A stretch of 64,000 bases of DNA, taken from assembly GCF_026651875.1 (NCBI RefSeq), contig NZ_CP104067.1:5260501-5324500 (forward strand). Reading direction: 5' to 3'. Shown here piece after piece: positions 1 to 64,000 of this stretch. The position numbers and the translations under genes were made by a program. The notes under the pieces were generated by a model that made no database searches, was not told the DNA's origin, and saw only the letters and a program-made list of their open reading frames with translations. Every line of letters starts with the position of its first letter. The stretch's first letter is position 1. The DNA is from Alicyclobacillus fastidiosus. Lineage in GTDB: Bacteria > Bacillota > Bacilli > Alicyclobacillales > Alicyclobacillaceae.

Positions 1-652
1 TGCGCGCGAGGTTGGGCTACACAAGAGTACGGCACATCGCCTGCTGCTGTCGCTACAGACAAAGGGGTTTGTTCGCAAACAGCCGGGATCGGACAAATAC
101 ATATTGGGCTGGAGTGTGCTCGAACTCCTCGGGAATGTGTACCTGTCAGACGAGTTGACGACATTGGCGCTGCCTGAAATGGCAAAGTTGCGGGATGTCA
201 CCGGCGAGACCGTGAGCCTCTACATTCGGTCAGGTATCGAACGAATTCGAGTTCAAGCCGTCGAGAGCAACGAACCGATTCGCAACGTGGTCGCCATCGG
301 AAAGAAATATCCGCTGTACATTGGCGCGTCCGGGAAAGTCCTGTTGGCATTTGCGGACGAAGCGGTGGTTGAAGAGGTTTTCTTGCGGGAACAAATCCCT
401 CTCGACTTCGCGCGTGAGGATTTGTTGCGCCAATTGGACAAAATACGCATAGATGGTTATGCCGTTAGCATCCAGGAACGGGATAATGGCGCTGCGGCCA
501 TTGCCGCTCCTGTGTTTGGCCGCAATCGTGAATGCATCGCTGCGTTATCCATTTCCGGACCTGTTTCTCGATTTACAGTCGATAAGATGAATCAATTTGT
601 CGACGCCCTGTGTGCATCGGCGGCCTGGCTCGCAAAGAGGCTCTCCCACTAA
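1..652 (+). CDS. IclR family transcriptional regulator, 5' end missing
   Basis: The reading frame is open from base 2, so the window starts inside the gene. The first visible residues (AREVGLHKSTAHRLLLSLQT) are the second half of the winged helix-turn-helix, ending in the wing region (KGFVRKQPGSDKYILG). The rest is the IclR effector-binding domain, with the conserved motifs IGASGKVLLAF and the stretch ending AALSISGP. Family members are homodimeric repressors or activators that bind small carbon metabolites. The dehydrogenase gene begins 80 bases downstream on the same strand, so IclR may regulate it; this is inferred from context only. Internal TTG/ATG codons are not the true start. Confidence 0.92.
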   Translation, partial: AREVGLHKSTAHRLLLSLQTKGFVRKQPGSDKYILGWSVLELLGNVYLSDELTTLALPEMAKLRDVTGETVSLYIRSGIERIRVQAVESNEPIRNVVAIGKKYPLYIGASGKVLLAFADEAVVEEVFLREQIPLDFAREDLLRQLDKIRIDGYAVSIQERDNGAAAIAAPVFGRNRECIAALSISGPVSRFTVDKMNQFVDALCASAAWLAKRLSH

Positions 653-731
653 GTGTTTGTGCGAATCCACCCGTTCTGCATTCGAATTCCACATACACCA
701 GCGCAAAAGTGAAGAAGTTGAGGTGAAAGGC

Positions 732-1817
732 ATGTCTAAACCAACCATCGTCGTGATGGAAGGCGACCAAACGGGTCAGGAGTTACTCGAGCAGGCCTTG
801 CGCGTGCTCTCCCCAGACGTGACCGGCTATGACGTCGCGTTTCAACGTTTTGACCTGAGCCTGGAAAACCGGCGCAAGACGAACAACCAAGTGGTTCATG
901 AAGCCGCCGCTGCCATGCGGGAAAGTGGCTTAGGACTCAAAGCGGCCACTATCACACCGGAGACAAAAGGCGACGTCGGGAGTCCGAACGCGATTTTGAG
1001 AAAAGAGATCAACGGTACGGTGATTGTGCGTACCGGCCGCCGCATCCCTGGAATCGCGCCCCCGGTTGGCGTATACTCTCCAATCTCCGTCGTTCGCATG
1101 GCCGTGGACGATGCCTATGGGGCTAAAGAATGGCGGGAGGAGACCGAGGACGGCGAATACGCGTTCCGCACGGAAAAAATCTCGCGTGCCGTTTGTAAGG
1201 GCGTGGCCAAATACGCGTTCCAGCACGCAAAGCGCTTGAACGCCAAAGTGTTTGGTGGTCCAAAATTCACCGTGAGCCCGATTTACGAGGGTATGTTCAA
1301 GGAAGAGCTGGATGCTGCGGCAAAGCAGTACTCTGACGTGCAATACGACCCTCAGCTCATCGACGCGACCTACGCCTTGTTGCTCGTTAAAGCAGGTGAG
1401 CCGCTCGTGATCCCGGCCCTCAACCGCGACGGGGATTGTCTGTCGGACTTGGTCCTTCAGATGTTCGGCTCCATCGCCGGATCGGAATCGATGTTGTTGG
1501 CACTCGACGACGACTTCCGCCCGAACGTCATCATGGCGGAAGCCCCGCACGGTACGGCGCCAAGTCTGTTCGGAAAGAACATCGCCAACCCGATGGCCAT
1601 GATTTTGGCTGGCGCGGCACTGCTTGGCTATCAAGATGACAAGCAAGCGCAATCCGTCTCCCGCGCCATCTACGAGAGTACGCTCGAGGCGATTATGGAA
1701 GGCACGCGCACGTCAGACCTAGGTGGCAGTTCGACGACTACCGAGTTCACCGATGAAGTGATTCGCCGCATTCGGACGAAACTTGAAGTCTGGAGCACAT
1801 TTGGCGACGGAATGTAA
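732..1817 (+). CDS. isocitrate/isopropylmalate-type beta-decarboxylating dehydrogenase
   Basis: A 361-residue member of the isocitrate/isopropylmalate/tartrate dehydrogenase family, which oxidises and decarboxylates 2-hydroxy acids with NAD(P). The start is the ATG at 732, preceded by GAGGTGA; the frame stays open upstream but without a ribosome site. Visible landmarks are the substrate-loop region SPNAILRKEINGTVIVRTG near residues 83-101, the metal-binding Asp region DGDCLSDLVLQMFGS, and the cofactor-loop motif AEAPHGTAPSLFGKNIANP. The substrate-loop arginine pattern matches neither classical isocitrate dehydrogenase nor LeuB (LRKxLDLYANLRP), so the substrate is uncertain; isocitrate, isopropylmalate, tartrate or malate analogues are possible. 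An IclR gene precedes it and a strong terminator follows. Confidence 0.88.
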   Translation: MSKPTIVVMEGDQTGQELLEQALRVLSPDVTGYDVAFQRFDLSLENRRKTNNQVVHEAAAAMRESGLGLKAATITPETKGDVGSPNAILRKEINGTVIVRTGRRIPGIAPPVGVYSPISVVRMAVDDAYGAKEWREETEDGEYAFRTEKISRAVCKGVAKYAFQHAKRLNAKVFGGPKFTVSPIYEGMFKEELDAAAKQYSDVQYDPQLIDATYALLLVKAGEPLVIPALNRDGDCLSDLVLQMFGSIAGSESMLLALDDDFRPNVIMAEAPHGTAPSLFGKNIANPMAMILAGAALLGYQDDKQAQSVSRAIYESTLEAIMEGTRTSDLGGSSTTTEFTDEVIRRIRTKLEVWSTFGDGM

Positions 1818-1836
1818 TGGTGAAAACAGTGCAGCA

Positions 1837-1883
1837 AGCCCGAGAGACAAGTCGAATGCGACCTTGTTCTCCGGGCTCTTTTT
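1837..1883 (+). terminator. Rho-independent terminator after the dehydrogenase gene
   Basis: Arms at 1837-1851 and 1863-1877 (AGCCCGAGAGACAAG against CTTGTTCTCCGGGCT, nearly perfect) are followed by CTTTTTG. It lies 20 bases after the dehydrogenase stop codon. Confidence 0.85.
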
Positions 1884-1977
1884 GTTGGCTTGATGGCCGT
1901 TTGCGGGCACCTGCCCAGCCGATCTACTGCGCCGCGGAATAGGCTGATGTCATCTAATCCTTCGTTAGGTGATGGTG

Positions 1978-3321
1978 ATGACAAAACGACAAAAGATGCC
2001 AGACTGGTTTGAGGAAATCGCTGCGGAATTTATGAAGCCACCCTATTTTCTGCAGGCCCAATTCGACGCGAAGTCGGGCCTGAACACAACCGCCGCGCAG
2101 GCCGCACAAGACGTTCCCCCCCGCTCCTTCGAGCCGCGCTCCGGCAATGGACAGCGGCGGTCCACCGCGGGTGGAGTCCGTCAGGCGTCAGCCGGCGTAC
2201 CTACCAGCGACGAGGAGGCGACATCAGACGTTCGCCACAGTGGTCCGGACCTCTGCCAAGCCCGGCCGCCAGGGACGCGCCCTCGGCGAAGTACGACTGC
2301 CTCCGGTGCCAATGATCCACTCGTGCCAGCGACCGTGCTTGAGCGGTACCCAATTGATGTGGACCGCAGGGAACAACTTCCCGACATCCTGCGCGTCGTC
2401 ACGGAAGACGAACAGCGGTATGCGGTCAAACGAACCACGATCTCACTGCCACACGTGTGGTTTATTCACAAAATGTTGAAATACGCACAAAAACAGGGAT
2501 TCACTCGATGCAGCAAACTGTTGATGACCAAAAAGAAGTCGCCTGGTGTGGTATATGGCGGAAATGTGTACTACGCTTCGGAGTGGATTGATGGACAACC
2601 TGCAAACTTCGCCTCTGCCGAGCACGTTGCGCAAACGGCCTATGCCCTTGCCCAATTTCACGAAGCCACGCGAGGTTTTACATCGGAAAAGTTCGTGCCA
2701 GAAGATGCGTTTGACCTGTTGGAGATGACGAAACAGCGGAATCGAGATCTGCGCCAACTGCTCTATCGCGCCGAGGCGATGAAAGACAAGGACGAATTCG
2801 ATCAGCTATTTGTATCGTTGAAATCCGCTCTGCAGGACGACGCCGCAGAGAGCCTTCAGTTGCTACAACAAAACGAATGCGCCGCTTTTTTAAGCCACGA
2901 CAAAACGCACCCAGGAATCTGTCATCTCGACGTCATCCCCGGGAACTGTCTGTACGCGCCCGACCACAATGTGCACCTCATCGACTTTGAACTGTCGACC
3001 TTTGCCCCGAGGGTTCTGGACATGGCACACCTCTTGCGGCGGAGCCTGCAGGTCAACAATTGGAGTGGAGACATCGCCTACGCGTGTTTTCTCCATTTTG
3101 ACACGGTCAAGTCGATACCGAAGGTGGAGTATCGGCTAGTTGAGGCCCTGTTGAAGTTCCCGTATCGCGCCTGGCGTTTGGCCCACACTCGCTACAACTT
3201 CTTCAAAGACCCGGCGCAAATCGACGATCTCCTGGCTTACGCAGACCAAGAGGCGCGTCGACAGTCGTTTTTAAAGTCATTTACGGCCCAAGTCCGCAGT
3301 CTGTCGGTCGGCGACGACTGA
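1978..3321 (+). CDS. CotS-like spore coat kinase-fold protein
   Basis: About 447 residues with an aminoglycoside-phosphotransferase/CotS-type kinase fold. Visible motifs are the catalytic loop HLDVIPGN (H-x-D-x4-N) and the metal-binding LIDFELS. The CotS/YsxE/YutH group are spore-associated kinase-like proteins, so a role in the spore coat is likely, but the phosphate acceptor is unknown. Residues roughly 25-120 form an Arg/Pro/Ser-rich low-complexity segment ahead of the kinase fold, which I do not recognise from CotS. Four possible starts (GTG 1969, ATG 1972, GTG 1975, ATG 1978) share one AGGTGA site; spacing favours 1978. The 3' end overlaps the convergent ogt gene by 45 bases. Confidence 0.8.
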   Translation: MTKRQKMPDWFEEIAAEFMKPPYFLQAQFDAKSGLNTTAAQAAQDVPPRSFEPRSGNGQRRSTAGGVRQASAGVPTSDEEATSDVRHSGPDLCQARPPGTRPRRSTTASGANDPLVPATVLERYPIDVDRREQLPDILRVVTEDEQRYAVKRTTISLPHVWFIHKMLKYAQKQGFTRCSKLLMTKKKSPGVVYGGNVYYASEWIDGQPANFASAEHVAQTAYALAQFHEATRGFTSEKFVPEDAFDLLEMTKQRNRDLRQLLYRAEAMKDKDEFDQLFVSLKSALQDDAAESLQLLQQNECAAFLSHDKTHPGICHLDVIPGNCLYAPDHNVHLIDFELSTFAPRVLDMAHLLRRSLQVNNWSGDIAYACFLHFDTVKSIPKVEYRLVEALLKFPYRAWRLAHTRYNFFKDPAQIDDLLAYADQEARRQSFLKSFTAQVRSLSVGDD

Positions 3322-3840
3322 CCGCTCGTGATGCAGCAAAGAGGCTTTCAAATCGGTCTCACTGCCCGCGTAGCCGACTAGCGCACCGTTCGCCCCGATG
3401 ACGCGGTGGCACGGAATGACCACCGCAATGCGGTTCGCCCGATTGGCCTGCCCAACTGCGCGAACCGCGAGTGGGTTGCCAATGTGCACCGCCAATTCGC
3501 TGTAGGACCAAGTCTGTCCATACGGGATAGCGCGGAGTCCAGCCCAGACCGCCTCTTGAAACGGGGTTCCCTGGTACACCAATGGCACGCGAAACTGTTC
3601 CGCGCCCCGATGAAAGTACGCATGTAGTTCCGCTTCCGCCTGGTCCGCAAACGTTCGAGCGCGATCCCCCGCTCTGCACTTGTCCAAAAGTGCCTGAAAC
3701 CGATGGAGTGTCCCCCAACTGGCATACATCAATCCGCTTTCACAAGTCATGATAGAGAACGGGCCAAACGGGGTATCCACGGTTCGTCCGCACACTTCAC
3801 CGATAGACATCTTGAGGATGCTGCGTTCAATCGTGTTCAT
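3277..3840 (-). CDS. ogt: methylated-DNA--[protein]-cysteine S-methyltransferase
   Basis: A 187-residue suicide repair protein that moves alkyl groups from O6-alkylguanine to its own cysteine. The active-site motif IPCHRV is present with Cys at about residue 144, followed by the usual IGANGALVGYAGS helix region. The N-terminal ribonuclease-like domain is short, as in Ogt/AdaB. The ATG at 3840 has GGAGG six bases upstream and overlaps the end of queG by 14 bases, so the two are probably co-translated. The frame extends further upstream, but that part only reads through queG. Confidence 0.93.
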   Translation of the reverse strand: MNTIERSILKMSIGEVCGRTVDTPFGPFSIMTCESGLMYASWGTLHRFQALLDKCRAGDRARTFADQAEAELHAYFHRGAEQFRVPLVYQGTPFQEAVWAGLRAIPYGQTWSYSELAVHIGNPLAVRAVGQANRANRIAVVIPCHRVIGANGALVGYAGSETDLKASLLHHERSVVADRQTADLGRK

Positions 3841-4981
3841 GACAGGCCTCCAGTGCATTTCGCAATTCTTCTCGAACGACGTCATCCGCCTCGGCGTCGA
3901 GCGCCGTGGAGAGCGCCTGCGATGCCTCTGGGCCGCCCAGTTTGCCGAGTGCCCACGCCGCACTCGACCGCAACTCGGTTCGCTCACTCGCCAAAAATGG
4001 GACCAACTCCGGCACCGCCCCGCGAACTCCCGTGTTGCCGAGCGCGATGAGCGCGTTTCGTTGAAGGGTGCGAAGCCCTCGCCACGCCATCGCCGTATGT
4101 CCAAACTTGCGCATGAATTGTCGATTCGACATGTGCAGAAGTTCCACGAGATCAGGATACGCCAACTCGTCACTCGGCCCAAATGCATCGACGTGGGACG
4201 GCTCAACATCTCGATTGAATGGACATGTCGACTGGCATACATCGCACCCCCAGACTCGACGGCCCAATTTGTCTCGAAATTCGAGGGGAATGACGCCCTT
4301 CATCTGTGTAACATACGATAGACAACGAGTCGCATCAATGACGCCGGGTGCGAGAATCGCTCCTGTAGGACATGCCTGCAAACATCGCTTACACGTGCCG
4401 CACAGGGCACCGACGCTCGGGGGATTTGCGGTGATGGGGGGAATGGCGAGATCGACAAGCATGGCGCCCAGAAACACGTAAGAGCCGTGTTTGTGGCTGT
4501 AGAACATCGCATTTTTTCCGATCCAGCCGAGACCCGCACGCTCGGCTATTCGCCGATCCACGAGCGGCGAGGTGTCGACGGACAGCTTCATGTCGATGTC
4601 CCGACCGACAGCCGCCTCCATCCGTCGATGCAGAGCCCGAAGCTTGTCCGCCAAAACGCGATGATAATCGATTCCATAAGTGTAGTGGGACGTCAGCCCG
4701 TAGGTGCGCCCACTTGGGTGCGAGCGGGCGGTGCGCGCCCCTTCCTCGGTCAGATACGGAAGGGCGATGACGACGATGGATACCGCTGTGTCCATCCACA
4801 AAAGAGGATTGATCCTCGCCTGGATATCCTCCGCTTCAAAACCCGTGCGGCCGCGACTGGCGTACGATTCAAGCCACGGAATCAACTCTGGAAACGGAGA
4901 AGTATCGGTCACTCCGATATCGTCGATGCCCTCTTCCCTAGCCAGCGCTTGCAGCGCGAGTAGGTCAAACTGAGCGCTCAT
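3827..4981 (-). CDS. queG: epoxyqueuosine reductase QueG with C-terminal HEAT repeats
   Basis: A 384-residue iron-sulfur and cobalamin-dependent enzyme that reduces epoxyqueuosine to queuosine in tRNA. It shows the conserved DTSPLVDRRIAERAGLGWIGKN region (about residues 130-155) and two ferredoxin-type clusters, CGTCKRCLQACPTG and CDVCQSTCPFNRD. The tail has HEAT-like repeats (RNALIALGNTGV; SSAAWALGKLGG), common in QueG and used for tRNA contact. The ATG at 4981 overlaps the rnhA stop as ATGA, indicating translational coupling. Second gene of an rnhA-queG-ogt operon. Confidence 0.95.
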   Translation of the reverse strand: MSAQFDLLALQALAREEGIDDIGVTDTSPFPELIPWLESYASRGRTGFEAEDIQARINPLLWMDTAVSIVVIALPYLTEEGARTARSHPSGRTYGLTSHYTYGIDYHRVLADKLRALHRRMEAAVGRDIDMKLSVDTSPLVDRRIAERAGLGWIGKNAMFYSHKHGSYVFLGAMLVDLAIPPITANPPSVGALCGTCKRCLQACPTGAILAPGVIDATRCLSYVTQMKGVIPLEFRDKLGRRVWGCDVCQSTCPFNRDVEPSHVDAFGPSDELAYPDLVELLHMSNRQFMRKFGHTAMAWRGLRTLQRNALIALGNTGVRGAVPELVPFLASERTELRSSAAWALGKLGGPEASQALSTALDAEADDVVREELRNALEACHEHD

Positions 4982-5421
4982 CGAGGGATGGCCGCCCTCG
5001 CCAGTTCGTCGCACCGCTCGTTCCACGCGACACCCGCGTGGCCCTTGACCTTTTTCAATTGCACCTGATGGGGTGCCATCGCCGCAAGTAATGCCTCCCA
5101 CAGGTCTCGATTCTGAACGGCGTCACCCTTACTGTTCCGCCAGCCGTTCTTTTGCCAGTTGACGTACCACTTTTGCTGGAAGCAATTCACCACATACGCG
5201 GAATCGGAGTAGACGACCACTTCACACGGCTGCTTCAAGACCTGGAGCGCCCCGATCACGGCCATGATCTCCATCCTCTGATTCGTCGTGTGCACCTCGC
5301 CACCAGACACTTCCTTGATGTGCTCCCCATATTTCAAGACGGCTGCCCACCCCCCGGGGCCGGGATTCTTTGAGCATGCGCCGTCCGTGTAGACGACAAC
5401 TTCCTTCACTGCGTCACTCAC
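4978..5421 (-). CDS. rnhA: ribonuclease HI
   Basis: A 147-residue enzyme that cuts the RNA strand of RNA-DNA hybrids. The catalytic acidic residues are recognisable: Asp in YTDGACSKNPG (D13), Glu in NQRMEIMAVIGAL (E51), Asp in YSDSAYVV (D73) and the C-terminal Asp in ERCDELARAA. The basic helix and handle region (QKWYVNWQKNGWRNSKG) is present, as in E. coli-type RNase HI. It starts with GTG, with GGAGG ten bases upstream, and is first in the operon with queG and ogt. Confidence 0.95.
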   Translation of the reverse strand: MSDAVKEVVVYTDGACSKNPGPGGWAAVLKYGEHIKEVSGGEVHTTNQRMEIMAVIGALQVLKQPCEVVVYSDSAYVVNCFQQKWYVNWQKNGWRNSKGDAVQNRDLWEALLAAMAPHQVQLKKVKGHAGVAWNERCDELARAAIPR

Positions 5422-5510
5422 GCCTTGGCAACCTCCTCGATGACAAGGCTATCGCCCGTGGAACAAGAACAAACCGTTCCACGCCTTGCCGTTCGCTCCC
5501 AGCATATAAC

Positions 5511-5537
5511 GATGGGGTGAGTCGGTCAAACCCCATC
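5511..5537 (-). terminator. possible terminator of the germination operon
   Basis: Perfect 8-base arms (GATGGGGT / ACCCCATC) at 5511-5518 and 5530-5537 sit just after the last gene of the germination operon. The following U-tract is weak (GTTATAT). Confidence 0.35.
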
Positions 5538-5561
5538 ATCTGCCCACCGCCCCCGGCGTAT

Positions 5562-5735
5562 TCAGTTCAAGAGCTTCCAAATCGTCGCGCCGCTCGCAAA
5601 CAGCGTCACGACCCCGAGGAGGGCTGCGGATGTCGCGGCCACGAGGTGCTTTTGACTACTCATCCAACGCGTAAACGACATCGTGTAGATAAAGATGATC
5701 ACAGGAATGACCATGGCCAGGATAAATCTAAGCAT
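5562..5735 (-). CDS. two-helix small membrane protein, candidate germinant-receptor D subunit
   Basis: 57 residues starting MLRFILAMVIPVIIF, with AAGGAGG at good spacing before the ATG at 5735. Two hydrophobic helices (about residues 3-20 and 30-50) flank a short polar loop (RWMSSQKHL). The gene overlaps the end of the gerAB-like gene by 8 bases and closes the operon. Small two-helix D-subunit proteins encoded beside ger operons are known in Bacillus and modulate receptor function, and this fits that pattern by size, topology and position. Assignment is by context; I recognise no sequence signature. Confidence 0.7.
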   Translation of the reverse strand: MLRFILAMVIPVIIFIYTMSFTRWMSSQKHLVAATSAALLGVVTLFASGATIWKLLN

Positions 5736-6882
5736 GGCGAACGCTCCTCCTTCGTCTTCGCCTGTCTCCGGGCCCGTCGTGTGGGCCTCGCAGACCACGG
5801 CGCAACACGCCGATGAACAACACCGCGATAGGCAATGCGAAGACAATCACCCAACCCCAACTCATCAAATACCTCCCGTCCACGTTTACCACTTGCACCC
5901 AGTTGTCGGCCCACATGGCGATGGACCAGGACAGCAGGGAGAGAACCGGGATAGCAGGCCGATAAGTAGGCCAACCGAACGCCTTCCCCAAAAGGTACGC
6001 CGAGCACCACAGCGTCACGGCCATTTTGACGGTGGCAGAGGTGACCCAGAGAAAGATGAAGACGCTCTCCATCCTCTGAAAGAAGGGTCCGAGGTAGATA
6101 AGCCGCGCCAATCGGTACAGGGCGAACGAAACTTGTTCCGACTCCACCGCTGGGAACACCATGTGATAGGTGACGATGAGAAACGTCAGCAGCAACGTCG
6201 ACACCGTGATGCTCACCGAACCGATTTGGCGCATCTGTCTGGGATCATGTGCGTGTTTGTAGATAATGGTCAGCAACAGCACGTTAGAGAATACTGCGCT
6301 GTATCTAAAGGACCCGTTCAAAACGTGGTTGACTCCTGTACCCCAAATCGGTAACAGAAAGGACACATGCCACCAATTCATCGTGGCCACGCACACGCCA
6401 ATCAGCCCAATCAGGAGGATTGGCAAGAAGATATACGCGGTACGGCAGATTCCTTCGAGTCCTGCGTACGCAATATAGCCAACGGCCGCCATAAACACTC
6501 CACCGACCAGCAATATCGGTGTGGAGGGCAGCACGGTGCTGATCACGTTCTCCGTGAATTCGCGCACGACGACTGCTGTGGTGCACAGGAAGTAGGCCGC
6601 AAACACGATGGCGATGAGCGCGGCACCGATTCTCCCGAATATTTCCTTGCTGACTTCGACGATGTCCAATTGGTGAAAGTACTTGCGCAACACCCACTCC
6701 ACCAGAAAAAATAGGACGAGCGTCATCATCCCTGAGATAATCGGCTCCATCCACGCCGCTTCATAAGCAGATTGACTGACGTATTGCGGATACGTGAGGA
6801 ACGCGTTCGTTGCGACCACGATGATGAGCATCGCCGTCAACTGATTGGCAGTGATTCGGGCTTTCTGCTGCTGGTCTTTCAC
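5728..6882 (-). CDS. GerAB-type spore germination permease subunit
   Basis: A 384-residue polytopic inner-membrane protein of the spore germination (GerB, APC-superfamily) family, with about ten hydrophobic segments and the characteristic N-terminus ITANQLTAMLIIVVATNAFL. B subunits bind the germinant and form the receptor with the A subunit. It starts with GTG at 6882, overlapping the upstream A-subunit stop as GTGA. The C-terminus is unusually Arg-rich (GDRRRRRRSVRHA) and runs into the next small gene. Confidence 0.9.
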   Translation of the reverse strand: MKDQQQKARITANQLTAMLIIVVATNAFLTYPQYVSQSAYEAAWMEPIISGMMTLVLFFLVEWVLRKYFHQLDIVEVSKEIFGRIGAALIAIVFAAYFLCTTAVVVREFTENVISTVLPSTPILLVGGVFMAAVGYIAYAGLEGICRTAYIFLPILLIGLIGVCVATMNWWHVSFLLPIWGTGVNHVLNGSFRYSAVFSNVLLLTIIYKHAHDPRQMRQIGSVSITVSTLLLTFLIVTYHMVFPAVESEQVSFALYRLARLIYLGPFFQRMESVFIFLWVTSATVKMAVTLWCSAYLLGKAFGWPTYRPAIPVLSLLSWSIAMWADNWVQVVNVDGRYLMSWGWVIVFALPIAVLFIGVLRRGLRGPHDGPGDRRRRRRSVRHA

Positions 6883-8687
6883 GATTTGTCACTCCCCTTC
6901 TTATCGGCGCCCTTGCGCGCGCCTGTGTCCGAACTCCATGGCCTTGTAATCGGTTGTTGTCTCCAACTGCGAAGAGGATTCAAAAATACAGGTCGACGAT
7001 TCATCGTGTACACGGGCCCGCGCAACAACACGTCCCTGGAACTTCCTTTACTCGGGGCGATAGGGGAGAGAATCGGAACGCCAAACGACTTCTGCATCGA
7101 CAAGCGCACCGCGTAGACGCAGCAGAGAATCGCGATGCCGTAGAAGCCCAAAACAGCAGCGGCCAACAAGAATAAAAAGCGAGTGATTCGAATCGCCATA
7201 CTCAGTTCGTAATTCGGTATGGCGAATCCCGCCAACGCCGTGGTCGCCACCACGATTACCAACAAGGGACTGACGATGCCCGCCTGAACTGCCGCTTGTC
7301 CAATAATGAGCGCCCCCACAATACCGATGGTGGGACCGATGACAGAAGGGATGCGAATCCCGGCCTCGCGGATCAGTTCGATGGCGAACTCCATGAGTAA
7401 AATTTCGACGATAACAGGAAAGGGAACTTGTTCGCGACTTCCCGCGATGGCGAGCATCAAGTCGGTCGGCAGCATTTCTGGGTGGTAGTTCGTCACCGCG
7501 ACGTACAACGCCGGGAATAGCAACGCCACGAACAGGGCCACCCAGCGAAGACAGCGGATAAACGTCCCCGCCTGGAAACGAAGATTGGCGTCCTCCGAGG
7601 TGTGAACCATCGAATATAGGACAACCGGTGCGATTAAGACATACGGGTTGTTGCCAACGAATATCGCGGCGTACCCTTCTGCCAAGGATGCCGCAACCCT
7701 GTCCGGCCGCTCCGTCGACAACACCTGCGGGATGAGCCTACTCGGCTGATCCTCGATGAACTGTTCTAACATTCCCGCGCTCGAGACATAATCCACGTCA
7801 ATCGCCTTGATCCGCCGGCGCACTTCGCGAACGAGTTTCGGATTCGTCACGCCGTGCACGTACATGACTGCCACGTCGATGGTGGCGAGGTTGCCGACGC
7901 TGTAGATCTCAGTGACCAAATGCTCGGAACGGAATCGAGCGCGGACCAGCCCCGTGTTGGCCCGAAAGCTCTCCGTAAACGAGTCGTGCGCCCCTCGCAC
8001 CACCGCCTCCGCCTGCGGTGGTCCTATAGAGCGATGTTCCCATCCTTTGGTCTCGACCGATAAAGCGCGGTTGCAACCGTCGAGCAACACGGCGGTCGAT
8101 CCCGACAACACCGTTTGTACCACCTCCGACCACTTTTCCAGCATAGCCGTCTGATTGCTTGTCAAGATTTTCTCCGCGATGTACTCCATATTCCGACGAG
8201 GTTCGTCGTGGACAAACTCGGTGAATAGCATCAAGCGCTCGAGAATGTCCTGATTGATTACGGTTTTGTCCGCCATCCCGTCGATAAATACCGCGAGCCC
8301 CCGCCACGGTTTCTTGGTCTGTACCCCAACGCTAAACTCGCGGACGACGATGTCCTTGTTCTGCGGCAGATGAAAGAACCGTTCGATTCGTGCCTTCATC
8401 TCGTCTATCGAGACGGGCAAATCCTCATCCTGGCCGACGTGCGATTTTCGTACTGCTTCGTTATATTCGTCTGTCCCTCTGCGGATAAATTCGCGCATCG
8501 ACACGGGGCGCCTTGTCTCCGTCTTGTTTTCGTCCGTATCGAAGTCGATGACTTCGGGGGTCTGCTTATTGCCGTCGGCCTCGTAACTCGTATCCGATTC
8601 GTCGTCAACGAGCGTAAATTGTTGGTCCAGGACGGTGTCGTCCACTGTAACCAAGCGCTTTAACAAGGAAGTGAATCTGCTCTGCAC
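6879..8687 (-). CDS. GerAA-type spore germination protein, A subunit
   Basis: 602 residues of the GerA family: a long soluble N-terminal part (about 1-370, beginning with an acidic linker rich in D/E) followed by about five membrane segments (for example ALFVALLFPALYVAVTNYHP, and LIREAGIRIPSVIGPTIGIV). In family members this forms the oligomeric channel of the nutrient germinant receptor in the spore inner membrane. It starts with GTG at 8687 after GGGAGG. The tail is basic (GADKKGSDKS). Operon order here is A, B, then a two-helix protein; no lipoprotein C subunit is encoded. Confidence 0.93.
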   Translation of the reverse strand: MQSRFTSLLKRLVTVDDTVLDQQFTLVDDESDTSYEADGNKQTPEVIDFDTDENKTETRRPVSMREFIRRGTDEYNEAVRKSHVGQDEDLPVSIDEMKARIERFFHLPQNKDIVVREFSVGVQTKKPWRGLAVFIDGMADKTVINQDILERLMLFTEFVHDEPRRNMEYIAEKILTSNQTAMLEKWSEVVQTVLSGSTAVLLDGCNRALSVETKGWEHRSIGPPQAEAVVRGAHDSFTESFRANTGLVRARFRSEHLVTEIYSVGNLATIDVAVMYVHGVTNPKLVREVRRRIKAIDVDYVSSAGMLEQFIEDQPSRLIPQVLSTERPDRVAASLAEGYAAIFVGNNPYVLIAPVVLYSMVHTSEDANLRFQAGTFIRCLRWVALFVALLFPALYVAVTNYHPEMLPTDLMLAIAGSREQVPFPVIVEILLMEFAIELIREAGIRIPSVIGPTIGIVGALIIGQAAVQAGIVSPLLVIVVATTALAGFAIPNYELSMAIRITRFLFLLAAAVLGFYGIAILCCVYAVRLSMQKSFGVPILSPIAPSKGSSRDVLLRGPVYTMNRRPVFLNPLRSWRQQPITRPWSSDTGARKGADKKGSDKS

Positions 8688-8719
8688 GAGTGTTTCCTCC
8701 CGGTCCTAGAATCTCCATA

Positions 8720-8749
8720 TATCCTGTGACACCGGTGCAGAGCTTATGC
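8720..8749 (-). promoter_or_regulatory. candidate sigma-G promoter of the germination operon
   Basis: On the minus strand GCATA (8745-8749), an 18-base spacer and CAGGATA (8720-8726) closely match the sigma-G pattern GMATR-N18-CATnnTA, with one mismatch. It ends 33 bases before the GTG start. Sigma-G is the known forespore sigma factor for ger operons. Confidence 0.5.
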
Positions 8750-8795
8750 TTCCTTGAAAATATGCGGTCGAGGGGTTGGTGTGGGAGAACAGGGG

Positions 8796-9404
8796 TTAGT
8801 GCGCAGTGGTCCCTTGTGCAATGGCAGACGGGGACATCATGACCTGCAGCGTAAGCTGTTGAGTGGTGGACGAATAGTTTAGGATTCGAACACCAAACGG
8901 CTGCTGCGGCCGCTCGGTGAAATTCAGTTGAATCGTTTGATGATTCGCGTCGAGATTGATCCAATTCGGCCATTGGAGGTGTTTTAACAGCAGGAATAAA
9001 AGGCTGTTGGGAACAGGTACCTCTCCCATCGACGCGCTTTGTACCTGTAAGTTCAAATTGCCGTTCTCCACGTCCGGTACGAATACCAGGTGAAATGGGA
9101 CGACCTTATCGAGCAGTTTCACACCGAGATCGCAATTCCACGTGGACGCAAACTGAATGTGTGCATAGCTCATAATTTTTTGGACGTCCGCTTCTTGCGT
9201 GAGCTCATACGCAAGGTAGCTGTTGATGGCGTCCTGACCAATCACCACTTGTACCGCGGCGGTTTTGCTGTCGTCCTGTGTGGACTGCATATTTTTTACC
9301 GATGAGGAACTCTGGGACGGGAAGGTGTCCAAAACAATGAGTCCTCCGACGAAGACGAGGATGTTCAAAGACAACAAAATGATAAAGCCGCGCTTCCACC
9401 ACAT
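8796..9404 (-). CDS. ypmS: YpmS-like DUF2140 membrane-anchored protein
   Basis: 202 residues with one N-terminal membrane helix (GFIILLSLNILVFVGGLIVL) and an extracytoplasmic beta-rich domain of the YpmS/DUF2140 family. Typical features are QDAINSYLAYEL, the NLNLQVQSASMGEVPVP core, and the hydrophobic VPNSLLFLLLKH followed by PNWINLD. The biochemical role is unknown. It starts with ATG at 9404 after GAGGTTCAACT. It is separated from nth by 36 bases on the same strand. Confidence 0.82.
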   Translation of the reverse strand: MWWKRGFIILLSLNILVFVGGLIVLDTFPSQSSSSVKNMQSTQDDSKTAAVQVVIGQDAINSYLAYELTQEADVQKIMSYAHIQFASTWNCDLGVKLLDKVVPFHLVFVPDVENGNLNLQVQSASMGEVPVPNSLLFLLLKHLQWPNWINLDANHQTIQLNFTERPQQPFGVRILNYSSTTQQLTLQVMMSPSAIAQGTTAH

Positions 9405-9440
9405 GTAGTTGAACCTCCTCGCGCCTGTTCAAGGCTGTGA

Positions 9441-10112
9441 TCAGGACGTCTTTACGGCGCGCCCTTTTCGTCCAGCTGTACTGCGGAAGTACTGACAATG
9501 CTCCTGAATTGGGCACGCTTCGCACTTTGGCTTTCGCGCGGCGCAAATCTGCCGCCCATGGTGAATCAACCAATGATGCGCTTGTGACCACTGACTTTTT
9601 GGGACGCGTCGGCAGATTTGCCGCTCGGTGTCGTCCGGCGAATCGCTCTTCGCGAGTCCAATCCGGTTGGACACCCTTAACACATGTGTATCCACCGCCA
9701 GCGCAGGTATGCCAAATGCGTTGGACAAAACGACGTTGGCCGTCTTGCGCCCGACACCTGGCAGTTTGACGAGCTTGTCCCGATCGGCAGGAACCTCGCC
9801 GCCGTACTGCTCCATGAGGATCCGGCAGGTAGCCACAATGTTCTGGGCTTTAGACCGAAACAGGCCGACCTCGCGGATGTCTTCCTGGACTTCCTCCGCC
9901 GTTGCGGCAGCGAAATCTTCAGGGCCGCGATACTTTTGAAACAGGCGCTCTGTGACGATATTGACACGCACATCTGTACACTGTGCAGACAACATCGTCG
10001 CGATGAGCAACTCGAACGGATTTGAGTGATTGAGGGCACACTTGGCATCAGGATAGCGTTTCGAAAGCTTATCCATCACCTCTACCGTTTCCTTTTTAGA
10101 CAACAGGGCCAC
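9441..10112 (-). CDS. nth: endonuclease III
   Basis: 223 residues. A bifunctional DNA glycosylase/AP lyase for oxidised pyrimidines. The helix-hairpin-helix carries the catalytic Lys (LPGVGRKTANVV) and is followed by the catalytic Asp (ALAVDTHVLRVSNR). The C-terminal cluster motif C-x6-C-x2-C-x5-C is seen as CAARKPKCEACPIQEHC. It starts with GTG at 10112 after GAGGTGG and overlaps the upstream phosphoesterase gene by 17 bases. Confidence 0.95.
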   Translation of the reverse strand: MALLSKKETVEVMDKLSKRYPDAKCALNHSNPFELLIATMLSAQCTDVRVNIVTERLFQKYRGPEDFAAATAEEVQEDIREVGLFRSKAQNIVATCRILMEQYGGEVPADRDKLVKLPGVGRKTANVVLSNAFGIPALAVDTHVLRVSNRIGLAKSDSPDDTERQICRRVPKSQWSQAHHWLIHHGRQICAARKPKCEACPIQEHCQYFRSTAGRKGRAVKTS

Positions 10113-11559
10113 TTGACACCACCTCTTCTACATGTGCTCTGTGGTACCGATAGCGTGGAGTCTTCGCCCGCTCCATTCGCCCTTCGTCCTGAAGCCTGGC
10201 GAGGAGCACCTCCCGGACGAGCGGCCTTTGATAGGTCACGTCGCGCGCGTTTCGAAATGCCCCAAAGACGGGTGAAAGCCATAAGTATTCGCACGTGACC
10301 ACACGGTATTCCCGATCCTCTTGCACTGGCTTGCCGCCAATCCGGATCTCTCGAACCGTGGGCGCATCGCCTTCCCCGTTCGTCACGTCAATGATGGCAC
10401 CGGACACGACAAGGTAGCCGATTAGACCACCGCGAAAGCCAAACCCGATGCCACGTCTTGCATACGTCGCCTCTTGAATCCCTTGGTTGAACACGGCGAT
10501 GAGTTCGTGGCCGGTGAGCGTCACCACGATAGGGCGGGTCGGCGTTGGACACGCGCCTAACAAATGAATGAGCTCGATATCCCCCGACAACAAACTGGCG
10601 TTCAGCGCCCCTGTCATCATCACACAGAGGTCTCCCGGAATCTCATCGTACATGACGTCCGCAAGCAAGTTTGCGAATGCCGACTCTCGCTCATAGATCA
10701 CGGGCAATGGTTCAGCGATGGTCGCCACGCGCCGATGGAGCGTTTCTGACACGCCTTCACAGTGATCGACATACGCCTTCTCCATCCGCTCGTCGTACGG
10801 TGATTCGAGCAAGACCTCGATTGGCATTGCCGACACGCCAATCACGCGTCTGTTCGCGTCCAATGTGATGGTGGTATGCCCAAACGTGCGGGCATGTTTG
10901 CCAGGTTGGAAAATGGCGGTGTGATTTACCCAATCCGGTTCGGTCATAAATTCGTGCGTGTGCCCTCCGAGGATGACATCCAAATGTGCCACATCGCGCG
11001 CCAACTGGTGATCTGTCCGCCTGCCCAGGTGAGACAAACAGACGATGACGTCACAGCGCGCACCGCGCAGTTCCTGCACGGCGGCCTTCGCGCGCTCAAA
11101 CGGATCTTCCGCCAGGACGCCGAGCATATCGTAAGGCAGCGTGTAGTTGGGCGTCAGCCCGAACACGCCGATGCGTACTTCATTGCGCACGTAGACGTGA
11201 TAATCGGAAAAATAATCGAAGGCGCCCTTCGTCGGCTGCCGGAAATTGGTCCCATAAACGACGGTATTCGCATGTTGTGTCAAGGCGGGCCAACACTCTA
11301 CGGGAATCGTGAGACCCTCGTTGTTGCCAAACACCCAGCCATCGACGCCGAGCGCTGCCATCATGTCGACATTGACCACGCCCATCGTCGCCTCTGTCTC
11401 GGGCCGGACCCTATCCAGTACATCTCCGAGGTCGAACGTCAGCACAATATCGCCCTGGTCAACGAGAGACGAGCGCAAAGCGCGCAATTGGTGACCCAAT
11501 CGCATATAGCTCTCCAATTGACTATGTACGTCGTTCACATGAAGTAAGTGGATTTGCAC
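10096..11559 (-). CDS. 5'-nucleotidase/metallophosphoesterase family protein (YunD-like)
   Basis: 487 residues with the calcineurin-type metallophosphatase domain: the dimetal motif HVNDVHSQ at the N-terminus, FDLGDVLD, GNNEG and LGGHTHEF. A 5'-nucleotidase C-terminal domain follows (about 290-470). There is no signal peptide, so it is cytoplasmic, as in YunD of Bacillus. The likely reaction is hydrolysis of nucleotides or related phosphodiesters, with substrate unspecified. GTG start at 11559 after GAGGTGAAG; co-oriented with nth. Confidence 0.88.
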   Translation of the reverse strand: MQIHLLHVNDVHSQLESYMRLGHQLRALRSSLVDQGDIVLTFDLGDVLDRVRPETEATMGVVNVDMMAALGVDGWVFGNNEGLTIPVECWPALTQHANTVVYGTNFRQPTKGAFDYFSDYHVYVRNEVRIGVFGLTPNYTLPYDMLGVLAEDPFERAKAAVQELRGARCDVIVCLSHLGRRTDHQLARDVAHLDVILGGHTHEFMTEPDWVNHTAIFQPGKHARTFGHTTITLDANRRVIGVSAMPIEVLLESPYDERMEKAYVDHCEGVSETLHRRVATIAEPLPVIYERESAFANLLADVMYDEIPGDLCVMMTGALNASLLSGDIELIHLLGACPTPTRPIVVTLTGHELIAVFNQGIQEATYARRGIGFGFRGGLIGYLVVSGAIIDVTNGEGDAPTVREIRIGGKPVQEDREYRVVTCEYLWLSPVFGAFRNARDVTYQRPLVREVLLARLQDEGRMERAKTPRYRYHRAHVEEVVSSGPVV

Positions 11560-11586
11560 GGCTTCACCTCACAACGCGTATCTGCC

Positions 11587-12204
11587 CTACGACAACCGAT
11601 ACAACGGGACAAGCGTCTCCAGAACCGCTTCCGCAGCGCCGAGGAACTGACTTGCGGACATGTTCACGACCGCTTCGCGCTCGTACCGCTTTCCGACGAG
11701 GAGCTCCGCCTTTTTCACCGTCCGAAGTCTGTCCGCAAACCGAACGATATCCTCTTCCCGGACATCACTCGCCGGAATCGCAACCGGACTTGTGTGATCT
11801 GGTATCCACATAAAGTCCGACGGAATCCGCTCATGTATTTGATGCGCGTTTCTTCCCATCCATTCGCCAAACGCGACTTTTTGCGACGCTTCATAGATGT
11901 ATCCAAAGGTGACGAACAGATGCGTCTGCCACAAGCCGATTTGAAAATGAGGGTGTTGTTTATACCCACGCGCGTTCGTACTAAACGCCACCCAGGTGTC
12001 GTTCGGTGGATTGACTGTGCGACGCGCGTGTTTCGCCACGTGCGCGTAGACCTCCTCCCCGAGACGCGGCGCTAGAAATGATGTAAAGTGCTCGCCAAGT
12101 GCCTCTAGTTTGGGTCGCACGTGCGCTTTTATCGCATCCATCCGAGCGTCGAGACCCGGTACGGAGAATACCTCAAAATCGACTTCCTGAAACCCCGAGA
12201 ACAA
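11587..12204 (-). CDS. yktB: YktB-like UPF0637 (DUF1054) protein
   Basis: About 205 residues matching the YktB/DUF1054 family. The N-terminal pattern FQEVDFEVFSVPGLDARMD and the later HFQIGLWQTHLFVTFGYI are typical. The function is unknown. No ATG is available. The TTG at 12204, preceded by a GGGGGG stretch, agrees with the family's N-terminus; a TTG at 12222 is the longest alternative. It lies 32 bases after mrfB and probably shares its transcript. Confidence 0.85.
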   Translation of the reverse strand: MFSGFQEVDFEVFSVPGLDARMDAIKAHVRPKLEALGEHFTSFLAPRLGEEVYAHVAKHARRTVNPPNDTWVAFSTNARGYKQHPHFQIGLWQTHLFVTFGYIYEASQKVAFGEWMGRNAHQIHERIPSDFMWIPDHTSPVAIPASDVREEDIVRFADRLRTVKKAELLVGKRYEREAVVNMSASQFLGAAEAVLETLVPLYRLS

Positions 12205-12236
12205 ACTATCGCCCCCCAACAACGTTCATCTATACA

Positions 12237-13595
12237 CTAGACAAGACTAGGCTTATCCGCAAGCGTCACCGGCGTCGCGTCCGACTCCTGGCCATGTACA
12301 CGCGCGCGTTTTCTTTGGATCCGCAACAATCGATGCGAAAGCGCACGCTCGATGGGCGACTGCGCGACGTCCGCTGTCAAGACAGGTCGGGCCTCCACGC
12401 GATGAGGAATGGCGAGGTGGTGTCCCGAAGATGGTTTGACAAGTCGCCGCAGTGCTTCCTCGACGACCTCTTCGGCTCGTGCGAGATCTCGTCGACGGTG
12501 TTCGAAACACTTTGCAAGTTCGACCAGCGGTTCCACTCGCTCCGGATAATCGGTCGCCATCTGCGCCCAGAGGTGACAAGCCTCGTCCTCGTTGTGCTGC
12601 CGTTTGAGGAACAGACTGTACAACCAGTGCGCGCGCCAACTTGCGTCCTGTGCCTGGGCAGCTCGTTCATACGAGAGGGCCGCCGCCTGTACTTCGTGCC
12701 ATGCGTCATACCACGAAGCGAGTGCCAAATGCGTGGGCGACGGAAGATTGGACTCCTCGCCGTTCAACAGCCGAGCGATTTCCACCTGCAAGACCACCAA
12801 CGAGCAAACGTCCATTAAATTGTGGGATATCACCGGTTCGACCACTTGCACATCACGCGACTCGAGAAACTGAAAATACCGTTCAGGTGCCTGACTCCCC
12901 GGCAAATCGTCGAGGCGATGGACGCCGAGGACACCCCGCTCGAGTTCAACGAGCTTCACACTCGCCAACTGCGACTTCCACAGCCTGCGACTGGGGTGGA
13001 GCAAGTCTAGTTGTCCACGTTCCAGGCGGTCCAAATGGTGCAAGACGCGCCGATTCTGGTACAAGGGCCAGTCAAAGGATTTGCCGTTGAACGTCACGAC
13101 GGTCACCCCTTCGGGTAGATGGTGCTCGGCGATGGCGTGAAGGACGGCTGCTTCCGCGCCGTGGTCGTCAACGAAGTACTGCATAAAACACAACTCGTCG
13201 TGTTCGAAGTAGCCAATGGTGTGTAAAAACGGAAAGGTGCCCGCCCCGGTCCCAAGACCGTTGGTCTCCACGTCGTAGTAACGCATCCAGGATGGATCCA
13301 CTGGGCCGCCCACGAGGTGCGCGAGACCGGTGTAGTCCACTTCGAGCACGTCCGCGAACAGGTGGTGCCCGTGCCGCGTGAATACGTCGAAGGTGGTCTT
13401 GCGACGCCAACAGTGTCCGTAAGGCGTCTCCAAGCGCTCAAAGCCGGCCCGCTCGAAGGCGTCATCACCGCTTACAGGTGTTGTGTCAGCGTCTGGGGAT
13501 TGGCCCGTCTCTGGCACAGCGACAGGCTCTTGTGACTGCTTGACCGACTGTTCGAGCGCGCGCAATTTATCTAGCAAACTGCGGGCCACGCCCAT
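12237..13595 (-). CDS. mrfB: MrfB/YprB-type RNase H-like 3'-5' exonuclease with TPR tail
   Basis: 452 residues. A DEDD-type exonuclease fold (RNase_H_2) covers about residues 100-280, with acidic motifs YYDVETNGLG, TFNGKSFDW and HNLMDVCSL. A TPR-like helical region follows (SYERAAQAQDASWRAHWLYS). In Bacillus subtilis the YprA/YprB pair (renamed MrfA/MrfB) is a helicase-exonuclease pathway repairing mitomycin C lesions. The start at 13595 uses ATG with AAGG before it; the gene overlaps the mrfA end by 29 bases, a sign of coupled synthesis. Confidence 0.86.
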   Translation of the reverse strand: MGVARSLLDKLRALEQSVKQSQEPVAVPETGQSPDADTTPVSGDDAFERAGFERLETPYGHCWRRKTTFDVFTRHGHHLFADVLEVDYTGLAHLVGGPVDPSWMRYYDVETNGLGTGAGTFPFLHTIGYFEHDELCFMQYFVDDHGAEAAVLHAIAEHHLPEGVTVVTFNGKSFDWPLYQNRRVLHHLDRLERGQLDLLHPSRRLWKSQLASVKLVELERGVLGVHRLDDLPGSQAPERYFQFLESRDVQVVEPVISHNLMDVCSLVVLQVEIARLLNGEESNLPSPTHLALASWYDAWHEVQAAALSYERAAQAQDASWRAHWLYSLFLKRQHNEDEACHLWAQMATDYPERVEPLVELAKCFEHRRRDLARAEEVVEEALRRLVKPSSGHHLAIPHRVEARPVLTADVAQSPIERALSHRLLRIQRKRARVHGQESDATPVTLADKPSLV

Positions 13596-15873
13596 CACAC
13601 CCTTCTTGTCGCGAGAGGGGGTCGATGGACGATGCGAGTAACATCTGGGCGCGTTCCTTCAAATGTTCCTCAGACTGGCCTGGACCAACGCAAGCCGGGC
13701 ACCCACTCTCGCACGGACATTGTCGAATCATGTCGAACGCGGAAGAGAGGATCAGATCTCTATCACGAAAAATCCGCTCGGACAATCCGATCCCGCCTGG
13801 GTACGCGTCGTAGACGTACATCGTCGGTCGCTGGCCGAGTGGGTCACGCACCTGAACGGTGACATGCAAATCGGACGTCGCGCACATGCAGTGCAGTGCA
13901 CAGGCGTGCTTGAGCAGGTGGCCCATGCCTTTCAAGGCGCTTTCCCATTCCTCCTGGTTGAACTGGAAGCTGTGCGGGGCCCAGGAAACCCAATAACCGA
14001 CCGTGTGCAATTCCGCTTCGGGCAGATAAATCCGGCCCCATCCAAGGTTTTCGTGCGTGTCGAACTTGATCTTCTTAAACAGCGTCGGCGTCGCATTGAC
14101 CGCGACCTCGCCAAAGGTGTGTACGGCCTCCGGCCGCTCGTCGACGCGCTCCAGTTCGTCGAGCACCTGAAGCCGAACGGCGAGCTCTGCATCGGTGTAA
14201 TAATCCGCCTCGACGGCGCGGACGAACGCCTTCCCGTTGGCGAGGTCGAGCTTTTCAACCTGGTACGATCTCGCCTGATGCAAATAGATGGCCTCTTCGT
14301 GCAGTGTCGTCAGGGCGCTGAACCTGTCGGTCTCTCCGATAACGCGCGGCCGCGGTTCCGTCTCGTCGACGATGACCACATTTTCCTGTGCAGCGCTGCG
14401 CAGGGACACGCCGGCACTCGGCAACGCGTCGGCCATCCAGTGGTATTTCCCGTCGCGACCGGCGTGCAGGATTCGAGCATCGGCAAGGTATTTCAACAAT
14501 TCGGAAGTGGTTTCGACAGAAAACGACTCATCGGAGCCAAACGGCAACTCGTACGCCGCACACTTTAGGTGGTCCATCAAGATTAACAAGTTATCTGGAT
14601 AGATTCTCGCCGACTCAGGAGACATCTCGAGTAACGCCTCAGGGTGGTGCACAAGGTATTGATCTAGTGCGGATGCATTGGCGATAAACATCGCCAACGA
14701 CACACCTCGCCGCCTCCCGGCACGCCCGCTCTGCTGTAACACGGAAGCGACAGAGCCAGGGTAGCCAACCGTCAACGATGCGTCGAGCGCGCCGATGTCG
14801 ACTCCGAGTTCGAGGGCATTGGTGCTCACCACACCGCGCAATTGGCCGCTACGCAGCCCGCGCTCAATCGCTCGCCGTTCACTCGGCAGATACCCGCCGC
14901 GATACCCGACAATCCCGCCTCGAAGCCGGTCTCTGGCATCGGCCTTCAGGTACGACGACAAGACCTCGACCTGCGTCCTCGTCTTCACAAACGCGATGGT
15001 GGCGATATCCTCGCCGAGCAGCCTCCCAGCCATTCTCCTTGCGACTTGCAGGCTTGATTGTCGCAGCCCCAATTGCTGGTGGACGACGGGCGGATTGTAC
15101 AACACCGTGTGACGCTCGCCTTGCGGTGCACCCGACTTGTCCACCACGTAAACCTCACGGCCCGTCAGCAAATGCGCGAGCTCGCCAGGGTTTTGAATGG
15201 TCGCTGAGCTCATGATGTACTGCGGCTTCGCACCATAAAACGCGCAGATCCGCTCCAACCGCCGCAGGACGTTGGCGAAGTGGCTGCCGAATACGCCGCG
15301 ATAAATATGCGTCTCGTCGATAACGATGTACTTCAGGTTCTCAAATAACCGCAACCACTTGGTGTGATGCGGGAGAATCGCAGCGTGCAGCATATCGGGA
15401 TTCGTCACCACGATGTGGCCTGCTTCCCGGATTTTCTGCCGCGCGTGGACGGGTGTATCTCCGTCATATGTAAACGAGTTAATTTGTGTCTCGACATGCT
15501 CAATGAGTTCGCTCAATTCCGCCACTTGGTCCTGCGCGAGGGCCTTCGTGGGGAAGATGTAAAGTGCACGGACCGACGGGTCCTCACAGATGGCATTGAG
15601 GACAGGTAGGTTGTAGCACAGTGTCTTGCCGCTGGCTGTCGGCGTCACGACCATCGTGTCACGACCCGCCTGAATGGCCTTCCACGCCTCTTCTTGATGA
15701 CTGAAGAGCTGCTTGATGCCGCGGCTCTTGAGCGCCTTCAACAGGTCCTCGTGCGCCGCCGACGGAATCGACCGAAACTGTCCCGGCGTCGCTTGCGTCA
15801 CTTTCCAAGCCGCCACTTGGGACATGAACGACGGGTCCCGTTGCCACTCGGCGAGCAATTGCTCCAGATTCAT
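13567..15873 (-). CDS. mrfA: MrfA/YprA-type DEAD/DEAH-box helicase with DUF1998 domain
   Basis: 768 residues. Superfamily 2 helicase motifs are clear: Q-motif region FSHQEEAW, Walker A VVTPTASGKT, motif II as IDETHIYRG, motif III MSSATI, and motif VI QSGRAGRRRG. The C-terminal DUF1998 region ends in a cysteine cluster (CPCESGCPACVG) preceded by HALHCMCATSD, the zinc-binding signature of MrfA. Family role: ATP-dependent helicase acting with MrfB on bulky DNA lesions. ATG at 15873 follows GAGGTGAGGG. Confidence 0.92.
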   Translation of the reverse strand: MNLEQLLAEWQRDPSFMSQVAAWKVTQATPGQFRSIPSAAHEDLLKALKSRGIKQLFSHQEEAWKAIQAGRDTMVVTPTASGKTLCYNLPVLNAICEDPSVRALYIFPTKALAQDQVAELSELIEHVETQINSFTYDGDTPVHARQKIREAGHIVVTNPDMLHAAILPHHTKWLRLFENLKYIVIDETHIYRGVFGSHFANVLRRLERICAFYGAKPQYIMSSATIQNPGELAHLLTGREVYVVDKSGAPQGERHTVLYNPPVVHQQLGLRQSSLQVARRMAGRLLGEDIATIAFVKTRTQVEVLSSYLKADARDRLRGGIVGYRGGYLPSERRAIERGLRSGQLRGVVSTNALELGVDIGALDASLTVGYPGSVASVLQQSGRAGRRRGVSLAMFIANASALDQYLVHHPEALLEMSPESARIYPDNLLILMDHLKCAAYELPFGSDESFSVETTSELLKYLADARILHAGRDGKYHWMADALPSAGVSLRSAAQENVVIVDETEPRPRVIGETDRFSALTTLHEEAIYLHQARSYQVEKLDLANGKAFVRAVEADYYTDAELAVRLQVLDELERVDERPEAVHTFGEVAVNATPTLFKKIKFDTHENLGWGRIYLPEAELHTVGYWVSWAPHSFQFNQEEWESALKGMGHLLKHACALHCMCATSDLHVTVQVRDPLGQRPTMYVYDAYPGGIGLSERIFRDRDLILSSAFDMIRQCPCESGCPACVGPGQSEEHLKERAQMLLASSIDPLSRQEGCDGRGPQFAR

Positions 15874-16090
15874 TGTGCCCTCACCTCTCTACTTTACTAC
15901 GATAGAAACGCCTGTCCAACCGCACATCCGACATGTTTCGACGCAAAAAGCACGAACTCCTGTTCGGATTTTTTGGGAATTTAAGTGACTGTAGGCTGTC
16001 CTAACCGGGCTTTCTACGAAATTTCAATTCAACAGGTCACGATTTCAAAAATGGATCATAGCATGATAATGAGAAGCCCATAGAGGCACT

Positions 16091-16120
16091 GTATGAATCT
16101 TGTACAGCATGGAAATAAAG
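16091..16120 (+). promoter_or_regulatory. candidate sigma-F promoter before rsfA
   Basis: GTATG (16091-16095), a 15-base gap and GGAAATAAAG (16111-16120) resemble the sigma-F pattern GYATA-N16-GGNNANAHTR. rsfA of Bacillus is forespore-expressed, which fits. An overlapping TATAGT could equally be a sigma-A -10 box. Confidence 0.35.
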
Positions 16121-16149
16121 TATAGTACAGACTGTAGGGAGGAATCACC

Positions 16150-16734
16150 TTGCAAATGGTAGAGAAATGGGCCTCGCGCTCAGACGCGTGGACACCTGAT
16201 GATGATATTCGTTTGGCGGACTTGGTACTCAAACACATCCGCAACGGAAGCACACAACTGAAGGCGTTTGAAGAGGCGGCCAGTTTGCTTGGCCGGACGC
16301 CTGCAGCATGCGGATACCGTTGGAACGGCGTGGTTCGCAAAGATTATCGCGCCGAGATCGAGGCGGCAAAGCAGAGCAGAAAGAATGGCGTATCTGAACC
16401 CGCAAGAACTTTCGACGCAACTACTTCCACCCCAGTTGTCGAAGCACTTCCGCATACCACCAGCGATTCGATGAAGGACGTCATTGACTTCCTCCAAACA
16501 TATGACGAGCAATACCATAAACTCCGGGCATACTTAACTCAGATTGAGAAGGAAAAGCACGAGTTGGCTGAACAGGTTGAGTCATTACAAAGGCAGTTGC
16601 AGACGCAATCGGTCGTCATCGAGAAGGACGTGACACCCGAACAATTAGAGGAGGATTCTCGTACGCTATTTGCCATTATGGAACGTGCTCGCAAGCTGTT
16701 AGGGGACACTGGTCGCCCTAATCCTGAGAGCTAA
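16150..16734 (+). CDS. rsfA: RsfA-family prespore transcriptional regulator
   Basis: 194 residues. The N-terminus is a Myb/SANT-like DNA-binding domain (SDAWTPDDDIRLADLVLKHI, then AFEEAASLLGRTPAACGYRW), diagnostic of RsfA. The C-terminal third is a coiled coil (QIEKEKHELAEQVESLQRQL). In Bacillus, RsfA modulates sigma-F-dependent gene expression in the forespore. The start is TTG at 16150, seven bases after GGGAGG; an ATG six bases later is too far from that site. Convergent with the DUF402 gene. Confidence 0.9.
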   Translation: MQMVEKWASRSDAWTPDDDIRLADLVLKHIRNGSTQLKAFEEAASLLGRTPAACGYRWNGVVRKDYRAEIEAAKQSRKNGVSEPARTFDATTSTPVVEALPHTTSDSMKDVIDFLQTYDEQYHKLRAYLTQIEKEKHELAEQVESLQRQLQTQSVVIEKDVTPEQLEEDSRTLFAIMERARKLLGDTGRPNPES

Positions 16735-16748
16735 TGGAATGAATGGAA

Positions 16749-17225
16749 TTATGTATACAACGATGTCCGCCACCCTAGCCCGGTGGCGGGATGAAATACC
16801 CCCTGCCGCCGCTGCGCCTGCTGCACAAGCCATTCAGAAGCCGCTTCTGCTGCCCGCACCCACTCTGGTAGGTAGGTAACCTTGCGCTCTCTGAACTCTT
16901 TTTCATCAACCAACTTTACTTGTCCATCGGTGACGATGACGTCGAGGTCGAGATCAATATAGACGATGTCCTTTGCGATGAGCGCCGGCGCCATCACGTT
17001 ACAATAGTAGTCCGTCCCAGACTCCTTCAACAGCATGAAGACCTGAAAGTAGACGTTTGGCCAAAAGAAGGCGACGACAGGGTAGTCACTCGCCCACGTT
17101 TGGCCGTTCGCCTCGACGACGGGACTCCCGGCGGGGATTCGGTATGCGCCTTTGACCGTCGTCGGCAACACCTCTGTCCACCGCCGATGTGGACTTCCAT
17201 CCGCATGAATACTCACAATATTCAC
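16749..17225 (-). CDS. DUF402 family protein, nucleoside phosphate phosphatase-like
   Basis: 158 residues of the DUF402 fold, related to Ntdp/FomD phosphatases. Seen: HRRWTEV near the N-terminus, ANGQTWASDYPVVAFFWPNVYFQV, YYCNVMAP and the metal-site motif YIDLDLDVIVTDGQVKLVDEKEF. Characterised members hydrolyse nucleoside di- or triphosphates; the exact substrate here is unknown. GTG start overlaps the ytvI stop as GTGA. It is shorter at the N-terminus than Bacillus Ntdp. Confidence 0.82.
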   Translation of the reverse strand: MNIVSIHADGSPHRRWTEVLPTTVKGAYRIPAGSPVVEANGQTWASDYPVVAFFWPNVYFQVFMLLKESGTDYYCNVMAPALIAKDIVYIDLDLDVIVTDGQVKLVDEKEFRERKVTYLPEWVRAAEAASEWLVQQAQRRQGVFHPATGLGWRTSLYT

Positions 17226-18349
17226 GAGTCTGCCCCCCCACCAGCGTCTTTGTCCACCTCCGTGAAGTTCGGCAACAGGTCCACAAACATGTGCGTTCGA
17301 AGCAGCCCTTTAGCTCCAATCAGGATAATCGGCCCGATGAACAACCCCAAAACCCCAATCACTTTCAATCCAACGTACAGTGAAAACAGGGTCGTTAACG
17401 TATCGAGTCCAACCGTATCCGCCAAAATTTTCGGCTCCACCATGTGCCGAATCAACGAAATGACAACCTGCAGGCCAAGGACCTTCAGCGCGAGCGACAC
17501 ATCTCCGATAACAAGTGCACCAATCGCCCAAGGGACGGTCAAAATCGCTGACCCCAAAATCGGAATGAGCCCCGACAAGCCGAACAAAATGCCGAGCAGC
17601 ACCGCGTAATGAACATGTAGCACCAACATCCCGACGACGCCTAGCACGGCAGACATGCACATCAAAATAAACTGCACGCGAATCGTCCCGAGAAATGCCC
17701 TGGACATGTCGTCGAGGATGCTATTGATCTTCTTGTCCCATCCCGGTGGCACGATGCGTAAAAATCTGGTCATCATCCGCTCGTGGCGCAACATGATGAA
17801 AAAGGCTGTAACCACCGCGACGACGCCCACGAACAACATCTCCGGAATCTGCGTAAACGAGCCGAGGAGCGAAGTGACAAACCTGCGCATGGAACTCTCA
17901 ATACTCTGACCGAGTTGGACGAGTGCGTTCTGGATCTGCGTACCTACCTGTGGCGGCATCTGCCCATAAAAGACCTTACCTGCCGTGAGTTTTCGGTGGA
18001 TAAAATGGTCCGCATATGTAAAGAACGATTGGCTGTTCGCGATAAAAGATCCCGCCTCGCGCGTCGCCCCAATGGTCACACCTAGCATCACCGCGATGGC
18101 AGCCGCCACCATACAAATCAACGTGACGACCACAGCGACCAGCCTCGATACCCCAACCCGCTCCAACCATCTCGTGGGGGGGATTAAGAGGATTGCAAAC
18201 ACCCACCCAATGACGAATGGGAGGATATACTTCATGAGATATCCAAGCAACAGTGCGAACACAATGATAAACACCAGCATGAAACACACTTCTAAAACAC
18301 GCCAAAGGTACCGGCGCATTTCCACATCCCGACGCGGTGATCGCACCAA
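17222..18349 (-). CDS. ytvI: YtvI-like sporulation membrane protein, AI-2E transporter family
   Basis: 375 residues with about seven to eight membrane helices in the AI-2E/PerM family arrangement: an N-terminal pair (VCFMLVFIIVFALLLGYLMK), a central amphipathic soluble part, and C-terminal helices including LLGILFGLSGLIPILGSAIL. The closest recognised group is the sporulation integral membrane protein YtvI. Transport substrate unknown. The next gene (DUF402) is translationally coupled. It follows a 62-residue membrane-protein gene by 15 bases. Confidence 0.85.
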   Translation of the reverse strand: MVRSPRRDVEMRRYLWRVLEVCFMLVFIIVFALLLGYLMKYILPFVIGWVFAILLIPPTRWLERVGVSRLVAVVVTLICMVAAAIAVMLGVTIGATREAGSFIANSQSFFTYADHFIHRKLTAGKVFYGQMPPQVGTQIQNALVQLGQSIESSMRRFVTSLLGSFTQIPEMLFVGVVAVVTAFFIMLRHERMMTRFLRIVPPGWDKKINSILDDMSRAFLGTIRVQFILMCMSAVLGVVGMLVLHVHYAVLLGILFGLSGLIPILGSAILTVPWAIGALVIGDVSLALKVLGLQVVISLIRHMVEPKILADTVGLDTLTTLFSLYVGLKVIGVLGLFIGPIILIGAKGLLRTHMFVDLLPNFTEVDKDAGGGADS

Positions 18350-18364
18350 CGAATCCCCTTCCGC

Positions 18365-18553
18365 CTACTGTGATTGGGGTCGAGCCAACCGGCGCTTCGT
18401 CACAAATCCGGTCCCTGTCATGACGACGGCCAGTACGAAAAATAGCGTCGCCAACCACCCTCGCCCCTGTGCCATCATTACAGAACCGAGCGCAAAACAA
18501 CCCATTGTGAACAGGGAAACAAAGAAAAACATTATCTTAAACGAAGTGGTCAA
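18365..18553 (-). CDS. small two-helix membrane protein, DUF5325/YlaF-like
   Basis: 62 residues with two hydrophobic helices (IMFFFVSLFTMGCFALGSVM and WLATLFFVLAVVMTGTGFV) and a basic tail (TKRRLARPQSQ). Size and topology resemble YlaF (DUF5325), but the match is only a visual one. Translation starts at TTG 18553, six bases after GAAGGAGGGG, a strong site. Likely first gene of the transcript with ytvI. Confidence 0.65.
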   Translation of the reverse strand: MTTSFKIMFFFVSLFTMGCFALGSVMMAQGRGWLATLFFVLAVVMTGTGFVTKRRLARPQSQ

Positions 18554-18959
18554 CTACTGCCCCTCCTTCATCTTTTCCAGCGTATACTCCGCGTCTTCCC
18601 AAACCCAAACAGGCGGGCCGCGTTAACCTCATCATACCACATGCGACTAGAGGAATGGCGTGGAAGGCGGGCTGATAGGGTGATATTGTCGAAGCGTTCG
18701 AACGGACCGTAGAAAAACGCGAGTGAACCGGTCGCTCCCAATCCGGGATAGCGCAAGCATTGCGAACGGGGAACGACAGGACCGGCCTTGTCGACAAGTC
18801 GTGGATGGCGGGCATGTGCAGCGCATACGTACGGACCCGCCGTGTAGGGTCGACGCTTGGGGGGAAGTTCAAGCTAGCCTGGGAGCAGCATCCGTATAGC
18901 CTACCGGGGTGCCAACACAGCGGTTCGGCACCCATCACCCTCTCGCACACCGGCCCCCA
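18554..18959 (-). other. 406-base stretch without a convincing gene
   Basis: Frames here lack ribosome sites and family resemblance. An inverted repeat (GGGTGCC / GGCACCC, 18907-18933) lies downstream of the unknown gene that ends at 18960, without a U-tract. A TATGAT that could serve as a -10 box for the small membrane-protein gene lies near the 18.64 kb position. Confidence 0.4.
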
Positions 18960-19397
18960 CTAGGAGGCCGAGACGTGCGACATTGCGGTGAGGTCGAACT
19001 GCGACCAGAAGTCTGACAAATTTTCAGAAACGATCACTTGGTGTGCACCACATCGACGGTAAATCGGTATCTTAGAGTGATCGCTGGAGATCACAACCAC
19101 TTCCTCGACTTTCGCATCGCGAAGCGTCTGCGCCAGTAAGGCGGTGCGCACGAAGTCGTAGTTGCCCTCGCGGATCACGGCCATGTCGAAACGCTCCTGT
19201 TGCACAGCGCCCTTGACGGAGAGCCTGTGGGCAGGGACGTGAATACAGCGATGTTTGTACCAGGATTGTACTTGAGCGTGCGTGTCCTCGAAACAATCGA
19301 GAATTCGCACGTCGATTCCGTTGCGGATGGCTTTGTCGACATGCGGGCGGTCGTCAGCTGCAAATGCAGCCACGAGTAGCTTAGGTGCCATTTTCAA
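18960..19397 (-). CDS. uncharacterised 145-residue protein
   Basis: I do not recognise the family. The product is soluble, with alternating beta-alpha character (PKLLVAAFAADDRPHV; DVRILDCFED; EEVVVISSDHSKIPIYRRCG), compatible with a Rossmann-like or PIN/NYN-like fold. The acidic patch SSDHSK near residue 105 could be a metal site; this is speculation. Start is TTG 19397, or ATG 19391, after AAAGG. The gene stands alone between a hairpin and the GntR gene. Confidence 0.6.
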   Translation of the reverse strand: MKMAPKLLVAAFAADDRPHVDKAIRNGIDVRILDCFEDTHAQVQSWYKHRCIHVPAHRLSVKGAVQQERFDMAVIREGNYDFVRTALLAQTLRDAKVEEVVVISSDHSKIPIYRRCGAHQVIVSENLSDFWSQFDLTAMSHVSAS

Positions 19398-19487
19398 ACC
19401 AACCTTTCGCCAAGTCGGTTGATAGCGCTTACATTGCTATTCTACACTATTTCGTCACGGATTTGTAGTCACTCTGTCACGTGTCTG

Positions 19488-20171
19488 TCATTTTCTTTGT
19501 GCAGCCTGCTCAAGCAGGTGTTCGCCGTAGGCGTAGATGATCTCCCGCGCCCGCTCTGGCTGCTCCATTTGAACGGCGTCGTACACGGCCCGACAAGTCT
19601 GCAGGCCCACTTCGCGCTTGGGGCTAAGGAGCCGCAAGCTGCTGCGCAGCGCCTCTTGGAGAACGCGAAAGGTGTTTTCCAACACCTGATTCTCCGCACA
19701 TTCCGCGAGGACGGCATAAAAGTGGAGTTCGCTCGCAATGCGGTGTTCACTATGTCGTCCGGATGCCTCGAGTTCGAACAGCGCTCGGGAGAGGTTGGAA
19801 TAATCCCTTGTGGCCCGCCGCTTTGCGGCCGAAGATGCGATGGCGGCGAGAACGGCTGTTTGGAGTTCGACGAGGTCAGACACGTGGTCTGTCCCTAGGA
19901 GCACAGCCGCGTCCAGGGGCTGCATCCACATCTCCACACTGGCCGTTCGCACATAGGTGCCATCGCCGTGACGAAGCTCGACCAACCCTTGACCGCGAAG
20001 GGCCCCGAGCGCCTCGCGCACGGTCGCACGGCTGCAGCCGAACTCCTCTGCGAGGTTTTTCAGCGGCGGCAACCTATCGCCAGGGCGCAGCACGCCATCT
20101 TCAATCATCGACCGAATCTGCTGAGCGATGCGCATATACAATTTTTGTCCGATTGGCGAGAACTCGTTCAC
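19488..20171 (-). CDS. GntR family (FadR subfamily) transcriptional regulator
   Basis: 227 residues. N-terminal winged helix: QIRSMIEDGVLRPGDRLPPL, then LAEEFGCSRATVREALGALR and the wing GLVELRHGDGTYVR. The C-terminal all-helical FCD effector domain covers about residues 90-220. Such regulators answer to organic acids or acyl compounds. GTG start at 20171 after AGGGAG. An inverted repeat 29 bases upstream may be its own operator. No target operon is adjacent. Confidence 0.92.
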   Translation of the reverse strand: MNEFSPIGQKLYMRIAQQIRSMIEDGVLRPGDRLPPLKNLAEEFGCSRATVREALGALRGQGLVELRHGDGTYVRTASVEMWMQPLDAAVLLGTDHVSDLVELQTAVLAAIASSAAKRRATRDYSNLSRALFELEASGRHSEHRIASELHFYAVLAECAENQVLENTFRVLQEALRSSLRLLSPKREVGLQTCRAVYDAVQMEQPERAREIIYAYGEHLLEQAAQRK

Positions 20172-20199
20172 CGCATCTCCCTCTTACCCAGGATCATCA

Positions 20200-20214
20200 G
20201 TACACCCCGTGTAC
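20200..20214. promoter_or_regulatory. candidate operator of the GntR regulator
   Basis: GTACACCCCGTGTAC: two perfect 6-base arms around three bases, in the upstream region of the GntR gene. Length and position suit autoregulation by a FadR-type dimer. Confidence 0.45.
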
Positions 20215-20307
20215 CATCACATGCCCATTTGCGACGAGTGGAACGGGCTCCTCTTCGAGGCGAGGGGCCCCGGCCCGAGGTTCGTTCGCCTCCGGGCCAC
20301 CCCTGCA

Positions 20308-20342
20308 AATATTTACAGTCACGAGAACGTTGAGTAAATATT
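20308..20342. repeat. AT-rich inverted repeat behind leuS
   Basis: Nine-base arms AATATTTAC (20308-20316) and GTAAATATT (20334-20342) lie directly after the leuS stop. It could form a hairpin or a paired binding site. A second, GC-rich repeat (GGCCCGAGG / CCTCCGGGCC) lies just beyond it. Confidence 0.5.
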
Positions 20343-20347
20343 CCAGT

Positions 20348-22759
20348 TCAACCCTTGACGACCAAGTTGACGAGTCGTCCCTGGACGTAAATTTGCTTGA
20401 CGATCTCCTTGCCAGCTAGCCACTCCTGCATCTCAGGAAGCGATTTTGCCGCCGCGATGGCCGCTTCGTCGGAAGCGTCAGCCGCGACGACCAATTTCGC
20501 CCGCACGCGTCCGTTGACCTGAACCGCAATCTCGATTTCGTCGTCCTTCAGCCACTTTTCCTCAAACGTCGGCCAAGTCGCGTCGAACACGGAAGTCTTG
20601 TGGCCAAGCATCTCCCACATCTCTTCGCTCATGTGTGGCGCAAACGGCGCCAAGGTGAGCGCCAGCGTGTCCATCGTCGCCCGGTCGATGCCCTGCTTCG
20701 ACTCGGCGGACAACGCGTTCACGTACTCCATGAACGCACTCACTGCAGTGTTGAAGCGGAATCCTTCCATCCGTTCGGTCAACGAGGCGACAAATCGGTG
20801 CCGCAATTTGGTGAGCGCCTCGCGCTCAGGTACGCTTTTCGTCGAGTGTGCCTGGATAAGCCGGTAAACGCGTTGCAGGAAGCGCGAGACGCCTTCGAGT
20901 CCGTTCGTACTCCACTCCGCTTCGTCTTCCGGAGGGCCGACAAACATCTCGTACATCCGCAGCGCGTCGATGCCGTAGTCGCGAATGATGTCATCAGGGT
21001 TGACGACGTTGCCTTTCGACTTGCTCATCTTGGCGCCGTTGAGTGTCATCATGCCTTGTGTGAACAGACGTTGAAACGGTTCGTCGAACTGAATCAAGCC
21101 GAGATCGTAAATAAACTTCGTGTAAAAACGGGAGTACAGGAGGTGCAATACTGCGTGCTCCACACCGCCGATGTACATGTCGACAGGCAGCCAGTAGTCG
21201 ATTGCCTCTTTCGAGAACGGCGCCTCGTCGTTGTTCGGGTCCGCGTAGCGCAGGAAATACCACGATGAGCCCGCCCACTGCGGCATCGTATCCGTCTCCC
21301 GCTTCGCAGGTGCGTGACATTTTGGACAAGTGGTGTTGACGAACTCGGCGATGGCCGCCAGCGGCGATTCGCCTGTCCCCGTCGGCTCGTAGCGCTCCAC
21401 TTCCGGAAGCCGGACGGGCAACTGCTCAACTGGTACCGCGACCGGTCCACACGCATCGCAGTGGATGATGGGAATAGGTTCACCCCAGTAACGCTGACGG
21501 GCGAACACCCAGTCGCGCAGTCGGTAGTTGACGGTCGCCTCGGCCTGCCCAGTCGACTGCAAGAGTTCGATGGCAGCGCGCTTGGCGTCGGCCACCTTCA
21601 TCCCGTTTAGCGTGTGCGAATTGGTAAGTACCCCATCCCCCGTGTACAGTCCGTCAACGGGGCCGTCTTGCGGTTGAACGACAGGAATGATCTCGAGTCC
21701 AAACTCCTGTGCAAATTCGTAGTCGCGTTCGTCGTGCGCCGGGACGGCCATAATTGCGCCCGTACCATAGTCCATCAGCACGTAGTCGGCCACCCACACC
21801 GGAAGTTTGCGATCCACGAGCGGATGTTCCACGAATGCCCCGGTGAATACGCCCGTCTTCGTCTTGTCGCCTACCTGCTGCCGTTCGATATTTGATTTAC
21901 GTAAGGATTCGTCGACATATGACTCGACGGCGGTCCGCTGCTCTGCGGTCGTAATCGTTTGAACGAGCGGATGCTCTGGCGCCAACACCATGTACGTAGC
22001 GCCGTAGATGGTGTCCGGCCGGGTCGAAAACACTTCGATTTCATCCGGGTGATTTGACAGTTTGAAGCGGATGCGCGCACCTTCACTGCGGCCAATCCAC
22101 GCCCGCTGCATCCGCTTGACGTGCTCCGGCCAGTCCAGTTTATCGAGGTCGTCTAACAAGCGGTCAGCATAGGCCGTGATCTTGAGCATCCACTGATACA
22201 TCTCTTTTTTCGTGACATCAGACCCACAGCGATCGCACTTGCCGTCCACTACCTCTTCGTTGGCGAGCCCTGTCTTGCAACTTGGGCACCAGTTGATCGG
22301 CATCTTTTTGCGATACGCAAGGCCTTGCTCGAACATCTTCACGAAAAAGTACTGTGTCCAGCGATAGAACTCGGGGTCCGTGGTGTTAATCTCCCGATCC
22401 CAATCGTACATAGCACCGATTTCCTCGAGCTGACGTTTGAAATTGGCCACGTTTTCCGCCGTGCTGATACGCGGATGAACGCCGTGTTGGATGGCGTAGT
22501 TCTCCGCCGGCAAGCCAAATGCATCCCAGCCCATCGGGTGCAGGATTTCGAATCCGTGCATGCGCTTATAGCGGCTCCAAACGTCGGAGATGGTGTAGCC
22601 TCGCCAGTGGCCGACGTGTAATCCGTTGCCGGACGGATACGGGAACATGTCGAGACAGTAATACTTCGGCTTTCCACTGTGCTTGTCTGCGCGATGCGCG
22701 CCAGATTCCTTCCAGCGCGCCTTCCACTTTGCTTCAACCTGCTGCGACTGATAGTCCAT
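20348..22759 (-). CDS. leuS: leucine--tRNA ligase
   Basis: 803 residues, class I aminoacyl-tRNA synthetase charging tRNA-Leu. HIGH motif as [10 protein letters not shown] (42-51), a zinc module [13 protein letters not shown]...CDRCGS, the CP1 editing domain ([11 protein letters not shown] and the T-rich region), and KMSKS as [13 protein letters not shown]. The anticodon-binding and C-terminal domains are present, so the length is complete. ATG 22759 follows AGGAGG by eight bases; the upstream in-frame extension runs into the leader and is not coding. Expression is controlled by a T-box leader. Confidence 0.97.
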
Positions 22760-22778
22760 GTGTTGATCCTCCTGATCA

Positions 22779-23000
22779 TCAAAAAGCCCCCCGCCCGAAT
22801 AGGACGAGAGGCATGAATCCCGTGGTACCACCTACATTGAAGACGGCGCGATACATGTATCGCACTCGCTTCCACTCAACCTCTAACGCCAGGCTCGCGT
22901 TTCTCCCTATACGACCACCCTAATGCTGCAAGAGGGCCTTTCAGGTGAAATCCTTCGCACGGAGGTTACAGGAACGCGGTCTTGGTTTGCACCAACCACC
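22779..23000 (-). promoter_or_regulatory. T-box leader of leuS
   Basis: On the minus strand the conserved T-box GGTGGTACCACG (22821-22832) precedes a terminator hairpin (GCCTCTCGTCC / GGGCGGGGGGC, 22786-22812, fully paired with G-U pairs) and TTTTT at 22781-22785. Such leaders read uncharged tRNA (here Leu by context). The 5' limit of stem I is approximate, and I could not fix the specifier codon. Confidence 0.85.
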
Positions 23001-23107
23001 AAGTCTCTACAGGCAATCACGCTGCAAACGGCCACAGCATACGCCCAATACTCGCGGCTTCCAGCAAAAGCTGTGCTTCGTCGGATTTGTGTATTTCGCT
23101 GTCTTTC

Positions 23108-23135
23108 AGTATACCCATGCGCCGTGTTTTTGCAA
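23108..23135 (-). promoter_or_regulatory. candidate sigma-A promoter of leuS
   Basis: TTGCAA (23130-23135), a 16-base spacer and TATACT (23108-23113) on the minus strand, starting immediately after the upstream gene. Initiation near 23101 would give a leader of about 320 bases ahead of the T-box terminator. Confidence 0.55.
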
Positions 23136-23138
23136 ACC

Positions 23139-23786
23139 TTATCTGCGGTCCGAGGAGCCTAGTACGCCCATCAGGCGCAACACGAACAAAAACAGGTTGA
23201 CGAAGTCGAGGTACAGGGAAAGCACGACCCACGGCACGGCTTGCTCCGATATCCCATACTTGGCCATACGGTTGACGTCAAACAGGATGTAACCGATAAA
23301 CACACCGATGCCAATGAGCGAATAGGCGAGGTTCATCGCCGAGGAAAATGCCGTGAAGATGGAGACAAGCCCCATCAACAAAAGCGCCATTAGACCGATG
23401 AACAAAAAACCTCCGAGAAACGAGAAATCCATCGATGATCGCGACGCGACAATCGACGCGATGAGGAACGCCCCAGCTGCGACACCAAGTGCCTGGATGA
23501 CGAGCCCCGCTCCGAGCATGACCGCGTAGCTGTGGATAATCGGCCAAAGGGTTATGCCAGAGATAAACGTAAAAGCGTAGACGAACGGAAACCCAATTGC
23601 CTTTTTTCTCTGCCGGAACATCGCCACGAAGATCATCACGAGTTCCACAATGCTGAGAACGCCAATCAGCACCGTAGGAATTTGCGTGCCGACCAGGACG
23701 CCGACGAGTGCGGCCAAAAGCGTGCCAAACAGGCCAAAAAAGACGCGCCCGAGAACCCGATTCTGAGACACGGTGTACGTTTGCAT
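23139..23786 (-). CDS. Bax inhibitor-1/YccA family membrane protein
   Basis: 215 residues with seven predicted hydrophobic helices, including the motifs YSLIGIGVFIGYILFDVNRM and VPWVVLSLYLDFVNLFLFVLRL, diagnostic of the BI-1/YetJ family (calcium leak-type channels). ATG 23786 is preceded by GGAGGGAGATTTC; longer in-frame versions add a non-homologous N-terminus. Confidence 0.92.
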   Translation of the reverse strand: MQTYTVSQNRVLGRVFFGLFGTLLAALVGVLVGTQIPTVLIGVLSIVELVMIFVAMFRQRKKAIGFPFVYAFTFISGITLWPIIHSYAVMLGAGLVIQALGVAAGAFLIASIVASRSSMDFSFLGGFLFIGLMALLLMGLVSIFTAFSSAMNLAYSLIGIGVFIGYILFDVNRMAKYGISEQAVPWVVLSLYLDFVNLFLFVLRLMGVLGSSDRR

Positions 23787-23869
23787 GAAATCTCCCTCCA
23801 CGTTAGCCATTTCCGGTGACCCGAGCGACCGCAGACAACAGGTTTCTGTCTGTCCCACTCCGGGCCCGT

Positions 23870-25033
23870 TTAAGACGTCACAGTCGCGACGTCGACCTTC
23901 AGTACGTCATACAATATTTTTACATAGACTTTCGGCCAGACCAACTGCCGTAGCTGAGCAGTGGGCACAAACTGCGCGTTTTGCGGCAGGTCGATTGCGC
24001 CTGGGTCGAATTGTACGCCAATCGGCCGCAATACGCGCACATCCCACTCGAGGTGGGTAAAAATGTGCTTGGCAGACGCGATTTCCGCGAACTCGCGCAC
24101 ATCACTCGGCCCCTCCCGCACCAACCAGCCCCTATCTTCGGTATGGCCGGGAAACAGCTGCGCCAAACGTCTTCGCGCCAGACTGGCAAGCACCTCCTCG
24201 TCCCCGTTTGGCCCGTCGACTTCCAGAGACGGCAACTGCCACATATTCGCGAGAAGCCCTTCGCCTTGCCGCTGCTCCACGAGCAGCCTTCCATCCTGTT
24301 CAATCCACAGCGCCATCACCGTGAGCGGCTTCCTGGCTCGCTTCGGGCGCTTGACCGGGATGGAATCCACACTAGCCTGTGCAAAGGCGGTGCAATCATC
24401 CTGAATTGGACAGGCGAGGCACTGAGGCTTACGCGGCGTGCAGACCATCGCGCCCAACTCCATGAGTGCTTGGGTAAACGACTGCGGAACGGTCTGCTCG
24501 ACCGCATGTTGCACGTGCTCTGTGATCTCCCGTTTGACGGGCGGATGGTCGATAGGCTGCTCAATTCCCAAGTACCGCGACATCACGCGCAACACGTTCC
24601 CATCCACCGCCGCCACAGGCCGATTAAACGCGATGCTCATCACCGCTCCGCTCGTGTACGGACCTACGCCAGGCAACGAGCGCACCTCGTCGACCGCTCT
24701 TGGGAATTGCCCGGCGTACTGCTCAACTACCGCCGCTGCAGCCCGCTGTAAATTTCTGGCGCGCGCGTAATAGCCAAGGCCCTGCCACAGTTTCATCACA
24801 TCTTGTTCGGGCGCCTGAGCTAAGCTTTGCACGTCTGGGAACCGCTCTAAAAACCGGTGATAATACGGAACGACGGTCTCCACCCGAGTCTGCTGCAACA
24901 TCGTCTCGCTCACCAAAATCCGGTAGGGATCTGACGTTTCCCGCCACGGGAGCGACCGCTTATTTTGCTCGAACCACTTTACTAGCTTATGTGCAAAGGC
25001 AGCCAGCCTTTCCGAACTCTTTCGCAAATGCAT
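23870..25033 (-). CDS. mutY: A/G-specific adenine glycosylase
   Basis: 387 residues. Removes adenine opposite 8-oxoguanine. Visible are the catalytic Glu (SETMLQQT), helix-hairpin-helix SLPGVGPYTSGAV, catalytic Asp (AAVDGNVLRV), the iron-sulfur motif CTPRKPQCLACPIQDDC and a C-terminal NUDIX-like domain for 8-oxoG recognition (LLVEQRQGEGLLANMWQLP). ATG 25033 is five bases after AAGGAGGG. Confidence 0.96.
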   Translation of the reverse strand: MHLRKSSERLAAFAHKLVKWFEQNKRSLPWRETSDPYRILVSETMLQQTRVETVVPYYHRFLERFPDVQSLAQAPEQDVMKLWQGLGYYARARNLQRAAAAVVEQYAGQFPRAVDEVRSLPGVGPYTSGAVMSIAFNRPVAAVDGNVLRVMSRYLGIEQPIDHPPVKREITEHVQHAVEQTVPQSFTQALMELGAMVCTPRKPQCLACPIQDDCTAFAQASVDSIPVKRPKRARKPLTVMALWIEQDGRLLVEQRQGEGLLANMWQLPSLEVDGPNGDEEVLASLARRRLAQLFPGHTEDRGWLVREGPSDVREFAEIASAKHIFTHLEWDVRVLRPIGVQFDPGAIDLPQNAQFVPTAQLRQLVWPKVYVKILYDVLKVDVATVTS

Positions 25034-25213
25034 CAATTCCCTCCTTGCGAGGTCTCACAAACGGTCGACCCTGTTTCCTAGAACCTCGAGTGATACAGAT
25101 ATTGAGAAGGGCTGTGGGGTACTACAAGTGTACCATGTACACATCAAACGCAGCACAAAGCCGAACATACAAACGGGGAAGAAGGACAAAATACAGCCGA
25201 GGGGGTGCTGTCC

Positions 25214-25444
25214 ATGGGTCTTATGAACGCAGTGGCAAGTTCTGTCCGTTATCGTATCATGCCGAGACGCAGAAGCGGTATGGGAACGATGACCGCATTG
25301 TTCGTCGGTGCCAGTGTGGGCATCGCTGCGTGGGAAGCTGTGCGTAAAGCTCAGGGTGTGCGAATGACGGCTGGATCTCATTCACCATCCGACAGCAGTG
25401 CAACCGCCATCGCGGAAGAGGTCATGCGAGAAATTGAAAGCTGA
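25214..25444 (+). CDS. small single-helix membrane protein
   Basis: 76 residues: basic N-terminus (RYRIMPRRRSG), one membrane helix (TMTALFVGASVGIAAWEAV) and a Ser-rich, acidic tail. ATG 25214 has GAGGGGG at suitable spacing; a GTG at 25205 is the alternative. No family recognised. It stands alone on the plus strand between mutY and the second DUF402 gene, with its own hairpin behind it. Confidence 0.6.
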   Translation: MGLMNAVASSVRYRIMPRRRSGMGTMTALFVGASVGIAAWEAVRKAQGVRMTAGSHSPSDSSATAIAEEVMREIES

Positions 25445-25464
25445 TTTCTGACGGCGACAGCAGG

Positions 25465-25494
25465 GACAGAGTTGAAAAACTCTGTCTCCTTCTC
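25465..25494 (+). terminator. probable terminator after the small membrane-protein gene
   Basis: Perfect 9-base arms GACAGAGTT (25465-25473) and AACTCTGTC (25478-25486), followed by a pyrimidine stretch TCCTTCTC rather than a clean T-run. Confidence 0.5.
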
Positions 25495-25539
25495 ATGCGC
25501 TCACAAAAAACGTGCTTCTCGTTCAGGGCGAACCGAGTT

Positions 25540-26055
25540 TTATAGATAGCGCCGATGGATCCCATACTTGTGTTTCCACACTTGGTAGGACAATCGGCTG
25601 CGTTTCATGCTATCCACAAATTTTTGGGTATTTTCAAGCACGCGTCGAGCTTCCGCCATACTCACTTGACGCGTGAATAATGCTTCGCCAAATTCCTCTA
25701 AGTCGATGACGTGGTAGTAGGATCTCTCGTATAACAAGACATCCACATACATATCCTCAACGTAGATGTACTCTTGATCCTCCCAGACTTTGACGAGATC
25801 TACATAATGGTCAAACCGGAGACGCGGATGCTTGATGGGGGTACCCATATTCAAGCAAGTGCTCACCGCGATTCCCCATTGGGGGTATATTTCTCGCAGG
25901 TGGTTGCTGTAGCCATGCTCAAACGCTGGCCGCTCCACGACAACTAGTCCCGGTCGTCGAAAGAATTTTTCAATTTTAAATGGTTCATTTGATCTATCAA
26001 TTCCACGCTCTTCACGCTTGTGGATTTGTTGAACGCGGCCCGCTCGCAGCGCCAC
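25540..26055 (-). CDS. second DUF402 family protein
   Basis: About 171 residues. The core YVDLVKVWEDQEYIYVEDMYVDVLLYERSY and VIDLEEFGEAL correspond to the DUF402 metal-site region, though the second Asp-rich motif reads VEDMYVDVLLY rather than YIDLDLDV. The N-terminus is basic. Phosphatase activity is possible but not shown. GTG 26055 follows GGAAGGGGGG; a TTG at 26073 is the longest alternative. Not adjacent to the other DUF402 gene (16749-17225). Confidence 0.7.
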   Translation of the reverse strand: MALRAGRVQQIHKREERGIDRSNEPFKIEKFFRRPGLVVVERPAFEHGYSNHLREIYPQWGIAVSTCLNMGTPIKHPRLRFDHYVDLVKVWEDQEYIYVEDMYVDVLLYERSYYHVIDLEEFGEALFTRQVSMAEARRVLENTQKFVDSMKRSRLSYQVWKHKYGIHRRYL

Positions 26056-26142
26056 ACACGCCCCCCCTTCCAAACAAAACAGTCATAGTATAGGTTACCA
26101 TGAGTTGCAAAAAACACAAAGCTATCCTAACACGACCGAATG

Positions 26143-26691
26143 TCAACGGAAAAAGCGCGATTTTTGGCGTTTGGAGGGACGGAACCGGCGAGTTTGGCCG
26201 GACGGGTGCGGTGTAGTAAGCGCGGATGAAAACGGCGGGGCCTTGCGGAGATGCATGCGGTGTTTCCGGCTGGAGCTCAGCCTGTACATGATGAGCCAGA
26301 TGGCCGCCCCCACAAACATGACCATCACGGCATACCAGATTGGCGGTGCGCTTTCGAGTGGAGAAGCGTACGTCAAGGACCCCGAATCCGCCCGCTCGAT
26401 CACGACGAACTTCCCATCCGCTCCAAACAGCTTGGAGGTCGGTGGCAAGACTGCAACCTGGTCGGAGGACGTATTGTAAAATTTGAGATAACCTTCTTCA
26501 TCCTCACCATCGTAATTCCACTTGTCAATCACTGGTTCCCCAATGGTGACCTCGTGATACATTGGGTTTCGTGCCACATATGGCATCACTAAACGATACG
26601 CCTCAAAGAGACCCAGACCAACGATGGCGAGTATCACGAAGACCACGCGATAGGGCAGGCGTCCACGCCGTTTGACAAGACGCATCCTCAT
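26143..26691 (-). CDS. uncharacterised two-helix membrane protein
   Basis: 182 residues. One membrane helix near the N-terminus (VVFVILAIVGLGLFEAYRL), an external domain (about 40-120), a second helix (WYAVMVMFVGAAIWLIMY) and a strongly basic tail ending RPSKRQKSRFFR. No family recognised. ATG 26691 is preceded by AGGGGTGCTAACC; the longer frame upstream has no ribosome site. Confidence 0.65.
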   Translation of the reverse strand: MRMRLVKRRGRLPYRVVFVILAIVGLGLFEAYRLVMPYVARNPMYHEVTIGEPVIDKWNYDGEDEEGYLKFYNTSSDQVAVLPPTSKLFGADGKFVVIERADSGSLTYASPLESAPPIWYAVMVMFVGAAIWLIMYRLSSSRKHRMHLRKAPPFSSALTTPHPSGQTRRFRPSKRQKSRFFR

Positions 26692-26762
26692 GGTTAGCAC
26701 CCCTGCTTTCAACCGATGTCTCAGTATATGACCAAGCCCATCGGGAAAGAACAAGCCGAGGA

Positions 26763-26805
26763 CGAGCACCCTTGTCGTTCGTACATTCGTTACGACAGGT
26801 GCTCG
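26763..26805 (-). terminator. hairpin overlapping the end of crh
   Basis: Arms CGAGCACC-CT-TGTCG and CGACA-GGTGCTCG form a long stem that includes the crh stop codon. The tail is U-poor, so it may be an attenuating hairpin or a weak terminator of the crh operon. Confidence 0.35.
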
Positions 26806-27053
26806 GTTTGAATGAACTCCACGAGTTGCTCGACTGCCTGTTGCTCATCCCCACCATTTGCGCGTACGACTACCGTCTGCCCAGAGGCTACCGCCAGGGA
26901 CATCACGCCCATGATGCTCTTCGCATTGACGGATTTGCCGTCCTTTTCGAGGGTGACTTCCGCTCGAAAGCGATTTGCAGCCTGCACGAAATTTGCCGCT
27001 GCTCGAGCAAACAGACCACCTTGAATTTTGACTACAACTTCCTTCTCTACCAT
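26790..27053 (-). CDS. crh: Crh-like HPr-family catabolite repression protein
   Basis: 87 residues, strongly Crh/HPr-like: NRF, LEKDGK, VNAKSIMGVMSLAVASG. The regulatory Ser46 is kept, but the phosphocarrier site is altered: HPr G-I-H-A-R-P-A reads G-L-F-A-R-A-A, so Phe15 replaces His15 and Ala18 replaces Pro18. Bacillus Crh has Gln15. It therefore cannot carry PTS phosphate, but can be a substrate of HPrK (gene at 36271-37218) and corepressor of CcpA. It lies downstream of whiA in the Bacillus order. ATG at 27053; a GTG nine bases earlier is possible. Confidence 0.9.
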   Translation of the reverse strand: MVEKEVVVKIQGGLFARAAANFVQAANRFRAEVTLEKDGKSVNAKSIMGVMSLAVASGQTVVVRANGGDEQQAVEQLVEFIQTEHLS

Positions 27054-27187
27054 GGGTATCACCGTGTTTCATCGTAGTAGTAATCCAGGGCTAAGCCCCG
27101 AATACCCTCATTTGAGTAAGTTCAAGTATAGCATGTAAGGATTTTGATAGACAGCGCTTGACCGATCCAATTTTGGCGATATTCTGA

Positions 27188-28129
27188 CTACGTAGTTCGA
27201 TTGGTCCGCAGCCGATCGGCAATTTCCCCCAATTTTCTAAATCTGTGGTTCAACCCGGACTTCGACACGCGATTCCCCAAACGTCGACAGAGTTCCTGCA
27301 GATTCGCCTCGGGATAACGCAAGCGCAATTCGGCGACCTCGCGCAAATTGTCCGGGAGTTGTTGGAGGCCAAGTCTGTGCTCGATATATTGGATGTTTTC
27401 CAGTTGACGCACCGCCGCAGTAATCGTCTTGTTCAAATTGGCCGTCTCGCAGTTGACCAACCGATTTACCTGGTTGCGCATCCCTTTCAGAATTCGCGTG
27501 TCCTCGAACTTCAACAACGCCTGAACTGCGCCGATAAGATTGAGAAAATCGACGATTTTCTCGCCTTCTTTCAAATATACGATATGCCCTTTTTTGCGCG
27601 GTGTGAGCCGCGCGTGCAGTTCGTATTCGTTCATCAACTCGAGCACCACGCGCGCCATCGGCTCCGACACCGTGTAGATCTCCAAGTGATAAGAAGGGCT
27701 CCCCGGTGCGTTGACAGACCCTCCCGCGAGAAAGCTTCCGCGAAGAAAGGCCCGTTTACAACAATCGTCGTCCGGTTTGGGCCAGTTCGCCGCCAACGGT
27801 CCATCATGGACTGCGCCCGTCCACCCGAGTTGTTCCAGAACCGATTCCGCTGGCGCTCCCGGCAGGCGAATTGCGTACACGTTGTTCTTCTTCAGCCGCA
27901 TCTTTTTGCGCACGACGACTTCGCAACGCGTCTCGAATTGCTCTTTGAGGATGGTGTAAATTCGCCTCGCCGTAGCGACGTTTTCCGTCTCGACTAACAA
28001 TTGGCGCCGCCCGTCGATGGTCGCAAAGCAGCCGCCCAGTCCAAGGATGGCGCGAAGTTCACTCCTGGCGCAGCAACTCTGCTGAGAAATTTGTGTCAGT
28101 TCCTTCTTCGTATCCGCCGCAAACGACAC
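27188..28129 (-). CDS. whiA: DNA-binding protein WhiA
   Basis: 313 residues. N-terminal WhiA domain related to LAGLIDADG nucleases (RAILGLGGCFATIDGRRQLL, then AFLRGSFLAGGSVNAPGSPS) and a C-terminal helix-turn-helix (YPEANLQELCRRLGNRVSKS). A conserved Firmicute/Actinobacterial regulator linked to cell division and chromosome segregation. It sits between yvcK and crh as in Bacillus, 13 bases after yvcK. Confidence 0.96.
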   Translation of the reverse strand: MSFAADTKKELTQISQQSCCARSELRAILGLGGCFATIDGRRQLLVETENVATARRIYTILKEQFETRCEVVVRKKMRLKKNNVYAIRLPGAPAESVLEQLGWTGAVHDGPLAANWPKPDDDCCKRAFLRGSFLAGGSVNAPGSPSYHLEIYTVSEPMARVVLELMNEYELHARLTPRKKGHIVYLKEGEKIVDFLNLIGAVQALLKFEDTRILKGMRNQVNRLVNCETANLNKTITAAVRQLENIQYIEHRLGLQQLPDNLREVAELRLRYPEANLQELCRRLGNRVSKSGLNHRFRKLGEIADRLRTNRTT

Positions 28130-28142
28130 AGTGCGAACCCTC

Positions 28143-29303
28143 CTATCCTCGCCGCCGATCCCGCTCGTAACCCAACAAGCTCACAATCTGCTCCGCGATT
28201 TTGCGGCTGTCGTGACGCGCGTAGGTCGCATAGTGTACAAAGTCACGCGCCACCACTTTCAGCCCCATCCGATTTAACTCTTCAATGTCCACTCGCACCG
28301 GGTAACTCTGTTGGGATTGATACTTCTGCAACGCTTCCTCAGGCAAAGGCGCTGCATTCACTAGCACGTAATCGAACAGCCCTTCGCCCACGTGGCGGTA
28401 GATGGCTTTGACGTGACTGGATGCAGAGAGTTCGTCCGTCTCTCCCGGTTGCGTCATCACGTTGCACACGTAGATTTTCCGCGCTTTGCTGTGGCGAATG
28501 GCCTCGACCATCCCCGGAACGATCAAGTTCGGCAGAATACTCGTAAACAAACTTCCAGGTCCAACCACGATGGCATCCGCCGCGGCGATGGCGCGCAATA
28601 CCTCTGGGAGGGGCTCCAAGTGGTCCGCCACCAGCTCGAGGCGCTCCACTTCGCCACCAGCTTCTGGAATGTTAGACTCCCCTTCGACCACTGTGCCATT
28701 CGTCAAGTAAGCCCGCAGGCGCACGTCGTCCTTCACGGCCGGCAATACTTGTCCGCGAACGGCTAACACTCGACTGGTCTCCCGGATGGCGGATTCAAAA
28801 TCGCCCATGATGTGCGTCATTGCAGCCAGAAATAGATTCCCAAAGCTATGTCCTTCGAGTCCTTCTCCCGACGGAAAGCGAAACTGAAGCAGCCGTTCGA
28901 GAAGCGGCTCCGTGTCTGCCATCGCCACTAGACAGTTGCGGATGTCCCCAGGTGGCGGCATGGCGAAGTCGTGGCGCAAGCGACCCGAACTCCCGCCATC
29001 GTCGGCAACTGTCACGACGGCGGTGAGATCGACCTGAAATTCCTTCAACCCGCGAAGAATCGTCGACAGACCCGTGCCCCCGCCCAAGGCCACGATCTTT
29101 AAGCGCCGCTCGTTCCACTTTGCCTGGCGACGGCTTTCCCGCATGTCCCGCCACCAACCGAACGCGAGCAAGATGATGGCCGCGAAGAGAACAAGTATTC
29201 CAAGGGCTGTGCCATACGGCAACCGCGCCAGTCGGAGGACACCCGCGAGGATACCTACTCCAAAGCACGCGATAGTCCAAGCGAGCAACCACCATTGCCG
29301 CAT
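28143..29303 (-). CDS. yvcK: YvcK (MgfK) family UDP-sugar-binding protein with N-terminal membrane helices
   Basis: 386 residues. The CofD/YvcK core begins at about residue 67 (KIVALGGGTGLSTILRGLKE) with DDGGSSGRLR, GDIRNCLVA and SFGNLFLAAMTHI. YvcK proteins bind UDP-GlcNAc and support cell-wall synthesis on gluconeogenic substrates. Ahead of it lie two hydrophobic helices (LLAWTIACFGVGILAGVL and ALGILVLFAAIILLAFGW), absent from the Bacillus subtilis protein, so this one is likely membrane-anchored. ATG 29303 lies two bases after the rapZ stop, with GGGAGG in rapZ. Confidence 0.95.
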   Translation of the reverse strand: MRQWWLLAWTIACFGVGILAGVLRLARLPYGTALGILVLFAAIILLAFGWWRDMRESRRQAKWNERRLKIVALGGGTGLSTILRGLKEFQVDLTAVVTVADDGGSSGRLRHDFAMPPPGDIRNCLVAMADTEPLLERLLQFRFPSGEGLEGHSFGNLFLAAMTHIMGDFESAIRETSRVLAVRGQVLPAVKDDVRLRAYLTNGTVVEGESNIPEAGGEVERLELVADHLEPLPEVLRAIAAADAIVVGPGSLFTSILPNLIVPGMVEAIRHSKARKIYVCNVMTQPGETDELSASSHVKAIYRHVGEGLFDYVLVNAAPLPEEALQKYQSQQSYPVRVDIEELNRMGLKVVARDFVHYATYARHDSRKIAEQIVSLLGYERDRRRG

Positions 29304-29305
29304 AC

Positions 29306-30172
29306 TCAGCCCTCCCGCCCGCGATCCCGGTGTGTCAGTTCTACGTCCGCCACCGCTCGAAGATGGTTGGCGATATGCCGCGCGATGGCGACGGATCGAT
29401 GTTTCCCGCCGGTGCAACCGATGCCGACGACGAGATGACTCTTCCCTTCCCGCTGATATTCCGGGAGGAGAAAGTCGAGCATCTCTTCTGCCTTGGTGAC
29501 AAACTGTTGCGTGGCCGGCCACTGCATGACGTAGTCGTAGACCGGTTGGTCTTCCCCTGTGAACGGGCGCAGCTCGTCGATGTAGTGTGGATTGGGTAAA
29601 AATCGTACGTCGTAGACCATGTCTGCATCGAGTGGCACACCGTATTTAAATCCAAACGACACCACGTGCACGGGCATTCGGGAAATGTGGGGCTGAAAGC
29701 GACTGGTCAATTCCTTCTTCAAGGCTCCTGAGGCCATATCGCTCGTATCGATGACAAAGTCGGCTGCAGCCCGCACGGCCGCCAGGGCCAAGCGCTCCTG
29801 TTCGATGCTCTCCGTGAGCCGCGATGTAGGCGACAGCGGATGGCGCCGCCTGGACTCTTTGTACCGACGCACCAGTGTGGCCTCGTTGGCGTCCAAGAAT
29901 ACGAGCGTCGTATCCATGTCCTTGCGCCCGCGCAACTCCTCTACGGTGGTAAGGAGTGGCTCAAACAGCGAACCACCGCGCAGGTCGCACGCGAAAGCCA
30001 CCTTGCTGAGCGTTCCGGATGTGTGTTCCGCCATGTCCAGCAGGCGTGGCATCAAGGCCGGTGGCAAATTGTCCACACAGAAGAAGCCGATGTCCTCAAG
30101 TGCTTGCATGGCAACGGATTTGCCAGCCCCCGACATGCCAGTTAGAACCACGGTTTCCAAGCGCACAGTCAC
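29306..30172 (-). CDS. rapZ: RNase adapter RapZ (YvcJ)
   Basis: 288 residues. Walker A GMSGAGKSVAMQALED and the C-terminal conserved CTGGKHRSVAIARHIA identify the RapZ/YvcJ nucleotide-binding family. Mapping in this group: amino-sugar homeostasis in E. coli, competence-related in Bacillus. The GTG at 30172 has GGAGGGGC upstream; the longer TTG version has no site. Confidence 0.95.
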   Translation of the reverse strand: MTVRLETVVLTGMSGAGKSVAMQALEDIGFFCVDNLPPALMPRLLDMAEHTSGTLSKVAFACDLRGGSLFEPLLTTVEELRGRKDMDTTLVFLDANEATLVRRYKESRRRHPLSPTSRLTESIEQERLALAAVRAAADFVIDTSDMASGALKKELTSRFQPHISRMPVHVVSFGFKYGVPLDADMVYDVRFLPNPHYIDELRPFTGEDQPVYDYVMQWPATQQFVTKAEEMLDFLLPEYQREGKSHLVVGIGCTGGKHRSVAIARHIANHLRAVADVELTHRDRGREG

Positions 30173-30198
30173 TATGCAGCCCCTCCATTCCAAGCAGA

Positions 30199-30693
30199 TC
30201 AGACCGAGTTCAGGTAATTGTCTGGGTCGATTGTCCAGCTTTGTACCTGATGGTCTGCATCATATGTAAAACGTCCGAAAAATACGACCGAAGTCCCACG
30301 GGTCTCTGCGGCCAGTGTGTGCTGAACCATGAGCCTATCCCCTTCATCCATGGGCAGATGGGCAAGTTCGTCAGCCTTCACCACAGCCAGCTTCCCCTCA
30401 CGATTTTCCTTCAGCAACGTACCCGTTGCTCCGTGGCCGACGAATTGAGCGATGATCCTGTCCTTTGCGGTCGAATCTGGGCCGGCCGCAACCTGAACGC
30501 GGTAGATCCCACGCAAAGTGGCATCCACCAGTTGAAGGCCAGATTCTTCGGAGAACTCCCGCATAGCCGCCTGTCGCCACAGTTCGTTATCTTCCACTTT
30601 TCCGCCCGGCAGGTACCACCAACCTCTGCGCGGCTTTTGTAACATGACAAAACCATCTTGCCAAGGAACAAAGCAATTTACGATCAGTTGCAC
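30199..30693 (-). CDS. NUDIX hydrolase (YvcI-like)
   Basis: 164 residues. Complete Nudix box G-x5-E-x7-REUxEExGU seen as GGKVEDNELWRQAAMREFSEESGL, preceded by LQKPRRGWWYLP. Family members hydrolyse nucleoside diphosphate derivatives; YvcI-type substrates are undefined. The best start is GTG 30693 after GAGGTGGAGCAG; the frame extends to 30762 without support. First gene of the block nudix-rapZ-yvcK-whiA-crh. Confidence 0.88.
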   Translation of the reverse strand: MQLIVNCFVPWQDGFVMLQKPRRGWWYLPGGKVEDNELWRQAAMREFSEESGLQLVDATLRGIYRVQVAAGPDSTAKDRIIAQFVGHGATGTLLKENREGKLAVVKADELAHLPMDEGDRLMVQHTLAAETRGTSVVFFGRFTYDADHQVQSWTIDPDNYLNSV

Positions 30694-30790
30694 CTGCTCC
30701 ACCTCACTGAAGAAAGCATAGCACGCGGATGTGCGAACTACCAGCGAGCACCTCTGGAACAAGCTAGCGACTCGTGAGTCCGGTTGCCGA

Positions 30791-30818
30791 CAAAAAAAGT
30801 GGGCGCCAGAGGGCGCCC
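30791..30818 (-). terminator. Rho-independent terminator downstream of the TPR gene
   Basis: Arms GGGCGCC (30801-30807) and GGCGCCC (30812-30818), followed on the minus strand by ACTTTTTTTG. It separates the TPR gene from the nudix operon. The rest of 30819-30994 shows nothing clear. Confidence 0.8.
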
Positions 30819-30994
30819 GGAGAAATATATTAAAAGGGGGTCAAATGTGCTACATCTGTATCCTACCCCTCGCATGTTTCAGCCGTGTTACAAGCGCATT
30901 AAAAAACTGTGACATCGCCCACATTTTTGCACAAGATTGACGAACAATCTGCCCATTTCGGATTTCTTTTCGTCAAATCCCCTGGAGGCCGACC

Positions 30995-32725
30995 TTAGAT
31001 GCCAGACGTCAACAAGGACTGTTCTAACCGGGCGCTGCACTTGCGAATCGAGGAAGCGGCCACGGCGAACTCCTCAGCCAGTTCCCTTTGCACAACTGGT
31101 ACGCCAAAGTAGCGCAACGTGATGTAAATAAGGCCCGCCACCCAAATGTCAGCTTTGCCAATTCTCCGGTGAACGTGTAAAAACATGTCGTACAGATACG
31201 TAAGCCAGAGGCGTTTCGCCTCGGGAACCAGTCTCTGCAGATGCGCCTTGTGCAGCCATTCCTCCGTTCGAACCCAGACCTCGCGCCAGTTCGGATTCAA
31301 ATCGAAAATGACGTCCGGATCTATCTGTTCGATTGACACTTCCTGTTCGCCGTCCGCCATGAACAGGCGCACGGTACCGCGCGCCCCAATGCGTTTGAGG
31401 GCGACCACGGCATGCAGTCGCAACGTCTCATCGATATCCCGTCGACCTACGAAGAGCCGCAACGCCTTTTCGGCATCCTCGTCGGCGACGACCGCGAGCG
31501 CGCGGATGACCCGACGCCGCGTTTCGTGATTTCCGTGGCGCAATCCCCAATAGAGCGATGCCCGCAACAGAGGGTCGCGGCGCCACGCCTCCAACTTTGT
31601 ATCTTTCAGCTTATCTTTGACGACTGCGAGTTGTTCCTCGACAGGTAAATCGAGCTGATAACTGACGCGCAGGGAGGCAGTATCGTCTTTGCGCGCCTCT
31701 GCAACGCGGTGCAAATAATGGTCCGCCACCGCCTCGTAGTCCGTCTCTCTGGCGAGCATCTGCCAAAACCGCTCCGCCACCGCCCAGTTTTTGCAGTTGG
31801 CCGCCGCCGCTGCCGTGGCGTGAATGAGTACTGGCTCAGGCGGGGTGGTCAGGCGGATCAAGCGCCAAAATGTTTCGAGCGCATCGGCGTGATACCCAAT
31901 AATCCCGAGTGTGGTGCCAACTTTCATGGCGAGGTCATAATGTAGCGGGAACACCTTTTGCAGAGGTTCTGCGGCCGCGTCTAGCATGTCGCGCCAGCCG
32001 AAGTGCTTCACGAGAATCGCTCGATTGCACAGGGCATGGATGTTATCTGGCTGCCGATAGAGAACGTCTTCAGCCAGAGAGAGCGCCTTGTCGTGTTGAC
32101 CGGTGTAGTAATACGCCAAACAGAGGTTGTTGTAAGCCGCATAGTTCTCCGGCTCCTCTTCTATCACGCTCTCCAACCACTCCACGGCCGCTTCAAATTG
32201 ACCGTTTTCGAGGAAGTAGCGACCGTCCTTCGTCGCCTGTTGAGCATCTAATTTGCGCTTCTCTTCCTGCCACTTTTCAAACGCTCGGCCACCGCCGAAT
32301 TCGTCGAGCAACACGCTGAGCATCTCTTCCGCGTCATCGGCGTATTCCCCGTTCGGATCAGCGTCGAGATACCGCAGCACATATTCTTCAGCCGTATCGT
32401 ACTCGCCCATGTTTGCATAGTTGTTGGCAAGGTAAAACTGGCATTCAGTCATATTCGGATCCAAATCGCAAAGAACGTGCTCGAGGAGTTCATTCGACGC
32501 TTCAAAGTCACCCATTTCCGAGTACACGCCTGCTAAATTACAGTAGTTAACTGGGTTGTTCGGTTCGTATTCCACAGTCTTGCGAAACGCTTTGAGGGCC
32601 TTATTCAAATCATTCCTCTGCAGGAAGCGGACGCCCCGCTCAAAGAAGTAAGCGGCATCAAAATTCATCGCGATGACGTTACTGCTTCCATTGTTGGACG
32701 ATTTGCGAAAATGATGAGTGTCCAT
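30995..32725 (-). CDS. TPR-repeat protein with putative C-terminal TFIIB-like helix-turn-helix
   Basis: 576 residues of soluble alpha-solenoid. TPR-like repeats occupy about residues 20-300 (ERGVRFLQRNDLNKALKAFR; NYCNLAGVYSEMGDFEASN; NNLCLAYYYTGQHDKALSLA). A HEAT-like middle follows (LRLHAVVALKRIG). The tail (about 520-576) has KADIWVAGLIYITLRYFG then VPVVQRELAEEFAVAASSIR, which resembles a cyclin/TFIIB-type helix-turn-helix. It is related by position to Bacillus YvcD, but the resemblance is loose. ATG 32725 follows AGGAGG. Confidence 0.8.
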   Translation of the reverse strand: MDTHHFRKSSNNGSSNVIAMNFDAAYFFERGVRFLQRNDLNKALKAFRKTVEYEPNNPVNYCNLAGVYSEMGDFEASNELLEHVLCDLDPNMTECQFYLANNYANMGEYDTAEEYVLRYLDADPNGEYADDAEEMLSVLLDEFGGGRAFEKWQEEKRKLDAQQATKDGRYFLENGQFEAAVEWLESVIEEEPENYAAYNNLCLAYYYTGQHDKALSLAEDVLYRQPDNIHALCNRAILVKHFGWRDMLDAAAEPLQKVFPLHYDLAMKVGTTLGIIGYHADALETFWRLIRLTTPPEPVLIHATAAAAANCKNWAVAERFWQMLARETDYEAVADHYLHRVAEARKDDTASLRVSYQLDLPVEEQLAVVKDKLKDTKLEAWRRDPLLRASLYWGLRHGNHETRRRVIRALAVVADEDAEKALRLFVGRRDIDETLRLHAVVALKRIGARGTVRLFMADGEQEVSIEQIDPDVIFDLNPNWREVWVRTEEWLHKAHLQRLVPEAKRLWLTYLYDMFLHVHRRIGKADIWVAGLIYITLRYFGVPVVQRELAEEFAVAASSIRKCSARLEQSLLTSGI

Positions 32726-32846
32726 GAGGCACCTCCTGAAGCTGCCGGTCAATGGCAGAACGCAATTGACATGGAGTTATGTGAACTGGTGAAAAAAGTA
32801 TACCACATCAGGTGATGACCGCGAAGTACCGATGCGCCATACCCCA

Positions 32847-32855
32847 TGTTATAAT
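32847..32855 (+). promoter_or_regulatory. extended -10 promoter of argS
   Basis: TGTTATAAT (extended -10, TGn plus TATAAT) with no good -35. It would give a leader of roughly 185 bases before argS. Confidence 0.5.
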
Positions 32856-33047
32856 GAAGAATCAGTGAAGAGTAAACTGGCGGATTGTCCATTTTTATGC
32901 GCCATCTCGATTTTAGACGCCGTTGTGGAACCTAATTGGTATTCCATTACATAATAAGACAAAGCTGTCTGAAATCATATGAAGCTCATGATGAATCTTT
33001 TGCGCAAAGCTTCTGTCTGGACAGTTCCAAATATAGGAGGATGATTG

Positions 33048-34772
33048 GTGAAAGCGGTCAAGGCCACAATAGCCAAGGCACTTCAGCCTGTTACAGGTTT
33101 AGATGAAGATACACTGGTTCAAATGCTCGAATATCCACCCAATCCAGAGTTAGGAGATCTCGCCCTCCCCTGCTTCAAACTGGCGAAGACGTTGCGTAAA
33201 AACCCCGCCGAAATCGCTCAAACGCTGGCCGACGTACTCGTTCAATCGCCGGCTGTCACAGCGGCGTCGCCTGCCGGTGGATTTCTCAACATCTCACTGG
33301 CGCGTCTGCCCTTTGCGACGGAGGTTGTGAATCTCGCCGCGGTGGATACGCACGCGCTGTTCTCGTCGGATCGAAATAAGGGACACAAGGCTGCCGTCGA
33401 TTACTCGTCGCCGAACATCGCCAAACCATTTGGCGTCGGGCACTTGCGCTCGACCATCATCGGGGAATCCATCGTCCGACTCATGCGCGAAGACGGTTAT
33501 GAAGTCGTTGGCATCAACCACCTTGGCGACTGGGGTACACAGTTTGGCAAGACCATTGCCGCCTACTTGAAGTGGGGCGACGAAGCGACTGTCCGCGCCG
33601 ACCCGGTGCGTGAACTATTCAAGTTGTACGTGAGGTTTCACGAGGAAGCCGAGCGAGATCCGGCACTCGAGGACGAGGGCCGCTATTGGTTCAAACAACT
33701 CGAGGATGGCAACCAACAGGCTGTTTCTCTTTGGCAATGGTTTATCGACGAGAGCCTGAAGGCGTTCAAAGAGACGTATGCCCTGCTCAACGTCTCGTTC
33801 GATCACTACCTCGGCGAGAGTTTCTACAACGACAAGATGGACGCCGTGGTCGAAGAACTCCTCGCAGACAAGCTGCTGGTCGAAGACGAAGGCGCAGAAG
33901 TGGTGGATTTGTCCGCGTACGACATGCCGCCGTGTATCATCAAGAAGTCAGACGGCACTTCTATCTACGCCACGCGCGACCTAGCTGCGGCAGAATACCG
34001 TCACGACAAGTTGGGCGCCGATACGCTCATCTACGTCGTGGGCGGCGAACAGAGACTGCACTTCCAACAACTATTCAAAGTCCTCGAATTGATGGGCAAA
34101 CCGTATGCCAGCCGCGCGCAACACGTCAGCTTCGGCATGATGAAGTTCAACGGGGCTCGCCTGTCCACCCGGCGAGGACACGTCGTGTACCTGGAGGATG
34201 TCTTGGCCAAGGCCATCGACGAGGCACAGAAGATCATCGAGGAGAAAAATCCAAACCTCGCTGACAAGGATGCCGTGGCGACGAGCGTCGGTGTCGGTGC
34301 GGTCGTGTTCAACGACCTAAAGACCTACCGCATTCACGACGTCGATTTCCGCTACGAAGACGTCCTGAACTTCGACGGCGAAACGGGCCCTTACGTACAA
34401 TACACGCACGCTCGCGCTTGCAGTGTCCTGCGCAAATCCAACGACGCAAAAGCAACCATGCGCCTTGATACCAGCGCGCAGGGCGACGACGAGGGCGAGA
34501 GCGCACTCAATGACAGCGAGTGGGCACTTGTTCTCCAACTGGCACAAGCAAATGAGGCACTCAACCGCGCCGTCGACGAATACGATCCGTCCGTGATGGC
34601 TCGCTACACCCTTCAATTGTGCCATGCGTTTAACCGGTTTTATCACCACAACCCCATCCTGCAGTCCGAATCCGCGCAGCGGACTCGTCGCCTCGCGATG
34701 ACGCTTGCCACCCGCAACGTGCTCGCGCGTGCGCTGTATCTCATCGGGATGGACGCACCAAAGGAAATGTGA
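33048..34772 (+). CDS. argS: arginine--tRNA ligase
   Basis: 574 residues. Class I synthetase with the N-terminal additional domain, HIGH-equivalent KPFGVGHLRSTIIGES, the catalytic core ending at LSTRRGHVV (KMSK region), and the anticodon-binding helical domain with CHAFNRFYHHNPIL. The start is GTG 33048, seven bases after TAGGAGG; a TTG three bases earlier is less well spaced. It is transcribed alone, divergent from the TPR gene. Confidence 0.96.
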   Translation: MKAVKATIAKALQPVTGLDEDTLVQMLEYPPNPELGDLALPCFKLAKTLRKNPAEIAQTLADVLVQSPAVTAASPAGGFLNISLARLPFATEVVNLAAVDTHALFSSDRNKGHKAAVDYSSPNIAKPFGVGHLRSTIIGESIVRLMREDGYEVVGINHLGDWGTQFGKTIAAYLKWGDEATVRADPVRELFKLYVRFHEEAERDPALEDEGRYWFKQLEDGNQQAVSLWQWFIDESLKAFKETYALLNVSFDHYLGESFYNDKMDAVVEELLADKLLVEDEGAEVVDLSAYDMPPCIIKKSDGTSIYATRDLAAAEYRHDKLGADTLIYVVGGEQRLHFQQLFKVLELMGKPYASRAQHVSFGMMKFNGARLSTRRGHVVYLEDVLAKAIDEAQKIIEEKNPNLADKDAVATSVGVGAVVFNDLKTYRIHDVDFRYEDVLNFDGETGPYVQYTHARACSVLRKSNDAKATMRLDTSAQGDDEGESALNDSEWALVLQLAQANEALNRAVDEYDPSVMARYTLQLCHAFNRFYHHNPILQSESAQRTRRLAMTLATRNVLARALYLIGMDAPKEM

Positions 34773-34816
34773 CGGCCGGGTCCGGGCCCGACCAAAAACA
34801 CAGTCCGCGCACAAAC

Positions 34817-34864
34817 AGGGCTGCCCGAAGTACGACGTACTTTCGCGGCAGCCCTACTGTTTTC
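34817..34864 (+). terminator. Rho-independent terminator of argS
   Basis: Long hairpin: AGGGCTGCC-CG-AAGTAC at 34817-34833 pairs with GTACTT-CG-GGCAGCCCT to 34855, followed by ACTGTTTTCC. Confidence 0.85.
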
Positions 34865-34918
34865 CAAAAGGCTGAATAAGAATCTATGCGCCTTGAATCT
34901 ACCTAGACACTTGTCGAT

Positions 34919-35988
34919 TTACGTATACGGCATAGGATTGACTGCGTGCCGTTTCGGCGGACTTCGTAGTGCAATGTGGCCCTGTGGCCTCGCCCATGTC
35001 TCCGGAATACCCTATCAGTTCACCTTTGCTCACCGTCTGCCCGCTTTGTGCCACGGTGAACGACCTCGTTCACGGGCTGCTCGGCCGCATGGCTGGAAAC
35101 GACCTGCGATTTGGTCACCGTCCCGTTTTCAAAGGTTTCTCGTACCGCATCTTCCTCGATCCCGTTTTGTCCTTGGGTGACAACTTCCTCGTCACCTTTG
35201 ACCAACGCGTCATCATCCACGTATGTCACGTGATAGGGCACCGAAACAGTCTTCGTCACCGTCGCTACAGTCTTCACCGTCAGCAGTGGCTGAAGGGTGA
35301 ACTGCCGTGTGTCATCGCTGCTTTCTAGCAGCATAGCGGCTGGTGAAGAAGAGCGCCCTGCGATATGGCCGCTGACTGGATGTAACAGAAGTTGCGTGGC
35401 ATCGTCTGCCTGTAGAATATTCTGGATTCCCACGTTCGCCGCCGCTATCGACACGTGCCCCATGAACTGTGAGGTCACGTGGGACGCCCCCTTCACTTTA
35501 GGCGCGAGCGCGTACATCACGTCGTGTAAGACCTTTTGCGCAGCAGGTCTCGACGTCGTGTAGACCAAGGGTTTGTCGTCTAACTGAATGGCGGCCGCCT
35601 GGATTGGAAACGATGCAGCTTGATGCCAATTGTAGGACAAAGGGATGCTCTCGTGAACAGAGGTCGTCTGGAAATGAATCCCGTATCCGTTCGCAATTCG
35701 TTCCATACCAAGGGTTACCGTCGATTGATTAGGTACCAGTCCCACATACCGCCCACTTTGGTACACCTGCAACCAGGAACTTGTATGTACCACCTGTGCC
35801 GCCACGAGAGTAGCTGTGCCGCCGAGAACCACGAGGGCGGCCGTCCCGGCAAAGAACATTCTGGAGCGCGATGGAGAGAGAGTTTTCGTGAGATTCGATG
35901 GACCGTCGAGAATTTGCTTCGCCTTTACTCCCTGGCGAGCGGTAGCAAGTGCGTCCTTGACGCCGTGCAGGGCCGCTTTCCATTTCAC
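34919..35988 (-). pseudogene. decayed G5-domain/M23 peptidase cell-wall hydrolase
   Basis: The open part (GTG 35988 to TGA 35020, 322 residues) starts after AGGAGG and has a membrane helix (MFFAGTAALVVLGGTATLVA), an N-terminal domain and a near-complete G5 domain ending NEVVHRGTK. Downstream, in another frame, the bases still encode the end of an M23 endopeptidase: SGQTVSKGELIGYSGDMGEA, then TGPH; after one base shift HYEVRRNGTQ; after another shift VNPMPYT and TAA (34919-34921). Zinc-ligand motif LHYEV lost one base (CAT-TG for CATCTG). The M23 core with the first HxxxD ligand is missing between RGTK and SGQ. So a catalytic deletion plus two single-base losses are visible. Sequencing error could explain the single-base shifts but not the missing core. 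Confidence 0.8.
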
Positions 35989-36117
35989 TACGCAGGCCTC
36001 CTATGTAAAGTGATGAGCCGATGAAACATGCTAAAGATGCCCAACAAGTCGTATTCGACAAATATCCCGAAAATCCTCGTCGGTAACAAGTCGTCCACCC
36101 GTTCCCCCGCTGAACTT

Positions 36118-36151
36118 GTCGAGCCCTCGATTGTGTTCTCGAGGGCTCGAC
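36118..36151. repeat. 13-base-arm inverted repeat
   Basis: GTCGAGCCCTCGA (36118-36130) and TCGAGGGCTCGAC (36139-36151), perfect arms with an 8-base loop, downstream of hprK and upstream of the decayed hydrolase gene. There is no U-tract, so a transcript-end hairpin or another structural role is possible. Confidence 0.6.
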
Positions 36152-36270
36152 GACTTCACTTATGCCTATCTAGGTGATTTCTTTTCAATCGCCGCCTGTT
36201 GTGTCTTCACGAGATATTCATAGCCATACAAATGCTGGTGGAGCATGCACCCACCGCCACATCATGCCTA

Positions 36271-37218
36271 CTACTTTTCTCCGTCGCTCTGCGCGGCAAT
36301 GGCCTCAGCGAGTTCCTCCGTGAACGATTTGGCCGCGTCGTAGCCCATTCCTTTGAGGCGGAAGTTCATAGCGGCCACTTCGACGATGACCGCAAGGTTT
36401 CGCCCAGGTCGGACCGGGACCGTGACGAGTGGCACCTCGAGATCGAGAATTTTCATCGTGTGCTGTTCAATGCCCAAGCGATCGTACGCCACATTTTCAC
36501 GCCATGCTTCGAGGTGAATGACCATGGCGATTTTCTTGTGCGTGCGAACGGCACCGGCACCGAACAGCGTCATCGCGTTGAGGACGCCAAGCCCGCGAAT
36601 TTCAAGTAAGTGCTGCAGCAACGGAGGTGCAGTGCCGACGAGACTTTCGTCTGAAATTTGACGGATGACCACCGCATCGTCCGCGACCAAGCGGTGCCCG
36701 CGCTTAATCAATTCCAGTCCCGTCTCGCTCTTTCCAATGCCGCTAGAGCCGGTAATCAGAATGCCGATGCCATACACGTCGACCAAAACGCCGTGGACTA
36801 GCGTCTCAGGGGCGAGGCGCTCTTCCAGGTACGTGGAGAGCGTCGCCGTGAGACGGGTAGTCACCATGTTGGTCCCGAGGACGGGAATCCGCTTTGCCGT
36901 AGCCTCCCGCAACAGAACGGACGGCGGTGCATCGCCGCGGGTGACGAGAATGCACGGCGTTTGTTGATACGAGCAAAATGCAAACACGCGCAGTGCCTGC
37001 TCTCGCTCGTTCATGCCACGTAGGAAAGACAATTCTGTGCGGCCGAGGACCTGGACGCGTTCCGCCGGGTGATACCGAAGGTACCCGGCCAACGCCAGCC
37101 CAGGTCGGTTGATATCCAGAGTTTGAATCACCCTGTCGAGGTCAGAGTCCTCGTTGAAGACATGTAGGTCCAAATCTTTCACTAACTGGCGAACACTCAC
37201 GCCGCGATCCTCAGTCAC
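36271..37218 (-). CDS. hprK: HPr kinase/phosphorylase
   Basis: 315 residues. Phosphorylates Ser46 of HPr/Crh in response to glycolytic intermediates. P-loop GSSGIGKSETGLELI and signature LEIRGLGVLNAMTLFGAGAV are both complete; the N-terminal domain starts SVRQLVKDLDLHV. GTG 37218 has AGGTGGGG upstream. Its Crh substrate is encoded at 26790-27053; hprK-uvrA-uvrB order resembles Bacillus. No lgt gene follows within the window. Confidence 0.96.
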   Translation of the reverse strand: MTEDRGVSVRQLVKDLDLHVFNEDSDLDRVIQTLDINRPGLALAGYLRYHPAERVQVLGRTELSFLRGMNEREQALRVFAFCSYQQTPCILVTRGDAPPSVLLREATAKRIPVLGTNMVTTRLTATLSTYLEERLAPETLVHGVLVDVYGIGILITGSSGIGKSETGLELIKRGHRLVADDAVVIRQISDESLVGTAPPLLQHLLEIRGLGVLNAMTLFGAGAVRTHKKIAMVIHLEAWRENVAYDRLGIEQHTMKILDLEVPLVTVPVRPGRNLAVIVEVAAMNFRLKGMGYDAAKSFTEELAEAIAAQSDGEK

Positions 37219-37277
37219 ACCGCACCCCACCTAATCGATTCACACAAGTGGGACAAGAATGACCACTCGTGAACATC

Positions 37278-40157
37278 TCAATTTGCTGCAAGATTGACTT
37301 CAAACTCCTCGGAAGACTGTCGCAGAGCGCGCATTTTGTCCCGTTCCAGAATGGGTTTCAAAAAGCGCCCTGTGTAAGAGGCTTCGATTTTACAAATCGC
37401 CTCTGGCGTGCCTGCGCCAACGAGTTGTCCTCCGCGGTCGCCGCCTTCAGGCCCAAGGTCAATCAAATAGTCTGCCGTCTTGATCACATCGAGATTGTGC
37501 TCGATGATGAGCACCGTGTCTCCATTGTCGACGAGGCGGTGCAAGACGGTCAAGAGTCGTTCAATATCTGCCACGTGCAAGCCCGTCGTCGGCTCGTCCA
37601 AGATGTACAGGGTTCGCCCGGTGCTGCGCCGGTGGAGCTCAGAGGCCAGTTTGACCCGCTGCGCTTCACCGCCGGACAACGTCGTGGCAGGTTGCCCAAG
37701 CTGCATATAGCCGAGCCCGACGTCCATCAGCGTCTGCAATTTGCGATGAACGCGCGGGATGTTCTCAAAAAATGACAGAGCGTCCTCCACCGTCATGTCG
37801 AGAACTTCGGAGATGTTCTTCCCCTTGTAGCGCACTTCTAATGTCTCCCGGTTGTAACGCTTCCCTTTGCACACTTCACAAGGGACGTACACGTCCGGCA
37901 GAAAGTGCATCTCGATCTTGATGATCCCGTCGCCCTTACAGGCCTCACAGCGACCGCCACGGACGTTGAAACTGAACCGCCCCTTCTTGTAGCCGCGCAT
38001 CTTCGCCTCGTTGGTCGTGGCAAAGAGGTCGCGAATGTCGTCGAATACACCGGTATACGTGGCCGGATTCGATCTCGGTGTACGCCCGATAGGCGACTGG
38101 TCGATATCCACCACCTTATCGAGGTGATCGAGTCCAAGAATCGCATCGTGCGCACCTGGGCGGATGCGTGCGCGATTTAAGTCCCGTGCCAGGGCCTTGT
38201 GCAAAACTTCGTTCACCAAGGTCGACTTGCCGGAGCCGGAGACGCCTGTCACACACGTGAACACCCCAATGGGAATCTTTACGTTCACGTTCTTCAAGTT
38301 ATTCTCGCGCGCCTTGCGGACCTCCAGCCATCGACCGTCCGGTTTTCGGCGTTCCTTTGGCACCGGGATAAATCGCCGTCCAGACAGGTACATGCCCGTC
38401 ACCGACTCCGCGTCGTTCATCACCTCTTGCGGCGTCCCTTGACTGATGACTTCACCGCCGTGAACACCCGCGCCTTTGCCCATGTCGATAATGTAGTCAC
38501 ACGCCATCATCGTGTCCTCGTCGTGTTCGACGACAATCAGTGTATTCCCGAGATCCCGCATGTTTTCCAACGTCCGAATCAAGCGCTCATTGTCCCGTTG
38601 GTGCAGCCCGATGCTCGGCTCGTCGAGGATATAGAGTACGCCCATCAGCGACGAACCGAGTTGTGTTGCGAGGCGAATGCGCTGCGCCTCACCGCCCGAC
38701 AAGGTTCCGGCAGACCTGGACAGCGTTAGGTAGTCGAGACCCACGTCGCGCAAAAAGCCGAGTCGACTGTCAATTTCCTTCAAAATCTGCCGAGCAATTT
38801 GCATCTCCTTCTCCGACAACGTGAGGCTGTTGAAGTATTCAATCGCCTCCAACACGGAGAAATCGGTCACTTGCGAGATATCGCGCTCGTTGATGCGCAC
38901 CGCGAGACTCTGCGGCTTCAACCGGCGACCTTTGCACGCCGGGCAGGGTTTCGCACTCATAAACGACTCAATGAACTCGCGAATCCCTTCCGAAGCCGTG
39001 TCCCGGAAGCGGCGCTCGAGGTTTGGAATGACGCCCTCAAACGGAATTTGAGCGGTCTTGCGCTGACCAAAGTCGTTTTCGTAGGTGAATTCGATCGCTT
39101 CGCCCGTCCCGTAGAAGATCTTCTGCAGTGCGTCCGCAGGCAGTTGCGTGATCGGAACTTCCGTGTCGATGCCAAACGCCTGACAAGCGGCCTTCAACAG
39201 CTGTGGATAATATGTGGAAGTCGACCCCGCCCAAGGGACCACCCCTCCCTCGTCAATGCTCAACGAGGGATTCGGAATCACCAAATCGCCGTCTACTTCC
39301 ATCTTCACGCCGAGGCCGGCACATGCGTCACACGCCCCGAACGGACTGTTGAACGAGAACATCCGAGGCGCCAGCTCGTCGACGCTAAACCCACAGGTTG
39401 GACAAGCCATGTTCTGACTGAACATCAACTCTTCACCGTCCATGACATGGACGATAACGGTTCCTTCCGCCAAGCCGAGAGCCGCCTCCAGAGAGTCGGC
39501 TAGGCGGCTGTGGACGTCGTCGCGGAGGACAATGCGGTCGACCACGACTTCGAGATTGTGCTTCTTGTTCTTTTCGAGTTGAATGTCCTCGTCAAGTTCG
39601 CGTACTTCACCGTCGACGCGCAGGCGTACATAGCCGCCCTTGCGCATTTGTTCGATGACCTTCTGATGCTCGCCCTTGCGGCCTCGGACCACCGGGGCCA
39701 ACACTTGAAGACGCGTGCGCTCAGGCAACTGCATCAAGCGGTCCACCATCTGCTCAATCGTCTGAGACGCGATGGGGATATGACAGTTTGGACAGTATGG
39801 ATGTCCCACCCGAGCGAACAGCAACCGCAAGTAGTCATAGATCTCGGTCACGGTCCCGACGGTCGAACGCGGGTTTCTGCTCGTGGTCTTTTGGTCGATG
39901 GAGATGGCAGGCGACAATCCATCGATGCCATCGACGTCCGGCTTGTCCATCTGACCCAAAAACTGCCGGGCGTACGCCGACAGGGACTCGACATACCGGC
40001 GTTGACCTTCTGCGTAGATGGTGTCAAACGCGAGCGACGACTTGCCCGAGCCGCTGAGTCCAGTGACGACGACGAACTGGTCGCGCGGGATTTTGACACT
40101 GACGTTCTTCAGATTGTGTGCACGAGCACCCCGCACGTGGATAAACTCTTGTGGCAC
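37278..40157 (-). CDS. uvrA: excinuclease ABC subunit UvrA
   Basis: About 959 residues. Two ABC ATPase modules: Walker [14 protein letters not shown] and [13 protein letters not shown], signatures [12 protein letters not shown] and [12 protein letters not shown]. Zinc modules [19 protein letters not shown] and [20 protein letters not shown] with CEVC. It loads UvrB at bulky DNA lesions. The start is uncertain: GTG 40157 has AAGGAT about ten bases upstream, TTG 40175 is the longest option. Located 70 bases after uvrB. Confidence 0.96.
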
Positions 40158-40227
40158 GACTATCACATCCTTCAATTCAAAGCCAAACCCCGTCTCGCAC
40201 CGAGGTGCGACACGGGCCGGCGACTCA

Positions 40228-42219
<1,992 letters not shown>

Positions 42220-42307
42220 GCCAAACCCTCCCGTCAAATGGTTCAATATCAAATGGTCAATATCGGAAACGAAAAAATCGTCAATACGGTTACATTAACA
42301 TGAACAC

Positions 42308-42333
42308 GGAAAAAAGGGAACGTGCGTTCCCTT
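42308..42333 (-). terminator. Rho-independent terminator of the motAB transcript
   Basis: Arms AAGGGAAC (42314-42321) and GTTCCCTT (42326-42333); on the minus strand followed by TTTTTTCC. Lies between motB and uvrB. Confidence 0.85.
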
Positions 42334-42453
42334 GGCCGAGTGAAAGTGTTTCTCCTTGGAATTATAGAGAAGTGCGAGTGGAGGGTAAAGTTGAGGTCAC
42401 TGGAAAATCCGTTTGGCGAGGCGCATCGCGAACCCGCAGCACCTGCCGCCATT

Positions 42454-43257
42454 TCACTTCGCGGGTGCGTTCGACTGTGGCAAAGCCGCAACCGTCCCCG
42501 GCAGTGTGTCCTGCCGTAAAACGACGATATTCACGCGTCTGTTCTGTTGTCGATGCGCAGCGGTATTGTTCGGGACGATATTGTGATACTGTCCGTACCC
42601 AGTGCCAGAGAGGCGATCCGCATTGACGCCATTGCTCGCCAGAAAGCGTACAACACTCATCGCACGGGCTGAAGAGAGCTCCCAATTCGACGGGTAGACA
42701 CTCGTGCTGATTGGCTGATTGTCCGTGTACCCTTCCACGACGATGTTGTTGGGCAAAGATTTGAAGAATGGCACGAATCCCGCGATGAGTTGTTGCGCAT
42801 CGGGCTTCAGGGCGGCTTGTCCGGTATCGAATAGCGCGATATCCTTCATCGTGATTTGGACGCCACGCTGCTGATTCGTGATAGAGACCTTGTTCTGCAG
42901 GTTGTGTGAATTGATATAGTTCTTGGCGAGTTGATACAAGTTTTGAAGTTGCTGCTGGTCGTCCTCTGTCGGCACCGACTTAGCCGGAGTCGGTGCAGGG
43001 AGCGGGGACTGAACCCCTGTATTGTTGTCACCAGACAGGAGCAGCGAACTGGTACCGAGTCCGTTTAACGGGATTTGGTCGTTCGGGTGCAGCGCCGATG
43101 CAAGCGATTCAGCCAACGTGGCAAACTTGATTTTATCTACGCTCGACATGGCGAACATGATGATAAAAAAGACGAGGAGAAGCGTGATCAAGTCCGAATA
43201 GGTCACCATCCATCGCTCGTGGTTTTGCGGTTTCCTAGGCTTGCGCGGTCTCGGCAT
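42454..43257 (-). CDS. motB: flagellar stator protein MotB
   Basis: 267 residues. Basic N-terminus, single membrane helix with the ion-binding Asp (MVTYSDLITLLLVFFIIMF, D22), plug/linker region rich in P, Q and N, and a C-terminal OmpA/MotB peptidoglycan-binding domain (VEGYTDNQPIS, ELSSARAMSVVRFL, RRVNIVVL). Stator partner of MotA. ATG 43257 follows AGGCGGG and overlaps motA by 23 bases. Confidence 0.93.
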   Translation of the reverse strand: MPRPRKPRKPQNHERWMVTYSDLITLLLVFFIIMFAMSSVDKIKFATLAESLASALHPNDQIPLNGLGTSSLLLSGDNNTGVQSPLPAPTPAKSVPTEDDQQQLQNLYQLAKNYINSHNLQNKVSITNQQRGVQITMKDIALFDTGQAALKPDAQQLIAGFVPFFKSLPNNIVVEGYTDNQPISTSVYPSNWELSSARAMSVVRFLASNGVNADRLSGTGYGQYHNIVPNNTAAHRQQNRRVNIVVLRQDTLPGTVAALPQSNAPAK

Positions 43258-44038
43258 CTGTGTCACCCGCCTTTGCGCTCTTTCGCACACGCTGCGAGGA
43301 AGCTAGAAACGACAACAGCTTTTGCCGCAACACGTTCGGGTTTTCCCCGGCTTGAACGGACAGAATCCCCTCTAACGTCATTTCCCGCTCCAGGATTTCG
43401 TCTTCCGACTTGGTTTTTAATTTATTCGCGATAGGTAACCAGAGCACGTTGGCACTCGCCACGCCGTACAAGGTGGCGATAAACGCCGTCGCGATTTCCG
43501 GGCCGAGCGACGTGACGTTCTGTAAGTTGCCGAGCACGTGAACGAGCCCCATTACGGTACCGATGATCCCCATCGTCGGCGCGAATCCGCCAGCCGCCTC
43601 AAAGAGGTCGATGCCGGCTTCATGCCTCCGCTCGATATAGGCGATTTCCGTCTCCAGCATCTCTTTGACGAGTTCGGGATCGACCCCGTCGACGATTTGG
43701 CGAACTCCATTTTTCAAAAAGACGTCGTCGAAGTGGTCGACCTGCTCCTCGAGCGCAAGGATGCCTTCGCGGCGCGCTGTAACTGCCATTTCGACAAGCA
43801 GGTCAATCGTCTCATGCGGGTCTTTGACCTTCGTGAAAAAGGCAATTTTAAGGTACCTCCCAATCGACGTAAAAGACTTCATGCGGCTGGATATCAATGT
43901 CGCGCCGAGCGTTCCACCAAGCACGATGAGCGCCGCAGAAGGCTGAATAAGGGCACTAAGCGTCCCCTTGTCCAGGATAAAGCCGACTAATAACCCACCC
44001 ACGCCGACGATTAATCCGATGATCGTTGCGAAATCCAT
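43235..44038 (-). CDS. motA: flagellar stator protein MotA
   Basis: 267 residues with four membrane helices; helix 1 FATIIGLIVGVGGLLVGFIL, helix 2 LIVLGGTLGATLI, a cytoplasmic loop, and helices 3-4 (GGFAPTMGIIGTVMGLVHVL; IATAFIATLYGVASANVLWL) with the conserved MotA Pro. It forms the ion channel of the stator with MotB. Ion type (H+ or Na+) is not deduced. ATG 44038 follows GGGAGG. Confidence 0.94.
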   Translation of the reverse strand: MDFATIIGLIVGVGGLLVGFILDKGTLSALIQPSAALIVLGGTLGATLISSRMKSFTSIGRYLKIAFFTKVKDPHETIDLLVEMAVTARREGILALEEQVDHFDDVFLKNGVRQIVDGVDPELVKEMLETEIAYIERRHEAGIDLFEAAGGFAPTMGIIGTVMGLVHVLGNLQNVTSLGPEIATAFIATLYGVASANVLWLPIANKLKTKSEDEILEREMTLEGILSVQAGENPNVLRQKLLSFLASSQRVRKSAKAGDTDAETAQA

Positions 44039-44119
44039 TGTGGTTCCTCCCCCATGAAAGAGCCGAGCCAGCTTCTACTGTACATTTTTTGTCTGTCGGC
44101 TACCACAAGGTTTGTCTTG

Positions 44120-45385
44120 TCACTTTTGCCGCCTCAAGTACAACGTTTCAAGAAATCCAAATGGCCGCGTCATTCTCAGCGCCGGTTGTTCATCTGGCAC
44201 GACGACGAGCAAGCCAAGTTGATGTCGTTCGCCTTCATATACCGGGTTTCCAATGAGCCTGACCTCGCCGCGCGCGTCGAGTACCTGAAACTTCGCGTAG
44301 GCTGGATTCTGCTCAAACGCAAAGTGCAAATCGTATTCTGTGTGCACAGGTCTCTGGTTGACGTGTGTGATCACTTCCCCCGGCAAAATCCCCAACTTGT
44401 GCGAGAGCGAGCCCTGGATGGTGTACAACACCATCACACCTCGACTAGCCGGTGCATACGCCGGTTCACTCGATTCGTCGACGCGTCGCCACACGGAGCG
44501 AACAATTTCCATCAGAACGACGAAAATCGGGGCGGCTACGTACCCGGCGTCTGCGCGAAACCAATGGGCAACCGCGAATCCCGTGGCTAAAATCGCAGCC
44601 TGCAGCAGATTCCATCGGCGAAACTGGCGCATCACTCGCTCCGGGCGCAGTGCCGTAAACAGCGCGTGCATTCCGAATACCGCGGGCACGACGCACAGTG
44701 CGACCGGGTGATCCACAGCCACGAGCCAGGGTTTTAACCCGCCGTGAAAGGTGATACTCACGCCCTGAACCGGGGTCATCCACACGACGAGCGGAACGGA
44801 GAAACCCAACTGAATTTTGAGGGCGCCAATTCTCCGCCCGCGTTTGCTCGTCACCAAGGCGGGGAACACGGCGTCCCGCTCATTCCACCACTGCAAGAAC
44901 AATTCGGACAAACAGGCCACGAGGGCGATGAGTAACCAAGACCTCATTTCAAAAGTCTGCAAGAAGCTGATGATTCTTGCATACCAAACGCCCTCAGAAA
45001 TATTGATATATTTGGAAACCAGGGAACACGAGAGCGCGATGGAGATGGCCGTGGGGGTACTGAGGAATCGGGATCGGATAAGTCCGAGCGCGATGGACAG
45101 CACGGCGACAAACAGGACGGTTTGCCACGAGACGACCGCACCGAGCAACACGAGGACCACAGAGCCGGCGAGGCCGACGGCGGAGGCTTTGATATACCGG
45201 AGGATCACGGGCTGGATGATTCTCGTCACGCGGATGCCAAACCAGATCCGCTCGTTCTTGATATTCCGAATCAAGTCCCAAAGCACCAGCGCAGTTGCGA
45301 CATAGTGCAAGGGATTGCATAAAAACGCGATGATGGCGACTAGGATGATGGCCCCCCAGCCGCCTGATACTGTCCAGTGATGCAT
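44120..45385 (-). CDS. MinJ-like PDZ-domain membrane protein
   Basis: 421 residues, about eight membrane helices (for example AIILVAIIAFLCNPLHYVAT; SVVLVLLGAVVSW; RSWLLIALVACLSELFL) then a cytoplasmic PDZ-like C-terminal domain (HKLGILPGEVITHVNQRPVH). This matches MinJ/YvjD of Bacillus, which links DivIVA to MinD and lies near ftsEX there. Sequence divergence makes the division-site role an inference. ATG 45385 has AAGGA nine bases upstream. Confidence 0.75.
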   Translation of the reverse strand: MHHWTVSGGWGAIILVAIIAFLCNPLHYVATALVLWDLIRNIKNERIWFGIRVTRIIQPVILRYIKASAVGLAGSVVLVLLGAVVSWQTVLFVAVLSIALGLIRSRFLSTPTAISIALSCSLVSKYINISEGVWYARIISFLQTFEMRSWLLIALVACLSELFLQWWNERDAVFPALVTSKRGRRIGALKIQLGFSVPLVVWMTPVQGVSITFHGGLKPWLVAVDHPVALCVVPAVFGMHALFTALRPERVMRQFRRWNLLQAAILATGFAVAHWFRADAGYVAAPIFVVLMEIVRSVWRRVDESSEPAYAPASRGVMVLYTIQGSLSHKLGILPGEVITHVNQRPVHTEYDLHFAFEQNPAYAKFQVLDARGEVRLIGNPVYEGERHQLGLLVVVPDEQPALRMTRPFGFLETLYLRRQK

Positions 45386-45519
45386 GCCGTGTGTTCCTTT
45401 CTTTTTCACCGTGTGAACCGCTGTCGGCCTAAGCGCCAATAGACGTGCTTGTGCCACAATCCACTCATGTATTCGCGCGACGACATGGAATTTCCTGTCG
45501 CGCGACAGCAGTTCACCGA

Positions 45520-46410
45520 TTAAACGCGAAGGAATTTGCGCACAGACATCACGCCGCCCCAGATGCCGAGCAGAATACCAATTCCAACCAGGACGACGAC
45601 CATCTTGATGAAGAGCGTACCGCTTGACACGAGATCGATGGACATAATAAACGGAAGATTATGGATCCTGTTGTAGATGACCTCATACCCATACCCTAAT
45701 ATGGCCAATGGAACGATGGCGCCAAAGGCACCGATCAGCATACCTTCCACAATAAACGGCCATCGGATAAACCAGTTCGCTGCGCCGACCAGCTTCATGA
45801 TCTCAATTTCACGCCGACGTGAGAAAATGGTGATGCGAATGGTGTTCGAAATTAAAAACATCGAGGTCACCAACAACGCGATGACAAACACCAAGCCGAT
45901 ATCGCGAAGTACGTTTAGGGTTTTGAACAGCGGTTTGACGTACGGTTGTCCATCCTGTACTTGCGCGATGCCCTGCACGTGCCGCACTTCACTCGCGACC
46001 TGTAACGTCTGATTCGGATCCTTCGCCTTGATCACGAGCTGAACAGGCAGCGGGCTCGTCTTGTACTGCGCGAGAATGTCCTGATACTGCGGACCAATAT
46101 CCTGCTTGAGCTGCTTCATGCCCTCTTCTTTGCTGATGACCTGAACCGAACCGACGTTTGACATGGCGCGAATCTGCCCCGCCAACTGTTCACCGGTCTG
46201 TTCTGAAGCATTCGGCTGCAAATAGGCTTGAACGAGTACTTGCCTCGTCACGTATTTCGACATCTGTTGCGCGTTCATCGCCAGGATGAGCGAAAACCCC
46301 AGCACGGCGAGCGTCACCGTGACGGCGCTTACCGATGCAAACGTCATCCAGCCGTTACGCAGTACATTTCGCAATCCCTCGCGGAGATGACGTGCGACTC
46401 TACTCATCAT
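45520..46410 (-). CDS. ftsX: permease-like cell division protein FtsX
   Basis: 296 residues, four helices with the large extracellular loop after helix 1 (VTLAVLGFSLILAMN) and the C-terminal pair (GMLIGAFGAIVPLAILGYGY; LVGIGILLGIWGGVMSV). FtsX domain typical of Gram-positives, which controls cell-wall hydrolases through the loop. ATG 46410 or 46407 overlaps the end of ftsE by about 11 bases. Confidence 0.95.
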   Translation of the reverse strand: MMSRVARHLREGLRNVLRNGWMTFASVSAVTVTLAVLGFSLILAMNAQQMSKYVTRQVLVQAYLQPNASEQTGEQLAGQIRAMSNVGSVQVISKEEGMKQLKQDIGPQYQDILAQYKTSPLPVQLVIKAKDPNQTLQVASEVRHVQGIAQVQDGQPYVKPLFKTLNVLRDIGLVFVIALLVTSMFLISNTIRITIFSRRREIEIMKLVGAANWFIRWPFIVEGMLIGAFGAIVPLAILGYGYEVIYNRIHNLPFIMSIDLVSSGTLFIKMVVVLVGIGILLGIWGGVMSVRKFLRV

Positions 46411-47086
46411 ATCCGTATAGCCCTTTCTGTTCATCGCGAATGATGGCGCCATTTTCAATCGCTATGACGCGACGGCGCATCGAGTTCACGATATCTCTGT
46501 TATGCGTAGCCATGACAACGGTCGTCCCCCGGTCGTTGATGCGTTGGAACAACCGCATAATATCCCAAGAGGTTTCCGGATCTAGGTTTCCTGTCGGCTC
46601 GTCCGCGATGATGACCGTCGGATTGTTCGCGAGTGCGCGCGCCACGGCCACCCGCTGCTGTTCGCCGCCAGACAGCTGCGACGGCAACATGTCGAGCTTG
46701 TCCTCAAGTCCGACTTGGGTGAGGACATCCGTCACCCGCCGGCGAATTTGTCGCTGGCCAAGGCCAATCACCTCGAGTGCAAACGCGACGTTTTCGGCGG
46801 CCGTGAGCTTCGGCAGGAGCTTGAAGTCCTGGAACACCACGCCAATACTGCGGCGCAACAACGGGATTTTCCGATCCTTCAATCGCTCAATGTTGAATCC
46901 ATTGACGAAGATATGCCCTTTGGTCGGTCGAACTTCGCGGTACATCAATTTGATAAACGTGGATTTGCCGGCACCGCTCGGGCCTACAACATACACGAAT
47001 TCACCTTTTTGAATGTGAACAGAAATCCCGTTCAGAGCAGAAGTGCCATTGGGATATTCCTTCCAGACATCCTGCATTTCTATCAC
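46400..47086 (-). CDS. ftsE: cell division ATP-binding protein FtsE
   Basis: 228 residues, ABC ATPase. Walker A GPSGAGKSTFIKLMYRE, Q-loop GVVFQDFKLLP, signature LSGGEQQRVAVARAL, Walker B VIIADEPTGNLD, H-loop MATHN. Works with FtsX to gate wall hydrolysis. Start at 47086 (GTG) after GAGTTTGATTGCACA. Confidence 0.96.
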   Translation of the reverse strand: MIEMQDVWKEYPNGTSALNGISVHIQKGEFVYVVGPSGAGKSTFIKLMYREVRPTKGHIFVNGFNIERLKDRKIPLLRRSIGVVFQDFKLLPKLTAAENVAFALEVIGLGQRQIRRRVTDVLTQVGLEDKLDMLPSQLSGGEQQRVAVARALANNPTVIIADEPTGNLDPETSWDIMRLFQRINDRGTTVVMATHNRDIVNSMRRRVIAIENGAIIRDEQKGLYGYDE

Positions 47087-47217
47087 TGTGCAATCAAACT
47101 CCTCTACTCGAATGTTTCGGTGTCGAGCGATATTCCGCCCAGTAACGAGAAACGCCGAATTTGGGTCCAGCGGAATGATTCGACGTCATTCGGCAAAATT
47201 CCTGTTGTGAATATCTC

Positions 47218-48345
47218 TCAATGGCGGAAGTGAATTGTCTCGGAATCAATGGTGTATCGGTCCAGGAGTGTCCAGTTCACCCGCGATGCGACGCCATGCA
47301 GCTCCTCCACTCGCAAGTGGCCGGGTCGAGAGAAGGTCACGGGCGGATTCACGACATCTTCGACAAAGTACCGTTCACTCGGCCCGACGTCTGTCGGCAT
47401 GTCAAACCCAGGCAGGCTGCACAGCGCGATGTTGTGCAAGCGGCCAATCCCAGTTTCGTACATGCCACCGCACCACAGCCCAAGGCCATAGTGCACTGCG
47501 AAGTCGTGCGCGCGGCGCGACTGTTCAAACCCGCCGACGCGCCCGGGCTTCAGGTTGATGATCCGGCAGGCGCCCAAGACTGCCGCGCGGCGGACGTCGT
47601 CTGCGCTGCGAATGCTTTCATCGAGGCAGAGCGGCGTGCGCAGGCGGCGTTGGAGCGCGGCGTGATCGACCAAGTCGTCGTGCGCCAGAGGCTGTTCGAT
47701 CATCATCAGCGACAGCTCGTCCAATTCAGCCCACACCGCTTCGTCGGCCGTCCGATAGGCGCTGTTCGCATCGGCCATCAGCGGCATGTCGGGCAGCAGC
47801 GAGCGAATCGCGCGCAAGGGCAGCAAGTCTTCGCCAGGGCTGACTTTTACCTTGATCCGGCGGTACCCATCTTCTGCGGCCTGCAATGCGCGTTCCTGCA
47901 ATCGGCCGATAGACGACTCCATCCCCAGGCTAATGCCCACCGGAATCTCTCGTTCCTGGCCGCCGAGGAGTAGGTGTATGGGCGTCTGCGTCTCTGCTGC
48001 GAACGCGTCCCAGACCGCCATCTCGAGGCTGGCCCTAGCCATCGCGTTGCCGCGAACGGCAAGCAGCCCATCCGAAAAATCCCGAAGGTCGGCCGGCGTT
48101 TCAAACACCTTGTCCCGCAGCCGACCAACCAAAAAGTCTTGTAAGATATGCCACGCGGTGAAGACCGTTTCCTCAGTGTAGGTCGGTTCGCGCATTGCGA
48201 CACATTCCGACACGCCGATGGCGCCATGGACGGTTTCCAGCTCGACGATGATCACGTCGCGGCTGGTGTGTACTCCGTAAGACGTCCTGGTCGGCGTTCG
48301 CAGTGGCATATGGATTCTGCGCAGTGTACAACGTTTCACCTGCAA
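47218..48345 (-). CDS. enolase-superfamily enzyme: o-succinylbenzoate synthase/N-acylamino-acid racemase type
   Basis: 375 residues. Enolase superfamily: N-terminal capping domain (TLRRIHMPLRTPTRTSYGV), catalytic barrel with KxK acid-base motif RRIKVKVSPG, metal ligands in LMADANSAY, MIEQPLAHDD and CLDESI, and the second base in INLKPGRVGG. This pattern fits MenC2/NAAAR, which make o-succinylbenzoate for menaquinone or racemise N-acyl amino acids. No other men genes are adjacent, so the racemase role is equally likely. TTG 48345 has AGGGGGAT six bases upstream; the frame extends to 48462. Confidence 0.82.
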   Translation of the reverse strand: MQVKRCTLRRIHMPLRTPTRTSYGVHTSRDVIIVELETVHGAIGVSECVAMREPTYTEETVFTAWHILQDFLVGRLRDKVFETPADLRDFSDGLLAVRGNAMARASLEMAVWDAFAAETQTPIHLLLGGQEREIPVGISLGMESSIGRLQERALQAAEDGYRRIKVKVSPGEDLLPLRAIRSLLPDMPLMADANSAYRTADEAVWAELDELSLMMIEQPLAHDDLVDHAALQRRLRTPLCLDESIRSADDVRRAAVLGACRIINLKPGRVGGFEQSRRAHDFAVHYGLGLWCGGMYETGIGRLHNIALCSLPGFDMPTDVGPSERYFVEDVVNPPVTFSRPGHLRVEELHGVASRVNWTLLDRYTIDSETIHFRH

Positions 48346-48510
48346 AGCCCGATCCCCCTGAACGACTATAGTATCCGTGTAACCGCCCGACGGTCTGGCC
48401 GTCGAATCCTGTACAATTTCCTCCATCACAGCATGATGCAATCGGCGGTGCTGTGCAACCACGCGCGTACGCTCTGGCCGGACTTGACGCCTCTACACGC
48501 GTGCTAGATA

Positions 48511-48546
48511 ACCAAAAGCGCCCGCCAAAATCAGCTTGGCGGGCGC
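48511..48546 (-). terminator. Rho-independent terminator of the DHA2 transporter gene
   Basis: Perfect 11-base arms GCGCCCGCCAA / TTGGCGGGCGC (48518-48528, 48536-48546), followed on the minus strand by TTTTGG. Confidence 0.8.
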
Positions 48547-48579
48547 AATCCGTCTTCTCCACGATGCGTTGACATCAAG

Positions 48580-50187
48580 TTACCCGTGCGTAAATCCGGG
48601 GTGAATCACCTGCTCTTGCTCATCGACCTCAGCGGGATTTGGCTGAACGCTGCCGCGGCGCAATACGAAGCCTAATAGAGCACCTGCGATCGCGATGAAC
48701 ATCATGATCCAAAATGTATCGTCAAAACCCTTTACCGCGGCACCTACGAGAGCCTGTTTCACCATCGCCATCGCGTGCGCCGCTTGCGGGGAAAGATGTG
48801 TCGAGGCCGCATTAGCGCTGCCCTGCCCAGTGAGACTCGTCGTATCAGGAACGTGGATCCCCTGTTTGGCGAGTTGGGTCTTCACCTCGTTGGTGTGAGT
48901 GGTGACACGCGCCGTGAGGATGGTCACAAGCGTGGCTACGGCGAGCGAAGTGACGACTTGCTGCAGCGCGTTCGACAGAGACGTCACGCGGCTAACCAGC
49001 GCCCGCGGGGCCTTGTTCATCAAGTGAGTCGTGAGCGGCATCATCATCAGACCCATTCCGCCGCCCGAAAGCAGCAGGGCCCAAATCAAATCCTTGCCGT
49101 CGGTCGTAGGCGTGACATGTGACAACTGGAAGACCGCCGTGGACACTATGCCGAGGCCCACCACCACCAGCCATCGGGCGCCTATCCGATCGAAGAGAAT
49201 CCCGCCAAACGGCATCAGAACGCCGGATGCGATGGCCTGTGGCAAGAGGATGAGCCCCGTGTCAAACGCACCGTACCCCCTCGCCTGCTGAAGAAATTGG
49301 GGGATTAAGAACAGCGCGCCAAAGAGAGCGAACTGGCCTACCCACTGAACGATGATGGCGAGCGTAAAATCGATGGACTTAAACACGCGCAGTTCGAGCA
49401 GCGGCGTGTCCGAGCGCAGTTCGGCGACAATAAAGAGCGCGAGTGCCAAGCCGCCGACGACAAGCCCCGCAATCGTCTTCGCACTGTGCCAACCATTTGC
49501 CCCTTCACTGACGCCGTAGGACAATGCCGCAAATGCAATCGGCCCGAGAATCGTCCCCCATACGTCCATCCCGGCGACGTCCTGTTTCTTCCACTGTGGC
49601 AGTCCCTTTAGTCCTATCAGCAGGCAGAGGAGCCCGATGGGTAAATTCAAGAGGAAAATCCACCGCCACGAGTGGTACTGTACCAGCCACCCAGCCAATA
49701 CGGGGCCAATCGCGGGCGCAAACAGGATGGGTATCCCCATCATGCCCATGACGGCTCCGGCCTTCTCCGGCGGGGTTAACCGGTAAATGTACGCCATCGC
49801 CACGGGAAGCACGCTGCCACCGCCAAGCCCCTGAAGAATTCGGTACAAAATCAACAGCCCTGCGGAGTGTGGCGTCGAACACATCACGGACCCAATCGTG
49901 AAAAGTACGGTTGACGACAGAAAGATGGTCTTCGCCCCGAATCGATCCGCCAGCCACCCTGACAGTGGAATCACCGCAGCCTGGGCCAACGTGTAACCCG
50001 TGACGGTCCACTCCAGCGTAGGCAGTTGCGTGTGAAAGTCGGTCACCAATTTTGGGAGTGCGACGTTCATCACCGTGTTGTCGAGTACGACCATGAACAC
50101 ACCGGCAATGATGGCGATCAACGGCACGACGATACTCGATATTCTGAATTCCTTGCTGGAATCCATCGGCATGGCCATTTGACTCAA
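48580..50187 (-). CDS. DHA2-family MFS multidrug efflux transporter
   Basis: 535 residues, fourteen membrane helices. Drug:H+ antiporter-2 motifs: LDNTVMNVALP (motif D1), GWLADRFGAK (motif A), YRILQGLGGGSV (motif B) and GPVLAGWL (motif C). Exports hydrophobic or cationic compounds with proton influx; substrate unknown. TTG start at 50187, eight bases after GGGAGG. Divergent from the TetR gene, with palindromic operators between. Confidence 0.93.
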   Translation of the reverse strand: MSQMAMPMDSSKEFRISSIVVPLIAIIAGVFMVVLDNTVMNVALPKLVTDFHTQLPTLEWTVTGYTLAQAAVIPLSGWLADRFGAKTIFLSSTVLFTIGSVMCSTPHSAGLLILYRILQGLGGGSVLPVAMAYIYRLTPPEKAGAVMGMMGIPILFAPAIGPVLAGWLVQYHSWRWIFLLNLPIGLLCLLIGLKGLPQWKKQDVAGMDVWGTILGPIAFAALSYGVSEGANGWHSAKTIAGLVVGGLALALFIVAELRSDTPLLELRVFKSIDFTLAIIVQWVGQFALFGALFLIPQFLQQARGYGAFDTGLILLPQAIASGVLMPFGGILFDRIGARWLVVVGLGIVSTAVFQLSHVTPTTDGKDLIWALLLSGGGMGLMMMPLTTHLMNKAPRALVSRVTSLSNALQQVVTSLAVATLVTILTARVTTHTNEVKTQLAKQGIHVPDTTSLTGQGSANAASTHLSPQAAHAMAMVKQALVGAAVKGFDDTFWIMMFIAIAGALLGFVLRRGSVQPNPAEVDEQEQVIHPGFTHG

Positions 50188-50253
50188 GGAATTGTCCTCC
50201 CAGAGCAGCCTCTTGCGGCCGCTTCATTCACAAAGTTGTGGCACAACCTAAAC

Positions 50254-50267
50254 CGGACACGTGTCCG
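50254..50267. promoter_or_regulatory. palindromic operator O2
   Basis: CGGACACGTGTCCG, perfect 14-base palindrome inside the transporter leader, about 9 bases downstream of its -10 box. Shares CGGACA/TGTCCG half-sites with the other operator; centres 29 bases apart. Confidence 0.75.
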
Positions 50268-50275
50268 ATTTGGGC

Positions 50276-50304
50276 ATCGTAACGGACAGCTGTCCGTTTG
50301 TCAA
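50276..50304 (-). promoter_or_regulatory. promoter of the DHA2 transporter gene
   Basis: On the minus strand TTGACA (50299-50304), 17-base spacer, TACGAT (50276-50281). The 18-base operator fills the spacer almost exactly, so repressor binding would block RNA polymerase. Confidence 0.8.
50281..50298. promoter_or_regulatory. palindromic operator O1
   Basis: AACGGACAGCTGTCCGTT, a perfect 18-base palindrome. It lies in the spacer of the transporter promoter and touches the -35 box of the TetR gene, so one bound dimer could affect both genes. Confidence 0.8.
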
Positions 50305-50326
50305 TGACACGGTGTATACTTATGAT
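50298..50326 (+). promoter_or_regulatory. promoter of the TetR gene
   Basis: TTGTCA (50298-50303), 17-base spacer, TATGAT (50321-50326). Its -35 box overlaps the -35 of the divergent promoter (shared TTTGTCAA). Confidence 0.75.
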
Positions 50327-50365
50327 GTGCGATTGCAGTTCAAACCACGGAAATAGGTGAATGAT

Positions 50366-50962
50366 GTGACGATACGTAGACGGCGGAAGGACGCGGTAGA
50401 AAGTCGTGATAAAATCCTCGATACGGCCCGGACACTCTTTAAAGACTGTGGTGTTCAGTCCGTTAGCATGCATCAAATTGCACAGTGCGCCCACGTCGGC
50501 CAAGGGACGTTATACCGCCATTACGCACACAAAGGGGATCTGTGCCTTGCACTGCTGAAAGAAAGTGCAGAGGCGTTTCTCAAAAACTTGACGGATTGGG
50601 TGGAGGCGTCCCGCGGTCAAATTCCTCCCTACGACATCCTCGAGTCGGTGATCCGACAAATTATCGACTTTACGGATAACAACACTTCTCTGTTAACTGC
50701 CGTAAACAGCTCGAAATTCATCAGCAATAATCCGTTCTACCAGTATATTCACCGCCTGGTCAGCTCACTTGTCGCAGAACTCCTGCCGGAGGACAGCCCA
50801 CTGGATGCCACCCTGACGTCTGACATCATCCTCGCCGCCACGAGTCCAGCGCTCTATATGTTCGAGCGAGACGAACGCGGATACACCAAGGATCAGGTCT
50901 TTGATGCCATCCGGCTCACCTGTCTGAGCGGCTTGCGAACCCCACATTACGGCGGCGAGTAA
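50366..50962 (+). CDS. TetR/AcrR family transcriptional regulator
   Basis: 198 residues. N-terminal helix-turn-helix: RDKILDTARTLFKDCGVQSV then MHQIAQCAHVGQGTLYRHYA; the C-terminal ligand-binding domain is divergent as usual. It most likely represses the divergent drug exporter and itself. The start is GTG 50366, five bases after AGGTGA; GTG 50357 is an alternative but overlaps that site. Confidence 0.94.
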   Translation: MTIRRRRKDAVESRDKILDTARTLFKDCGVQSVSMHQIAQCAHVGQGTLYRHYAHKGDLCLALLKESAEAFLKNLTDWVEASRGQIPPYDILESVIRQIIDFTDNNTSLLTAVNSSKFISNNPFYQYIHRLVSSLVAELLPEDSPLDATLTSDIILAATSPALYMFERDERGYTKDQVFDAIRLTCLSGLRTPHYGGE

Positions 50963-50990
50963 ATCGCGGTTGCAAGACGTGGAGACGCGG

Positions 50991-51806
50991 TCACATCTCC
51001 GCCGTCTCCAGCCCGTCGAAGTAGTGCACTAGTTCGATGATCATGGCCCCCATCCGCTCCTGCTCCGGAGCGACAACGCGCGTGACCCCATGTTCGCGAA
51101 GCGCCTCCGCAGTGACCTTCCCGACGCCGGCCGCGACCACCTTCTCGAATCCGGCGACAAGGTCTCCATCTGCACCTGTCTGGCTCGCGTAACGAAACAA
51201 AAACCTCGGCTGCTGTGCACTCGTAAACGCTACCGCGTCCACGCTCCCCGTGCAAACCTCAGTCACCAACTGCTCCAAAACGACCGGCTCTGGCGGCATA
51301 TAATCGTACGCGTGGAGAAAGGACACACTTTCCCTCTTTTGCGCACACCAACGCTCAAGCGACTTTGGAAGCTCCCCGTGCAGTTGAACGCACACCTTCA
51401 GCCCCTCCATCGCAAACGGCTGCAGCGCGCGAAGAACCCCTTGTGTGGTACCGTCGTCATCCCGAGCATCCGGATGAATGCCTTGCTCAAGCAGGAACTT
51501 GGTCGTCTTCCTGCCTCGCGCCGCCACGCGCACCCTCTGCAAAAACGACGACAGCTCCTCCAACTGGCCAAGTCGTTCAGCCACCTGCCAGACTTTTTGG
51601 GCCCCGATTCCGGTCGTAAAAATCACCCAGTCGACATCGGACGCCAACATCGTCGTCAACTCGCGTTCCAGCAACGTCTCGTCCGTATATAACTTTCCCT
51701 GTAGAGAGCGGATCAAAGGCTCGCCGCCATTCTTCCGAACCAACGTCGCTATCTCTTCACTCCGCCGATCCGCCGCCACCACAATTCTCTTCCCCTCTAG
51801 CCTCAT
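50991..51806 (-). CDS. HemD-domain protein (uroporphyrinogen-III synthase-like)
   Basis: 271 residues with the two-lobed HemD fold: KRIVVAADRRSEEIATLVRK, DWVIFTTGIGAQKVW, AARGRKTTKFLLEQGI, SVDAVAFTSAQQPRFLF and AAGVGKVTAEALREHG. Such folds close the uroporphyrinogen ring in haem synthesis, but stand-alone copies outside hem operons can be regulatory partners; no hem genes are near. ATG 51806, with GGAGG twelve bases upstream. Convergent with the TetR gene. Confidence 0.82.
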   Translation of the reverse strand: MRLEGKRIVVAADRRSEEIATLVRKNGGEPLIRSLQGKLYTDETLLERELTTMLASDVDWVIFTTGIGAQKVWQVAERLGQLEELSSFLQRVRVAARGRKTTKFLLEQGIHPDARDDDGTTQGVLRALQPFAMEGLKVCVQLHGELPKSLERWCAQKRESVSFLHAYDYMPPEPVVLEQLVTEVCTGSVDAVAFTSAQQPRFLFRYASQTGADGDLVAGFEKVVAAGVGKVTAEALREHGVTRVVAPEQERMGAMIIELVHYFDGLETAEM

Positions 51807-51981
51807 CCTTCGACCAATCCTCCCGCTCCGAATTTAGCAATCCACTCGCCATCGCCGCATGCACCCACAGTGGCATCGCCCAGCACATCCGACTTTGCTC
51901 CTGTAGCGTACCGTAAGACCCACATGTAGACAATTGTACCGAAGGTCTTCATACAACCGCATTGCGAAGCTTTAGCAAGAC

Positions 51982-52022
51982 AAAAAGACCCCGAGGTCGG
52001 CATTTCTGCTTCCCTCAGGGTC
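51982..52022 (-). terminator. terminator of the rRNA operon
   Basis: GACCCTGAGG (minus strand, 52013-52022) pairs with CCTCGGGGTC (51987-51996) with one G-U pair, then TTTTTG, directly after 5S rRNA. Confidence 0.8.
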
Positions 52023-52032
52023 CTTCTCACTC

Positions 52033-52149
52033 GCCTGGCAACGACCTACTTTCCCAGCCCCTCTCGGGACAAGTATCCTCGGCGCTGGAGGTCTTCACGT
52101 CCGTGTTCGGTATGGGTACGGGTGTTTCCCCTCCGCTATGGTCACCAGA
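52033..52149 (-). rRNA. rrf: 5S ribosomal RNA
   Basis: Minus strand carries CTGGTGACCATAGCGG at the 5' side, the universal CCCATACCGAACACGG and the closing GTAGGTCGTTGCCAG. About 117 bases; ends are estimated by stem pairing. Confidence 0.93.
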
Positions 52150-52305
52150 CCGCTTGGCGTTCAGGTATTCGTTCGCACGGCTTCGGCCTATCGGCCTGCA
52201 GATGTGCTACTCACACCTTCACTCAAGCTTCCAGTTACGTCGCTCCGTAACTTTGTCTTTATCCTCGCTCCTGAATCATGGAACAACCTCTTCTTCTGTT
52301 CATCG

Positions 52306-55247
<2,942 letters not shown>

Positions 55248-55448
55248 GTTTTGACTTCCTAACCACAAACGTGATTATTCCATCTATAAATCCGGTTACG
55301 TTAACCTGTTACGCATTTACGGTTACCGGTTTTACTTATTCGAGGTTGTTCCATATTCAGTTGCCAAGGTACCTTGAGTTTACCTAGCCACAAGGGCTTT
55401 GGCTCCCTCAAAACTAAACACCCACGTCCTAAAAGCCTTGTTTCTCCG

Positions 55449-56985
<1,537 letters not shown>

Positions 56986-57103
56986 TACTGGCGTTACTTC
57001 ATAAATGTCTCGACGACGACTGTCGTCTCGACCGAAACTTTTAGGCGTGTGTGTTTAGTTTTCAAGGAACCAAATCAATCAGTGCCGCCGAAGCAGCTCA
57101 GAC

Positions 57104-57133
57104 AATATACCACGAATCTATCTTCGCTGTCTA
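57104..57133 (-). promoter_or_regulatory. rRNA operon promoter, proximal
   Basis: TAGACA (57128-57133), 18-base spacer and TATATT (57104-57109) on the minus strand, followed within 10 bases by GCTTCGGCGGCACTG, the same element that follows the distal -10 box. Between here and the 16S lies a leader with TTGAAAACTAAACA. Confidence 0.55.
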
Positions 57134-57244
57134 CTGGAACATTTTGCTTCAACTCGGTCGAACGTTACGGTTCGAAGCTGTGAGCCAATCAACCAGCGAC
57201 TTGGTATATCCTGTTTGTTCAGCAGTGCCGCCGAAGCGACAGGG

Positions 57245-57277
57245 AGTATACTATCATGCAATCATTCTATTCGTCAA
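57245..57277 (-). promoter_or_regulatory. rRNA operon promoter, distal
   Basis: TATACT (57245-57250) on the minus strand with TTGACG at 57272-57277; the 21-base gap is long, so the -35 may be different. Followed by CCCTGTC and then GCTTCGGCGGCACTG, repeated at the proximal promoter. Confidence 0.4.
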
Positions 57278-57492
57278 TCACCAGATTTACATGAGACGTA
57301 AGAGATTCACGATTGATTGGTCATCCCGAGCAACGAAACATCAAACCGCAAGGAGGATCCATGCGACGGTAAAAACAAACCGCAGATGTGCATCGGGCAG
57401 CGAATACGCGTGTATATATGAAGCAAAATATCAACACCTCCTTGGCAAACGGAGAAATTCGTCGGTTACACACGTTTTTTGAAATATACTGC

Positions 57493-57521
57493 TTGACTTG
57501 AGTCTGTGCCCGTGTTAAATT
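57493..57521 (+). promoter_or_regulatory. promoter of the tRNA array
   Basis: TTGACT (57493-57498), exactly 17 bases, then TAAATT (57516-57521), ending 33 bases before the first tRNA gene. Confidence 0.7.
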
Positions 57522-57554
57522 GGCTACTGCCTAATTCAAGCGGGCAAATCACAT

Positions 57555-57630
57555 GAGCCATTAGCTCAGTTGGTAGAGCACCTGACTTTTAATCAGGGTG
57601 TCGCTGGTTCGAGTCCAGCATGGCTCACCA
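57555..57630 (+). tRNA. tRNA-Lys (anticodon TTT)
   Basis: 76 bases with encoded CCA. Acceptor GAGCCAT/ATGGCTC; anticodon loop CTTTTAA; TTCGAGT in the T arm. First gene of the array. Confidence 0.96.
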
Positions 57631-57644
57631 TTTATATGCTATAT

Positions 57645-57719
57645 GCCACCTTGGCTCAGGGGTAGAGCGGCTCACTCGTAATGAGCAGGTCGTCGGTTCA
57701 AATCCGACAGGTGGCTCCA
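57645..57719 (+). tRNA. tRNA-Thr (anticodon CGT)
   Basis: Acceptor GCCACCT/AGGTGGC, anticodon loop CTCGTAA, CCA encoded. One of three threonine tRNAs here. Confidence 0.95.
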
Positions 57720-57720
57720 T

Positions 57721-57796
<76 letters not shown>

Positions 57797-57828
57797 TCAG
57801 TGATTTACATATCGTAAATCACAAACAT

Positions 57829-57904
57829 AGGGGCGTAGTTCAGCTGGTAGAACGGCGGTCTCCAAAACCGCATGTCGTGGGTTCAAGTCCTGCCGCCCCT
57901 GCCA
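57829..57904 (+). tRNA. tRNA-Trp (anticodon CCA)
   Basis: Acceptor AGGGGCG/CGCCCCT, anticodon loop CTCCAAA, CCA encoded. Preceded by a TTTAC-ATATC-GTAAA hairpin in the spacer. Confidence 0.95.
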
Positions 57905-57915
57905 TGTTTTGAAGT

Positions 57916-57990
57916 TGGGGAATAGCCAAGCGGTAAGGCAACGGTTTTTGGTACCGTCACGCGAAGGTTCGAATCCTTCTTCCCCAGCCA
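57916..57990 (+). tRNA. tRNA-Gln (anticodon TTG)
   Basis: Acceptor TGGGGAA/TTCCCCA, anticodon loop TTTTGGT, CCA encoded. Confidence 0.95.
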
Positions 57991-57992
57991 GT

Positions 57993-58069
57993 GTGCCCTT
58001 AGCTCAGCTGGATAGAGCGTTTGACTACGAATCAAAAGGTCGGGAGTTCGAATCTCTCAGGGCACGCCA
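57993..58069 (+). tRNA. tRNA-Arg (anticodon ACG)
   Basis: Acceptor GTGCCCT/AGGGCAC, anticodon loop CTACGAA, CCA encoded. A34 is expected to be edited to inosine by TadA. Confidence 0.95.
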
Positions 58070-58075
58070 GTTTGA

Positions 58076-58152
58076 CGGAGCATAGCGCAGCTTGGTAGCG
58101 CGCCTGCCTTGGGAGCAGGAGGTCGTGGGTTCGAATCCCGCTGCTCCGACCA
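58076..58152 (+). tRNA. tRNA-Pro (anticodon TGG)
   Basis: Acceptor CGGAGCA/TGCTCCG, anticodon loop CTTGGGA, CCA encoded. Confidence 0.95.
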
Positions 58153-58181
58153 GTGCAATTCAAAATTGCATGCATCACCCT

Positions 58182-58264
58182 CCCGGAGTGGCGGAATTGG
58201 CAGACGCACACGACTCAAAATCGTGCGGGAAACCGTGCCGGTTCGAGTCCGGCCTCCGGGACCA
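58182..58264 (+). tRNA. tRNA-Leu (anticodon CAA)
   Basis: Acceptor CCCGGAG/CTCCGGG, anticodon loop CTCAAAA, extended variable arm (class II), CCA encoded. Confidence 0.94.
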
Positions 58265-58267
58265 TGT

Positions 58268-58343
58268 GGGGGTATAGCTCAGCTGGGAGAGCACCTGCCT
58301 TGCAAGCAGGGGGTCGTCGGTTCGAATCCGTCTACCTCCACCA
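58268..58343 (+). tRNA. tRNA-Ala (anticodon TGC)
   Basis: Acceptor GGGGGTA/TACCTCC with one G-U pair, anticodon loop CTTGCAA, CCA encoded. Confidence 0.95.
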
Positions 58344-58346
58344 CAT

Positions 58347-58421
58347 TCCTCGATAGCTCAGCGGTAGAGCATCCGACTGTTAATCGGAGGGTCGTAGGTT
58401 CGAATCCTACTCGGGGAGCCA
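58347..58421 (+). tRNA. tRNA-Asn (anticodon GTT)
   Basis: Acceptor TCCTCGA/TCGGGGA, anticodon loop CTGTTAA, CCA encoded. Confidence 0.95.
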
Positions 58422-58426
58422 ATTTT

Positions 58427-58502
58427 GCTCCCATAGCTCAGTTGGCAGAGCGCATCCATGGTAAGGATGAGGTCACCAGTTCAAGCCTGGTTGGGAGCTC
58501 CA
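58427..58502 (+). tRNA. tRNA-Thr (anticodon GGT)
   Basis: Acceptor GCTCCCA/TGGGAGC, anticodon loop ATGGTAA, CCA encoded; third threonine isoacceptor. Confidence 0.94.
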
Positions 58503-58507
58503 GTCAT

Positions 58508-58582
58508 GGCCCCATGGTCAAGCGGTTAAGACACCGCCCTTTCACGGCGGTAACGCGGGTTCGAATCCCGCTGGGGTCACCA
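58508..58582 (+). tRNA. tRNA-Glu (anticodon TTC)
   Basis: Acceptor GGCCCCA/TGGGGTC, anticodon loop CTTTCAC, CCA encoded. Confidence 0.95.
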
Positions 58583-58654
58583 TTGTTGAGAAGGAAAGAA
58601 CTTCCCTCTTGACAGAGTAGTAGGCTAGCATGTACGATATTTATCGTATCTCTT

Positions 58655-58729
58655 GCGGAAGTGGCTCAGGGGTAGAGCATCGCCTTGCCAAGGCGAGGGT
58701 CGCGGGTTCGAATCCCGTCTTCCGCTCCA
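58655..58729 (+). tRNA. tRNA-Gly (anticodon GCC)
   Basis: Acceptor GCGGAAG/CTTCCGC, anticodon loop TTGCCAA, CCA encoded. The 72-base gap before it has a small ACGATA-TATCGT inverted repeat. Confidence 0.95.
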
Positions 58730-58763
58730 TGTTTCGGAGGATCGAATGGTCCTTCGAAAATGT

Positions 58764-58837
58764 GCGGGTGTAGTTTAATGGTAGAACGTCAGCTTCCCAA
58801 GCTGAGAGCGAGGGTTCGATTCCCTTCACCCGCTCCA
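58764..58837 (+). tRNA. tRNA-Gly (anticodon TCC)
   Basis: Acceptor GCGGGTG/CACCCGC, anticodon loop TTCCCAA, CCA encoded. Confidence 0.95.
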
Positions 58838-58845
58838 ATGCACTT

Positions 58846-58920
58846 GCGACTGTAGCTCAGGGGGAGAGCACCACCTTGACACGGTGGGGGTCACAGGTTC
58901 AATTCCTGTCAGTCGCACCA
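58846..58920 (+). tRNA. tRNA-Val (anticodon GAC)
   Basis: Acceptor GCGACTG/CAGTCGC, anticodon loop TTGACAC, CCA encoded. Confidence 0.95.
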
Positions 58921-58962
58921 TCTGCGTACGGCGCGTCGAGCTTTTGACCGCTTAACGCGTCA

Positions 58963-59037
58963 GGCCCTATCGTCTAATGGTTAGGACGCCGCCCTCTCAC
59001 GGCGGTAATAGGGATTCGAATCCCCTTAGGGTCACCA
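58963..59037 (+). tRNA. tRNA-Glu (anticodon CTC)
   Basis: Acceptor GGCCCTA/TAGGGTC, anticodon loop CTCTCAC, CCA encoded. Closely similar to the Glu-TTC gene of the same array. Confidence 0.94.
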
Positions 59038-59042
59038 TCTAT

Positions 59043-59136
59043 GGAGTGATGGCCGAGTAGGTCGAAGGCGCTCGCCTGCTAAGCGAGTATACGTCTTAAA
59101 AACGTATCGAGGGTTCGAATCCCTCTCACTCCGCCA
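59043..59136 (+). tRNA. tRNA-Ser (anticodon GCT)
   Basis: Acceptor GGAGTGA/TCACTCC, anticodon loop CTGCTAA, long variable arm (TACG-TCTTAAAAA-CGTA), CCA encoded. Confidence 0.95.
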
Positions 59137-59139
59137 CAT

Positions 59140-59216
59140 GGAACTGTGGTGTAGAGGCCTAACATGCCTGCCTGTCACGCAGGAGACCGCGGGTTCGAAT
59201 CCCGTCAGTTCCGCCA
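59140..59216 (+). tRNA. tRNA-Asp (anticodon GTC)
   Basis: Acceptor GGAACTG/CAGTTCC, anticodon loop CTGTCAC, CCA encoded. Confidence 0.95.
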
Positions 59217-59222
59217 ATATGT

Positions 59223-59299
59223 GGGCCCATAGCTCAGCTGGCTAGAGCGCACGACTGATAATCGTGAGGTCGGTGGTTCGAGTCCACCTGGGCCCACCA
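59223..59299 (+). tRNA. tRNA-Ile (anticodon GAT)
   Basis: Acceptor GGGCCCA/TGGGCCC, anticodon loop CTGATAA, CCA encoded. Last gene of the array. Confidence 0.95.
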
Positions 59300-59306
59300 A
59301 AGAAAT

Positions 59307-59347
59307 AAAGAGACCGATTTGCCTCGATGCGAATCGGTCTCTTTTTT
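59307..59347 (+). terminator. Rho-independent terminator of the tRNA array
   Basis: Arms AAAGAGACCGATT (59307-59319) and AATCGGTCTCTTT (59332-59344), followed by a run of T. Confidence 0.92.
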
Positions 59348-59664
59348 GTCGTAGCTCGATTTCGCCCAATTGCGTCAAGTGATCCCCTTACATGCAAAGG
59401 ATTCCCTAGCATTGTCATAACAAATTTGGTGCACAATACGCCCTAACAGTTCCCGTTCGTCAGGCGCTTCTGCCGTTCCCACCCATTCGCCAAGCAAGTT
59501 GCAAAGCATCTGCCGGAAGGCCGTGGCGCTTATCGGATACGAACCGGCGCCAGCCGTACAGCATCCCGACAGATGCTAAGGAGTCCCATGCTGCCAAGGC
59601 ATTGTGGGCCTCCAGTGCGTTGAGCAACGCGATCGTGGAGTCGCTAGTACCGCCACGACCTAGT
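59348..59664. other. 317 bases with no supported gene
   Basis: A minus-strand frame (59460-59708) runs into the oxidoreductase gene but lacks a ribosome site and any family resemblance. Nothing else is evident. Confidence 0.5.
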
Positions 59665-60969
59665 TCAATCGAGCAGCTCGGAAATCGATACCATTCGCCG
59701 CTCTGCAATCGAGCGATTGGCTGCGACTCCTAGTAGGACGGACATCGCTCCGGCTCGAGATCCCGCTTGGTGACCGAGCGGATCTGTTGTAGCATCGCGA
59801 AACAAATGGTCTTTGAGCAACCTATCCCCACCACCGTGCCCGCCCTGCCCCAGCGGTACTTCAAACGTCTGCACACCGCCGAACAGCGGGTAGAAGCGAA
59901 TCTCATGCGATGTTAGGCTCTCCTTCTGCCAAGGTTTCGCAAATCTCCAATCGACTGGCGTACGGACCTTTTCGTCTCGTCGCAAAGAGAAGTCCGATTG
60001 ATCCTCCTCCGATATAAAATATTCTGGTTCAAATGCCTCGAGTCGCCCCTTGGAGCCGTTGAATGCCACTTGCCAGCCCTCAAATGGCGTCGCCGCCGTC
60101 AGCGCATACGTGAGTTGAATATCATTTGGATAGCGCGCCAATACGGACATGGTGTCTTCGATGTCCGTATCGTCCGAGAAGACGCACTGATCTCGATAAT
60201 AGCCGTCGTGCGCCTCATGGTCTAAATACAACGAACGATACTCGCCCTCGGATACATCGAGATAAAACTCACAGCTATGCCCTAATTCACACGTCCTACA
60301 ACGCTCGCTGTGCCCAGGTTTTCGCTCTGAGCGGTAGAACTGGCGCGATCCGACCGCGAATACATCGATGGGTTCCTCACCCAACCACCAGTTGATCAAA
60401 TCGAAGTGGTGCGTGGCCTTGTGCACCAGTAATCCGCCAGAGTTCCGCTTCTGTCGATGCCAACGCCTGAAGTAATCCGCCCCATGCACCGTATCCAGGT
60501 ACCAGCGAAATTCCACAGAATGTACCTGTCCGACAATGCCTTGCATCAGCAGTTCCTTCACCTTGGTTTTATAGGGTGCATATCGGTAGTTAAAACTGAC
60601 GCGGACTCGCTTGCCTGTCTCCCGTTCGGCCTGCAGAATTGCACGTACTTTTTCATCGTCGATGGTCATGGGCTTTTCCGTAATGACATCTCTACCATAC
60701 TGTAGCGCTTTTAGGATAAATTCGTGATGCGTCGCGTCCTTCGTCGTCACGATGACCGTGTCACACTCAATTGCGTTCATCATCTGGTCGAAATCCGTAA
60801 ATATCGGAATATGCTGACCTAAAACGGCTCGGGCGTATTCTAGTCTCCCAAGGTTGGCGTCACATAGCGCTACGAGTTGTGCAACATCTGCGTATTCACT
60901 CACCAAATCCTTTGCAAACATGCCGATGCCCCTGGAACCAGTCCCAACGATGCAGTACTTTACCGTCAT
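59665..60969 (-). CDS. Gfo/Idh/MocA family oxidoreductase
   Basis: 434 residues. N-terminal Rossmann domain with KYCIVGTGSRGIGMFAKDLV and VALCDANLGRLEYAR, the family motif TEKPMTIDDEKV, then the C-terminal alpha/beta domain beginning RVRVSFNYRYAPY. A conserved acid/His site HKATHHFDLINWWLG is present. NAD(P)-dependent dehydrogenases of this family act on sugars, inositols or sugar acids; the substrate is unknown. ATG 60969 after GAAGGAGGAG. Operator 61021-61038 lies upstream; regulated by the adjacent LacI by inference. Confidence 0.88.
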   Translation of the reverse strand: MTVKYCIVGTGSRGIGMFAKDLVSEYADVAQLVALCDANLGRLEYARAVLGQHIPIFTDFDQMMNAIECDTVIVTTKDATHHEFILKALQYGRDVITEKPMTIDDEKVRAILQAERETGKRVRVSFNYRYAPYKTKVKELLMQGIVGQVHSVEFRWYLDTVHGADYFRRWHRQKRNSGGLLVHKATHHFDLINWWLGEEPIDVFAVGSRQFYRSERKPGHSERCRTCELGHSCEFYLDVSEGEYRSLYLDHEAHDGYYRDQCVFSDDTDIEDTMSVLARYPNDIQLTYALTAATPFEGWQVAFNGSKGRLEAFEPEYFISEEDQSDFSLRRDEKVRTPVDWRFAKPWQKESLTSHEIRFYPLFGGVQTFEVPLGQGGHGGGDRLLKDHLFRDATTDPLGHQAGSRAGAMSVLLGVAANRSIAERRMVSISELLD

Positions 60970-61020
60970 GCCGTCTCCTCCTTCGCGTTCTATCAAGTTA
61001 TGTATGCAATCACTCGCCAG

Positions 61021-61038
61021 AATAACAACGTTATTATT
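61021..61038. promoter_or_regulatory. operator for the LacI regulator, oxidoreductase side
   Basis: AATAACAACGTTATTATT, matching the perfect operator at 62095-62112 in 17 of 18 bases. It lies 52 bases upstream of the oxidoreductase start and overlaps a possible TTGTTA -35 box. Confidence 0.7.
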
Positions 61039-61057
61039 TGTGGCGAGGGCGACTTGT

Positions 61058-62017
61058 TTACCGTGATCGAACCGATTTCCGCACAGCCATCCTAGGTAGA
61101 ATATACGTGGCTGGCTCGACCGACTCGCCATCGACGATGCTCAGCATCATGTCGACCGATTCGACGGCCAATTGCTCAAGCGATGGACCGACCGTCGTGA
61201 TGGGTACTTCCGCCTGTTCCATATCCGGTAAATCGTCGTAGCCAATCAGTGAGATTTCCTCCGGCACCTGTAGTCCACGTTCTAGTAGAGCGCGTAGGGC
61301 GCCCTTCGTAACTAGATTGTTCGAACCGATAAACGCAGTTGGAGACGAGCGAGTGAACACATAGTTCTTAACGGCATAGTACCCGTCTAACCACGTTTCG
61401 TTCGATGCGAGCACATATTCGTCGGGGACGTCAAACCCGCACACTCGCATATAGGACTTAAAGCTGTTCAGTTTCACCGCCTGACTGTCGCCAATCAACC
61501 CAATTTGGCGATGCCCACATTCCAACAGGTAGTCGATCGCGCTTTTGATTGCTAACCCCCGATCAATCAATACTGACGGGAAGTTAGAGAGTGCGTCATT
61601 TCCGATTTGCAGTACTGGAATTTCAACCGCGAGCAGTTGTTCGGGTATCTCACTTCCGCGGTTGAGATCTCCCCAATAGAGCACTCCTTCCACTCTCAAC
61701 TGCTCAAACAGTTGGATGCCGTGCTCGGATAGGGACAGAATCATCTCATATCCGCGTTGCTTCAACTCCTGGTTCATACGCACGGCCAGGTTTGAAAACA
61801 ACGGATTCCCGAAGTTCGACAAGACCAGACCGATTAGGCCGCTCTTCCCAGAGACGAGTTGGGATGCATGAATATTCCGTCGATAATGAAGCCGGTTTGC
61901 GATATCAAGTATTTTCTGCTTTGTCGACGCTTTGACCAGCGGGCTATTTTTTAACGCCTTGGACACGGTGCTGTTGCTGACGCCGGCCGCTTTTGCGATG
62001 TCCCTGATAGTTACCAT
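61058..62017 (-). CDS. LacI family transcriptional regulator
   Basis: 319 residues. Helix-turn-helix IRDIAKAAGVSNSTVSKALK with hinge NIHASQLVSGKSGLIGLVL, then the periplasmic-binding-protein-like effector domain (SLIGYDDLPDMEQAEVPITT). Operators bind symmetric AT-rich sites. ATG 62017 after GGGTGAACAT. It has operator-like palindromes before itself and before the oxidoreductase gene, pointing to autoregulation. Confidence 0.93.
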   Translation of the reverse strand: MVTIRDIAKAAGVSNSTVSKALKNSPLVKASTKQKILDIANRLHYRRNIHASQLVSGKSGLIGLVLSNFGNPLFSNLAVRMNQELKQRGYEMILSLSEHGIQLFEQLRVEGVLYWGDLNRGSEIPEQLLAVEIPVLQIGNDALSNFPSVLIDRGLAIKSAIDYLLECGHRQIGLIGDSQAVKLNSFKSYMRVCGFDVPDEYVLASNETWLDGYYAVKNYVFTRSSPTAFIGSNNLVTKGALRALLERGLQVPEEISLIGYDDLPDMEQAEVPITTVGPSLEQLAVESVDMMLSIVDGESVEPATYILPRMAVRKSVRSR

Positions 62018-62067
62018 ATGTTCACCCGAGAATCCGTCATTCAGATGGTGAAACGCGATTGATTTGG

Positions 62068-62096
62068 ATTGTAGCACTGGACGTTTGCCACGACAA
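62068..62096 (-). promoter_or_regulatory. promoter of the LacI gene
   Basis: TTGTCG (62091-62096), 17 bases, TACAAT (62068-62073) on the minus strand. The upstream palindrome overlaps the -35 box by two bases. Confidence 0.65.
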
Positions 62097-62112
62097 TAAC
62101 AACGTTGTTATT
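62095..62112. promoter_or_regulatory. operator for the LacI regulator, own promoter
   Basis: AATAACAACGTTGTTATT, a perfect 18-base palindrome with the AACGTT centre typical of LacI operators (AACGTT or similar). Confidence 0.75.
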
Positions 62113-62214
62113 TTCTAAACTGTTTGTGATCTACCGACGCGCGACAAAACGCGGCCGGCACCTGTTGAGTAGCCCGCCGCGTCAGATTGTGAAAATCTAG
62201 AACGCCATCACTGT

Positions 62215-63480
62215 TCAAAATCGTTGTGGGATGAGGATGGCGACCATAATGGCCCCAATCACCCCCGCTGCACTAAGAAACACAAACGCGCCGGTGTAAT
62301 CGCTGTTTGCGCCGATGATCACACCCATGATAAACGGGGCAAAGGCCGCAACGATGTTGCTCAACCCGGACATCACACCCGTTTGACTGCCGACGTTGGA
62401 CTGTTTGGAAACGCCATGGACAAGAGAGAAGACCATCAAGGTCGTCGTTTGGAGCGTCCAAATGGCAACGGCGAGTAGCAACATCGCCAACAAGGTGCTA
62501 GACACCGCGGTACATCCCCACAGCACAACCGCGTAAACGATGTACCCGCACACGGCGAACGGCGCCCTTCTGTTCACCTTATCCGCCCATGCGCCAAAAA
62601 TCATCAGTACCACGGCACAGAGGAGCCAAGCCACCAACGTGAATATCCCCATGCCAGACATAGACAGATGGCGCACGTCCACGAGATATTTGGGGACCCA
62701 CGAATTCACTCCCCAAAACCCCATCCCGGTGGCGACGTTGGCGACCAGCAACAGCCACAAACGATAGTTGCGAAGCCCACCTGTGGACTTGGGCGTGCCA
62801 AGCGCTTTCCCTTGGTCGATAAATATCCGCTCCGGCTCATCGATGAATGCAGAATCGGCCGGGTGGTCGCGGACGAGTGAGATGATGAGCCCGAGCGGTA
62901 TGAGGGCGACCGCTGCGAGGATGAAGAACACCGAGTGCCACCCAATACTGCCGATGATCGAGGTAATGATGATGCCGCCGAACGCGATGCCCACATTCAT
63001 TCCGTTGACCCATATCGAAGTCGCGCGGCTCTCTTCATCTCTGCGGAACCAATTTGACGTCATTTTTGTACAAATCGGCCATAACGCGCCCTCACCGAGC
63101 CCTAACAGCAGCCTCGAGATGTACAAGGTGACCGGATCGGTCGACGCACCCGCGAGCAACGTCGCGACTATCCAGATGGACACTGCGGTGATGGCGGTCT
63201 TCCGAGGTCCCCAGCGATCGATGACAAATCCCCAAACGACCATCCCGATGCCGTAAGTGACGAGAAACAGAGTGGTCAGTAATCCGATTTTCCCTGGTGC
63301 ATTGGATAGACCCATATCCGAGAGAAAAGGTTTGTACGCACTGATGATGCCGACATTCGTCTTTTCAATGGACCCGACGGCCCACAAACTTGTCAATACG
63401 GGCAGAATGTATAGCCATCGCGTTCTTCCGATCTTCTTGGTCAAGGTGATGGAAGACTCGACCTGCGGGGAACTCCCCAT
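62215..63480 (-). CDS. MFS transporter, anion:cation symporter (hexuronate/phthalate-like) type
   Basis: 421 residues, twelve membrane helices. ACS-family look: SIEKTNVGIISAYKPFLSDMG, VIDRWGPRKT (motif A), RLLLGLGEGALWPICTKMTS and RDEESRATSIWVNGMNVG. Members import sugar acids or other organic anions. ATG 63480 has AAGGGG eight bases upstream. A cre-like site (63505-63518) precedes it. Likely co-regulated with the oxidoreductases. Confidence 0.9.
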   Translation of the reverse strand: MGSSPQVESSITLTKKIGRTRWLYILPVLTSLWAVGSIEKTNVGIISAYKPFLSDMGLSNAPGKIGLLTTLFLVTYGIGMVVWGFVIDRWGPRKTAITAVSIWIVATLLAGASTDPVTLYISRLLLGLGEGALWPICTKMTSNWFRRDEESRATSIWVNGMNVGIAFGGIIITSIIGSIGWHSVFFILAAVALIPLGLIISLVRDHPADSAFIDEPERIFIDQGKALGTPKSTGGLRNYRLWLLLVANVATGMGFWGVNSWVPKYLVDVRHLSMSGMGIFTLVAWLLCAVVLMIFGAWADKVNRRAPFAVCGYIVYAVVLWGCTAVSSTLLAMLLLAVAIWTLQTTTLMVFSLVHGVSKQSNVGSQTGVMSGLSNIVAAFAPFIMGVIIGANSDYTGAFVFLSAAGVIGAIMVAILIPQRF

Positions 63481-63504
63481 AACGTACACCCCTTTTCGAT
63501 TGAC

Positions 63505-63518
63505 GGAAAACGCTTACA
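63505..63518. promoter_or_regulatory. candidate cre (CcpA) site
   Basis: GGAAAACGCTTACA agrees with the cre pattern TGWAARCGYTWNCW at 13 of 14 positions; only the first base differs. Lies between the partial oxidoreductase gene end and the transporter start. Confidence 0.6.
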
Positions 63519-63539
63519 AGGATTCCAGTAGGGCGCCTT

Positions 63540-64000
63540 TTACCAAGGCACCTGATGCTTGAGCAGAACTTCCTCTCGGCGTTCGGCCGATTCTAATACA
63601 GCCAGACAAACCTCTAAATTTGCAAGGCCCCATTCGGCGTCATGTGTACTCGCGTCGTCTCTTTTGCGCACTGCCTCGACAAATTCCCGTACGACAAGGT
63701 CATGTGCCGTGGGAACCCGATTTAAGGTGATCTCCTCGACCTCCTCGTCGGAATAAATCAACAACCCATTCGGGCTCTGCCGAATATCTCCGTGGTCGCA
63801 GCTGACGACAGTCAATCCAAAAAATGGGCTGTGGATGGGGCCGTGATCGGAGGCCGGATTTTGGTATTGACTCCTCTTTTGTTTGAGGGACATCTCCTCC
63901 GTTTCACTAATCCCCTTGACCCGTTTGCGGCTCATCCCGTAGTGGCTGTCATCCGCACGCCTCGCTTGGCCCCCCCACTCGCCGATATCCCAAGTCAGTT
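63540..64000 (-). CDS. second Gfo/Idh/MocA-type oxidoreductase, 5' part outside the window
   Basis: The frame is open to the right edge (LTWDIGEWGGQARRADDSHY at the visible start). The tail HDLVVREFVEAVRKRDDAS and DAEWGLANLEVCLAVLESAE is the usual C-terminus of Gfo/Idh/MocA dehydrogenases. Ends 24 bases before the transporter's leader region. Partial; substrate unknown. Confidence 0.8.
   Translation of the reverse strand, partial: LTWDIGEWGGQARRADDSHYGMSRKRVKGISETEEMSLKQKRSQYQNPASDHGPIHSPFFGLTVVSCDHGDIRQSPNGLLIYSDEEVEEITLNRVPTAHDLVVREFVEAVRKRDDASTHDAEWGLANLEVCLAVLESAERREEVLLKHQVPW

Follow-up and report, generated by a model that had tools for sequence, protein, structure and literature searches.

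The locus between hprK and argS

We analysed a stretch of 64,000 nucleotides of the Alicyclobacillus fastidiosus genome (hereafter the window; the genome, G000, is 6.0 Mb, and the window lies on its main chromosome contig of 5.7 Mb). The gene order in one part of the window is uvrB-uvrA-hprK-[gene]-argS, and the same order is found in three genomes of the same genus, G004, G012 and G001. The bracketed gene is a minus-strand reading frame with the following features and neighbours.

33045..34772, plus strand: argS, intact flank, 95% identical to G004 (comparison with G004)
35020..35988, minus strand: truncated open reading frame of 322 codons (ORF call and translation)
35044..35265, minus strand: G5 domain, residues 242-315, profile positions 2-75 of 75 (Pfam and structure model)
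35791..35859, minus strand: predicted membrane helix, residues ~44-66, MFFAGTAALVVLGGTATLVAAQV (from the sequence)
36271..37230, minus strand: hprK, intact flank, 98% identical to G004 (comparison with G004)

The frame opens with a GTG at 35988 and closes at 35020 with the C-terminal sequence NEVVHRGTKRADGEQR and a stop. From N to C terminus it comprises a membrane helix, an extracellular module, a full G5 domain and seven further residues. Pfam recognises the G5 domain over its full length (PF07501, E = 1.7e-17, 63.9 bits, above the cut-off), and it is modelled at a pLDDT of ~72-91; the model of the N-terminal module is of low confidence (mean pLDDT 51). A sequence-only reading of this DNA had the frame stopping directly after the G5 domain. 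That domain is indeed complete, and the refinement needed is that seven residues, translated in the wrong frame, stand between it and the stop. Pfam finds no M23 peptidase domain within the reading frame, and the sole PF01551 match at the locus is a 27-position fragment that scores 22.3 bits against a cut-off of 28.7.

Elsewhere in the window (52033-59296), a minus-strand rRNA operon faces 19 clustered tRNA genes on the plus strand.

Comparison with intact orthologues

At the same hprK-argS site, G004, G012 and G001 each carry a G5-M23 gene of ~445 codons, with 80%, 57% and 47% identity, respectively, over the part shared with the window copy; both G5 and M23 are found by Pfam in the intact orthologue. 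Alignment with the G5-M23 proteins of close relatives, the check that the sequence-only reading had proposed, leaves these ~445-residue orthologues intact and the window copy gapped. Base by base against G004, 266 bp are absent, corresponding to G004 coding positions 938-1203 and not a multiple of three. Compared with an intact orthologue at the same site, the window copy is thus disrupted, one of the marks of a pseudogene, and the proposal of a broken G5/M23 gene without its catalytic core is upheld. The loss is wider than the first zinc ligand that had been reported missing with the core: it takes HPGVD, whose His and Asp are two of the three zinc ligands, as well as the histidine of GHMS. 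Two further 1-bp deletions lie 3' of the gap, the first within the HxH motif and the second ahead of the terminal VNPMPYT, and the ancestral stop codon is retained despite all three lesions. As had been claimed, the tail of the M23 domain can be read in three successive frames.

34919..34942, minus strand: M23 remnant 3, VNPMPYT plus the original stop, past the second 1-bp deletion
34945..34971, minus strand: M23 remnant 2, HYEVRRNGT, past the 1-bp deletion within the HxH motif
34974..35045, minus strand: M23 remnant 1, SGQTVSKGELIGYSGDMGEATGPH, in a frame other than that of the ORF (alignment to G004)
35045..35055, minus strand: deletion junction, CGTGGCACAAA, with 266 bp missing (alignment to G004)

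With the intact orthologue as a tblastn query, the remnants match at E = 2.8e-12 (87% identity over 31 residues, then 100% over 10), and so are not a chance resemblance. The Hx(3)D zinc motif of M23, present in the orthologues, is absent from the window copy with the deletion of HPGVD; the HxH motif is interrupted by the loss of one base and is not in the frame of the ORF. Recoding or programmed frameshifting is excluded, since 266 bp of coding sequence are missing. At the junction, CGTGGCACAAA (35055-35045) fits both the left end of the deletion (read as R-G-T-N) and the right end (V-A-Q-S, in the other frame), given silent third-position differences from G004. It is plausible from this fit that the ancestor carried an 11-bp direct repeat here.

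No second copy of the lost core or of the G5-M23 architecture is found elsewhere in the genome. The genome's other M23 proteins number three: one is SpoIIQ-like, one has 355 residues and no G5, and one, of 302 residues, is degenerate. Its other G5 proteins comprise a YabE-like G5-3D protein (C1:2662897) and two VanW-like proteins, with the YabE and VanW labels judged by eye. Because the genome encodes no other G5-M23 protein, the broken copy was the sole one. In searches of GTDB contigs, a single protein as query retrieved zero relatives and an alignment retrieved four Alicyclobacillus loci. A plasmid relative was searched for and not found, and a literature search turned up nothing on this gene in Alicyclobacillus.

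Age of the break and selection

Twenty-four codons of the tail that can be compared in frame with G004 hold nine silent differences and one amino-acid-changing difference. This ratio indicates that the peptidase was constrained for nearly the whole time since the G000/G004 split, and hence that the deletion is recent. A codon model on four taxa, applied to the N-terminal and G5 part, gives an omega of 0.32 on the G000 branch versus 0.16 elsewhere, a difference that is not significant (2 delta lnL 3.2); for the N-terminal part there is weak evidence against an omega of 1 over the full length of the G000 branch (2 delta lnL 5.2). The four-taxon hint of relaxed selection on the G000 branch is gone once flanking-gene controls are applied: lineage-specific amino-acid changes stand at 22:14 (G000:G004) versus 34:27 in six flanking genes (Fisher p = 0.67), and with these genes as the control there is no excess of amino-acid change on the G000 branch. 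The selection data fit both a fresh pseudogene and a short protein still under selection.

Presence and loss across Alicyclobacillaceae

The gene is present in 21 of 41 Alicyclobacillaceae genomes (including G055, where hprK is on another contig and which we counted as gene-bearing). In all 20 genomes that do not carry it, hprK adjoins argS, the two matches lying 44-299 bp from each other. One of these is G007, which has no copy though it shares an identical hprK protein with the gene-bearing G012. A tree of hprK, a single gene, calls for nine gains or losses, and for seven of these the well supported branches leave no alternative. Wherever the gene is present it occupies one and the same site, which makes a single origin followed by many losses more likely than repeated insertion.

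Two other copies are broken, in ways that may be draft errors: in G045 (L081, L106) a stop falls inside M23 just upstream of the first zinc ligand, and in G046 (L080, L100) the frame breaks ahead of G5. These two are sister genomes, each differently broken, and G017, the third of their genus, is without the gene. The gene is dispensable in Alicyclobacillaceae, where losses and breaks have recurred.

Two observations concern hprK itself. In G009 (G009:C1:551658-552598; L056, L060) it appears to be split over two frames, perhaps through a sequencing error. A second hprK-like gene, ~40% identical, is found in the window genome (G000:C1:2218056-2218949; L058) and likewise in G004, G012, G021, G022, G042 and G056.

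Expression signals

The N-terminal half of the window copy keeps its start, its membrane helix and its ribosome site, as the sequence-only reading had said, and the start and ribosome site are found in G004 too. Upstream of the start lie the following.

35997..36002, minus strand: ribosome site AGGAGG, 8 bases upstream of the GTG, kept in G004 and G012
36053..36077, minus strand: sigma-H-like promoter box AGGATTT-N11-GTCGAAT, 25 bp, 64 bp upstream of the start codon
36118..36151, no strand assigned: GC-rich hairpin with a 13-bp stem and no T-tract, between hprK and the gene; a similar hairpin occurs in G004

The sigma-H consensus has been given as RNAGGAWWW at -35 and RNNGAATWW at -10 (quoted in PMC8510167). 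Against it, CGAGGATTT-N11-GTCGAATAC agrees at 13 of 15 specified positions, enough to count as sigma-H-like. The box is identical in G004, where it sits inside ~32 bases of unbroken identity in an otherwise diverged region; of the 18 orthologues linked to hprK, 12 have it at equal spacing, and there is none at the gene-less hprK-argS sites. A strict form of the pattern occurs 10 times in G000 versus twice for a reversed control. Weaker matches with the same spacing lie at spo0A (12/14) and spoVG (11/14), where ~0.005-0.014 would be expected per 300 bp, and the upstream region of spoVS in G000 has no sigma-H-like box. A sigma-70 promoter scan gave nothing useful, and we found no earlier description of the conserved box. 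Judging by these matches, the gene probably belongs to the sigma-H genes active at the onset of sporulation, with a promoter that would still be intact in the window copy.

One of the ten strict occurrences precedes ftsE. A like box with a spacing of 12 lies in the window at 47178-47203, 91 bp upstream of ftsE (minus strand); if true, it would place ftsEX under sigma-H in this organism. Two near-identical sigma-H-like boxes, AGGATNGTGACGAATTTTGTCGAAT, at G000:C1:590653 and 1777708 (L129, L130), have no evident gene directly downstream.

Relation to known G5 and M23 proteins

The window copy shares its site, N-terminal module, G5 domain, promoter-like box, tail sequence and stop with the G004 orthologue, from which it differs by the 266 bp missing from its catalytic domain and by two more frame breaks. 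In LysM-G5-M23 hydrolases the G5 domain directly precedes M23 (PMC9662197), and the intact orthologues likewise place G5 immediately ahead of M23. Unlike those hydrolases, the hprK-argS family has a family-specific module in place of LysM, which we recognised nowhere in the family, and the window copy is without M23. The window product is expected to have no peptidase activity, and in this it would resemble the degenerate M23 proteins EnvC and NlpD. Those proteins have kept the M23 fold and lost only its catalytic residues (PMC9662197), whereas in the window copy the fold itself is deleted. YabE/RpfB-type proteins also carry G5 in a cell-wall protein, combined there with an Sps/3D or Rpf domain (PMC1084345); the window family has other N- and C-terminal domains and is not orthologous to them.

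A probable young pseudogene and its alternatives

We conclude that the reading frame is very probably a recently inactivated copy of a gene for a family-specific, membrane-anchored G5-M23 peptidoglycan peptidase, that is, a young pseudogene. One 266-bp deletion, which probably arose during replication between short direct repeats, would have taken out the first zinc motif together with the active-site core and put the remainder out of frame, and the two 1-bp deletions would have accumulated later in the tail, by then untranslated. With promoter, ribosome site, membrane helix and G5 domain intact, a truncated, noncatalytic, membrane-bound G5 protein may still be made; most likely it is on its way to loss. 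On the evidence of these lesions the window copy would have lost its function, and the dispensability of the gene in Alicyclobacillaceae explains why such a loss is tolerated.

An alternative is that the truncated product has been retained and binds the wall or partner proteins at the onset of sporulation without cutting, in which case the locus has undergone domain loss and not gene death. The complete, confidently modelled G5 domain speaks for this, as do the unaltered start, ribosome site and promoter-like box, the N-terminal part without excess amino-acid changes, and the independent loss of M23 in G045, where the same membrane-plus-G5 layout results. However, the deletion is young enough that constraint predating it yields the same counts of changes. 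The break ahead of G5 in G046 and the absence of the gene from G007 and 19 other genomes indicate that the G5 part is dispensable as well, and two truncations past G5 could be coincidence. We therefore regard retention as unlikely. A broader form of the idea, in which loss of M23 is repeated and useful, such that in at least two lineages (G000 and G045) a sigma-H-controlled hydrolase became a non-cutting, membrane-bound G5 protein still acting at the start of sporulation, strikes us as quite improbable. The idea that the break is a sequencing or assembly error draws on genome quality statistics that give 9.4% contamination, and it is scarcely credible given three separate lesions within 150 bp of one gene, among them a clean 266-bp loss and none in a long homopolymer, on a 5.7-Mb main chromosome contig where the flanking genes in the window are all intact and 94-99% identical to G004.

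As a single event, the young pseudogene is an ordinary one, and its broader value is modest. Annotation pipelines would label the reading frame merely as a 'G5 domain protein'. For the family, the locus presents a cell-wall peptidase gene, probably acting at the onset of sporulation, that is dispensable for a family of spore-formers and has been lost several times from one fixed site. This repeated loss lets the locus serve, on a small scale, as a natural experiment on how redundant sporulation-time hydrolases are.
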